Assembly: GCA_021836725.1 (NCBI GenBank)
Contig: JAKBHL010000005.1
Span: 1 to 50,339 of the forward strand
Direction of reading: 5' to 3'
DNA length: 50,339 nt
Origin: a bacterium
GTDB taxonomy: Bacteria > Patescibacteriota > Minisyncoccia > Phycocordibacterales > Phycocordibacteraceae
Positions 1-50,339 of the stretch are shown in pieces. Below the pieces are notes generated by a model. That model saw nothing but the letters and a program-made list of their open reading frames with translations. It was not told the DNA's origin and made no database searches. Each line of letters opens with the position of its first letter. Position 1 is the first letter of the stretch. Position numbers and translations under genes: made by a program.

Positions 1-3
1 CCA

Positions 4-32
4 CATACGCGGCGCCTCCGGCGCCGTGTATG
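4..32. terminator. hairpin downstream of rpsA (minus strand), likely terminator
   Basis: CATACGCGGCGCC-TCC-GGCGCCGTGTATG inverted repeat, 13 bp with one G-T wobble. Confidence 0.5.
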
Positions 33-68
33 CGTTTCAACTCACCCACAATTATTTAACATTTAATA

Positions 69-1187
69 TTATTTCTTCTTGCCCACAAACGTGAGGGTCA
101 TGCGCTGGTCCTTCGGTTCAAAGAGAGAGATCTCAAAAGGATACGTTTTCCCGAGCTCGAGCGTCTCGCGAAGCGCCGCAGGCGTTGCGAATTCGGAAAC
201 ATGCACAAGACCGGCAACGCCTTCTTCAATGGAGGCGAGCGCGCCGTGTTTGTTGTACTTGATCACGACGCCCGGCACTTCCATTCCCTTCTTGTAGCGT
301 TCGGCGGCGGTGTGCCACGGATTTTCACGCAACGCTTTTATGGAGAGCGAGATCTTGCCATCCTTTATTTCGATGACCTTCACTTTCACCTCGTCCCCGA
401 TGTTGAAGAGCGCATGCGGGTCCTCGACGAGACCCCAATCAAGCTCGCTGATATGGACAAGCCCTTCGAGCCCAGGTTCGAGCTTCACGAAGACGCCGAA
501 ATCGACGATGCCCGTCACTTCGCCGGTCGTCGCATCTCCGACCTGGTACTTGTCGATGAGCGAAGCTTTTTCCTCGGCTTCATTTCCGGTACGTTCCGAG
601 AAGATGAGTTTGCCCTCCTTCGCGTCGGCGGTGATGATACGCACCGAAAGCGGGTGGCCGACCAGCCGCATGAGCTCGCCGAGGATCTTCTCCTTGTCGC
701 CTTCGGGAACGCGCGGATAGTGCTCTTTGGAGAGCTGGGAGGCGGGAAGGAATCCCTGGATGCCCTGCCAGGAGAGAATGAGTCCGCCCTTGTTCGCTTC
801 CTCGACAGTGAGCGAGTAGGGCGTCTGCGCCACGATGGCTTGCTCGGCTTCGCCCCAAATGGCCGCTTGGCGCGCTTCCTTGAGGGAAAGTTCGATGTAG
901 CCCTCGCGGCCGGCGGGATCGACGACTTTCGCGCTGATGGTATCGCCCTGGTTCGCTTTTCTGAGCACATCGGCGGCGTTCAGGTACTCGCGTCCGTAAA
1001 TGAGGCCGGTGCCAAAGGGCGGGAGGTCGACGTACACGCGCCCGCGGCTGATAGCGATAATCGTGCCCTCGACCAGATCGCCGGATGCGGGCGGCATCGG
1101 GATAGCGTCAAGAAACGCAGCCATCGGATGGCCTTCTTCCAGATGAATGGTTGCCACAGGCGCGGCAATCTTTTTCTCTTCGGACAT
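69..1187 (-). CDS. rpsA: 30S ribosomal protein S1 (multiple S1 domains)
   Basis: 372 aa; repeated S1/OB motifs such as GDATTGEVTGIVDFGVFVKLEPGLEGLVHISELDW. Confidence 0.9.
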   Translation of the reverse strand: MSEEKKIAAPVATIHLEEGHPMAAFLDAIPMPPASGDLVEGTIIAISRGRVYVDLPPFGTGLIYGREYLNAADVLRKANQGDTISAKVVDPAGREGYIELSLKEARQAAIWGEAEQAIVAQTPYSLTVEEANKGGLILSWQGIQGFLPASQLSKEHYPRVPEGDKEKILGELMRLVGHPLSVRIITADAKEGKLIFSERTGNEAEEKASLIDKYQVGDATTGEVTGIVDFGVFVKLEPGLEGLVHISELDWGLVEDPHALFNIGDEVKVKVIEIKDGKISLSIKALRENPWHTAAERYKKGMEVPGVVIKYNKHGALASIEEGVAGLVHVSEFATPAALRETLELGKTYPFEISLFEPKDQRMTLTFVGKKK

Positions 1188-1320
1188 ATTTATACAATGC
1201 GGTGCGGATTTTCGAGAAGGGTACTGCGCTCCTTTGAGTGCAGGGTTAGCGCCTTCCTACTGCGCACGCTGACGTTGCCGACTGTAGCATAGAAGGCCCG
1301 AAAATGCTAGAATGCATAGG

Positions 1321-1962
1321 ATGGTCATCACGCATCATGGCGGGCAATGTTTCAAGGTGACTTTCGGCGATCTCACGCTCGTCTTTGACCCCATAGCCAA
1401 GGGCGCTACGCTGCCCCCGGTGCGTTTCGGCGCGGACATCGCGCTCGTCTCGCGGGATCATCCGGATATGAATGGCATCGGGGAGGTAACCTTCGGAGAA
1501 AAAATCCCTTTCCCCATTACCGGCCCGGGCGAGTACGAACGGCAGGGCGTCGTCGCTCAAGGGTTCCTTTCAGAGAGCGGGTATGGTCTTGAGAAGGGCA
1601 AAGAGAAAGCGCTTAATACCATCTATAGCGTCCGGCTCGAGGACATGACGCTCGTCCATCTGGGCGCCCTCCAAAATGCGGAGCTTCCGAGGGAAGCGCG
1701 CGAAGGCATCGATGAAATAGACGTGCTCTTTATCCCGATCGGGGGCACAGGCGTCCTCTCGGCCGCCGCCGCGCATGAGCTCGCAGTATCGCTTGAGCCG
1801 AAAATCATCATCCCGATGCACTGGAGCGGCATCGGGAAGCCCGCATCCCTCGAGGCCTATCTGAAGGAAGCCGGGAACGGAAGCGAAAAAGTAGAAAAAC
1901 TCACTTTGAAGAAAAAGGACCTTATTGGCCGCGACGGGAGTATACTGGTGGTAACACCTTAA
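1321..1962 (+). CDS. MBL-fold metal-dependent hydrolase-like protein (UlaG-like)
   Basis: MVITHHGGQCFKVTFGDLTLVFDPI start and PKIIIPMHW end; typical small MBL-fold hydrolase. Confidence 0.75.
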   Translation: MVITHHGGQCFKVTFGDLTLVFDPIAKGATLPPVRFGADIALVSRDHPDMNGIGEVTFGEKIPFPITGPGEYERQGVVAQGFLSESGYGLEKGKEKALNTIYSVRLEDMTLVHLGALQNAELPREAREGIDEIDVLFIPIGGTGVLSAAAAHELAVSLEPKIIIPMHWSGIGKPASLEAYLKEAGNGSEKVEKLTLKKKDLIGRDGSILVVTP

Positions 1963-1968
1963 AAACGT

Positions 1969-2331
1969 ATGAAAACCCTTTTTGAACACATCGAGTACGT
2001 ACAAGGGAAACCGCGCCACGTGCGCGAGCGGATCGCCTTCGGCGCAGCTGCGGGCGGCACGGCGCTCATCGCGCTTGTGTGGTTTGCCGGCACGCTCGCT
2101 TCGGGAACGCTCGCCATACACGCAAGCTCGTTCGCCGCGGCTGCCGGGCAGGGACAGATCGTTGCAACCGAAAACGCAAATCAGAACAACAGTACGGGCG
2201 TAGCCGCGGTCGCGGCCGCATCCGGAGGGAGTGCGGGGAATGCATCAGCGCCGGCGCATATCGAGATCATCAACGCGCCCTCCGCAACGTCTTCGGCGGC
2301 GCAGACCGATCGGACGACCATACCGTTCTAA
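1969..2331 (+). CDS. hypothetical protein with one TM segment
   Basis: ORF between the MBL gene and gyrA; hydrophobic segment [21 protein letters not shown]. Confidence 0.5.
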
Positions 2332-2353
2332 GCGCGCGCTTAATCACATCATC

Positions 2354-4834
2354 ATGGCGCGCGGGAAGGAAGATAAGGAAAACAATGCGGCGGCATCAGC
2401 CGCTTCCGCGAATATCATCGATCAGCCGATCGTCGCGGAGATGCGCGCCTCGTATCTCGATTATGCGATGTCGGTCATTACGAGCCGCGCGCTTCCGGAT
2501 GTGCGCGACGGGCTGAAGCCCGTGCACCGCCGCATCCTCTATGCGATGAAGGACATGGGGCTCGTTCCCGGGGGGAAATTCAGAAAGAGCGCCACCGTGG
2601 TCGGCGAAGTGCTCGGCAAATACCATCCGCACGGCGACACCGCCGTCTATGACTCGATGGCAAAGATGGCCCAGGAATTCTCGTATCGTTACCCGCTCGT
2701 CCTCGGCCAGGGTAACTTCGGTTCGGTCGACGGCGACTCGCCCGCAGCCATGCGGTACACCGAAGCGAAGATGTCGCGCATCGCCGAAGCGCTCCTCCAG
2801 GATCTTGAGAAAGAGACCGTTGCGTGGAATCCGAACTACGACGCGACGCGCGAAGAACCGAACGTCCTCCCTGCGGCGCTTCCGAACCTGCTCTTGAACG
2901 GCACTCTCGGCATCGCGGTCGGGATGGCGACTAGCATCCCGCCGCACAATCTGCGCGAGGTCGTCGCGGCGACCATCCATCTCATTGATAATCCGGGCGC
3001 TACCACCGACGATTTGCTCGCATTTGTAAAAGGCCCCGATTTCCCCCTCGGCGGCGTCGCTTTCGGCCAGACGGATATCAAACACGCGTATGGTTCGGGC
3101 CGGGGGCCGGTGGTGGTGCGCGGCGAGGCGGAGATCGTCGACGACGGAAAGAAAGACACGCGCATCATCATCACCTCGATCCCGTATCGCGTGAACAAGA
3201 GCGAGCTCATCGCCCGTATCGCGGAGTTGGTGCAGGAAAAGAAGCTTGAGGGCATCCGCGACCTGCGCGACGAATCGACGAGCGATGTCCGCGTGGTGGT
3301 CGAATTGAAGGGAACGGCGCACCCGCAAGCGGTCCTCAACGCCCTCTATAAGCACACCGAGCTCGAAAGCACGTTCCACTACAACATGCTCGCCCTGGTC
3401 GACGGCGTGCCGGAAATGCTCTCGCTTTCGGCCATGTTGGAACAATTCGTGGAGCACCGCCGCGTCGTGGTGAAACGTCGTACCGAATTCGATCTGCGGA
3501 AAGCGCAGGAACGCGAGCACATCCTCCTCGGGCTCTCCAAAGCGCTCGATCACATCGACGAAGTCATCGCTATCATAAAAAAAGCCCCGGATGTCTCAAG
3601 CGCGGATAGCGCTTTGCGTAGCACGTTCGGCTTCTCGCAGTTGCAGACGGCCGCCATCCTCGCGATGCGGCTTCAGACGCTCGCCGGTCTCGAACGCAAG
3701 AAGATAGAAGACGAACTCACCGAGATCCAAGCACTCATCAAAAAGCTCGAGGACATCCTTTCTTCGGCGAAAAAGATCCTTACGGTGGTGAAGAAAGAAC
3801 TCACGGAACTCGCCGAGAAGTACGGCGATGACCGCCGCACCAGAATCGTAAAGGGCGGCGTGCAGAACATTTCAGTGGAAGACCTCGTGCCGGACGAGGA
3901 GTCGATGCTCCTTCTCACGCAGGGCGGTTACGTGAAGCGGACGAATCCGAGCGAATACAAGAGCCAGAAACGCGGCGGCGTCGGCGTCGTCGATATCGCG
4001 ACGAAAGAAGAAGATGTCGTTACGCACTTCCTCGTCACGAGCGCGCATAGCGACCTCCTCTTTTTTACCGATTTCGGGAAAGCATACCAGCTCAAGATGT
4101 ACGAGCTGCCGGAGGGGAAGCGCGCGACCAAAGGCAAAAGCATCATGAATTTCCTCCCGCTCGCGCTCGAAGAGAAAGTGACTTCCATCTTGCCCGTGCC
4201 AAAGGGCGCGGCGCTCGATGCCTCGTCGGTCATCTTTGTGACGGAAGCCGGCGTCGTGAAGCGGGTAGCGGCGAAAGCGTTCGCCGACGTGCGCCGCTCG
4301 GGCATCATCGCCATCAATCTGAAGGATGGCGACAAGCTCGTTTCAGCCAATCATGCGACCGAAGAGGACACGGTATCTCTCGTGACGGCGAAAGGCCAGT
4401 CGATCCGCTTTGCGGTCGAAGACGTGCGGGAAATGGGCCGCACCGCCGGCGGCGTGAAGGGCATGAATGTGAAAAAAGGCGATCGCGTGGTCTCGGCGGA
4501 GGTCATTTCCGAGCTCCATGCGCAGGACGCTTCGCTCCTCGTCATCATGAGCAAGGGCTACGGTAAGCGCACGAAGATTTCAGAATATAAAATCCAAGGC
4601 CGCGGCGGTTCGGGCGTGAAAACCGCGGCAGTAACGCCGAAAACGGGCGAAATCATCGGAGCAAAAATCGTCGTTGGCGACCTGAAAGAAGAAGAGCTCG
4701 TGGTTATTTCAAAGAAAGGACAGGTCATACGGACTTCGGTTGCCGAAATCTCTCTGCTTTCGCGCGCGACTCAGGGCGTCCGCGTCATGCGCCTCTACGA
4801 AGGCGACTCAATCGCCTCGATGGCGGCACTGTAG
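2354..4834 (+). CDS. gyrA: DNA gyrase subunit A
   Basis: [62 protein letters not shown] and C-terminal beta-pinwheel repeats; start placed at the internal ATG (MARGKED). Confidence 0.97.
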
Positions 4835-4970
4835 AACCCATTTCAAAACCCCCGCTCGGGTGTACGACAGAAAGGAGTACGCCGTCTTTTTGTACTCAAA
4901 AAGCGGCTCGTACTCGCGCCGCCGCGCTCCGTAAGCCTCTTTCTGCCGCACACCCTTCGCGGGGAGATTG
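4832..4970 (+). repeat. dispersed TAGAAYCC-flanked palindromic element, copy 1
   Basis: TAGAACCCATTTCAAAACCCCCGCTCGGGTGTACGACAGAAAGGAGTACGCCGTC...CCGTAAGCCTCTTTCTGCCGCACACCCTTCGCGGGG; core 4850-4964; overlaps the gyrA stop codon. Confidence 0.85.
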
Positions 4971-4985
4971 AGTCTTGAGCTGGGG

Positions 4986-5012
4986 ATCTCCTAAGATGTC
5001 ATCTTAGGAGAT
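4986..5012. terminator. strong palindrome, possible terminator or second module of element copy 1
   Basis: ATCTCCTAAGATG-T-CATCTTAGGAGAT perfect 13 bp arms. Confidence 0.5.
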
Positions 5013-5076
5013 TGAAGCTCCCGCTCGTGTTGATTGCGCGGCCCGGAGCGTTCCGCGTGTGGTATTTTGTCTGTAC

Positions 5077-5613
5077 ATGAGCACTCATTTCAGTGACCCG
5101 CGGGAGAACGTGCTACAGCTTGGATTGCATGAGGGGATGAAAGTCGGCGATTTTGGCGCCGGATCGGGCCACTATGCGCGTGCAGCAGCAGCCATCGTGG
5201 GGTCGAGCGGGAAAGTGTACGCGATCGATGTGCAGGAAGACGTGCTCAAGCACCTGAAACTGAACCTGCCCGAACGGTATCAGGGCATCGTCGACACGCT
5301 CTGGGGCGATATCGAGAAACCGCTCGGTACGCACCTGCGCGAGGCGTCGCTTGATGCCGCTATCCTCGCCAACACCTTCTTCCAGATCGAGAATCGTTTC
5401 GGTTTCTTGAACGAGCTCAAGCGCGTGCTTAAGCCCGACGGCAAGCTCATGCTTGTCGACTGGGCGGGCAGTTACGGCGGTATGGGCCCCGCAAGCGAAC
5501 GAGTCGTACCCGAACACGAGGCCGAGGAATTTTTTATCAAAGGCGGCCTCCACAAGGTAAAATCCTTTCGTGCCGGTCCGCACCACTACGGCATTATTTT
5601 TACCGCTCCGTAA
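5077..5613 (+). CDS. class I SAM-dependent methyltransferase
   Basis: KVGDFGAGSGHYARAAAAIVGSSGKVYAIDVQ motif I; start set at MSTHFSDP. Confidence 0.85.
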   Translation: MSTHFSDPRENVLQLGLHEGMKVGDFGAGSGHYARAAAAIVGSSGKVYAIDVQEDVLKHLKLNLPERYQGIVDTLWGDIEKPLGTHLREASLDAAILANTFFQIENRFGFLNELKRVLKPDGKLMLVDWAGSYGGMGPASERVVPEHEAEEFFIKGGLHKVKSFRAGPHHYGIIFTAP

Positions 5614-5616
5614 TCT

Positions 5617-6921
5617 ATGAAAATCTCACTCTTTCAAGGCATTCTCTTCAGCGTCTTCGGTCTTGGCGCGCTCATCGGCCTCTTCGTTTTCTCGACGTAC
5701 ACGAATACCGGCAGTAACAAGAGCGCCGTCGGCACGGTCGTCATCTGGGGCACGCTCCCGAAAGATGAGCTGCACTCGGTCCTTACCGCCATGACGCAGA
5801 CCACCACAAGCCTGAAAGACGTCTCGTACGTGCAGAAAAATCCGGCGACGCTACCGTCTGATCTGGCTGCCGCCATAGCAACGGGCGCGGCGCCGGACCT
5901 CGTCCTCGCTTCGCAGGAGGATCTCCACACGCTCTCGAAATTCATCGCTCCGCTGCCGCCCTCGACGCTTTCGGCAAGCACCTTCTTGAACACGTTTGTC
6001 GCCGAGGGAGGGCTTTTTGCGGCGCCGAACGGCGGCTACTACGGCATACCGTTTCTCGTCGACCCGCTCGTACTCTTTTCAAATCAATCCATCCTTTCCT
6101 CCGACGCTATCGCGAACCCGCCTGCGACGTGGGACGCGCTCATGGGACTCGTGCCGAAGGTCGCGCAGCTGACGCCGTCGCAGCAGATCACTCGCGGCCT
6201 TATCGCGCTTGGCACCTATGACAACGTCCATGATGCGCGCGGGATACTTTCCGCGCTCTTTCTCCAGGCCGGCGTGCCGCTCTCCAGATACTCCTCCGGT
6301 GGCGCTCTCGTCGCCGACCTCGGCGAGAGCAGTTCGAATACCGTCCCGCCCGGGCAATCGGTCGTCGGTTTCTACACGCAATTTGCCGACCCCTCGAAAG
6401 TTTCCTATACCTGGAACGCCTCTCTGCCGGATTCTCAGCAGATGTTTCTCGCGGGGAATCTCGCGCTCTACCTCGGCTACGCTTCCGAAGCGCAGTACCT
6501 GCAGGCGGCAAACCCGAACCTCAATTTTGAGGTCACCCCGCTGCCACAGCCGGCGACCGCTTCGACGAAAGTCACGTACGGCCTCGTCTACGCGTTCATG
6601 ATCCCGCGCGGCGCGAAGAATCCCGCGGGCGCCTATCAAGCCGCCTCGCTTCTGACCGGCTCCTCCGCACAGGCCGCCGCCGCTCTCGCGACCGGACTCG
6701 CGCCGGCAGTGCGCAGCGACCTCGCATCCGCGCCTGCCAATCCCATTGCCGCCGTAGCGTATGACGAGGCGCTCTATGCCGAGGGGTGGCTGTCCCCAGC
6801 ACCCGCCGACACCAACCGGGTTTTCTCGAGTATGATTAACGACGTGATAAGCGGCCGCTCAACTCTGGATACCGCGCTCGTTTCCGCCGCGAGCACGTTA
6901 AGCTCGCTCCTACAGAAATGA
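5617..6921 (+). CDS. extracellular solute-binding protein (sugar ABC-type), N-terminally membrane anchored
   Basis: 434 aa; VVIWGTLPKDE..., ATGAAPDLVLASQEDL, YYGIPFLVDPLVLFSNQSIL family motifs; N-terminal TM. Confidence 0.8.
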   Translation: MKISLFQGILFSVFGLGALIGLFVFSTYTNTGSNKSAVGTVVIWGTLPKDELHSVLTAMTQTTTSLKDVSYVQKNPATLPSDLAAAIATGAAPDLVLASQEDLHTLSKFIAPLPPSTLSASTFLNTFVAEGGLFAAPNGGYYGIPFLVDPLVLFSNQSILSSDAIANPPATWDALMGLVPKVAQLTPSQQITRGLIALGTYDNVHDARGILSALFLQAGVPLSRYSSGGALVADLGESSSNTVPPGQSVVGFYTQFADPSKVSYTWNASLPDSQQMFLAGNLALYLGYASEAQYLQAANPNLNFEVTPLPQPATASTKVTYGLVYAFMIPRGAKNPAGAYQAASLLTGSSAQAAAALATGLAPAVRSDLASAPANPIAAVAYDEALYAEGWLSPAPADTNRVFSSMINDVISGRSTLDTALVSAASTLSSLLQK

Positions 6922-7469
6922 CCATGCGCCCTTTCATCCTCGCCGCATTCGCCCTCTTTGCCCTCACGCTCGCGCCTGCGGCGCTCGCGCAAACCGTACT
7001 ACCTCCTCCGGGCGGCTCTTGCCACTCCGATAGCGATTGCCCGCCGTGGCATTTTTGTAGTTCTATTACCAAGACCTGTACCCCGGATTCGGTCCAAACA
7101 ACCCCCTCTCCAACACAATCGACCGGAAACGGGACTCCGACTCAATCAACCGGAAACTCGTCAAATCCCTCTACCTCCGGTTCCGGCCAGAACACGACTC
7201 TCATCAATCCGCTTGGCGCGGGTACGAGCCTTCCGGTCCTTCTGAAAGACATCTTGCAACTCATCGTGCAGGTCGGCACCGTTGTCATCGTCCTCATGCT
7301 GGTGTACGTCGGTTTCCTCTTCGTGACGGCGCGCGGGGAGCCGGGCAAGATTACGGCCGCGCGCACGGCGCTCCTGTGGACGGTCGTCGGCGCCCTGATC
7401 CTTCTTGGAGCGCAGGCGATATCGCTTGGCATCCAGTCCACGGTGCAGGCGCTCTCGACCGGCCCTTAG
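6918..7469 (+). CDS. secreted/membrane protein with pilin-like TM pair (divergent T4SS-pilin-like)
   Basis: signal peptide, Cys-rich segment, then two TM helices (VGTVVIVLMLVYVGFLFVTARGEPGKITAARTALLWTVVGALILLGAQAISLGI); ATGA overlap with upstream gene. Confidence 0.6.
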   Translation: MTMRPFILAAFALFALTLAPAALAQTVLPPPGGSCHSDSDCPPWHFCSSITKTCTPDSVQTTPSPTQSTGNGTPTQSTGNSSNPSTSGSGQNTTLINPLGAGTSLPVLLKDILQLIVQVGTVVIVLMLVYVGFLFVTARGEPGKITAARTALLWTVVGALILLGAQAISLGIQSTVQALSTGP

Positions 7470-7470
7470 T

Positions 7471-7734
7471 ATGACCTTCGCTCAATTTGTCGGCAGCGGC
7501 ACCACCGGCATCATCGGCGCTCTGAACACCGTCGTCGTGCCGTTCATTTTCGCGCTCGCCTTCGCCTCATTCATCTGGGGCGTCGCGAATTATTTTTTTC
7601 TTCATGGCGGGGAAGACAAGAGCCGCGAAGAAGGGAAGCAATTCATCCTGTGGGGCATCCTCGGCATGGTGGTGCTCTTTTCCGTCTGGGGGCTGGTGAA
7701 TATGCTGTTATCCACGCTCGGCATCGCGCCCTGA
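7471..7734 (+). CDS. T4SS pilin-like (TrbC/VirB2-like) protein, array member 1
   Basis: FASFIWGVANYFFLHGGEDKSREEGKQFILWGILGMVVLFSVWGLVNML. Confidence 0.7.
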   Translation: MTFAQFVGSGTTGIIGALNTVVVPFIFALAFASFIWGVANYFFLHGGEDKSREEGKQFILWGILGMVVLFSVWGLVNMLLSTLGIAP

Positions 7735-7759
7735 GCATAACGTGTCATACTTACCCTAT

Positions 7760-8203
7760 ATGAAATCCATCACCCGCCTCGCTTCCGCGCTCGTTGTCCT
7801 CATCGCGCTCGTTCTCCCGTCCGCGGCCTTTGCGTACACGTCTCTCTATTCGGGCCCGGGCGGTTTCGGGTTCAGCAACGGCCATTTCTCGATCGCGTTC
7901 GGGTCGGGCGCCATGTGCGGCAATACTGTCTGCCAGGTCGCGACCACCATCCTCTATCTCATCAATTCGGTCTTAGTACCGCTCCTCTTCGCTATCGCTT
8001 TCATCATGTTCCTCTACGGAGTCGCTAGGGCGTATATTTTTTCCGGCGGTGATGCCGCGAAGAGAGAGGAAGGCCATAAGCTCATCCTCTGGGGCATCAT
8101 CGGTTTCGTCGTGATGGTATCGCTCTGGGGCCTCGTCAACATCGTTGCAAACACGTTCGGGCTCGCGGGCTACGGCGCACCACCGTTGCCGACATCGTAT
8201 TAG
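7760..8203 (+). CDS. T4SS pilin-like protein, array member 2
   Basis: signal peptide plus FIMFLYGVARAYIFSGGDAAKREEGHKLILWGIIGFVVMVSLWGLVNIV. Confidence 0.7.
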   Translation: MKSITRLASALVVLIALVLPSAAFAYTSLYSGPGGFGFSNGHFSIAFGSGAMCGNTVCQVATTILYLINSVLVPLLFAIAFIMFLYGVARAYIFSGGDAAKREEGHKLILWGIIGFVVMVSLWGLVNIVANTFGLAGYGAPPLPTSY

Positions 8204-8214
8204 CAAAAACTACC

Positions 8215-8514
8215 ATGGGTGGCATCAACACATCATATTTGCAGGGTTACGCGAGCAGCGTCATCGGCATCATCAACGGCCTCTTCGTGCCGGTGCTCAT
8301 CTCCATCGCCTTCATTACGTTCCTTTGGGGCGTCTACAAGTACTTTATCGCCGGCGCGGCGAGCGATACCGAGCGCGAAGAGGGTCGGAAATTCATCCTC
8401 TGGGGCATCATCGGTTTCGTCGTCATCTTCTCCGTCTGGGGACTCGTCGGAATTGTCGGCAGCACGCTCGGCCTTTCGCCGGGCGGCGGTCCGCCTTCCT
8501 ACCCGACACTCTAA
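8215..8514 (+). CDS. T4SS pilin-like protein, array member 3
   Basis: FITFLWGVYKYFIAGAASDTEREEGRKFILWGIIGFVVIFSVWGLVGIV. Confidence 0.7.
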   Translation: MGGINTSYLQGYASSVIGIINGLFVPVLISIAFITFLWGVYKYFIAGAASDTEREEGRKFILWGIIGFVVIFSVWGLVGIVGSTLGLSPGGGPPSYPTL

Positions 8515-8596
8515 TGCTATCCACACACATCGCCGCAGGATATTGACCGGAGCCGCAGGAAAGTTACAATTACCCCGTTATTCCTTTATCTATCCT

Positions 8597-8971
8597 ATGA
8601 AAAAAGCCCTTGCTTTCACCGCCCTCACGCTCTCCGTTTTCGCGCCACTCGTTTCTTTCGCCGCCATCAACAATGTTTCAGACGTCGGTTCGCTCATCAT
8701 CAATACGATCAATAACGTCGTCGTACCGGTTCTTTTCGCCATCGCATTCATCGTCTTCCTCTGGGGCGCGTTCAATGCTTTCATCCTCGGCGCCAATTCC
8801 GATGATGTGAAGGAGAAGGGCAAGAACCTCATGCTCTGGGGCCTTATCGGCTTCTTCGTGATGGTCTCGATCTGGGGCCTCGTGAACATCCTCACCGGCA
8901 CCATCAGCTTCGGCAACAACACAGGACCGACCGGCGGCACGCCGAAGGCGGGCGTCCAGATCGGCGGCTAA
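8597..8971 (+). CDS. T4SS pilin-like protein, array member 4
   Basis: MKKALAFTALTLSVFAPLVSFA signal peptide; FIVFLWGAFNAFILGANSDDVKEKGKNLMLWGLIGFFVMVSIWGLVNIL. Confidence 0.7.
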   Translation: MKKALAFTALTLSVFAPLVSFAAINNVSDVGSLIINTINNVVVPVLFAIAFIVFLWGAFNAFILGANSDDVKEKGKNLMLWGLIGFFVMVSIWGLVNILTGTISFGNNTGPTGGTPKAGVQIGG

Positions 8972-8983
8972 CCCTCCCGTTTC

Positions 8984-9244
8984 GTGAACGCATTCCTCGC
9001 GAGGGTCGTCACGCAGGTTATCAATCCGATTATCCTGCTTCTGGCCGCCGGCGCATTCGTGGTGTTCCTGTGGGGCGTGTTTGAGTTCATCGTACACGCA
9101 GGTGACGAGACGAAACGCAAAGAGGGCAGGAACGGTATCTTTTGGGGCCTCATCGGCCTGGTAATCATCTTCGGCGCATACGGCATCATTAATACGGTGC
9201 TCAATACGTTCAACCTGCCGCCGATCCAAAAAATCTCGCAATAA
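8984..9244 (+). CDS. T4SS pilin-like protein, array member 5 (GTG start)
   Basis: FVVFLWGVFEFIVHAGDETKRKEGRNGIFWGLIGLVIIFGAYGIINTV. Confidence 0.65.
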   Translation: MNAFLARVVTQVINPIILLLAAGAFVVFLWGVFEFIVHAGDETKRKEGRNGIFWGLIGLVIIFGAYGIINTVLNTFNLPPIQKISQ

Positions 9245-9279
9245 TAAATAATGGAAGACGGTGAGGAGGGGAAATAAAA

Positions 9280-9305
9280 AAGGCCGCACATTGCTGTGCG
9301 GCCTT
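9280..9305. terminator. bidirectional terminator hairpin
   Basis: AAGGCCGCACA-TTGC-TGTGCGGCCTT between convergent genes. Confidence 0.7.
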
Positions 9306-9335
9306 CGCCCAAAGAACATCCGGAGTACGTCGAAA

Positions 9336-10091
9336 CTACTTTTCACCGGCTCGAGCATACGCGTAAGAGGCAAGCAGAGGAACATCGCTGTCATTGTGTG
9401 CGTACGATCCGACGATGTTTCCGTCAGAGCAAGGATCGCTCGGATCGCCGACGGTACCGATGTGCCCGTTTGCGTACACGCAACGGACGGTGAATCCGCT
9501 TCCGCCCCACACGACATGGCCTTGGTCAAGACCGCGCACAAGGACCGAATCGCCATGAGCAGGAACTTTTACCGTCGGCCATTTTGACTGATCAAGGTGC
9601 CATGCCCGTGGCAGGTTCGGCGTATCTCGCGGGAAGGGTCGGTTGAATCCTTCTCGTGAGGCGTGCAGGGCCGTTGTGATTCCGAGCCCGCTTGCGACCC
9701 ACATTCCTACCGGAAAACCGACGAAGAGCATGAACATCACTCTCGTCAGCGCCTTCTGGAGCGTCTTTTTCGTCGGCTCCTTCTTGACGGTGAGTTCGAT
9801 GACAAGCCACGCAATGGCCAAGAAGACGAGGAGTGGAAGCCAGTGATGCCAGCTCCAGCTCCCCACATCGCTCGGACGCGGGATCAGGGAAGTGTAAAAT
9901 CCCCAATAGGCCACGACTGCGAGAGAGACAACCACGACCAATCCGATAAAGAGCGGTCGAGTGAATATTCCCCGAAGCCCCGCAATTCGCGTCCCCACTC
10001 CTCCTGTCTTGATTTTGGGAGACGCGACAGCCAGGACTACGAACACCAAGGAAACTACCAGACCCGCAATCGCCCACGCGAAGTTATTCAT
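9336..10091 (-). CDS. hypothetical multi-TM membrane protein
   Basis: MNNFAWAIAGLVVSLVFVVLAVA...; several TM segments then a soluble C-terminal domain; overlaps the 3' end of the SPFH gene. Confidence 0.7.
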   Translation of the reverse strand: MNNFAWAIAGLVVSLVFVVLAVASPKIKTGGVGTRIAGLRGIFTRPLFIGLVVVVSLAVVAYWGFYTSLIPRPSDVGSWSWHHWLPLLVFLAIAWLVIELTVKKEPTKKTLQKALTRVMFMLFVGFPVGMWVASGLGITTALHASREGFNRPFPRDTPNLPRAWHLDQSKWPTVKVPAHGDSVLVRGLDQGHVVWGGSGFTVRCVYANGHIGTVGDPSDPCSDGNIVGSYAHNDSDVPLLASYAYARAGEK

Positions 10092-11004
10092 GGCCGTCTC
10101 CTTCTTTTCCGTTTCCGCCCAAGTTGATGTTGCCAAGAATGCCCTTCAAACCTTCTCCGACGAGCACCATTTGCGGTTGTATCTTCGGGAGAGTGTCGAG
10201 ACTGCGCAGAGTCCTATACATCTCCCAAGCCTTGTCGAGGGAGGTATCAAGACCGGTCTGAACCGCCAAAATTGGCTTCCAGTAACCGACCGCCTCAGCT
10301 TCTAGTTCGGATGCCAGTTTTTCACCTTCGAGTTTTTTCAGTCGCAGATCTATCACCGATTGCGGCAATTCAATGTCCTCGATGACGAGGCGTCCTTTGT
10401 CACTTGGGACGTACGCTCCGATTTCCGCCAGTCCCGGTTCGACGATTTCCATCGTCTCCTCGGCGATGTTACCGCGTCCCTTGCTTGCCGCGTCAATGTC
10501 TAGTGCCTGCAGACGCGGACGCAGTGCGCCATCGACAAGAGCGTACACCCTATCTTCAGGTTTTTCGTACTTGTAAACCCACAGCTTGACCGCTTCGGTG
10601 AGCTTCTCCCAGTTTTCACTTCCCACGACCGCATCTTCGGGTTTACCGATCCGATACCAGAACTTCACCACGACCGGTGCTGAAGCACCATCCGCGAAGT
10701 CAATGTCCGTCTTACGTTCATCGGCGTACAGCTGGTACTCTTTCCCGCGCATATCGCTGATTCCTCTGCGAATTCGGTCGACACCGATGACTCGGACGTT
10801 CCATCCACGGAAATAAACGGTTTGATATTTGCCAAGCCGTTCGATGACCGCGTACTGCTGTTGCTCCAAGATGATCGTTCCCTGGAAAATGCAGAACCCG
10901 ATCCAAGCGAATGCAAGACCGAATCCCATTCCCCAGAGGCCAAGAGCATTGCAGACGACGATTGCTACGGCCGCAGGGCCGCCCCAGATGATTGTCCGCC
11001 ACAT
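10084..11004 (-). CDS. SPFH/Band 7 domain protein
   Basis: ILEQQQYAVIERLGKYQTVYFRGWNVRVIGVDRIRRGISDMRGKEYQL; start moved to MWRTII because the upstream MRVRVSPPA segment is tRNA-Leu read as protein. Confidence 0.75.
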   Translation of the reverse strand: MWRTIIWGGPAAVAIVVCNALGLWGMGFGLAFAWIGFCIFQGTIILEQQQYAVIERLGKYQTVYFRGWNVRVIGVDRIRRGISDMRGKEYQLYADERKTDIDFADGASAPVVVKFWYRIGKPEDAVVGSENWEKLTEAVKLWVYKYEKPEDRVYALVDGALRPRLQALDIDAASKGRGNIAEETMEIVEPGLAEIGAYVPSDKGRLVIEDIELPQSVIDLRLKKLEGEKLASELEAEAVGYWKPILAVQTGLDTSLDKAWEMYRTLRSLDTLPKIQPQMVLVGEGLKGILGNINLGGNGKEGDGHE

Positions 11005-11082
11005 GATGTTTCTCCTCGTATTGAGCAGTGCAAAGGCCTGCTTTCCGCACTCCATGATACAGAAAACTGAAGAAAAGTCAAG

Positions 11083-11164
11083 TGCTGGGGGAGAGACTCG
11101 AACTCTCATCCCGTGAGGGGCCAGATCCTAAGTCTGGTGCGTCTACCAGTTTCGCCACCCCAGC
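11083..11164 (-). tRNA. tRNA-Leu(UAG)
   Basis: GCTGGGGTGGCGAAACTGGTAGACGCACCAGACTTAGGATCTGGCCCCTCACGGGATGAGAGTTCGAGTCTCTCCCCCAGCA (reverse complement); long variable arm. Confidence 0.93.
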
Positions 11165-11288
11165 ATGTTGAAACAATACTATGGTCTGCTATATTTTTCC
11201 TAACGCGCCTATATCTTCGAAGACTCGATGTAGGCGGCCCGTTCGGAGCAACAATCCGAACGAGGGTGTTCGTTCCTTGTCCTCACTC

Positions 11289-11361
11289 GCGCCTATAGCT
11301 CAGTTGGTAGAGCAGCTCCCTCTTAAGGAGACGGTCCCTGGTTCGAGCCCAGGTAGGCGCA
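11289..11361 (+). tRNA. tRNA-Lys(CUU)
   Basis: GCGCCTATAGCTCAGTTGGTAGAGCAGCTCCCTCTTAAGGAGACGGTCCCTGGTTCGAGCCCAGGTAGGCGCA. Confidence 0.9.
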
Positions 11362-11466
11362 CCGAAACGTACCGCGCATAGAGAGTCCTGTTCAAGACAC
11401 AAACAAACTTGAATATCGTGCGTACTAATGAATGCCTGGCGCATTTATCCGTTTATCCACACACTT

Positions 11467-12123
11467 ATGGCATCACACGCACGAAAAATTATCGTTATCG
11501 GCGCCGCAGGGGTCGCGCTCGCGGCCGCGGGAGTACTGCCCTCCTACGTATTTGCGGCATCGGAGTCGCCGACGCATATCTCCTCGGCAATTCATCGCCG
11601 CTTGAGGTTCGAGCATTTTGGGACGGTATCGGCAGTGGCCGATTCTTCCATCACGCTCGCTACGAAAAAGGGTACGACCCTCACAGTTGACGTGCAGAAT
11701 GCGAAGATCATGAAAGCTGGCGCCACCGTTCCGCTCGCCACGGTAGCGGTCGGCGATCCGATTGCCGTCCTTGGCCCGGCGCACGGGACTACCATCGATG
11801 CGCGTACCGTGTTCGATAAGCCCACCGCTCGACTCGAGCACCGGCTTGAACGCCGATGGGAGCGTCATCACGGCGCTGTCATCGGCGGGACGATAGCGAC
11901 GATTTCTTCCGGGGAATTTACGCTCGTACCCAAAAGTCATCCCGGCCGCCCGGCTCGGCCGTCGGTCATGATCGATACGAATGCAACGACCGTCGTAACG
12001 CACGCAGGCCAGCCGGTGCCTTTTAGCGCGCTTGGAGTCAACTCCGAAGTGATCGTATCCGGCACGCGCGAAGCGAAGGGCACGCTCATCGCCAGCAAGA
12101 TCATCATCCGTAATCGCCAGTAA
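11467..12123 (+). CDS. DUF5666-like secreted protein
   Basis: signal peptide; repeated OB-like segments FGTVSAVADSSITLATKKGTTLTVDV and GGTIATISSGEFTLVPKS. Confidence 0.6.
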   Translation: MASHARKIIVIGAAGVALAAAGVLPSYVFAASESPTHISSAIHRRLRFEHFGTVSAVADSSITLATKKGTTLTVDVQNAKIMKAGATVPLATVAVGDPIAVLGPAHGTTIDARTVFDKPTARLEHRLERRWERHHGAVIGGTIATISSGEFTLVPKSHPGRPARPSVMIDTNATTVVTHAGQPVPFSALGVNSEVIVSGTREAKGTLIASKIIIRNRQ

Positions 12124-12150
12124 TTCGCGATTCGATAATCGGTTTGCGGT

Positions 12151-13032
12151 TTAAGCGAGCACACCCTCATGTACGCGTGAGGGTGTGCTCGCTTCCGCCG
12201 CATATGTACTGGTGTACTGCGCGAACCGCGCTATCAGATCGCGCGTGAGGGGGCCGGGCGCTCCGGAACCGATGGCACGTCCGTCAACCGAGACGATGGG
12301 CACGATGTCCTTGAAGGATGATGTGATGAACGCTTCATCGGCGTCGAAAAACGCGGAAAGCGGCACCGCTTGCTCGAGCGTCCGATACGCTTCGTGTGCG
12401 CGTTCAAGCACGACTTTTCTCGTGATGCCCTTGAGCACGTCGACATCCGGCGTGATGACAGTACCGTTCTTCACCATGAAGACATTGCTCGTTGCGCACT
12501 CCAGCACCCGATCGCCGCTTGTGTAGAGGATCTCGATTGCGCCGGCGGCTTTCCGTTTTTCTTGGAGCATGACCGCCGTGATGTAGTGGATAGACTTCAC
12601 TTCCGGCATAAAGCGCTGGTACTCGTGCGTGATGAGGGAAGCGCCGCGCTCGTACAGTTCCGGAGGCAGGGAAGCGTGCGGCGCGGCGGTTATGAAAAAC
12701 GTCTCCCGTCCGGGTACGTGTTCAAGGCCGCCGAGAGCTTCTCCGCCGGTGAGAAGCATGCGAAGGCTCGCCCGTGTTCCGTCCGTGTTGCGCCCGATAA
12801 GCGTACGCATGGCGTTTCTCGCCTCGTCTTTCGTGCAGGGGATGACAAGCCCGAGCGTATTCGCAGACCTCTGGAACCGCTCCCAATGGTCATCGAAACG
12901 AAACGGTTCTCCGGAAAAAGAAGTGAGTCCTTCATAGATGCCGAATCCGCGCAAAATTCCGAGATCAAGTACGCCGACTTTCGCCTCGCCAAGCGGCAAG
13001 AGCGCACCATTGAGGTAACAGAGCGGAGTCAT
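12151..13032 (-). CDS. aminotransferase class IV (branched-chain/D-amino-acid type)
   Basis: YLNGALLPLGEAKVGVLDLGILRGFGIYEGLTSF; VLECATSNVFMVKNGTVITP; LKGITRKVVLE. Confidence 0.85.
   Translation of the reverse strand: MTPLCYLNGALLPLGEAKVGVLDLGILRGFGIYEGLTSFSGEPFRFDDHWERFQRSANTLGLVIPCTKDEARNAMRTLIGRNTDGTRASLRMLLTGGEALGGLEHVPGRETFFITAAPHASLPPELYERGASLITHEYQRFMPEVKSIHYITAVMLQEKRKAAGAIEILYTSGDRVLECATSNVFMVKNGTVITPDVDVLKGITRKVVLERAHEAYRTLEQAVPLSAFFDADEAFITSSFKDIVPIVSVDGRAIGSGAPGPLTRDLIARFAQYTSTYAAEASTPSRVHEGVLA
12153..12194. terminator. bidirectional terminator hairpin overlapping the aminotransferase 3' end
   Basis: AAGCGAGCACACCCTCA-TGTACGCG-TGAGGGTGTGCTCGCTT, 17 bp perfect arms between convergent genes. 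Confidence 0.75.
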
Positions 13033-13121
13033 CGTTGCCAGCAACTATACCAATAATATCGGGGATAATGAACAGGGAGCGGCAGCCATTGCTGTGTGGG
13101 ATGATATAGTAGAGGAGCCTT

Positions 13122-13490
13122 ATGGAATCGAATACTGTCATCGAGACGGAGAATCCTAAAAATCCGTCCGTAATTCCCGATTGTCTCGCGAGCGCCGTGC
13201 GCCATGCGTCCGCAGACGATGACCGAGACGCCCGCCTGCGCGTCCACCTTGAAAGCGGCGATTATTTTTCATTCCTCGCCACGATCTTCGGCTTCGTCGA
13301 AGATATTTGCGTCGAACATGAGCGGAAAAGTTATGCCACAGCGCCGATGACTTCCGAGGCCTTGCAAAAGCTCCGCAGCGACCTCATCTATCTCCAGCAC
13401 CACTACCATATTTCAAAAAATAAAACGTCCGCGCCAGACGCATTGCTCGACAGGACCGCAGTGTGCAATCACACACTCCGACAAACGTAG
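13122..13490 (+). CDS. hypothetical protein
   Basis: 122 aa ORF in a gene-sized gap; ends at the TAG of repeat copy 2. Confidence 0.55.
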   Translation: MESNTVIETENPKNPSVIPDCLASAVRHASADDDRDARLRVHLESGDYFSFLATIFGFVEDICVEHERKSYATAPMTSEALQKLRSDLIYLQHHYHISKNKTSAPDALLDRTAVCNHTLRQT

Positions 13491-13644
13491 AACCCTTTTA
13501 GAACTCCCGCTTCCCCGCGAGGTGTGTGCGGCAGAAAGAGGCTTACGGAGCGCGACGGCGTAAGTTCGAGCCGCTTTTAGAGCAGAAAAAGACGGCGTAC
13601 TCCTTTCTGTCGCATACCCGAGCGGGGGGTTGAGATGGGTTCTA
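13488..13644 (-). repeat. dispersed TAGAAYCC-flanked palindromic element, copy 2 (inverted)
   Basis: reverse complement reads TAGAACCCATCTCAACCCCCCGCTCGGGTATGCGACAGAAAGGAGTACGCCGTC...CGCGGGGAAGCGGGAGTTCTAAAAGGGTTCTA; core 13513-13627; both termini TAGAACCC/GGGTTCTA. Confidence 0.88.
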
Positions 13645-13653
13645 GAAAGAAAG

Positions 13654-13742
13654 TACCAAGGGTGAGACTCGAACTCACATGAAGGTTTTTAGGCCCTCTC
13701 AGGATTTTAAGTCCTGTGCGTCTACCATTCCGCCACCTTGGC
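13654..13742 (-). tRNA. tRNA-Leu(UAA)
   Basis: GCCAAGGTGGCGGAATGGTAGACGCACAGGACTTAAAATCCTGAGAGGGCCTAAAAACCTTCATGTGAGTTCGAGTCTCACCCTTGGTA (reverse complement). Confidence 0.93.
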
Positions 13743-13823
13743 GCACACCCTTAGTTCTACCACAACGGGATTCCCGCTGCGCAAGTTATGCTCGCGCGCG
13801 CCCGCTTCTTTGCAGTTCAGATA

Positions 13824-13898
13824 TGGAGGCCCGGGAGGGATTCGCACCCTCGCATAACGGTTTTGCAGACCGTCGCGTTGCTTCTTCGCCACCGGGCC
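13824..13898 (-). tRNA. tRNA-Cys(GCA), CCA encoded
   Basis: GGCCCGGTGGCGAAGAAGCAACGCGACGGTCTGCAAAACCGTTATGCGAGGGTGCGAATCCCTCCCGGGCCTCCA (reverse complement). Confidence 0.93.
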
Positions 13899-13912
13899 GT
13901 TCTCTGATGATA

Positions 13913-14260
13913 CTAATTTTTAGAGGATTCGCCCATAGGCGCGCCGTTTTGTTCGCGATTGTCGAGAAGAAAGTCGATGCGCGGGAGCGGGCGCACTCGC
14001 GCGTGCGATTTCAAATGATCCGAGAACGCCTTGCGTTGCCGCTCAAGGAATGCGAGCGCCGCGTGCGCTTTGTCCTCGGGAAAGACGCTCACGAAAACCA
14101 TGATGCGATCGCCGTGCGCGACGGACTCTGCGCGGATGACCGTGATGAGCGATTCGCTGCCGGCTTCGCGCGCGATGAACAGCGCCGCCTCCCGCGCAAC
14201 AATTTCGGCCGCACGGTCGCCATGCCGGTTCCCTCCGTTCTGATTTCCGGCAGCGCTCAT
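13913..14260 (-). CDS. rbfA: ribosome-binding factor A
   Basis: directly downstream of infB; VFVSVFPEDKAHAALAFLERQRKAFSDHLKSHARVRPLPRIDFLLD. Confidence 0.85.
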   Translation of the reverse strand: MSAAGNQNGGNRHGDRAAEIVAREAALFIAREAGSESLITVIRAESVAHGDRIMVFVSVFPEDKAHAALAFLERQRKAFSDHLKSHARVRPLPRIDFLLDNREQNGAPMGESSKN

Positions 14261-15726
14261 GATTTTGCGGCGGAGAAAGCGACAAGTTCGTCGCCGGACG
14301 CCGCGTCCGTCCGCGTCTCGATCTCGGTACCGAAATCGCCATCGGTCTTTATCTCTTTCACGTCCGCTCGCGCTTGCTGGAGATTCGTGATGCTCCCGCG
14401 CGCGACTTCCTCGCCGTGCCGCAGTATCTTCACCCGATCACCGGTGGTGAAAGTACCGGATGCGTACCGAACGCCGAGCACCTGTTTCTTTGCGCCGGAG
14501 GAAAAAGTCCGGAGCACGATTCCGCGTCCGAGCTCCTTTTCAACGGCCGCTCTCGGTATGCGCGCCGCCAGAAGCTCGGATATCTTTTCCGAGAGTTCAT
14601 AGATGATGGGAAAAGAGAGTATGGCGACGGCATCGCGTTGCGCGAGTTCGCGGGCGATAGGGTCCGTCCCGACATTGAACGCGATAACGGTGGCGCCGGA
14701 CGCGTATGCCGTCTTGATATCGTTCTCGGAAATGGTGCCGACGCCCGAGGCGACGATGCGGATTGCGGCGCGTTCATCGGCGATTTTCGCCAGCTCATGA
14801 TTGATCGCATCAACCGACCCCGCGACATCCGCCTTTATGACAAGCGGAAGCGACGCAACGCCTTCGGCCGGGGCGCCCTGATGGTGCGGCGCGGCGAGTG
14901 CCTTTGCGTTTGCCGCCGCGAGCATCTCCGCTTCTTTCTTGCTTTTTACGGTGCTAAAGAGCGCTCCGGAGGGCGGCAGCTTATTGAAGCCGGAAACCCG
15001 CGCCGGTTCGGACGCTCCGGCGCGCGCCGTGCGCGCGCCGCGGAAGTCTTCGATGAAGCGTATGGGAGCATACGCGTCGCCCGCAACCACGAAACCCGGC
15101 GTCACGAGCGTGCCGTCTTTCACTATGAGCGTCGCCGATGCGCCGCGTTTCGGATCCTGCGTCGATTCGAGCACGAAACCGCTCGCGGGAAGCGACGGGT
15201 CAGCGGTGATTTCAGCGAGGTCGGCGGCGAGAAGGACGAGGTCGAGCAGCTCCGGCACCCCCGCGCCGGTTTTTGAAGATATGGGGGCATAGGCGACATC
15301 GCCGCCCAGCCCCTCAAGGAATATTTCATGCTCCAGAAGGGAGGTCTTCGCGCGTTCCACATCGGCGTTGTTCTTGTCGATTTTAGTTATCGCGATGATG
15401 AACGGGATTCCCGCTTCCTTGATCGCCGCGAGCGCATCAAGCGTCTGGGGCATCACGCCTTCGTCCGCCGCCACGACCAGGATAGCGATATCCGCGGCGG
15501 CCGCGCCGCGCGTGCGGAGCGCCTTGAAAGCTTCGTGTCCGGGCGTATCGAGGAAAGTGACGAAACGGCCGTTATGTTCGGCGATATAGGCGGCGACGTG
15601 CTGGGTGATGCCGCCCGCTTCGCCCGCGACGATATTCGCTTTCCGGATGTAATCAAGAAGCGACGACTTTCCATGGTCTATGTGGCCCATCACCGCGATG
15701 ACGGGCGGTCGTGGTACCCGCGCCAT
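14257..15726 (-). CDS. infB: translation initiation factor IF-2 (short, lacks N-terminal extension)
   Basis: PPVIAVMGHIDHGKSSLLDYIRKANIVAGEAGGITQHVAAY; FLDTPGHEAF; TKIDK. Confidence 0.95.
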   Translation of the reverse strand: MARVPRPPVIAVMGHIDHGKSSLLDYIRKANIVAGEAGGITQHVAAYIAEHNGRFVTFLDTPGHEAFKALRTRGAAAADIAILVVAADEGVMPQTLDALAAIKEAGIPFIIAITKIDKNNADVERAKTSLLEHEIFLEGLGGDVAYAPISSKTGAGVPELLDLVLLAADLAEITADPSLPASGFVLESTQDPKRGASATLIVKDGTLVTPGFVVAGDAYAPIRFIEDFRGARTARAGASEPARVSGFNKLPPSGALFSTVKSKKEAEMLAAANAKALAAPHHQGAPAEGVASLPLVIKADVAGSVDAINHELAKIADERAAIRIVASGVGTISENDIKTAYASGATVIAFNVGTDPIARELAQRDAVAILSFPIIYELSEKISELLAARIPRAAVEKELGRGIVLRTFSSGAKKQVLGVRYASGTFTTGDRVKILRHGEEVARGSITNLQQARADVKEIKTDGDFGTEIETRTDAASGDELVAFSAAKS

Positions 15727-15781
15727 AAGAGCTCCATTTCATCACAAAAATGACGCGTTCGCAATCGTGTAGAATCAGTAC

Positions 15782-16915
15782 ATGCTTTGGCGCAGGAGGA
15801 CCTATCTTGACCGCGCTGCGGGAGCGGCGGGGAACCCGTCGTCGCCGCACGAGGAAGGCCGGCGCGCGAAAGCGATGCTCGAGAACGCCCGTACGGACAT
15901 AGCGCGGCTTGTCGAAGTGCGAAGCGATGACGTCATCTTCACGAGCGGCGCGACGGAAAGCAATGCGCTCGCGATCCTCGGACACGTGCGCGAGCGCCGC
16001 CGCGGCGCGTCCGGAGGAACGCATGCCTTGTATCTGCCGACTGCGCACGCGTCGATCGTCGAGAACATGCAATTGCTCGCTGCGGATGGAGTTCTGGTCG
16101 AGACGCTGCCGATACAGGGCGGGCGGGTCGATACCGACAGGCTGGCGGACATGCTGCGCCGCGAGACAGTGCTCGTTTCCATGGATGCGGTTTGCGGCGA
16201 GACGGGAATCGTGTGGAATACGCGCGAAGTCGCGCAGGTGCTCCAGAATGCGCCCGGCGGCTTTGCCGCCGGGCGCGTTCTGCTGCACGTTGATGCGAGC
16301 CAAGCGCCGCTTACCGAAAAAATCACGCGGACGCACTTCGGCGCCGACCTGCTGACGCTCGATGCTTCAAAAGTCGGTGTAACGCGGGGTATCGGTGCGC
16401 TTGTGGCGCACCGCACGATCGCGATCGCTCCGCTCTACAGGGGCGGCGGACAGGAACGCGCGCTGCGAAGCGGCACCGAGGCGCCCGAACTCGCGCAAAG
16501 CTTTGCGGCGGCGCTTCGCGCCGCCGTCTCGGGTCGTGCAGCGTTTCGCGCCGCCGCAAAACGGGACCGGGCGGTTCTCATCCGCGTCATCACAGACACG
16601 ATCCCAAACGTATACATACAAGAGGGTCGCGCTCAGGCGCCGCATATCCTCAACCTTTCTTTCCCGGGGCGAGATACCGATTATCTTGTCGCGCTCCTTG
16701 ACGAAGCTGGATTCGCGGTCTCGACGCGCAGCGCGTGCGAGACGGATTCGCAGGACGGTTCGCGCGCCGTCTTTGCGTTGACCGGCGACCGGGAACGCGC
16801 CCGCGCGACGCTGCGTATTTCCTGGGATTCGCGCGTCCGCTCACGCTCGCTTGCCCGTTTTGCTGCGGCGCTTGCGCGAGCGGTCGCATTTATTGACACC
16901 ACGGGCTGTCGGTAG
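15782..16915 (+). CDS. cysteine desulfurase (NifS/IscS-like, class V aminotransferase)
   Basis: NPSSPHEEGRRAK, FTSGATESNALAI, GGGQERALRSGTEA, STRSACE. Confidence 0.88.
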   Translation: MLWRRRTYLDRAAGAAGNPSSPHEEGRRAKAMLENARTDIARLVEVRSDDVIFTSGATESNALAILGHVRERRRGASGGTHALYLPTAHASIVENMQLLAADGVLVETLPIQGGRVDTDRLADMLRRETVLVSMDAVCGETGIVWNTREVAQVLQNAPGGFAAGRVLLHVDASQAPLTEKITRTHFGADLLTLDASKVGVTRGIGALVAHRTIAIAPLYRGGGQERALRSGTEAPELAQSFAAALRAAVSGRAAFRAAAKRDRAVLIRVITDTIPNVYIQEGRAQAPHILNLSFPGRDTDYLVALLDEAGFAVSTRSACETDSQDGSRAVFALTGDRERARATLRISWDSRVRSRSLARFAAALARAVAFIDTTGCR

Positions 16916-16930
16916 CATTATATATAGACC

Positions 16931-17707
16931 ATGAATATAGAAGAGCTTTCGAAATCTCAACTCATACTGCTCACAATTCTCGTGAATTTCGTCACCTCGG
17001 TCGCGACGGGTATTTTGACAGTGTCGCTTTTGGACCATGCTCCGGCTTTTGTTACCCAGACGGTGAATCGTGTCGTCGAACACACCATTGAGACGGTAGC
17101 GCAAGTCGCCCCCGCGGCGGCTATTTCGGCGCCCGCGCCGTCCAATCAGGACCTCGTCACCGCCGCTCTCGGAGCGGATGCGACGCGCGTCGCCGCGCTC
17201 TACTCCGCGACAACCGGCACCTCGACCCCCGCGCTTGCTGTCGGTACGTATCTGCCGAGCGCCCGCGCCGTCGTGACTGCGGCGGAGAACGCTCTTCCGA
17301 AAGAGGTACTCATTGAATTCCCCGACGCCACCTATGTCGCAGCATCGCTCTCGCGCGAGGGTAACGGCGTCATGATTTACGGTTTTGCCGATGCCGCGAA
17401 GCTCCCGAAAGCGCGGGCGCCGGTTCTTGTTGCCGCAAGCAATCTGAAACTCGGCGAAACCGCGCTCGCCATAGGCGCTGACGGGTCTGCCGCCACCGGC
17501 ATCGTCGCGCGCGTCGGCGCCAAGGGCGTCTATACCACGTTGCCGGACATCGGCGCGGGGAGCGCCGTGGTCGATCTTGCCGGCAATCTCATCGGCATCA
17601 GCGCGGGAGTGACACCCGGGCTGCTCATCCCTGCCGATACGGTAGACGCTCTCCTTTCCGCGACCTCGACGGCCTCCGCAACGACCTCGACGTCCACCCC
17701 GTTATAG
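16931..17707 (+). CDS. membrane-anchored degenerate trypsin-like (S1C/DegP-like) protein
   Basis: N-terminal TM; ALAIGADGSAATGIVARVGAKGVYTTLPDIGAGSAVVDLAGNLIGIS. Confidence 0.6.
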   Translation: MNIEELSKSQLILLTILVNFVTSVATGILTVSLLDHAPAFVTQTVNRVVEHTIETVAQVAPAAAISAPAPSNQDLVTAALGADATRVAALYSATTGTSTPALAVGTYLPSARAVVTAAENALPKEVLIEFPDATYVAASLSREGNGVMIYGFADAAKLPKARAPVLVAASNLKLGETALAIGADGSAATGIVARVGAKGVYTTLPDIGAGSAVVDLAGNLIGISAGVTPGLLIPADTVDALLSATSTASATTSTSTPL

Positions 17708-17713
17708 CTTTAT

Positions 17714-20392
<2,679 letters not shown>

Positions 20393-20402
20393 TTTGCGCT
20401 TC

Positions 20403-20501
20403 GCGGCCCGGCGATTTTTGAGTACGGCGTATTTTCCTGCTGGAAAATCGCCTCGCCCTCGGCTCGTCAGCCTGCGGGAGCCTCAAAAATCGCCGGGCCG
20501 C
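20403..20501 (+). repeat. probable divergent member of the palindromic element family
   Basis: GCGGCCCGGCGATTTTTGAG...CTCAAAAATCGCCGGGCCGC 20 bp perfect outer arms; inner GAGTACGGCG-T-ATTTTCC-TGCT-GGAAAATCGCC and GCCTC in the same layout as copies 1-4. Confidence 0.6.
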
Positions 20502-20546
20502 TTTGCTCCATTTGCGAAAAATAGCCTGTTCTGATAGATTTTCCGT

Positions 20547-20702
20547 ATGTCACAAGACCGCCTGCTCAAGCTCAAATCCACGAAATCAAATCACGTCATC
20601 TGGAGCCGCAAGAATAAAAAAACCGTCGAGCGCAAGATCGAGGTCGTGAAATTCGATCCGGTACTCCGCAAGCGCGTCATTTTCAAAGAAACGAAGCGCT
20701 AG
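20547..20702 (+). CDS. rpmG: 50S ribosomal protein L33 (51 aa, absent from the supplied ORF track)
   Basis: MSQDRLLKLKSTKSNHVIWSRKNKKTVERKIEVVKFDPVLRKRVIFKETKR. Confidence 0.88.
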   Translation: MSQDRLLKLKSTKSNHVIWSRKNKKTVERKIEVVKFDPVLRKRVIFKETKR

Positions 20703-20744
20703 CGTCAAACGAACACCGCCCGAAAGGGCGGTGTTCGTTTGACG
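20703..20744. terminator. terminator hairpin after rpmG
   Basis: CGTCAAACGAACACCGCCC-GAAA-GGGCGGTGTTCGTTTGACG, 19 bp perfect arms, GAAA loop. Confidence 0.75.
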
Positions 20745-20773
20745 GGATCCGCCAAATGTGCCCTGCTGTGTAG

Positions 20774-20802
20774 TTGACATATTCTAATACATTATATATA
20801 TT
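20774..20802 (+). promoter_or_regulatory. sigma70-like promoter for the zinc-ribbon gene
   Basis: TTGACA-17 nt-TATATT; AAGGAG Shine-Dalgarno upstream of ATG 20859. Confidence 0.6.
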
Positions 20803-20858
20803 TTTATCGGGTCAATATCGCGCTTCACAGCGCTCAACTGAAACAAGGAGTAACGGCC

Positions 20859-21050
20859 ATGTCTAAAGAATGTCCATCTTGTCACGAAGATGCTTATCAG
20901 ATTCTTCAATGCCGGAACGACAAGTGTCGCAGAATGTATTGTGAAAATTGCGCACCCACTCCTGGACTCTTGTTCCTTGTTCCTGGAATAACGCTAGAGT
21001 GTCCAGAATGTGGGGCGTACGGCATGATTATATCAAAAGATGATGATTGA
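20859..21050 (+). CDS. small zinc-ribbon protein
   Basis: CPSCHEDAYQILQCRNDKCRRMYCENC...LECPECGAYG: paired CxxC motifs. Confidence 0.65.
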   Translation: MSKECPSCHEDAYQILQCRNDKCRRMYCENCAPTPGLLFLVPGITLECPECGAYGMIISKDDD

Positions 21051-21080
21051 TAATAATGCTAATCATCATCACCAAAAAAT

Positions 21081-21112
21081 AACACCCGATGAAGGATAAT
21101 TCATCGGGTGTT
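21081..21112. terminator. terminator hairpin
   Basis: AACACCCGATGA-AGGATAAT-TCATCGGGTGTT followed by T-rich sequence. Confidence 0.7.
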
Positions 21113-21175
21113 TCCCTTTAAATAATGTTTGTAAAAATCCAACACAAAACCGCTTTCGCGGTTGTTTCGTCTTTG

Positions 21176-21247
21176 CGGGCCCAGCTGGACTCGAACCAGC
21201 AACTCCGCTTTTGGAGAGCGATGTTTTACCATTGAAACTATAGGCCC
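21176..21247 (-). tRNA. tRNA-Trp(CCA)
   Basis: GGGCCTATAGTTTCAATGGTAAAACATCGCTCTCCAAAAGCGGAGTTGCTGGTTCGAGTCCAGCTGGGCCCG (reverse complement). Confidence 0.9.
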
Positions 21248-21322
21248 GTGCATAAAGAGTAGCAGAAAGGGAGGTGGGGGAAAAGCAGCGCGTCGCGGTC
21301 ACGCGCGCGGTATACTGCGAGT

Positions 21323-22294
21323 ATGCGTTCCCGTATCCCCCTCCTTGCTTTTGCGCTCGTGGCAAGTTCGCTTGCTTTTCCGCACTTGGCGCACGCGGCC
21401 ATACCGTTTTTCGGTCCGATCATTCCCAATGCCGCCAATACCTGCCCGGCCGGATGGGGTCTGCTCATCGTCGTCATCAACAACATCATCAGTCTGCTCA
21501 TCACCCTGACTATCGTTTTCGTCGCGCCGATAATGATCGCATATGCCGGTTTTCTCTATGTAGTGAACCCGATAAATCCAGACAAAAGAAAAGAGGCGAA
21601 CGCCATTTTGCTCAACACGATCGTCGGCATCGTCATAGCGCTTGCGAGCTGGCTTATCGTCGACGCCATTATGGCGGTGCTTTATAACGGATCGTTTGGG
21701 ACATGGTCGTCACTTATCACGTCAGATGGCGCTTCATTCTGTCTTTCGCAAGCCGGAAGCCTCGTTGGATCCTCGGCCGGCCCGAATATGGGCGTTACGG
21801 GCGTGACGACAAGCGGGAATTATCTTTCTTTCGGCACCGGCGCTTGTTCTGCGGTGACGGTGCAGCAAGGAGCGCAACTGGGCGGGTACAATCTCACCGT
21901 GAATCAAGCGGACACGTTGGCATGTATCGCAAAACCGGAAAGTTCCTGCGGCGCGATTAATCTTAACTACGCTTGGGGGAAAGGTTCGAGCGCGGCGGGC
22001 GCGTTCCAAGTCCTACTTGAAGGCAACAGCAATTGTTATAACAACGCTGCCTGCGAGCAGGCAGTCGGCGCATCCGGGCCGCTCAATTGCGCTTCCGGAT
22101 TTTCAGGAGGGAACCCGAAAACCGATCCCGCCAGCCAGGCTATCGTGCAAAGATGCGTACAGGCGGCGGCAAACGTCAGCTGCAGTGCCGCCGCCGCCGC
22201 GTGCGTCCTGCAGCAACAGGGTTATTCCGCGTGGACTGCCGATCCAAGCAGTGCGACGCAGGCGCAGTGCGTCTCTCTATTTTCCGGCCAGTAA
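21323..22294 (+). CDS. pilin-like TM module fused to a lysozyme/transglycosylase-like domain
   Basis: N-terminal signal plus two TM helices similar to the pilin array (VNPINPDKRKEANAILLNTIVGIVIALASWLIVDAI); C-terminal ACIAKPESSCGAINLNYAWGKGSSAAGAFQV. Confidence 0.6.
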   Translation: MRSRIPLLAFALVASSLAFPHLAHAAIPFFGPIIPNAANTCPAGWGLLIVVINNIISLLITLTIVFVAPIMIAYAGFLYVVNPINPDKRKEANAILLNTIVGIVIALASWLIVDAIMAVLYNGSFGTWSSLITSDGASFCLSQAGSLVGSSAGPNMGVTGVTTSGNYLSFGTGACSAVTVQQGAQLGGYNLTVNQADTLACIAKPESSCGAINLNYAWGKGSSAAGAFQVLLEGNSNCYNNAACEQAVGASGPLNCASGFSGGNPKTDPASQAIVQRCVQAAANVSCSAAAAACVLQQQGYSAWTADPSSATQAQCVSLFSGQ

Positions 22295-22300
22295 ACTCGT

Positions 22301-22885
22301 ATGAAAAGAAAACTCATCGTAGTACTTGCAATCATGGGCATCGCCGCAGTCGTAAGCATCGGATTCCTTTTCTTGCGACCGGGTACGCAGACAGCGAGTA
22401 CCCAAAATCAGAACCCCGCCGCATTTCCTTCGAGCAACACGATTCCTTCGACCAGTTTCTCAACGAATCCGACCGGAGGGACACTGACCGTGGCGAGTTT
22501 GAGCGGCAGTGCCATCGTAACGAACGATTTCATACATAACGGCGTGACCATACCAGATACCGCCAATGCTGGCCGCTATCTTCTCGCCGGGAATCTCGGC
22601 TACTGCCTAACCAATCCACAGAAATGTCAGGCAGGCACCACTACCGACTTCAATGTGTTTTACGACAGCACAGTCGGCTCGTTCACAATCGCGCTCTTGA
22701 AAGAACCACTCGGGCGGGTCCGGCTTGAAGCGGAACAATTCCTCATGCAGACACTCGGCATTTCTCAGGGGGATATGTGCCGGCTGAACTACTATGTCGG
22801 GACGACTTCAAACGTAAATCCGTACTATGATAGCAAAAATCTCGGATTCAGTTTTTGTCCGGGCGCGACGGTGCTTCCGCAATAA
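22301..22885 (+). CDS. hypothetical membrane-anchored protein
   Basis: N-terminal TM KLIVVLAIMGIAAVVSIGFLFL; follows the pilin-lysozyme gene. Confidence 0.6.
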   Translation: MKRKLIVVLAIMGIAAVVSIGFLFLRPGTQTASTQNQNPAAFPSSNTIPSTSFSTNPTGGTLTVASLSGSAIVTNDFIHNGVTIPDTANAGRYLLAGNLGYCLTNPQKCQAGTTTDFNVFYDSTVGSFTIALLKEPLGRVRLEAEQFLMQTLGISQGDMCRLNYYVGTTSNVNPYYDSKNLGFSFCPGATVLPQ

Positions 22886-23765
22886 GTTCTCTGCGAAGCT
22901 TCCGCAGCCACGCACTCTGGCGGCGTGCGTACTGCCAGAGTTTTGCCGACAGCGTCGGCACGAGCGCCGCTTCGGTACGGTTCTGGCTTGGCGGTGAAAC
23001 CGCCAAGTTGACGTTCAAGCGGAGGAATTCACCGATGACTCGATATTCGAGTCCGAGCTCGTTTAGCCGCTGGTCGCCGACCCGTTCTCGCACTTTTCGC
23101 ACTTCGTCGATAAGTCCTCGCGCTATTGCAGACGCGAGCCGCGCATCGATTTTCGCACGTAACTCTTCGCGCTCCGGATCCACCACTATCCATTCCACCT
23201 CATATTCAACAAGGTTTAACCTTGTTCCAAAAGGGGGCGTATTTTCGGGACGAGGCGGGACATGCCCGAGTGAGTCGATGATTTCAAGAGCGCGGATAAG
23301 CCGCCGTCGATTCTTCGGATCAAGCTCGGCCGCCCGGCGCGTGTCCGTTTCGCGGACGCGCAGATACAGCTCCTCCGTCGAATATGTTTCGAGCGCGGCT
23401 CGCAACTCTTGGTTCTCATTGATTCCTGACGGGAGGCCGCGCAGGAGTGCATCAAAATAAAAATGCGTTCCGCCGACGAGGATCGGGAATTTCCCGCGGC
23501 CGGAAATCTCTTTGATCAGTCGTGTCGCATCCGTCACGAAATCCCCGGCCGAGTAATTCTCGCGCGCATCTCGGATGTCGATGAGATGGTGCGGTATCCC
23601 GCGCATCTCTTCGGGAGTTATTTTCTCAGTTCCGATATCGAGACCGCGATACACCTGCCGCGAATCGACCGAAATGATCTCGCCGCCGCGTGCGAGGGCC
23701 TCTTCGACCGCGCGCGCGGATTTGCCCGAAGCGGTCGGTCCGGCGATGCAGAGGATGTGTCGCAT
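22848..23765 (-). CDS. miaA: tRNA dimethylallyltransferase
   Basis: MRHILCIAGPTASGKSARAVEEALARGGEIISVDSRQVYRGLDIGTEK; 3' end overlaps the convergent gene by 38 bp. Confidence 0.93.
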   Translation of the reverse strand: MRHILCIAGPTASGKSARAVEEALARGGEIISVDSRQVYRGLDIGTEKITPEEMRGIPHHLIDIRDARENYSAGDFVTDATRLIKEISGRGKFPILVGGTHFYFDALLRGLPSGINENQELRAALETYSTEELYLRVRETDTRRAAELDPKNRRRLIRALEIIDSLGHVPPRPENTPPFGTRLNLVEYEVEWIVVDPEREELRAKIDARLASAIARGLIDEVRKVRERVGDQRLNELGLEYRVIGEFLRLNVNLAVSPPSQNRTEAALVPTLSAKLWQYARRQSAWLRKLRRELIAEAPSRPDKN

Positions 23766-23819
23766 TTGTGCCGCCATTGTCCGCGATGGTATCATAGCGA
23801 GAGCATAACCAATACAACT

Positions 23820-24479
23820 ATGAAAGAGACGCGAAGTAACTATTGCGAACACTGCGGCGAGTTCCACGACTCAGTGCGCGACTACACCTCGCGGGTGCGG
23901 GTGGGCGAACCGGTGCCTGATTTCGAGTTCGAAACGTACCATGAGGGAACGATCAAGACCATGAGCCTCTCACAACTGCGCGGGAAATGGGCGATCCTCG
24001 TCTTCTATCCGGCCGACTTCACCTTTGTCTGTCCGACAGAACTGGAAGAACTCGCGAAACTGTATCCGAAGTTCCAGGCGTTGAATGCCGAAATCATTTC
24101 TGTTTCTTCGGATACCGTTTTCACCCATAAGGCATGGCACGATGCCTCGGAAGGAATCAGAGGAATAAAATATCCGATGGCGGCCGACCCTTCCGGGAAG
24201 CTCGCCTACGCTTTCGGCGTCCTGGTGGAAGGCGGCGAAGCGGCGCTCACAAGCGATGAAGGGCTTGCGCTTCGCGGGACATTCATCATCGATCCTGCCG
24301 GAATATTGCGCGCAATGGAAATCAACGACAACTCGATAGGGCGCAAGGCCGCGGAAACATTGCGAAAGCTCCAGGCGGCACAGTATGTCGAGACGCACAA
24401 GGGCGAAGTATGCCCCGCTTCATGGGAACCCGGCGACGATACACTCGAGCCTGGTATCGATCTCGTCGGGAAGCTCTAG
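23820..24479 (+). CDS. peroxiredoxin (AhpC/2-Cys type) with N-terminal CxxC segment
   Basis: LVFYPADFTFVCPTELEELAKLY; KGEVCPASWEPGDDTL; N-terminal NYCEHCGEFHD. Confidence 0.9.
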   Translation: MKETRSNYCEHCGEFHDSVRDYTSRVRVGEPVPDFEFETYHEGTIKTMSLSQLRGKWAILVFYPADFTFVCPTELEELAKLYPKFQALNAEIISVSSDTVFTHKAWHDASEGIRGIKYPMAADPSGKLAYAFGVLVEGGEAALTSDEGLALRGTFIIDPAGILRAMEINDNSIGRKAAETLRKLQAAQYVETHKGEVCPASWEPGDDTLEPGIDLVGKL

Positions 24480-24541
24480 GAACCGAATTATCTCAACAAG
24501 ACAAGATACGCAAGCTTCTCTTTTCGTTTCAGATTCATGAG

Positions 24542-24624
24542 TGGGCGAGGAGGGAATCGAACCCTCACCCCTTGCGGGACACGGTTTTGAGTCGTGCGCG
24601 TATAACCAATTCCGCCACTCGCCC
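24542..24624 (-). tRNA. tRNA-Leu(CAA)
   Basis: GGGCGAGTGGCGGAATTGGTTATACGCGCACGACTCAAAACCGTGTCCCGCAAGGGGTGAGGGTTCGATTCCCTCCTCGCCCA (reverse complement). Confidence 0.9.
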
Positions 24625-24679
24625 ATTTATGTACACTAGCATTTCGCTACGTATTTTTCATCGTGCTAAAATACACGCA

Positions 24680-25687
24680 ATGAGCGACGATGCGCGATAT
24701 GTGCCGACGAAGTACGACTCGGTCTTCTGGATCGAAGTCGATCGGGTCGTGCCGAACCCCTATCAGCCTCGAAAAGAGTTCAGCGAAGAGGGGCTGAAAT
24801 CGCTCGCGGAAAGCATCCGGCAATACGGCGTGTTGCAGCCGCTTGTGGTGAGCCGCACGGATGTCGAGAAACCCGATGGCGGCCTCGAAAGCGCCTATGA
24901 GCTCATTGCAGGGGAACGGCGCCTGCGCGCTTCAAAGCTCGCCGGACTCAAACAGATTCCGGTAGTTATCCGCCAGGGCGAGAACAACCTTACGAAACTG
25001 GAACTCGCTATCATTGAAAATCTCCAGCGGGAAGACTTGAACGCGATTGATCGGGCGAAAGCGCTTCAGAAACTCATCGAAGATTTCGGCATCTCGCATG
25101 CCGAGACCGCGGCGAAAATCGGCAAGAGCCGCGAGTACGTCTCAAACAGCCTCCGCCTGCTCTCACTGCCCGAGCACATGCAGAATGCCATCGTGGGGAA
25201 AGAGATAAGCGAAGGCCATGCACGCCCGCTCATGGCCCTGAACGATCGTCCGGAGGAACGCGAGACCCTTTTCAAAGAGATCGTCCTGAAAAAACTTCCG
25301 GTTCGCGCCGCCGAACGCATCGCGCGTTCTATCGCGCAAGAACGCGTGCGTTCCTACCACCGCAAGACGCCCGAGATGGCTGAAATCGAGAAAGCGCTCA
25401 CCGAAACCCTCGGCACGCGCGTCATCATCGAAACGAACGCCGAAGGCGGCCGCCTGCTCATCGATTTCTTCTCAAGCGATGATCTTTCGCACCTGGTTGC
25501 CACGCTTGCCGCAGAACAGGCGTTCCGGAAGGCCCCCGAGCATGCCCATGACGGAGAGAACATTACCCGTATCGCGCCACCTGTTTTCCCGAACACCACA
25601 CAACTTGAGGATGATCCCACACCGCCCGTCGCTCCCGGGGGATCGTCCGAAGACGAGCTTTATTCAGTGAGCGGTTTTACGGTGTAG
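24680..25687 (+). CDS. parB: ParB/RepB/Spo0J family partition protein
   Basis: VVPNPYQPRKEFSEEGLKSLAESIRQYGVLQPLVV; ELIAGERRLRASKLAGL. Confidence 0.92.
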   Translation: MSDDARYVPTKYDSVFWIEVDRVVPNPYQPRKEFSEEGLKSLAESIRQYGVLQPLVVSRTDVEKPDGGLESAYELIAGERRLRASKLAGLKQIPVVIRQGENNLTKLELAIIENLQREDLNAIDRAKALQKLIEDFGISHAETAAKIGKSREYVSNSLRLLSLPEHMQNAIVGKEISEGHARPLMALNDRPEERETLFKEIVLKKLPVRAAERIARSIAQERVRSYHRKTPEMAEIEKALTETLGTRVIIETNAEGGRLLIDFFSSDDLSHLVATLAAEQAFRKAPEHAHDGENITRIAPPVFPNTTQLEDDPTPPVAPGGSSEDELYSVSGFTV

Positions 25688-27274
25688 ATTGGATTGAGTT
25701 ATTTTTCTGTGGTGTCGCGGTCGCGCCGGCTTCGCAGGTTCAGTCATGCCGAGCGCCGCGCGGATATGCCTGCGTGCAAGCGAGGTGCGCGCGATATCAA
25801 GCCATTTTAACGAAGGATGCGCCGCCTCGCGCCGCACTATTTCGACGACATCGCCGTTGCCGAGCACCGTGTCGAAAGAGACGAGCTTACCGTTGACTTT
25901 TGCGCCCTGAAGGTGGTTCCCGAGGTCGCTGTGTATCGCATATGCGAAATCAATCGGCGTCGACGCCGCCGGCAGGTCGATGACATCGCCTTTCGGAGTG
26001 AAGACGAATACGCGATGCGAGAAGAAATCTTCTTTCAACCCTTCGACGAAATCCTCGGAGCCGGCGATTTCCGCCTGCGCCTCGGCTAGTTCGGCAAGCC
26101 AGGGCGGCACTTTCGTTGCGCCGCGCACGCCGCCCTCTTTTTTCGATACCTTCATGAGCGACGGGATAAGCGAACGCCAGGATGAGGCGAGCGCCGCGAA
26201 CCTGCTTTTCTGAGTCTCTTTCTCAAGCTTATCCACTTCTTTCCCGAGCTGTTTGTAAGACATGTGCGAAGCGATGCCGAACTGCGCCCGCCGGTGCATC
26301 TCCTCGGTGCGGATTTGTATCTCGACGACGCCCGCTTCGGGCGTTACGACTGTCGTGTGAAGCGATTGGTAGCCATTGGGCTTTTTGAAGGCGATGTAGT
26401 CCTTAAACTCTCCCGGCAGGGGTTTGTAGAGCGCATGCACGATACCGAGCGCCGTATAGCAATCTTCGATTTTCGGCACGATTATACGTAGAGCCGCAAT
26501 GTCGTGGATGAGAGTGATGTCATCGTGTTTGCGCAGCAATTTCTGATGCAAGCTCCACAGTCCTTTCGTGCGGACATCGGTGCGGAAGGTCGTGAGCCCT
26601 TTTTTGGTGAGCTCGCGTTGAAGTTCCTTCTGCACTTTCACAAGGCCCGCCTCGGTCTCCTTCGTTTTCAGCTTCCGCACTTCGGCGGTGTGCGCGGCGG
26701 CATCCGGATCGACGAAAGGGAAGGCAAGATCCTCAAGTTCGCGCTTCATTTTACCCATGCCGAGGCGATCGGCGATCGGCGCATAAATCTCGAGCGTCTC
26801 GAGCGCGATGCGGCGCTGCTTATGCTCCGGCACATGGGCAAGCGTCTGCATGTTGTGATAGCGATCGGCGAGCTTCACGATGAGTACACGGATATCGCTT
26901 GCGGTGGCGACGAGGAGCCGGCGGAGGCTTTCGGCATGGCGTTCGGCACCATGGTATTTGTGCGTGCCGAGCTTCGTCACGCCATCGACGATGAATAGCA
27001 GTTCCTTCCCGAATTCTTTTTCCACCTCTTCGCGCGATACGCACGCGTCTTCGACGGCATCGTGCAGAAGACCCGCCGCAATCGTCGTCGCGTCCATGCC
27101 GTATTCGGCGAGTATTTTCGCAGCCGCCGCCGGATGCACGATGTACGGTTCGCCGGAAAAGCGCGTTTGGCCCGCATGCGCTTTCTTAGCGAATTCATAT
27201 GCTTTCTCGACGAACGCTACATCCTCGACAGACGGCGCCGACAGCTCACCGATAATCTCCTTGACGGTGGTCAT
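25664..27274 (-). CDS. RelA/SpoT family (p)ppGpp synthetase/hydrolase
   Basis: HAGQTRFSGEPYIVHPAAAAKIL, GLLHDAVEDA (HD), KPNGYQSLHTTVV, TGS domain VFTPKGDVIDLPAASTPIDFAYAIHSDLG. Confidence 0.93.
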   Translation of the reverse strand: MTTVKEIIGELSAPSVEDVAFVEKAYEFAKKAHAGQTRFSGEPYIVHPAAAAKILAEYGMDATTIAAGLLHDAVEDACVSREEVEKEFGKELLFIVDGVTKLGTHKYHGAERHAESLRRLLVATASDIRVLIVKLADRYHNMQTLAHVPEHKQRRIALETLEIYAPIADRLGMGKMKRELEDLAFPFVDPDAAAHTAEVRKLKTKETEAGLVKVQKELQRELTKKGLTTFRTDVRTKGLWSLHQKLLRKHDDITLIHDIAALRIIVPKIEDCYTALGIVHALYKPLPGEFKDYIAFKKPNGYQSLHTTVVTPEAGVVEIQIRTEEMHRRAQFGIASHMSYKQLGKEVDKLEKETQKSRFAALASSWRSLIPSLMKVSKKEGGVRGATKVPPWLAELAEAQAEIAGSEDFVEGLKEDFFSHRVFVFTPKGDVIDLPAASTPIDFAYAIHSDLGNHLQGAKVNGKLVSFDTVLGNGDVVEIVRREAAHPSLKWLDIARTSLARRHIRAALGMTEPAKPARPRHHRKITQSNLHRKTAH

Positions 27275-27311
27275 GAGGGCTACTATACACCTCCGTCATT
27301 TTTCCTGAAGC

Positions 27312-29732
27312 TCATTTCAAATACTCGGCAGCTTCGGCGCTCGTGAGAGAGTCCGGATTCACGGAGTCGGGCACATAGATCCGGCGCAGGCCCTTTTTCA
27401 GGAAGAATCCCTGTTTTGATTTGTAGAGCACAAGACTCTTGCCCGTGCGCGGGTGCTTGCCGATTTCCCTTACGATCTCGACGCCCTTAGGCGGTTTCTT
27501 CGGTTCGGCCAAAAGAGCGAGTGCCGCATCAAGCGTGATGGTATACGGATCGCCTATATTGGCTTTGAGAGAGCGGAATTCGCCGTCGCTGCCGACGTAC
27601 GGTCCGAAGCGGCCGGTGGAAGCAAAGACCGGTTTTCCGGTTGAGGGATGCTGTCCGAGCTCGCGCGGAAGAGAAAGGTACTTGAGGGCATCGGCAAGCG
27701 TTACGTGCGCAAGGTCGGTACCGGGCGGGATGCTCGCGCGTTTCGCCGCTTTTCTGGGGCGTCCGCGCCCGCGCGCGGCGGCGCTTTTCTTTTTTGTTCT
27801 TTTCCCGTCTTCCGAAACGGTTGCCTTCTCTTTTGCCTGAGCGTTCGGTTCTTCGGGCAGTGCCATCTCGACGTACGGTCCGAAACGCCCGGTCTTGATA
27901 AAGATCGGCGCGCCGGTATCGGGGTGATAGCCGAGAGGCGCATCGTTTTTCAATTCCATGCCTTCTTCGGTGCGCGCCCCGAGACAATCGGGATAGCGCT
28001 TGCAACTCATGAAAATGCCGCCGCGTCCGAGTTTGAATTCCATCGGGCTTCCGCACAGCGGGCACGGAAATTCCTTCGGCGCGTCGCCGAGCGCAGTCGC
28101 TTTCGGCAGCTTATCTTTGGCATGGACCGCTTTCTCAAACGGGCCGTAAAAAGCCTTCAAAGTTTCCGCGTACCCGCGCTCGCCGCGCGCTATTTCATCG
28201 AGCTCGTCTTCCATTTCCGCGGTGAAGGTGTCGCTCACGTATGTAGGGAAATGCTCTTCGAGCCACCCGGAAACGACCATGCCGGTCGCAGTCGGCTTCA
28301 GAGCCCGGCCGAGTTTTTCGACATAGCCGCGATCCTGGATGGTTTTCATGGTAGAGGCATACGTTGAAGGGCGGCCTATGCCGCGTTTCTCGAGTTCCTT
28401 GATGAGCCCCGCTTCGGTGTAGCGATTCGGCGGTTCGGTTTGTTTCTCATCGGCGCCAAGCGAAAGGAGTGTAAGCGCGTCGCCCGCGGAAAACTTCGGC
28501 AGCTCGATGTCTTCGCCGCGCGCCGCCGTGTCAAGCGCAAGCCAGCCCGGGAAGATGGTACGCGACCCGCTTGCGCTAAAAAGAGGGATATCCGCATCGG
28601 CTTTCGCTTTTATAGTTGTGCGCATGATCCGCGCCGAGGCCATCTGGGAAGCGAGGGCGCGGGTACGGATGAGCGCGTAGAGCTGTTCTTCGTCCGGCGA
28701 AGCGCCCGCGCGAGCATGGGAAGGATCGGTCGGCCGGATGGCCTCATGCGCCTCCTGCGCATTCTTGCTTGTCGTCTTGAACGTACGCACGTGAAGATGC
28801 TCCTTACCGAATTCCTTTTCGATAACGCCCGCCATTTTCGCGATGGCCTCTTTCGCGAGATTTACCGAATCGGTGCGCATGTACGTGATATGCCCGGCTT
28901 CATAGAGTTTTTGTGCCGCACGCATCGTGCGTGACGGCGTAAACGCGAGGCGGGTTGAGGCGGTCTGCTGCAGTGTCGAAGTGGTGAAAGGCGGGCGCGG
29001 TTGCCGCTCTTCGGCCTTTTCGGAAATATCGGCGATGCTCCAGGAAGCGCTTCGCCCGGCTTGCACTAGCCGTTCTGCCTCTGCGCGTGTCGCGGGCGAT
29101 TGCACGCAGGTCGCGGCGAATTCTCCGGCTTCGGAATTGAAAAGCGCTTGCAAGAGGAAATACGTTTCCGGTACGAATGCTTTTATTTCGCGTTCGCGCT
29201 CCGCGAGGATACGCAATGCCGGAGATTGCACGCGCCCGGCCGAGAGCCCGTAGCGCACCTTCTTCCAGATAAGGCCGGAGAGGTCGTAGCCCACGATACG
29301 GTCGAGGACGCGGCGCGCTTCCTGCGCGCGGCGCAGATGCTCGTCGATCATACGGGGGTGCGCGAGCGCCTCCTCGATGGCGGTCTTCGTGATCTCGTGG
29401 AAGACAACGCGCTTCGGCTTCACGAGATCCGCAACTTCTTTGATATGCCACGCTATGGCTTCGCCTTCGCGGTCGGGGTCGGTCGCGAGATACACCTCAT
29501 CGGCTTTTCCCGCTGCATGCCGTATCTTCTCGATGATCTCCCGCTTTTCTGCGGGAACGACATAGCGGGGAGTAAAGCCGTCCTCTATGTCGACAGCATC
29601 CTTATTCGACTTCGGCAAATCGCGCACATGCCCGACCGAAGCGAGAACGGTGTAGTCCTTGCCGAGATAGTGCCCGATGGTGCGCGCCTTGGTCGGCGAC
29701 TCGACGATAAGCAGCGTATGCGTGGTTTTCAT
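27312..29732 (-). CDS. topA: DNA topoisomerase I
   Basis: LLIVESPTKARTIGHYLGKDYTVLASVGHVRDLP; GLSAGRVQSPALRIL; C-terminal zinc finger FPCPLCGSPMEFKLGRGGIFMSCKRYPDC. Confidence 0.95.
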   Translation of the reverse strand: MKTTHTLLIVESPTKARTIGHYLGKDYTVLASVGHVRDLPKSNKDAVDIEDGFTPRYVVPAEKREIIEKIRHAAGKADEVYLATDPDREGEAIAWHIKEVADLVKPKRVVFHEITKTAIEEALAHPRMIDEHLRRAQEARRVLDRIVGYDLSGLIWKKVRYGLSAGRVQSPALRILAEREREIKAFVPETYFLLQALFNSEAGEFAATCVQSPATRAEAERLVQAGRSASWSIADISEKAEERQPRPPFTTSTLQQTASTRLAFTPSRTMRAAQKLYEAGHITYMRTDSVNLAKEAIAKMAGVIEKEFGKEHLHVRTFKTTSKNAQEAHEAIRPTDPSHARAGASPDEEQLYALIRTRALASQMASARIMRTTIKAKADADIPLFSASGSRTIFPGWLALDTAARGEDIELPKFSAGDALTLLSLGADEKQTEPPNRYTEAGLIKELEKRGIGRPSTYASTMKTIQDRGYVEKLGRALKPTATGMVVSGWLEEHFPTYVSDTFTAEMEDELDEIARGERGYAETLKAFYGPFEKAVHAKDKLPKATALGDAPKEFPCPLCGSPMEFKLGRGGIFMSCKRYPDCLGARTEEGMELKNDAPLGYHPDTGAPIFIKTGRFGPYVEMALPEEPNAQAKEKATVSEDGKRTKKKSAAARGRGRPRKAAKRASIPPGTDLAHVTLADALKYLSLPRELGQHPSTGKPVFASTGRFGPYVGSDGEFRSLKANIGDPYTITLDAALALLAEPKKPPKGVEIVREIGKHPRTGKSLVLYKSKQGFFLKKGLRRIYVPDSVNPDSLTSAEAAEYLK

Positions 29733-29783
29733 GTGTCCGTCTGTTCACTCATAACGCGTATACCTATATATGGTCAAGTACGG

Positions 29784-30575
29784 TCAGGAAAGTTCCGCGT
29801 ATATCGGATTGTGATCCGAACCGATGCGATCGCCGATGACGGATGCGTGCAAGACGCGCAGCGTGCGGGAGGCAAGGATGTGATCAAGCTGCGAACGCGC
29901 AAGCGAATGGGTGACAGTGCCGCGCAGGGCATTCTGCAGCGCATGTGAAGCGAAACGCTCCTCGATACGCGCGCGTTCGCGCCGGTGGAACACGGCATCC
30001 GCCAGGCGCCCCCCGAAAAGCCAATTCAAGGGCGTGATGTGAGGCGCCTCGAGAATGTTGAAATCGCCGCAGACAAGTATCGGTTGCGACGGATCGGCGT
30101 GCGAGAGCGCATAATCGAATTCTTCCTCCCGCAACGCGGGAGTGAGGAGCGGTAGATGCAGGTTAAAGACGCGGATCGTCCCCGATGGCGTTTCGACATC
30201 AGCGTACAACGCATGCCGGTTCCCGAGAGCTTTCGCCCACAATCGCGCGGCGAACATGAATTGCCGGAACATTCTTCCGCGAAGCGGCAGATCGGATTCG
30301 TGGTGCGAAAGTGGTATCACGCCGGATGCGCGCAGCGGGTAGCGCGAAAGTATGACGCCATAGTGCGTCGCGCGTTCCTTCTTGAAAAGCCGGTCGGTTT
30401 CAGGAGCCGCAACGACCGGGAACGGAAGCGTCTTCAGCCGGGCGAGGAAATCTTCGGGTACTTCCTGCAGGCAAAAGATATCGAAATCGCTTTGCGCGAT
30501 GAATTCAAAAGCGCGCTCGCGCTCGCGGTTGCGGAAGAACATGTTCCAGGAATAGATTTTCATATCCTGTGCCAC
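29784..30575 (-). CDS. endonuclease/exonuclease/phosphatase family protein
   Basis: DIFCLQEVPEDF; VCGDFNI; SQLDHILAS; IGSDHNPIYAEL. Confidence 0.85.
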   Translation of the reverse strand: MAQDMKIYSWNMFFRNRERERAFEFIAQSDFDIFCLQEVPEDFLARLKTLPFPVVAAPETDRLFKKERATHYGVILSRYPLRASGVIPLSHHESDLPLRGRMFRQFMFAARLWAKALGNRHALYADVETPSGTIRVFNLHLPLLTPALREEEFDYALSHADPSQPILVCGDFNILEAPHITPLNWLFGGRLADAVFHRRERARIEERFASHALQNALRGTVTHSLARSQLDHILASRTLRVLHASVIGDRIGSDHNPIYAELS

Positions 30576-31414
30576 GCGCCGAATTCTTCCTTGATGAAGC
30601 CGCGAAGCTCGAGCGCGACGAGCGCGGTGAGAAGGTCGCCCGCGCTCGCGCCGCCGGTACGGAGGATCTCATCGCGGCTTTTCGGCTCCGCGAGCAATGT
30701 CAGAAGCTCTTGCTCGAGCCCTTCGAGTTCCGGCGCATCGGAAATCATGTCGGACGTGCGCGGGACGATATGAAGCGCTTCGAGTATGTGAACCGGTTCG
30801 GCGACGAGGACCGCACCGAGACGGATGAAAAGATGCGAACCGAAAGCGTGCGGATCGCCGATACGGTGAGGAACGCAGAGCAGTTCGCGATTGTAATCGG
30901 CCGCGAGCCGCGCGGTGATGAGCGTGCCGGATTTCGGACCCGCCTCCACCACAAGGACCGCGTCGGCGAGCCCGACCATGAGACGGTTGCGGGAAGGGAA
31001 GTCGTGCGGATGAGCCTGATACTCCGGCTCATGTTCGGAGAGAAGCGCGCCGCCGGCCGTGAGAATTTCCTTCGCGAGCCCGAGATTTGCACGCGGGCCG
31101 ATGACTGAATCGGCGAGTCCCGAACCGGGAACGGCGATAGTGTGAAGCCCCGCAGCCAGCGCCGCCCTATGCGCGCATGCGTCAACGCCGAGCGCGAGCC
31201 CCGAGACTATAGAAACGGGATATCCCGCGAGTCCGGCAATCAATTTTTGACAGGCTTCCTGCCCGTAGCGCGTCATCGCACGCGACCCTACGACCGTGAG
31301 AAATTTCGTTCCCGTTTCCGGTAACGTGCCACGCACCCACAGCCCCTCCGGTTGTTGCGGTATCTCGAGGAGTTGTGCAGGCCACTCCACCGTGGCGAGT
31401 TCACGTATGTCCAT
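30560..31414 (-). CDS. dprA: DNA-processing protein DprA
   Basis: LTVVGSRAMTRYGQE; SGLALGVDACAHRAALAAGLHTIAVPGSGL; FPSRNRLMVGLADAVLVVEAGPKSGTLITA. Confidence 0.92.
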   Translation of the reverse strand: MDIRELATVEWPAQLLEIPQQPEGLWVRGTLPETGTKFLTVVGSRAMTRYGQEACQKLIAGLAGYPVSIVSGLALGVDACAHRAALAAGLHTIAVPGSGLADSVIGPRANLGLAKEILTAGGALLSEHEPEYQAHPHDFPSRNRLMVGLADAVLVVEAGPKSGTLITARLAADYNRELLCVPHRIGDPHAFGSHLFIRLGAVLVAEPVHILEALHIVPRTSDMISDAPELEGLEQELLTLLAEPKSRDEILRTGGASAGDLLTALVALELRGFIKEEFGAWHRI

Positions 31415-31437
31415 GAGGAGAGTATACTAGGTCGCAC

Positions 31438-32709
31438 ATGCTCGATATACATTTCATTCGGGAGAACGCCGCTCTCATAAAGGCAGGCGCGACAAAGAAA
31501 CATATGGATGCGGATATCGACGGCCTACTCGCGGTCGACGACGAACGTAAACGGCTGCGGCAAGAACTTGATGCGAAACGCGCGGAACAGAACCGCCGCA
31601 GCAACGAGATCCAGATTGCCAAGGGCGCCGAACGCGAAAAGATAATCGAAGCGATGCAGCACCTGAAAAACGGCATGGCCGAGAGCGAGGAACGTCTGAA
31701 GAACGTGATGCTCGAATGGCAGCGGCTCATGCTCACGGTGCCGAACATTCCCGACATGTCGGTACCGGACGGTGTAGATGATGCGGATAATGTAGAAGTG
31801 AAGAAATGGGGCGAACCGACGGCGTTTGGCTTTGCGCCCAAGGACCACATCGACATAATGACCGCGCTCGACATCGCCGATTTCGGGCGGGGAGCAAAAG
31901 TAGCCGGCTTCCGCGGCTACTTCCTCAAGGGCGACGGCGTCCTCCTCGCCAATGCCGTCTGGCAACTGGCGCTCAAGCACTTTTCCGCGAAAGGGCTTTC
32001 GCCCCTGAGCGTTCCGTCCTTGGTGCGCCGCGAGGCATTTCTCGGCACCGGCTACCTTCCGCAAGGGGAAGACGATCTGTACAAGACCCAAGACGGGGAA
32101 TACCTCGCAGGCACTGCGGAAGTGGCGACGATGGCCTACTACATGAACGAGACCATAGACCTTTCAAAACATCCGGTGCAATTTCTTTCGTTCTCGCCCT
32201 GTTTCCGGCGCGAGGCCGGTGCGCACGGAAAGGACGTGCGCGGCCTCATCCGCGTGCACGAATTTTTCAAATGGGAGCAGGTCGTCCTTTGCAAAGCGGA
32301 ACACGACGAGTCGGTCCGCCTTCACGAGTGGCTCAACCGCAACACCGAAGAGTTCATCGAGCTTCTGGGCATCCCCTATCACACGGTGGCCAACTGCGGC
32401 GGCGACTTGGGCCTCGGACAGGTGAAAAAATATGACATCGAACTGTGGGTTCCCGGAGAGAACACCTATCGCGAGATAAGCTCGGCATCCTATTTCCACG
32501 ATTTCCAGACGCGCCGGCTCAATATCCGCTACCGCGATGCGGAAGGGAATCTCAAATTCGCCCATTCCTTGAATTCCACCGCGATACCGACGCCGCGCAT
32601 CCTGGTTTCGATCATTGAAAATTACCAGCAAGCGGACGGTACGATAAAAGTGCCGGAAGCTCTCGTGCCCTATGTCGGAAAGAGCGTTATCGGCGAAGCG
32701 GGGCGGTGA
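31438..32709 (+). CDS. serS: serine--tRNA ligase
   Basis: MLDIHFIRENAALIKAG; LAGTAEVATMAYY; FSPCFRREAGAHGKDVRGLIRVHEFFKWE. Confidence 0.95.
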   Translation: MLDIHFIRENAALIKAGATKKHMDADIDGLLAVDDERKRLRQELDAKRAEQNRRSNEIQIAKGAEREKIIEAMQHLKNGMAESEERLKNVMLEWQRLMLTVPNIPDMSVPDGVDDADNVEVKKWGEPTAFGFAPKDHIDIMTALDIADFGRGAKVAGFRGYFLKGDGVLLANAVWQLALKHFSAKGLSPLSVPSLVRREAFLGTGYLPQGEDDLYKTQDGEYLAGTAEVATMAYYMNETIDLSKHPVQFLSFSPCFRREAGAHGKDVRGLIRVHEFFKWEQVVLCKAEHDESVRLHEWLNRNTEEFIELLGIPYHTVANCGGDLGLGQVKKYDIELWVPGENTYREISSASYFHDFQTRRLNIRYRDAEGNLKFAHSLNSTAIPTPRILVSIIENYQQADGTIKVPEALVPYVGKSVIGEAGR

Positions 32710-33604
32710 GCGGCTCTCAGCGCGGCGGCGCAAGCGCCGCCGCCGCGCATTCATCGCGCTTTGCGCGCTCGTCTTCCTTTTCCTCGGTGCCCTTGTGTAC
32801 GGACTGCAGCAGCCGGGCGTCCGCATTTCACATATCGAGGTCTATGGCGTCGATGCGTCGGCCGCGTCGATAGCGAACGAAGCGATGCGGGGAAGCTATT
32901 TCGGCATCATTCCGCGCAATTCGACTTTTTTCCCGCCCACCGCGCTCATACGCGCAGACCTGCTTGCCGCATATCCCGGGGTAGCCGCAGTATCGATTTT
33001 CAGGAACGGATTTACCGGACTCTCGATCAAGGCAGATCCCCGCACGCCGCTCGCGCGCTGGTGCGGTTCCGCTTCGGCGTCGTCCTCGCCGGAAGATTCG
33101 CCTTTGAAGGAAGTACTACCGGCGGCATCCGGCGATTGCTATCTCTTTGACCCGAGCGGCTTCGTGTATGCGACCGCGACCGAAGCATTTCCTTTCTCGG
33201 GAACCGCTTCATCCTCTTCCGTCGGCGCCGGATCAAATCCGGACCAAACGCTCGTACCGTATGTTCTTTTTGATCCGCTTGCTTCTCCCGCAACCTCGCC
33301 GGTGGGCGCAACGCTCAAAAACGCAAGCCAATTGTCCAGGGTTTTTGATTTTGCGCAGCAAATAGGATTGCTCGGCCCTTCGGTCGGGACCATCGTCATC
33401 CGCGGTCCCGAGGTCGATTTTTTCCTCGCGACTTCCACATACGGCGCTCCCGCCGGATTGCGTATCACCTATCTTCTCGGCGATGAACAGAATGCTCTGA
33501 CCGCGCTCGTTTCCGCAAAAAGCCAGCTTGATCTTTCCGATCCGACTCTCGAATACGTCGATTTGCGTTTTAGCGGAAGGATCTATCTTAAAAAACGGAG
33601 CTAG
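32672..33604 (+). CDS. FtsQ/POTRA-like cell-division membrane protein
   Basis: basic N-terminus, single TM, HIEVYGVDAS POTRA-like segment, PGVAAVSIFRNGFTGLSIKADPRTPLARWC. Confidence 0.65.
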   Translation: MSERALSAKRGGERLSARRRKRRRRAFIALCALVFLFLGALVYGLQQPGVRISHIEVYGVDASAASIANEAMRGSYFGIIPRNSTFFPPTALIRADLLAAYPGVAAVSIFRNGFTGLSIKADPRTPLARWCGSASASSSPEDSPLKEVLPAASGDCYLFDPSGFVYATATEAFPFSGTASSSSVGAGSNPDQTLVPYVLFDPLASPATSPVGATLKNASQLSRVFDFAQQIGLLGPSVGTIVIRGPEVDFFLATSTYGAPAGLRITYLLGDEQNALTALVSAKSQLDLSDPTLEYVDLRFSGRIYLKKRS

Positions 33605-33745
33605 AATCCATTTCAAACCCCCATTTCCCCGCTCGGGTATGCGACAGAAAGGAGTACGCTGTCTTTTTCTGCTGAAAAAGCAGCTCGTACTCGCGTCGTC
33701 ACGCTCCGTAAGCCTCTTTCTGCCGCATACCTGAGCGGGGGCATT
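33602..33745 (+). repeat. dispersed TAGAAYCC-flanked palindromic element, copy 3
   Basis: core 33627-33740: CCCCGCTCGGGTATGCGACAGAAAG...CTTTCTGCCGCATACCTGAGCGGGG; TAGAATCC overlaps the stop codon of the FtsQ-like gene. Confidence 0.88.
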
Positions 33746-33794
33746 GTGGCAATTCTGGGGTGCCGTGTTAGAACTGTCAGCATAGGACTCTGTT

Positions 33795-34766
33795 ATGGAA
33801 TCATTCTGGAATCGCTTGCCCAAGCCGTTTTTCGTCATGGCGCCCATGGCGGATGTCACCGACGCGGCGTTCCGCGCGCTCGTAGCGAAGCTCGGCGCCC
33901 CGGACGTGTTCTGGAGCGAGTTCGTCTCGGCGGATGGCCTCTACCACACGCGCGAGATAGGAAAATTGCCCGACCAGAGGAATCCGCTCATGCGCGATCT
34001 CTTGAAGAGCGAAGCGGAGCGGCCGATAGTAGCGCAGATATTCTCGAAGCATCCGGATATGATCGCGTACGCGACGAAGCTCGTCAACGATCTCGGGTTT
34101 GACGGCGTCGATCTCAATATGGGTTGCCCCGACAGGAGCATCGAGAAGCAGGGTTGCGGGGCCGCGATGATACGGGACCCGAAAGCCGCACAGGCGGTCA
34201 TTGCCGCGGCAAAAGAGGCGAGCGGTCTGCCGGTCTCGGTGAAAACCCGCGTCGGCTACGCGCACGAGTCGCTCGATGAGTGGCTTCCGGTACTGCTTGA
34301 GGCGGCGCCCGCCGCCATCACGCTCCATCTGCGAACGCGCAAAGAGCTGTCGCTCGTGAGCGCCAACTGGGAGCTGATGAAAAAAGCGGTCGCTATCCGC
34401 GATCGTATCAATCCGAATGTGCTTCTTATCGGCAACGGCGACGTCAAGGATATCGCGGACGCGAAGGTGAAAATCGCGCAGTCGGGATGCGATGGAGCCA
34501 TGCTCGGCCGCGCGATGTTCGGGAATCCATGGGTTTTTTCAGGAAGGAAGAGCGAGGATACGCCGCTTACAGAGAAGCTCGCGGCGCTCATCGAGCTCGC
34601 GTACGGGTTTGAAAAGCTCTCGCCGCCGAAGAATTTCTCCATACTGAAGAAACACATCAAAGCGTTCGTGGCAGGATTCGACGGCGCCGCCGAATTGCGC
34701 GCGAAACTCATGGAAGCTGAAACGGCCGCCGACCTCGAGCGCATACTGTCTGAAAATCCGCTATAA
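33795..34766 (+). CDS. tRNA-dihydrouridine synthase
   Basis: FVMAPMADVTDAAFR; GFDGVDLNMGCPDRSIEKQGCGAAMI; PVSVKTRVGY. Confidence 0.93.
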   Translation: MESFWNRLPKPFFVMAPMADVTDAAFRALVAKLGAPDVFWSEFVSADGLYHTREIGKLPDQRNPLMRDLLKSEAERPIVAQIFSKHPDMIAYATKLVNDLGFDGVDLNMGCPDRSIEKQGCGAAMIRDPKAAQAVIAAAKEASGLPVSVKTRVGYAHESLDEWLPVLLEAAPAAITLHLRTRKELSLVSANWELMKKAVAIRDRINPNVLLIGNGDVKDIADAKVKIAQSGCDGAMLGRAMFGNPWVFSGRKSEDTPLTEKLAALIELAYGFEKLSPPKNFSILKKHIKAFVAGFDGAAELRAKLMEAETAADLERILSENPL

Positions 34767-34773
34767 TCAGCGC

Positions 34774-35799
34774 ATGGCACATCAGTCCCTCTACCGTACG
34801 CACCGTCCCGCCGCGTTCAAAGAGGTGGTAGGGCAGGAACAGGTGACGAAGCCGCTTGAAGAAGCCGCAAAGACGAAAAATATCGGGCACGCGTATCTGT
34901 TCGCCGGCAGCCGCGGGCTCGGGAAGACTTCGGTCGCCCGTATTTTCGCGCGAGCCATCGGATGCTCCGAGCGCGACCTCTACGAGATCGATGCCGCAAG
35001 CAACAACAGCGTCGAGGACATCCGCGCGCTTACCGAAGGCGTTTATACGTTACCGTTTGAATCGCCCTATAAGGTCTATTTGCTCGATGAAGCGCACATG
35101 CTCTCGAAGAGCGCGTGGAACGCGTTTTTAAAGACACTCGAGGAGCCGCCTGCGCACGCAGTGTTCATCCTTGCGACGACCGAACTTGAAAAAGTGCCGG
35201 AAACAGTGCAATCGCGCTGCCAGGTATTCGAGTTCAAAAAACCGTCGCGAGCCGTGCTCGCAAAGATGACCACTGCAATCGCAAAGAAAGAGGGGTATGA
35301 ACTCGCACCCGATGCGGCTGAACTCATTGCGATGCTGTCTGAAGGTTCGTATCGCGATGCGCTTTCCGTCTTGCAGAAAGTGCTCGCTGGCGCGAACGAT
35401 ACAAAACTTTCCCGTGCCGTGGTCGAGCAGGCGACGGGCGCGCCGCGCCGCGAGCAAGTGCACGCACTCATTGCCGCGCTCGCAGGGGGCAAGCGCGGCG
35501 CGGCGCTTGCCGCAGTGGAGCGCGCGGCGGAATCCGGCATCGACATGAAGCTCTTTCTCGAGCTTGTCATCGAGGCGCTTCGTGCGGTACTCCTCATACG
35601 CTATGCGAGCGAGCTCCGCGCCGCGCTTGAGGCCGAGCTTGGCGCGGATGAATTCGCCGCGCTTGAGAAATTTGCGAAAGAGCAGGGCATCACGCACGCG
35701 ACCATGCTTTCTTTCCTGACCGCCGCAGACCGCATCCGGTATGCGCCCATTCCTGCGCTTCCCCTGGAGCTCGCCGTTCTTGAACTCTTTCCTGAATGA
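34774..35799 (+). CDS. dnaX: DNA polymerase III subunit gamma/tau (short, zinc module missing)
   Basis: SLYRTHRPAAFKEVVGQEQVTKPLEEA; AYLFAGSRGLGKTSVARIFARA; EIDAASNNSVEDIR; VYLLDEAHMLSKSAWNAFLKTLEEPP. Confidence 0.92.
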   Translation: MAHQSLYRTHRPAAFKEVVGQEQVTKPLEEAAKTKNIGHAYLFAGSRGLGKTSVARIFARAIGCSERDLYEIDAASNNSVEDIRALTEGVYTLPFESPYKVYLLDEAHMLSKSAWNAFLKTLEEPPAHAVFILATTELEKVPETVQSRCQVFEFKKPSRAVLAKMTTAIAKKEGYELAPDAAELIAMLSEGSYRDALSVLQKVLAGANDTKLSRAVVEQATGAPRREQVHALIAALAGGKRGAALAAVERAAESGIDMKLFLELVIEALRAVLLIRYASELRAALEAELGADEFAALEKFAKEQGITHATMLSFLTAADRIRYAPIPALPLELAVLELFPE

Positions 35800-36608
35800 C
35801 CGCACCGCGCTTCTTGAACCGCATCCTTGCTCCCATCGTTACGGTTACTCTCGTAGCCGGTGCCGCGTATGCCGTCTATCACGCAAGCCCGGCGCCCTGC
35901 TCGACCCCGATTGAGTACAGTCTCGGCACATTTGACCCTCGTTTCGGCGAAAGCCGCGCAAATTTCCTCACAGCCGTCGCATCGGCGGCGAAGCTTTGGG
36001 ATAGTGCGGCGGGGCGAGAGCTTTTCGCATACGCGCCAAACGGCGCTCTGAAGATAAATCTCATCTACGACTCTCGCCAAGCCGCGACGAATCTCGGCAA
36101 GAAAATTAGCGCGGAGCAGGCGGCATACGATGCGCAAAAAAGCACACTCGATGCCCTTCAGGCGCAGTACGAAAACGACAAACAGAGCTACGAAACGCAG
36201 GTCGCGTACTGGAACGCTCGCGGAGGCGCTCCGGCAGGCGTCTACGCCACCCTTGAGAGCGCGCGGCAGAAACTCAATAACGAAGCGGATACGATTAACA
36301 CGGATACGGCCGCGTTGAATGCGATGGCGGCGCAAACGAATGCGAAAGTCGGCACGTACAACACGGCCGCAGGCACCGATTTCAACGAAGGGGAGTATAT
36401 ATGGGACAGCTCCGGTTCACGGATAAACGTCTATCAGTTCGAAAACCAAGACAAGCTCGTGCGCGTGCTCGCACACGAGCTCGGGCACGCGCTCGGCCTT
36501 GCGCACAACACGGACCCCAATGCCATCATGTACGCCTATAACCAGGGAACTGCGGAGAAGCTCACGGCCGCGGATGTGAGCGAGCTCAAAGCGCTGTGTC
36601 ACCTCTAA
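35796..36608 (+). CDS. matrixin-like zinc metalloprotease with coiled-coil segment
   Basis: LAHELGHALGLAHNTDPNAIMY (HExxHxxGxxH + Met turn); long Gln/Ala-rich helical segment upstream. Confidence 0.8.
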   Translation: MTAPRFLNRILAPIVTVTLVAGAAYAVYHASPAPCSTPIEYSLGTFDPRFGESRANFLTAVASAAKLWDSAAGRELFAYAPNGALKINLIYDSRQAATNLGKKISAEQAAYDAQKSTLDALQAQYENDKQSYETQVAYWNARGGAPAGVYATLESARQKLNNEADTINTDTAALNAMAAQTNAKVGTYNTAAGTDFNEGEYIWDSSGSRINVYQFENQDKLVRVLAHELGHALGLAHNTDPNAIMYAYNQGTAEKLTAADVSELKALCHL

Positions 36609-36655
36609 TTCCCGCGCATGTCCGACCGGAGCGTAAAATGCTAAAGTGTTTTCAT

Positions 36656-36726
36656 TGGGGGATCGTCTAATGGTAGGACAGGGGCCTTTGAAGCCCTCAA
36701 TCTAGGTCCGACTCCTAGTCCCCCAG
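36656..36726 (+). tRNA. tRNA-Gln(UUG)
   Basis: TGGGGGATCGTCTAATGGTAGGACAGGGGCCTTTGAAGCCCTCAATCTAGGTCCGACTCCTAGTCCCCCAG. Confidence 0.92.
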
Positions 36727-36727
36727 C

Positions 36728-36837
36728 AACTGAGCGAGAGCGAAGGCGTACTGAGCTCAGCAGAGCGAATGTACCGATTCGAGATAGGTGAGGAGGTACT
36801 GAGGCTGGCAAGCCGAATGTGCCAACCTGAGCGAGGT
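36728..36837 (+). repeat. cluster of TGA/GAAT internal-loop hairpins downstream of tRNA-Gln
   Basis: GTAC-TGA-GCTC-AGCA-GAGC-GAAT-GTAC (36748-36774) and GGTAC-TGA-GGCT-GGCA-AGCC-GAAT-GTGCC (36795-36823); partial copies at both ends. Confidence 0.6.
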
Positions 36838-36905
36838 TATCCCGCCTGAAGAGCATCGATTTACTCGCTTTACTTCCGTCCTCTAAGCGATACGATATAC
36901 ATCAT

Positions 36906-37247
36906 ATGTATATGAAATCCTCTATAAATAAATGGCTGTTGTTGCTAGCGGTTCTCGTCGTGGCCGAATTAATTTTTCTTCTCTTAAGTCAGTTCTCTAC
37001 TCGAACGGTCTCCGTCTTGTCGGAATCCTATGGTTCAAACATGAACGAATACTACCTATATGTCCCCGGTGATGGTAAATCTACCTGCACATGGACCTAT
37101 AACGAAAACGGCACGCCACAATCCTTTACATCACAACCCGATCCACAGACAGGACAACATGATTTTATCTACGACTCCACGGTTTCAAATACTCAAGTCT
37201 CCTGTCTGAACGATCAGGGGCAGAAATACGTCGGCGAAATGCCCTAA
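36906..37247 (+). CDS. hypothetical protein with N-terminal TM
   Basis: AT-richer ORF, KWLLLLAVLVVAELIFLLLS TM. Confidence 0.55.
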   Translation: MYMKSSINKWLLLLAVLVVAELIFLLLSQFSTRTVSVLSESYGSNMNEYYLYVPGDGKSTCTWTYNENGTPQSFTSQPDPQTGQHDFIYDSTVSNTQVSCLNDQGQKYVGEMP

Positions 37248-37262
37248 GAGTTAGCCCCAGCA

Positions 37263-37814
37263 ATGGAAGCAGAAAGAGAAATTAAAGTTCCAGAAGTAAG
37301 CGATATTACAGGTATAAAGTCCCACAAATGGATGGTAAACGACCTTATTAAAACCATTCGGTGTGCCAAAGCAAATTATTTGGTTGCCCTCGGCTTATTT
37401 TGCTATACAGAGGCATTAGGTTTGCAACTCTTACAGTTCAGAGCAAGAAATCATAATAAGGGATTCAGCCCTAGAAAATGTTTTAATACTTTCGCTGCAG
37501 AATATCTTAACTATCAAGATGTCTTACAAAAACATTCTGATATCTATGGAATATTCAGAAATGGACTATGTCATGAGTATTTTATAAAGGTGAATCGTGG
37601 CGGCCAGGGTGGAGTGTCCATCTATTATTCTGATGATGCCGACAAACTTCGCTCCCAAGGAATTGACACTTCAAAGGGAATTGCTATTTCCAAGGACGGC
37701 AGGTTTAGATTTTTTGTAATAGAACCTTACTTAAACGATTTTGTTGCCGCCACCAGACGCCTGTCGAATGAAATGAAAAATGCTGATTGGGACCCCGATG
37801 AAATGACAATTTAG
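37263..37814 (+). CDS. hypothetical protein with HEPN-like Rx4H motif
   Basis: 183 aa, AT-richer; IYGIFRNGLCHEYFIKV contains RNxxxH. Confidence 0.6.
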   Translation: MEAEREIKVPEVSDITGIKSHKWMVNDLIKTIRCAKANYLVALGLFCYTEALGLQLLQFRARNHNKGFSPRKCFNTFAAEYLNYQDVLQKHSDIYGIFRNGLCHEYFIKVNRGGQGGVSIYYSDDADKLRSQGIDTSKGIAISKDGRFRFFVIEPYLNDFVAATRRLSNEMKNADWDPDEMTI

Positions 37815-37968
37815 AAATCCAGAGTGCTCAAAACGCGTCATTTAAAAATTCGCTCATAAAGACGAACGGAGCAAGCCGAGCTTGACCGCCAACGGTTCTA
37901 ACACGAGACGATCAGTTCTTCGCTCATCAGGGTCTGAGGAGTCCTCGACGAAGTGTAGAATTGCGGAT

Positions 37969-38217
37969 ATGTATTTCACGTACATCCTCTCCTGCGCCGA
38001 CGGCTCGCTCTATGTCGGCTCGACCAACAATCTCGAGAAGAGAATCAAACAACATAACGAGTCAAAACGCGGCGCTCACTACACTAAAATCCGGCGACCC
38101 GTCGAACTCAGATACCACGAATCGTTTGCCACGTTCAGAGAAGCTCGCCATCGTGAGGCCGAGCTCAAAAATTGGCGCCGAGAGAAGAAATTGTCTCTCT
38201 TCGCCCAGCCAGTTTGA
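37969..38217 (+). CDS. GIY-YIG nuclease family protein
   Basis: [30 protein letters not shown]...[19 protein letters not shown]. Confidence 0.88.
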
Positions 38218-38295
38218 GATGGGTTATCGCGTTCGAGTCGCTATCCTTGGACCTTTAGCGCTTTTCGCACCGGTCGGCTAGAATGATTCCAACCT

Positions 38296-39360
38296 ATGTC
38301 CATGATGCTGCGGCGGGGAATAATCATCGGTTTCGCCACCCTCACGCTCGTGCTCGTATATCTTTTCGGTTACGCCAATCCATTCACTATGGAGTACCGT
38401 TCCGCAGCGGCGGACGCGCCAGAACGTTTCATCCCGCTTCCAACGCTTAATAGAGCCGATTACAACGCGCGGCTCCTCGCGCTTGCGCACCTGAGCACGA
38501 CGACCACCGCGACAAGTACGGCAGCCTCTTCGACTGTGCGCCTCTGGCCGGTGAAGACGGTCTATCCGGATGCCGGAGCGATTCTACCTTTTAAGCGCAT
38601 CGTCGCTTACTACGGGAACTTTTATTCAAAAGGCATGGGCGTGTTGGGCGAATATCCGGAGAGCCAGGTGCTCGCGATGCTCGCGAGCACGACAAAGATA
38701 TGGGAAAAGGCGGATCCGACGACGCCGGTCATACCGGCCATTCAGTACATCGCAGTCGTGGCGCAGGGAAGTCCGGGCAAGGATGGGAAGTACATTCTGC
38801 GCATGCCGGACAGTCAGATCGATCACGCGCTTGCCATGGCGAACCAAGTGCACGGGCTTTTGATTCTCGATGTGCAGGTGGGGCAGAGCACGCTCGAGCG
38901 CGAGCTCCCGCTCCTTGAGAAATATCTCTCGATGCCGCAGGTCGAGCTCGCTATCGATCCGGAGTTTTCCATGAAATACGGCAACCCGCCCGGCACGGTC
39001 ATCGGCACGTTCGACGCGAGCGACATAAACTATGCGGCGCACTACCTCGCGAGCCTCGTGGACGCCTACCACCTGCCGCCCAAAGTGCTTATCGTGCACC
39101 GATTCACACACGGTATGGTGACGAATTATAAAGACATACGGCCGTTGCCGCAGGTTGAAATCGTGATGGACATGGACGGATGGGGCTCGCAGGCGAAAAA
39201 GAAGGGAACGTACCGTAGGGTCATCTACTCCGAACCGGTGCAATTCACCGGCATCAAGCTTTTCTATAAAAACGATCTCAAGCCCCCCTCGACCGGCATG
39301 CTGACGCCCGAGGAAGTGTTGAAGCTTATGCCGACGCCCATCTATATCCAGTATCAGTGA
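38296..39360 (+). CDS. hypothetical membrane-anchored protein, possibly TIM-barrel hydrolase-like
   Basis: N-terminal TM then a 300 aa extracellular domain (RIVAYYGNFYSKGMGVLGEYPE...LLILDVQVG...VELAIDPEFSM). Confidence 0.6.
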   Translation: MSMMLRRGIIIGFATLTLVLVYLFGYANPFTMEYRSAAADAPERFIPLPTLNRADYNARLLALAHLSTTTTATSTAASSTVRLWPVKTVYPDAGAILPFKRIVAYYGNFYSKGMGVLGEYPESQVLAMLASTTKIWEKADPTTPVIPAIQYIAVVAQGSPGKDGKYILRMPDSQIDHALAMANQVHGLLILDVQVGQSTLERELPLLEKYLSMPQVELAIDPEFSMKYGNPPGTVIGTFDASDINYAAHYLASLVDAYHLPPKVLIVHRFTHGMVTNYKDIRPLPQVEIVMDMDGWGSQAKKKGTYRRVIYSEPVQFTGIKLFYKNDLKPPSTGMLTPEEVLKLMPTPIYIQYQ

Positions 39361-39656
39361 TTCCAAAGCGCGCCTGCGAGATCCACGCGTGCGCCCCTGA
39401 AGGGAACTTTTTCACCGAGGAGTTTTGCACGCTTCGCGCGAGTGCCATTGAAAGCGTAGCCGACGAGCGCGCCTCTAGCGCCCACCACGCGGTGGCAGGG
39501 GATGTTCTTCGTATCCTTATTGCGAGCCATGAGCTGCCCGACCGCGCGCGCGGCGCGCGGAGACCCCGCAAGCTGCGCTACCTGACCATACGTGGCGACT
39601 TTTCCTTTGGGAATCTTGGCTACCAGCGCATAGACCTGCGCGCTAAACGGAGTCAT
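39354..39656 (-). CDS. methylated-DNA--[protein]-cysteine S-methyltransferase (Ogt C-terminal-like)
   Basis: VAKIPKGKVATYGQVAQLAG; NIPCHRVVGARGALVGYAFNG with active-site PCHRV. Confidence 0.88.
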   Translation of the reverse strand: MTPFSAQVYALVAKIPKGKVATYGQVAQLAGSPRAARAVGQLMARNKDTKNIPCHRVVGARGALVGYAFNGTRAKRAKLLGEKVPFRGARVDLAGALWNH

Positions 39657-39679
39657 AGGTGTCAGTCGATTCCTTCAGG

Positions 39680-40084
39680 TTACAAAGGAACGTGAACCGC
39701 CAAGTGCCCGATGAGCGGAAGCTCCTTTTCGTTGCCCTGCACCGCATGAACGATACCGACGATAGCGAGAATGAAAATGCCGAGATTGAGCAATTGCCAG
39801 AGCATCCACAGCGGCCAGAAGAAGAACATCCACACCGGTCCCAGGAAAGACGTGATCACCCAGAGCACGATTTCGACGCCGAACAGGACAACGCCCTGTC
39901 GGACATGGAACTTCACGAAGGAATCTCCCTTGGCGAAGATATAGGGAATGATGACGAGCACGCCAAGGTAGCTGAGTGCCGCCATGACGACGTTCTTTTG
40001 GCCTGCATGTACCGGCGCCGGCGTCGATTGTGCTTGAACGGTATCCGCCGCCTGTGCAGCATGTTGTTCAACGGGTTGGTCCAT
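39680..40084 (-). CDS. DUF4870/Tic20-like membrane protein
   Basis: DSFVKFHVRQGVVLFGVEIVLWVI...LLNLGIFILAIVGIVHAVQGNEKELPLIG. Confidence 0.75.
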   Translation of the reverse strand: MDQPVEQHAAQAADTVQAQSTPAPVHAGQKNVVMAALSYLGVLVIIPYIFAKGDSFVKFHVRQGVVLFGVEIVLWVITSFLGPVWMFFFWPLWMLWQLLNLGIFILAIVGIVHAVQGNEKELPLIGHLAVHVPL

Positions 40085-40196
40085 AGTTGGATGATGACGA
40101 TTAAGTGAAGGGGGTTCCACCCGCTTCTACGGTAAAAAGTATACCACTCGCACAAGTGGATTTGCGCACAAGCGCGTATGCTACTATTGCGTTTAT

Positions 40197-40907
40197 ATGG
40201 AAAACAACGAAATGAGCAGCAAGTTCTTTTTACCAGCGGCAGTCGTACTCGCCGGGCTCTTCATCGCCGGTGCTGTCGTCTGGAACGGTTCGCACCCGGC
40301 GGCGGGAACAGCCGGTGTGCCGACTCCCGGAGCGGCGCCGTCGGTAAACATCAAAGACGTGACCACGACCGGCGATCCTTTCATCGGGCAATTGAACGCG
40401 CCGACCACCATCGCTTTCTGGTCCGACTTCCAGTGCCCGTTCTGCAAGCAGTTTGAAGTGACCACGCTCCCGCAAATCATCCAGACCTATGTGAACACAG
40501 GCAAAGTAAAAATCGTCTTTAAGGATTTCCCATTCCTCGGACCCAATTCCTTGGTGGATGCAGAGTATGCGCGCGCGGTCTGGGCGTTGTACCCGAGCCA
40601 ATACTTCGCATGGCGCACCGCATTCTACGATCAACAGCCGCAGGAAAATAGCCTGAGTGCCACCGCCAATCTGACGTGGATAACGGGCGTAACCAAGTCC
40701 ATAGCCGGTATTGACGCTGCGAAAGTCGCCGCAGCGGTAACGGCCAACAAAGCGGCCTATGATGCGGCGATACAGGCCGACAAAGCCGAAGGACAGAAAT
40801 TCGGCGTGAATGCGACGCCTTCCTTCATCATCGGCACGCAGCTCATCGCGGGCGCGTATCCGTATGCGAATTTCCAAGCGGCGATAGATTCGGTGCTCCC
40901 TAAGTAA
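40197..40907 (+). CDS. DsbA-family thioredoxin-fold oxidoreductase
   Basis: TTIAFWSDFQCPFCKQFEVTTLPQI; GVNATPSFIIGTQLIAGAYPYANFQAAID. Confidence 0.88.
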   Translation: MENNEMSSKFFLPAAVVLAGLFIAGAVVWNGSHPAAGTAGVPTPGAAPSVNIKDVTTTGDPFIGQLNAPTTIAFWSDFQCPFCKQFEVTTLPQIIQTYVNTGKVKIVFKDFPFLGPNSLVDAEYARAVWALYPSQYFAWRTAFYDQQPQENSLSATANLTWITGVTKSIAGIDAAKVAAAVTANKAAYDAAIQADKAEGQKFGVNATPSFIIGTQLIAGAYPYANFQAAIDSVLPK

Positions 40908-40935
40908 ATGCGAAATTAAGTAGTACCCTACCAGC

Positions 40936-41655
40936 ATGATTATTCTCCTCCTCGCTTCCGCGGCTTTCCTCGCCACGCTCATCGGCGGTTCTTTCGCGCT
41001 CCGGTTCCGCGACAAACTGCATCTTATTCTCGGTTTTTCGGCCGGCGCGGTCGCGGGCGTCGCGCTCTTTGATCTCTTGCCGGAGGCGATAACCCTCGGC
41101 ACCAAATATCACAGCGCCGCGACCGTCGCGCTTGCCATCGCTTTCGGATTTTTCGGGTACCTCATCCTTGATCGCCTCATACTCCTGCATACGCACGAAG
41201 AGGATAGCGAGGCGGTGCATACCTCCCGCGGCTCCTTCGGCGCGCTCACGCTCTCGGCGCACAGTTTTCTCGACGGCGTCGCCATCGGCGTTGGCTTCCA
41301 GGCATCGGCGGCGGTCGGCGTCATCGTTACGGCCGCGGTCTTGACCCACGATTTCTCCGATGGCATCAACACGGTGAACCTGGTATTACGGAATGCCGGT
41401 TCTTGGAGCAGGGCGTTTCGTTGGCTGCTTGTGGACGCGGCTGCGCCGGTCGCGGGCGCTGCCTCCACGCTTTTTTTCCGCATTCCCGACTCGGCTATCG
41501 GTCTCGTGCTCGCCCTTTTCGTCGGCACGTTCCTGTATCTTTCGGCCAGCGACCTTATCCCTGAAAGCCACCACCGGCACCCCCGCGCGCTCACGACGTT
41601 CATGACACTCCTGGGCGCTCTCACGCTGTTCATCATCGTGCATCTGGCTGCCTAA
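40936..41655 (+). CDS. ZIP family metal transporter
   Basis: FSAGAVAGVALFDLLPEA; HSFLDGVAIGVGF; THDFSDGINT. Confidence 0.85.
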   Translation: MIILLLASAAFLATLIGGSFALRFRDKLHLILGFSAGAVAGVALFDLLPEAITLGTKYHSAATVALAIAFGFFGYLILDRLILLHTHEEDSEAVHTSRGSFGALTLSAHSFLDGVAIGVGFQASAAVGVIVTAAVLTHDFSDGINTVNLVLRNAGSWSRAFRWLLVDAAAPVAGAASTLFFRIPDSAIGLVLALFVGTFLYLSASDLIPESHHRHPRALTTFMTLLGALTLFIIVHLAA

Positions 41656-41694
41656 TTCTCTTTCGAAGAGTTGCGCTATACTTGCAACCTTGGT

Positions 41695-42843
41695 ATGCGT
41701 TTCCGGATCCTCTTTCTTCTTCTTGCGTGCTTGATTTCTGCGCCCCTTGCGCACGCGCAGACGCCGGGGCAGCAGGCAACCACCAGCAACACCAGCGTCA
41801 TAGAAAAGGCGCGCGTGCTTACCGTGGAGAGTTCGGAAATAAAAAATATTCCCGGCACGAACAATTCCGCGACCTACCAGACGCTTTCAGCGCTCGTCCT
41901 CTCCGGCGTCGATGCGGGAAAGATCGTCACAGTGGAAAACGATTACCTCGCGATGAAATCGGGAGATGTGTTTTTTCTTACTCATACGACTAATGCACAA
42001 GAAGGTCTGAATGCATACACGGTCCTCGAACCGGACCGGTTGCCCGCGCTCAGGGATCTTTTCATCCTCTTCGTGCTTTCTGTCGTGCTTATCGGCGGTT
42101 GGACGGGACTGCGCGGCCTTGTGGCGCTCGGCGTGAGCATCTTGCTCGTGCTCTACGCGCTTCTGCCCGGCATAGCCGCCGGTTACAACCCGATTCTCGT
42201 GGCATCCGGCGTCGCCGCGATCATCGTCATCTTCGGCTCCTATCTGACGCACGGGATCAATCGCACGACGAGCGCGGCGGTGCTCGGGCTCGTGGCGACG
42301 GTCGGCATCACCGCGCTCATCGCGCATTTCGCCATCAGCGCGACACAGCTTTCGGGTGTCACCGGGGAAGGCACGGTCGATCTGAGTTTCGCGACAAGCG
42401 GGCACATCGACTTGATCGGCCTTCTGCTCGGCGGGATGCTCATCGGCGCGCTCGGCATCCTCTACGATGCGGCGATAAGCCAGGCGGTTGCCGTGGACGA
42501 GCTCTTGCGCGCAGCGCCAGGAATGGGAGCGCGGCGGCTTTTCACGCGCGCGATGCGCATCGGCCGCGAACACATCGGTGCGCTCGTGAACACGCTCGCG
42601 CTCGCATACGTCGGCGTGGCGCTGCCGCTTCTCCTCCTGTTCCAATCCCAGTCCTATGGCGGCCAATCTTTCCTGCACACCATCAATCACGAGCTTTTCG
42701 CGACGGAAATCGTGCGGGCGCTCGTCGGATCGCTCGGGATCATATTCGCCGTGCCGATTTCGACGATTGCCGCGATCATCCTCCTGACACACGTTCCGCC
42801 CAAAGACGGCGATACGGACGGGTCTGCGCACACCCATGCGTGA
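41695..42843 (+). CDS. YibE/F family membrane protein
   Basis: multi-TM; GLRGLVALGVSILLVLYALLPGI; GALGILYDAAISQAVAVDEL. Confidence 0.82.
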   Translation: MRFRILFLLLACLISAPLAHAQTPGQQATTSNTSVIEKARVLTVESSEIKNIPGTNNSATYQTLSALVLSGVDAGKIVTVENDYLAMKSGDVFFLTHTTNAQEGLNAYTVLEPDRLPALRDLFILFVLSVVLIGGWTGLRGLVALGVSILLVLYALLPGIAAGYNPILVASGVAAIIVIFGSYLTHGINRTTSAAVLGLVATVGITALIAHFAISATQLSGVTGEGTVDLSFATSGHIDLIGLLLGGMLIGALGILYDAAISQAVAVDELLRAAPGMGARRLFTRAMRIGREHIGALVNTLALAYVGVALPLLLLFQSQSYGGQSFLHTINHELFATEIVRALVGSLGIIFAVPISTIAAIILLTHVPPKDGDTDGSAHTHA

Positions 42844-42879
42844 GATTGCGGCAGCGAAGGGGTGCTAGAATAAGACCGT

Positions 42880-43215
42880 ATGAAACTCATTTTCCACTGG
42901 CTCATTGCGACGCTCGCGATCCTGATCGCGGCATACATCGTTCCGGGCGTCACCATAACGCTCGTCGGCGCGCTCATCGCCGCCGTCGTCCTCGGCGCGC
43001 TCAACCTCCTTGTCCGTCCCATCCTTCTCATCCTGACGCTTCCGATCACCATCGTGACGCTCGGTCTTTTTTCTCTCGTGATCAACGCGCTTCTCGTCAT
43101 GCTCGCGGCCGTGCTCGTGCCGGGATTCTCAGTCGCCGGTTTTTGGACCGCATTCCTTTTCGCACTCGTGCTTGCCGTCGTGAACTGGGTCTTCCATCTC
43201 TGGAACCGCAGCTAG
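42880..43215 (+). CDS. phage-holin-like/Mycobacterial 4TM superfamily membrane protein
   Basis: LIATLAILIAAYIVPGVTITLVGALIAAVVLGALNLLVRPILLILTLPITIVTLGLFSLVINALLV. Confidence 0.82.
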   Translation: MKLIFHWLIATLAILIAAYIVPGVTITLVGALIAAVVLGALNLLVRPILLILTLPITIVTLGLFSLVINALLVMLAAVLVPGFSVAGFWTAFLFALVLAVVNWVFHLWNRS

Positions 43216-43386
43216 AATCCCACCCCGCTCGGGGTATGTGACAGAAAGGAGTACGCCGTCTTTTTCTGCTCTAAAAGCGGCTCGAACTTACGCCGTCGCG
43301 CTCCGTAAGCCTCTTTCTGCCACATATCCTCTCGCGGGGTTCGATTTCCTAACCTAAAATGACATTTTGGGGAACGAGGGGTTCTA
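43213..43386 (+). repeat. dispersed TAGAAYCC-flanked palindromic element, copy 4, between convergent genes
   Basis: TAGAATCCCACCCCGCTCGGGGTATGTGACAGAAAGG...CTTTCTGCCACATATCC...GAGGGGTTCTA; core 43223-43339; termini provide both flanking stop codons. Confidence 0.9.
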
Positions 43387-44001
43387 ACTTGTGCGCCTGC
43401 TGCGGAGAAGGTTTATAAGGATAGGAAGGAAGGAAAGTACGATGATGACGAGCGAGAGCGGAAGCACGTACTTGTCGCTGTTGGGGATCACGGAACCGAG
43501 AAAGAATCCAAGCGAGACGACCCCCGCGCCCCACAAGAATCCGCCAAGAGCGTTGTAGGAGAGGAAGCGCCGGTAGCGCATGGAACCGACGCCTGCGAGC
43601 ATCGGCGCGATAGTGCGCACGATGGGAACGAAGCGCGCGAGAATGATGGCGCGCCCGCCGTACGTCGTGAAGAAATCCTGCGTGCGCGTGACGTATGCCT
43701 GCTTGAAAAAACGCGAATCCTTGCGTTTGAAGAGATTGTCTCCGATCTTCGTTCCGAACCAGTAGCCCACGGAATCGCCGAGTATCGCGGCCACCACAAC
43801 GATAAGCATCAGCGGTCCGAAAGCGAGGAGACCGTCGGCCGCGAGCAGTCCCGCGACAAAAAGGAGCGAATCGCCCGGAAGAAAGATACCGATAAGAAGA
43901 CCGCTCTCGGCAAAAACGAGCAGGGCAAGCCCCAGGTAGCCGCCGGCCTTTATGATCGCCATCGGATCGAGGTGTATACACGCGACGAGAAAATTAAGCA
44001 T
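43384..44001 (-). CDS. DedA/VTT family membrane protein
   Basis: FAESGLLIGIFLPGDSLLFVAGLLAADG; GDSVGYWFGTKIGDNLF; ARFVPIVRTIAPMLAGVGSM. Confidence 0.88.
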   Translation of the reverse strand: MLNFLVACIHLDPMAIIKAGGYLGLALLVFAESGLLIGIFLPGDSLLFVAGLLAADGLLAFGPLMLIVVVAAILGDSVGYWFGTKIGDNLFKRKDSRFFKQAYVTRTQDFFTTYGGRAIILARFVPIVRTIAPMLAGVGSMRYRRFLSYNALGGFLWGAGVVSLGFFLGSVIPNSDKYVLPLSLVIIVLSFLPILINLLRSRRTS

Positions 44002-44024
44002 GCGCGTGCAGTATACTAGAATTA

Positions 44025-46787
44025 ATGGAATCGGCACCGAAGCTGTCCACGCCCGAAGAGGAGCTCGCATACTTGCGTGAACAGGTGACGCGAAAAGAAG
44101 CGGAGCTTAGCGCGCGCGCCGCGCCGCTTGAGCGGGCGCGGGTCATCTCCGAGCAGATTCACGCGCATCGCTCTGCACCCGAAGACGTGCTCGCGCACGG
44201 ATACCGCATGAGCGAGGCGGCGGCGCATGACACGGCATCAAAGATACTCGCCGAGCTTCATCTCGGCGGTAGTGAAGCGGCGATCGCTTCACTACGGAGC
44301 ACGATGGAGGAAAAAGGCATCAAGAACGCGTTTGCGGTGCTGGAAAGGCTCCACGATCCTCATATCACCGACGATTTTCATCGGTATCTCGTGCAGTATG
44401 TGGCCGCGGGGTTGCCGCTTGCCGGAGCAAATGAGACCGCTCCGCGTTTCCAGGCTTTTCGCATGACCCTCTATGAAATCGCACTCCCGGGGCCCAAAAG
44501 CGGCGATAAAAGCGCACCCGCAAAGACGCTCAAAGAGCTCATCTCCGCGATGGAGCAGTTTTACGCAGGGCTCCTTTCGGTGGAGAACGCGGCGCCCGGC
44601 GAGCCCCACCACTACGCGCTCGAGCTCGCGGTACCCGCCGACAGTCCCGAGCTTCAATTTTATGCGGCGGTCCCAAACGGGAAGCGCGCTCTTTTTGAAA
44701 AACAGCTCCTCGCGGTCTTTCCGGACGCGCATCTTGTGCCGCAACCAAAGGACTATAACGTCTTTGCCGAGGGCGGCGTCGCGCTCCTCTCGAGTGCGCG
44801 ACTTGCGGAAAATCCGGCACTGCCGCTCAAGGACTACGCGGATTTCGATTACGATCCGCTCAATGCGATCGTGAATGCGTTTGCCAAGATAGAGCACGCG
44901 GGCGAGGGCGCTGCGCTCCAGATCATCGTCGAGCCGCGCGGTGAACGGCATGTGAAGCACTACCGCAAAATTCTGCAGGCGCTCAAGAAGGGAGAAAAGA
45001 AAGGCGATGCGTTTGCGACGCCCGAGACCGCGTTTGGCGATTTCACGCGCGAGATCGGCCGTACACTCTTCGGGAATAAACCGAAAGATAAAGAGAAAGC
45101 GAAAGAAGCCGAGGCGCGCCACATTGAGGCGAACAGGGCGTACAGCGAACAAGTGGAGAAAAAAATAGCCGCGCCCATCGTCGGCGCGACGATACGTCTC
45201 ACCGTCTCTTCAAAAGATGAGCACAAGGCGGCGCAAGTGCTCGGCGAGCTCGAAGCCGCCTTCAATCAGTTCGGGAATACGCAAGGGAACCGATTGGAGT
45301 TTCTGCGCGCCCCCAAGCGCCGCGCGCAAAGCATGTCTGACGATTTTTCTTTCCGTTTGCCGGATTCCTCGGCATTACCCCTTTCGCTCCGCGAACTCAC
45401 GACGCTCTACCACTTTCCGCCCGCCGGCATCGAATCATCGCCGCACCTAAAACAGGCGCGCTTCACTCACGCGAGCGCGCCGCTCACCCTTCCGCAATAC
45501 GGCGCTTTCCTCGGCACCAACAGTTACCGCGCTCACGAAACGCGCGTCTATCTCGATCCCGAGGATCGCCTGCGCCATCTCTACATCATCGGCCAGACCG
45601 GCACCGGCAAGACGGGGCTCATGAAGTCGATGATCATCGAGGATATAAAGAACGGCGAGGGCTGTTGCTTTATCGATCCGCACGGTTCGGACATCCTGGA
45701 TATTCTCGCCGCCGTGCCGCCGGAGCGCTACGCGGACGTCATCTATTTCGATCCGGCCGATCTCTCGCGCCCCTTCGGCCTCAATTTCCTCGAGTACGAT
45801 TTTGCGCGCCCCGAGCAGAAGACGTTCATCGTTAACGAGCTCCTCATGATCTTCCGCCGTCTCTATGGCGATGTCCCCGAAAGCATGGGCCCGGCATTCG
45901 AACAGTATTTCCGCAACGCAACGCTTCTCGTGATGGAGGATCCGCAAAGCGGTTCGACGATGCTCGACATCGCCCGCGTGCTCTCCGACAGCGAGTTCCG
46001 CCGCGCAAAACTCGCAAAGAGCATGAATCCCATCGTAAATCAGTTCTGGAACGACATTGCAACAAAAGCTGGCGGGGAGGCGGCGCTCGAAAACATCGTC
46101 CCCTACATCACGAACAAATTCGACGATTTTACGGCGAACGATTTCATCCGCCCCATTGTGGGGCAGCAGCAATCGTCGTTCAAATTCCGCGACGTCATGG
46201 ATACGAAAAAGATCCTGCTCATCAATCTCTCAAAAGGGCGTCTCGGCGAACGCAACGCAAACCTGCTCGGCCTCATCGTCGTGGGGAAACTCTTCATGGC
46301 GGCGCTTTCGCGCGCGGATAACCCGCGCGCAGCGCATCCGCCTTTCTACCTCTACATCGATGAATTCCAAAACGTCACCACGGACTCGATTCCGGGCATC
46401 CTGTCGGAAGCGCGCAAGTACAAGCTCGCGCTCACGGTGGCGCATCAGTTCCTCGGCCAGATCGAAGAGAAGACGCGCGGCGCGGTCTTCGGCAACGTCG
46501 GCAACATGGCGGTTTTCCGCGTCGGCGAAGAAGATGCGGAGTTTTTCGCCAAACAGTTCGCACCGGTCTTTGCGGCGTCCGATTTCGTCAACCTGGAAAA
46601 CCGCAACGCCTATGTGAAAATCCTCGCGCAGGGCATACCGCAGAAACCCTTTGACCTGCGCACGCCGGATTTGGCGGCGCCCAATCACTCTCAGGTGGAC
46701 GATCTCATACAGCTTTCGGCGCTTACCTACGGCCGGGACCGTGCTACAGTTGAGTCGATGATTCGCGAGCGTTATCTCTCGCTATAA
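44025..46787 (+). CDS. type IV secretion/conjugation-type coupling ATPase (VirD4/TraD-like, DUF87)
   Basis: HLYIIGQTGTGKTGLMKSMIIEDI; FIDPHGSDILDILAAVP; FYLYIDEFQNVTTDSIPGILSEARKYKLALTVAHQFLGQI. Confidence 0.85.
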   Translation: MESAPKLSTPEEELAYLREQVTRKEAELSARAAPLERARVISEQIHAHRSAPEDVLAHGYRMSEAAAHDTASKILAELHLGGSEAAIASLRSTMEEKGIKNAFAVLERLHDPHITDDFHRYLVQYVAAGLPLAGANETAPRFQAFRMTLYEIALPGPKSGDKSAPAKTLKELISAMEQFYAGLLSVENAAPGEPHHYALELAVPADSPELQFYAAVPNGKRALFEKQLLAVFPDAHLVPQPKDYNVFAEGGVALLSSARLAENPALPLKDYADFDYDPLNAIVNAFAKIEHAGEGAALQIIVEPRGERHVKHYRKILQALKKGEKKGDAFATPETAFGDFTREIGRTLFGNKPKDKEKAKEAEARHIEANRAYSEQVEKKIAAPIVGATIRLTVSSKDEHKAAQVLGELEAAFNQFGNTQGNRLEFLRAPKRRAQSMSDDFSFRLPDSSALPLSLRELTTLYHFPPAGIESSPHLKQARFTHASAPLTLPQYGAFLGTNSYRAHETRVYLDPEDRLRHLYIIGQTGTGKTGLMKSMIIEDIKNGEGCCFIDPHGSDILDILAAVPPERYADVIYFDPADLSRPFGLNFLEYDFARPEQKTFIVNELLMIFRRLYGDVPESMGPAFEQYFRNATLLVMEDPQSGSTMLDIARVLSDSEFRRAKLAKSMNPIVNQFWNDIATKAGGEAALENIVPYITNKFDDFTANDFIRPIVGQQQSSFKFRDVMDTKKILLINLSKGRLGERNANLLGLIVVGKLFMAALSRADNPRAAHPPFYLYIDEFQNVTTDSIPGILSEARKYKLALTVAHQFLGQIEEKTRGAVFGNVGNMAVFRVGEEDAEFFAKQFAPVFAASDFVNLENRNAYVKILAQGIPQKPFDLRTPDLAAPNHSQVDDLIQLSALTYGRDRATVESMIRERYLSL

Positions 46788-46790
46788 CGT

Positions 46791-48713
46791 ATGGCAAAAA
46801 GTATCGATTTTCCGCCACAAGGGAAACGTGGGAATTCCGGTGCTACTGAAAAACCGGTCGGCGTGCCAGTCGTGATTACGCACAAGATGCACGAGGAGTT
46901 GAAAAGTCTCGGTCTTTCGATAGAAGAACGGAGGAAGCTCACGCCGCAAGCCGCGTGGGACATTTTGAAAGCAGGTCGTAGGGAAAGGGAACAACCGGAG
47001 GCCGCTTCTCCATCTGAAGCACCCGTGATGCCGGAACACGAGTTCTCGGCACCAGAGGAGTCCATCGAACCCTTGGCGGAAGAACCGCATCCGGAGGCGC
47101 CGCTTGTCGCGGATCCGGCGCTCGCTCTTGACGCACAGCGCGTGAACGTACCGGAGACTCTGTCGGAAACGAACGCTCAGGGCGAAGGAACGCCGCTTGA
47201 ATGGCGCGAGAAATTACGCGGTCTCATTACAGGCGCACAAGAACGGCTCGGCATGAGCGAGCGCGTCGAGAGTATGCGCGCGTACCTCTCGGAACGTTCC
47301 GGGAATCTGGATACAGAAGCCGAGGCATACGGACCGAAGACGGAAAAACTCATTCGTTCTATCGGTGCGCGGTACAGCAAACTGCACTGGAAATACAAGA
47401 TTGCCATCGGCGCAGGTCTCGGCGTTTCGGCGGCGGTATTTTCCGGAGTATCGACGCCGCTCGCGCTCCTTTTCGGCGCGGGTATCGCCGCGCAGCGCGG
47501 CGCCGGCATGGCGAGCATATTCCTCAAGTTCGAGAAACATCTGCAAGATACCGGAGAAGGGAAGTCGCAGAATTTTTTCGCGCGGCAGGAATGGTATAAA
47601 AAAATCGCGGAAAGACCCGAGCGCGAGCGCAAGCTCGCGGCCGCGATCATGTCGGCCGCGTACACCGTCGGCGCAGGCCTCGCGATCGGGGAGGCGATTC
47701 ATCTCGCGAGCGATTCCACATGGGGCGAGGCGGTGCACGAATGGTTGAAACAGCATTGGCCGTTTAACTCCGGAGCGTCGGCCGCCGTTTCCCCTCCTCC
47801 CCACATGGTTTCTGAGGCTGCACAGTCGCCGCTTGCCGCGGCGCACCCCGTGCCCGGAGCGCCCCTGCATGCTCCGTCTGCGGTTGCGCACGAGGCACCC
47901 CCGTCTTCTGCTGCGCCCCCCATGCCCGCAGTGTCAGTGGCGGCGTCGCAGGGGCATGGCTACGAGTACATGATGAAAAAATTATGGGAACAGCTTCAGA
48001 CGGAACATCTTGATCCAAGTCGCTATCCTCCCCATAGCGACATCCATCGTTTGCTTACGGCCAATGCGCATTCGATCGATGCGGTCGTGCACCAGATTGC
48101 GGCCGACCCAAAGCATGATTTTTTCCATGCCGACGGCACCAGCGTCCTTATCAGTCCGCACGCACATATGACGATTGATTCGGGCGGCGAAGTCAGCCTT
48201 TCCAATTCAGGTCATGACATAGTGCATGCACCGGCGCACGTGCCGACGACGCCTGCCTACCATCCGGAAACACCCGTTCACGCAGAACCGCCCGCGGGCA
48301 TCCCTGAGGTACCCGTTATTCCCGCCGAACCCGCTCTTCCGGCCGGGACGCTTTCCGTGCAGAACATCGCCGAGCACGTGCACGCCGCCATCGCACCGTC
48401 GGTTACGAATCATTTCGGCCTCGAGGTTCCGCTTGCAGAACCCCACATCTACACGGGTCCCGATGCAAAACATCTTTTTGTGTTCGGGGGTACGCCTGCG
48501 GCGCAGGCCGATTCAATACAACAGTACTTGAACGCACACCCGAAAGATATTATCTATGGTACGGATGCCGCCGATAAGTACCGCGTCCCGTATTTCCTCG
48601 GATCGGACGGGAAAGTAACTGCAGGACTTCCGGCACGCTCCAGGAACTTCTTCGGTTTCTTTTCATGGATGAAGGCGCCGCGTCCAGAAGACTTTAAGAA
48701 AATTATTCACTAA
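46791..48713 (+). CDS. large hypothetical protein with TM and disordered Ala/Pro/His-rich centre, co-operonic with ATPase
   Basis: 640 aa ORF 3 nt after the ATPase stop. Confidence 0.65.
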   Translation: MAKSIDFPPQGKRGNSGATEKPVGVPVVITHKMHEELKSLGLSIEERRKLTPQAAWDILKAGRREREQPEAASPSEAPVMPEHEFSAPEESIEPLAEEPHPEAPLVADPALALDAQRVNVPETLSETNAQGEGTPLEWREKLRGLITGAQERLGMSERVESMRAYLSERSGNLDTEAEAYGPKTEKLIRSIGARYSKLHWKYKIAIGAGLGVSAAVFSGVSTPLALLFGAGIAAQRGAGMASIFLKFEKHLQDTGEGKSQNFFARQEWYKKIAERPERERKLAAAIMSAAYTVGAGLAIGEAIHLASDSTWGEAVHEWLKQHWPFNSGASAAVSPPPHMVSEAAQSPLAAAHPVPGAPLHAPSAVAHEAPPSSAAPPMPAVSVAASQGHGYEYMMKKLWEQLQTEHLDPSRYPPHSDIHRLLTANAHSIDAVVHQIAADPKHDFFHADGTSVLISPHAHMTIDSGGEVSLSNSGHDIVHAPAHVPTTPAYHPETPVHAEPPAGIPEVPVIPAEPALPAGTLSVQNIAEHVHAAIAPSVTNHFGLEVPLAEPHIYTGPDAKHLFVFGGTPAAQADSIQQYLNAHPKDIIYGTDAADKYRVPYFLGSDGKVTAGLPARSRNFFGFFSWMKAPRPEDFKKIIH

Positions 48714-48733
48714 CCCATGCTATGATGCCACCT

Positions 48734-49030
48734 ATGCAAGACGAATTATCCGCCGCTATCGCCGCCGATCTCGGCATCAAGGATCTTCCGCTTGAGGAGC
48801 AGCAGGCGCTCGTCGCGCATTTTGGCGAAGTGGCGCTCAAGGCCGCGACGCTCGCGGTAGTCGGAAAGCTCGCGGAAGATAAACGCGAGGCCTTCGCAAA
48901 GCTCGCGGAAGAGGGTAATGCGATGGCACTCAAGGCATTCCTCGACCGCGAGGTTCCCGGGCATGAAGAAGTCGCGAAAACCGCCGTCGCGGAGGAAGTA
49001 AAACGGTTCAAGGCCTTCCAGGCCGTGTAG
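48734..49030 (+). CDS. DUF5663-like small acidic protein
   Basis: MQDELSAAIAADLGIKDLPLEEQQALVAHFGEVALKAA. Confidence 0.65.
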   Translation: MQDELSAAIAADLGIKDLPLEEQQALVAHFGEVALKAATLAVVGKLAEDKREAFAKLAEEGNAMALKAFLDREVPGHEEVAKTAVAEEVKRFKAFQAV

Positions 49031-49064
49031 TAAAATCTCATCGTATTATTCACTTATCCACGCT

Positions 49065-49565
49065 ATGAAACCAACTCAGACCGGTATCGCCGTCGCGCTC
49101 GCACTTGTTGTGATTGCAATATTTTTCATTGTCCCGGGCCTCTCGCCGTTTCGCGCTCCTTCTTCGCCAAACGGAACATCCACTACTACCAATACTCAAA
49201 CTTCATCAACTACTATGCCAACTGTAAATCAGCTTCAGATTACCGATGAAGTCGTCGGTACCGGCGCCGTCGCCGCCGCGGGCGACACGGTAACCGTGAA
49301 CTACGTCGGTTCTTTGACCGATGGAACCGTCTTTGACGCTTCTGCCAATCACGGGACTGCGGGCTTCACCTTCACTCTCGGCGCCGGGCAAGTGATCAAG
49401 GGTTGGGATGAGGGCATCGTCGGCATGAGAGTCGGCGGCACGCGCAAACTCGTCATTCCCGCCGCTCTCGCCTACGGCTCTCAGGCAGTCGGTAATGTCA
49501 TTCCAGCGAACTCCACGCTCGTCTTTACGGTGGAGCTCCTGAAAGTGCAAGCACCGAAACCCTAA
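49065..49565 (+). CDS. FKBP-type peptidyl-prolyl cis-trans isomerase, membrane anchored
   Basis: GDTVTVNYVGSLTDGTVFDAS; GAGQVIKGWDEGIVGMRVGGTRKLVIPAALAYG. Confidence 0.93.
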   Translation: MKPTQTGIAVALALVVIAIFFIVPGLSPFRAPSSPNGTSTTTNTQTSSTTMPTVNQLQITDEVVGTGAVAAAGDTVTVNYVGSLTDGTVFDASANHGTAGFTFTLGAGQVIKGWDEGIVGMRVGGTRKLVIPAALAYGSQAVGNVIPANSTLVFTVELLKVQAPKP

Positions 49566-49583
49566 CGTCGAAATAAAAAGAAA

Positions 49584-49616
49584 ATGGGCGCGAACTGCTT
49601 TGCAGTTCGCGCCCAT
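49584..49616. terminator. bidirectional terminator hairpin
   Basis: ATGGGCGCGAACTGC-TTT-GCAGTTCGCGCCCAT between convergent genes; A-rich upstream flank. Confidence 0.75.
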
Positions 49617-49625
49617 CGCATTGGT

Positions 49626-50165
49626 TCAGTAGGGACTTTTCATGAGGATTCGTACCCGGTACTCGGGGAAGAGCCCGAAAACCTCTCGTCCGCAACTTTC
49701 GAACGTATATGTCTGTCCGCCCAAAGACACGATACCGTTGGCCATGCCGCCCAGGCTTGTCGCATCTCCGGTGTATCGGCCATATTGGCTGGGTACAGCA
49801 CCCGGGAAAGCCCGTGACCCGAGGTCGCCGCCGATATAACCGGCGACGCCGTAGAGCACGCCGTTTGAGAGGACCGAAACCAGGTCGTTCGGCCGTACGG
49901 TTCCGGTATAGAGACGACAGGCTTTTTCGGCAGCGGCGACGGCCGCCAGTTGCTGATCGCTCACCTTGCCCTTTACGATGAAGTTCAGTGCCAATTTATC
50001 TCTGGCCAGCATCCAATCCGGAACGGATTGATTGTGGGCCACGATCGTCGCCTGTCCGCCGTCGGGCATAGAGAGCGGAATTTCGCGAATCCCGCCGGGA
50101 CTGGCGCATGCGCCAAGCAGAAATACGGCCGCCAAAATGACGAGCCGGTGCAGTGTCGTTTTCAT
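49626..50165 (-). CDS. putative lipoprotein
   Basis: MKTTLHRLVILAAVFLLGACASPGG lipobox; GAGGAG Shine-Dalgarno-like leader. Confidence 0.7.
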   Translation of the reverse strand: MKTTLHRLVILAAVFLLGACASPGGIREIPLSMPDGGQATIVAHNQSVPDWMLARDKLALNFIVKGKVSDQQLAAVAAAEKACRLYTGTVRPNDLVSVLSNGVLYGVAGYIGGDLGSRAFPGAVPSQYGRYTGDATSLGGMANGIVSLGGQTYTFESCGREVFGLFPEYRVRILMKSPY

Positions 50166-50316
50166 AAAAAGAACTCCTCATTTCGGGGCCGACTCGGGTT
50201 CGAGTCGGAGAAACCCCACCGGGTAGAAGAGTACACGCATATTTACATTTGTCAAATATCGCGTCGGTACGCTAGTGTGGTAGGCAATGGGCGCGATTTC
50301 TTTCAGCATAGAGGCG

Positions 50317-50339
50317 CGGGCGCCGCAAAGCGGCGCCCG
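50317..50339. terminator. hairpin at the window edge
   Basis: CGGGCGCCGC-AAA-GCGGCGCCCG. Confidence 0.4.

Follow-up and report, generated by a model that had tools for sequence, protein, structure and literature searches.

Several described systems share features with the element analyzed here. Rickettsia palindromic elements (RPEs) are likewise short palindromes dispersed in small genomes (Ogata et al. 2000, cited in PMC6649704; PMC10969869). Both RPEs and our element occur between genes and in frame inside unrelated protein genes, a likeness of description. The arms of RPEs reportedly lose their repeat identity over time (PMC6649704), whereas each locus of our element has arms of its own that remain near-perfect. 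They also enclose a conserved three-way-junction core, which sets the element apart from RPEs. In the clade of the host genome the element resembles a MITE, with terminal inverted repeats, a 4-bp CTAG at the insertion site, a length of ~150 nt, no internal gene and ~40 similar copies. However, no autonomous partner was found in four genomes by a terminal-repeat pattern search or a search for DDE_Tnp_1, and most copies elsewhere have no common terminal repeats and carry their own arms instead. REP and REPIN sequences, moved by Y1 transposases (RAYT), are also hairpin units dispersed near gene ends, but our element is a three-way junction with 18-30-bp arms and Y1 is undetectable in 20 of 59 element-bearing genomes. 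Perfect inverted repeats, concerted arms, spacer inversion and a location within coding sequence are shared with quasipalindromes subject to template switching (PMC7202029, PMC8604942) and with the coding palindromes of Nematomorpha mitochondria (PMC6649704). Unlike our element, neither is tied to one conserved core repeated across genomes. With Rfam-type structured RNAs the element has in common conserved helices, loops and bulges with covariation, but it shows no wobble asymmetry and has no Rfam match. Our best reading is that it works like a MITE and an RPE, fitting each class in part.

The window, by which we mean the whole stretch of 50,339 nt that was analyzed, comes from a 616 kb genome in 16 contigs that holds the ~40 copies recognized by DNA similarity. 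The first-pass annotation had counted four copies in the window. There are five, the fifth being a covariance-model match at 20413-20491. The copies, and the two hairpins of copy 3, are as follows.

4850-4970, plus strand: copy 1 (model match 4868-4946; outer repeat from 4831)
13524-13627, minus strand: copy 2 (model match 13531-13609; outer repeats 13645 to 13488)
20403-20501, plus strand: copy 5 (model match 20413-20491; same core, different arms)
33627-33740, plus strand: copy 3, palindromic arms and core, the finding of the first-pass annotation
33658-33684, plus strand: hairpin I of copy 3, GCTG-(bulged T)-CTTTTTC-TGCT-GAAAAAG-CAGC, from the fold and the model alignment
33687-33713, plus strand: hairpin II of copy 3, GTACTC-GCGTCGTCACGC-TCC-GTAAGC, from the model alignment
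43223-43326, plus strand: copy 4 (model match 43242-43320; outer repeats 43212 to 43386)

Within the window there are four exact occurrences of the core string GACAGAAAGGAGTACG, where 0.26 matches would be expected at up to 3 mismatches. The four similar copies are parts of longer units with outer repeats TAGAA(C/T)CC..., starting at 4831, 13645 (minus strand), 33601 and 43212. The unit of copy 3 begins at ~33601 with CTAGAATCCATTTCAAA, in which TAG terminates the upstream ORF 32672-33604. Similarly, the outer repeat of copy 1 overlaps the DNA gyrase A stop codon (gene 2231-4834) and the start of copy 4 is the stop codon of a holin-like ORF (42880-43215). Copy 2 follows a tRNA gene of the same strand (13654-13742) at a distance of ~9 nt. 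Copy 5 follows directly on the stop codon of a ClpB-like gene (17714-20392). Its arms are 20 nt long and perfect (GCGGCCCGGCGATTTTTGAG / CTCAAAAATCGCCGGGCCGC) and are unlike those of the other four copies. Orthologues of copy 5 in three related genomes have similar cores with other arms, and in one of them (L193) the arms partly no longer match. A short palindrome, (T)CTCCTAAGATG-CATCTTAGGAG, recurs beside several copies (~4970-5020 in the window; L004, L009, L011, L054, L288) and is possibly a separate repeat.

The arms of copy 3, 25 nt each, pair with one G-T and one A-C, in agreement with the earlier description of this copy. The minimum free energy of 33615-33755 is -72.9 kcal/mol versus -39.1 +/- 3.6 for shuffles (z -9.33), with 0 of 200 shuffles as low; the outer part of hairpin II is imperfect. 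The annotation had taken base changes between the copies as compensatory. The stem segment TATGCG/CGCATA of copy 3 is indeed TATGTG/CACATA in copy 4, the base of the inner hairpin is GCCG/CGGC or GCTG/CAGC as it had stated, and the bulged T is kept. Paired changes are thus present from copy to copy, but copies 1 and 2 each break the same stem segment with an A.C pair, so the evidence for compensation from the four copies alone is thin. The A-C mismatch by CAGAAAG, put forward as a conserved irregularity, is not one: at least 13 of 38 genome-wide matches (about one-third) have GCAGAAAG, which restores a G-C pair.

Beyond the window, the analysis drew on genome stretches around copies. With relatives, only the inner ~60 nt are in common, and the flanking inverted repeats are unrelated in sequence each time. 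A covariance model (R1) was built from 19 diverse cores and has the layout arms, TAC, hairpin I, TC, hairpin II, arms. Hairpin I is made up of GCCG, a bulged T, a seven-pair stem and a TGCT loop; hairpin II has six pairs, an inner four pairs, a CGTC loop and a TCC bulge. What is conserved is a three-way-junction core of ~60 nt with two hairpins and fixed unpaired bases. In several genomes (L051, L080, L085, L089, L097, L099, L108) the loop of hairpin II contains a further nested hairpin, about CCAAGTTTCTAATTCGCTCCGCTCATAAGAAACTTTTGG, and elsewhere (L059, L060, L062, L064) a nested insert ACTAAATTATATGTTTAACATTTAATTTAGGTTTCTAGAGAAG takes the place of part of hairpin II.

R1 has at least 50 matches in the host genome. 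Within the genus it matches 59 of 93 genomes, and across the order 151 of 299 sampled genomes, representing 84 of 165 genera. Elsewhere in the phylum hits are scattered, notably in one family outside the class. At the gathering score, Rfam yielded only tRNAs in the window, and at a relaxed threshold nothing on the element. Viral contigs held no exact match to the core pattern, and no relevant account of similar elements from Parcubacteria or the Candidate Phyla Radiation emerged from a literature search. The element family is widespread in tiny-genome Parcubacteria and apparently undescribed so far.

Covariation is also found in the larger alignments. In the seed of 19 cores, double changes occur at 24 of 31 pairs, with a covariation score of 0.448 versus 0.159 when shuffled (slid partners reach at most 0.159). 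Among 32 copies that searches of the order and phylum later added, nearly all of them from outside the seed, 29 of 31 pairs have double changes and the score is 0.751 versus 0.199 shuffled, in an alignment that was fitted to the model and therefore leans towards it. The model takes in 10 arm positions, and the arms beyond them provide an independent test of pairing. Positions 11-18, counted from the core, have an arm complementarity of 0.78-0.88, versus 0.25-0.39 for swapped partners; it falls to ~0.5 at position 25 and reaches baseline by 30. An arm score of at least 15 was found for 92 of 111 copies versus 7 of 550 swapped pairs. Between loci, left arms share just 29% identity. In copies at unrelated loci, different, near-perfect palindromic arms of 18-30 nt surround the core. 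The conserved fold proposed from the window is real and extends far wider than the window, with unpaired features of the core kept.

Covariation so strong is normally taken as proof of a conserved RNA, and the conserved loops and bulges favor the same view. The element would then be a structured RNA (a 3'-end, terminator-like or processing element), with transcript selection keeping the stems and the arms forming an unconserved closing stem. For a selected transcript, G.U should be more frequent than A.C on its strand. That is not the case here. Across the core and inner arms of the 79-nt ungapped copies there are 30 G.U versus 41 A.C, and in the outer arms 51 versus 58. As a control, acceptor stems in 37 tRNAs encoded by the same DNA have 9 G.U and 0 A.C. 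Pairs also switch directly from G-C to C-G or back without passing through a wobble (e.g., 23:21 at one pair). The comparison of G.U with A.C is a simple control, useful for any covariation claim on palindromes, as paired change alone is not selection. Further points against a transcript are the lack of a consistent T run after the arms and of an Rfam match, and the copies within coding genes.

The same site was recognized in different genomes, by matching flanks on both sides, in 23 groups. At many of these orthologous sites the orientation and a similar core are kept, as an RNA would also predict, while both arms differ yet remain palindromic. Between L134 and L168, for example, the outer flanks are 90-98% identical and the cores agree at 57 of 59 positions, but about one-third of arm positions differ with pairing perfect in both. 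Together with the direct G-C/C-G switches, the rewriting of both arms within near-identical flanks fits a DNA palindrome whose arms are mutually copied. The suggestion that selection acts on RNA or DNA structure divides: selection on RNA is not supported, with no G.U excess and arms rewritten together, and selection on the DNA structure of the core is likely but unproven.

Close relatives (~85-95% identical) also differ in the direction of the element. At distinct sites common to them with both flanks matched, 13 of 19 are inverted and 6 are not, pairs with two opposite copies at one site being set aside. Inverted amplified units include window 4868-4946 versus L087, and L004, L011, L015, L016, L020, L024, L029, L046, L051, L054, L059 and L060 versus relatives. 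These inversions may be real flipping or an assembly effect, as short-read assembly could invert the interiors of palindromes. They lie in the amplified units of close relatives; copies with locus-specific arms keep their orientation over deep divergence. Template switching between inverted repeats is reported in PMC8604942 to cause arm homogenization and spacer inversion, and PMC6649704 likewise describes both outcomes of polymerase template switching. As both match the sites here, we infer template switching indirectly.

Taken with the inversions, the wobble test points to DNA-level arm copying. We regard it as fairly probable that this element represents a new Parcubacteria family of short DNA palindromes, whose arms stay complementary through copying of one from the other at the DNA level and whose core is putatively recognized in its folded form. 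The unit is a ~60-nt core between two inverted arms of about 18-30 nt. DNA synthesis or repair may copy one arm from the other by template switching in a hairpin or cruciform, which would give perfect arms, joint changes and an inverted spacer with no need for an RNA product. The core could be kept by some agent recognizing the folded DNA for mobilization. In the host clade, the element multiplied as a MITE-like unit of ~150 nt. If right, this reading would add a large family of palindromic elements for Patescibacteria, for which no earlier report was found in the literature searched.

Against arm copying stands the orientation of the elements with locus-specific arms relative to genes, as a transcribed signal might show. 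Intergenic copies favor gene 3' ends. For copies with locus-specific arms, a co-oriented gene end lies within 25 nt upstream in 33 of 49, versus 11 of 50 when mirrored (p 7e-6), though with ORFs called mechanically all ORF and gene-end counts are approximate. The amplified CTAG units have no such asymmetry. Placement directly after co-oriented stop codons is the best remaining argument for an RNA role, and arm copying leaves it unexplained. Copies within ORFs (~24 of the 114 with distinct arms) are mostly in reverse orientation, 19 versus 5 in sense, and the scarcity of sense copies could be read in favor of RNA. However, the bias also follows from a reverse strand poor in stops, with all three frames open in 56 of 114 cores in reverse and in 14 in forward. 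Overall, we consider a structured RNA unlikely. We see a similarly slim chance for a combination in which the folded core is functional at gene 3' ends and site-stable across species, while its arms are repeatedly rewritten as perfect palindromes; this would be a class of element with free sequence but actively renewed self-complementarity.

Copies inside genes include several in dnaE. Within the genus, the loop between VNESG..FT and IRFGLSSIKN holds a short linker, one in-frame core-type palindrome, two, or unrelated palindromes. Nine dnaE copies lie in frame in open frames of several hundred codons, and a further in-ORF copy is in a prmC-like gene. The core-type insertions in dnaE have a scattered distribution, with 8 changes across 9 rows of a tree in which few branches are well supported. 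One pair of dnaE genes with flanks 99-100% identical differs in presence versus absence of the element. Neither arm matches the empty linker, and so both arms come with the unit; the few changes beside the site suggest short-tract exchange. If our reading is right, a replicative DNA polymerase contains an in-frame insertion hot spot. The loop (L103-L132) is a hot spot for palindromes unrelated to the core as well, of the GAGTAAGGTC type in L109 and L113 and the CCCC-TTAGAA type in L119 and L120. In L130 two core-type elements lie in one dnaE gene.

In the host clade the element forms part of a longer unit, which bears terminal repeats and lies at CTAG. The terminal inverted repeats, TAGAACCCATTTCAAA...TTTGAAATGGGTTCTA, are present on many copies of this clade and not on copies with locus-specific arms. 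A clean empty site was found for a 154-nt unit, filled in L163 and empty with a single CTAG in L086, a ~90%-identical relative. The evidence for this and for a target-site duplication is from one copy, with CTAG on the left of the L163 target and a diverged CCGG on the right; CTAG is intact on both sides in L003 and L017.

These empty sites bear on two other origins for the arms. The core could enter the loop of a palindrome that was already there (a terminator, for example), the arms being host sequence, which would explain why they are locus-specific and often start at a stop codon. As neither arm is present in the empty dnaE alleles or at the clean empty site, we disfavor this origin and consider it very improbable. 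Alternatively, insertion could duplicate the target in inverted orientation and so make the arms, consistent with their being unrelated between loci. Here too the empty sites hold neither arm (in the filled and empty dnaE pair neither matches the linker), and units of the host genome take the same arms to new sites. We likewise disfavor inverted target duplication, which has little chance of being correct.

A transposon-like element is a more serious, if tentative, possibility. An enzyme would recognize the hairpins as single-stranded or cruciform DNA, and selection for mobility would keep the pairing. The repeat family, empty sites and CTAG insertion are in line with this, as are the conserved unpaired positions and the symmetric mismatches expected at the DNA level. 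It accounts for the core better than for the perfect pairing of arms of arbitrary sequence, and mobility for the core is compatible with arm copying for the arms. The long stay of copies at the same site is unusual for an active mobile element. Nor do candidate enzymes follow the element. Among the 93 genomes, the element and Y1 are both found in 39, the element alone in 20, Y1 alone in 16 and neither in 18; Y1 is thus not required for presence of the element, and a RAYT-type transposase was rejected as the mover. DDE_Tnp_1, considered as partner of the CTAG unit, is absent from four genomes with or near the amplified unit. A pattern search of four genomes for a long autonomous element bounded by the terminal repeats found none, with the ends present in three of the four.

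Motifs outside the arms are enriched only in a minority of copies (TCGC on the right in 13 of 87 versus 1; TC on the left in 22 of 87 versus 6), and we do not claim a conserved end motif. In L283, L285 and L286 (G127), CTAG-type terminal repeats surround other nested hairpins and no core, one of them ~65 nt; the terminal-repeat unit therefore exists without the core. At L016 2745-2897, a different palindromic insertion of ~150 nt lies beside CTAG and is cleanly absent in L065 and L091.
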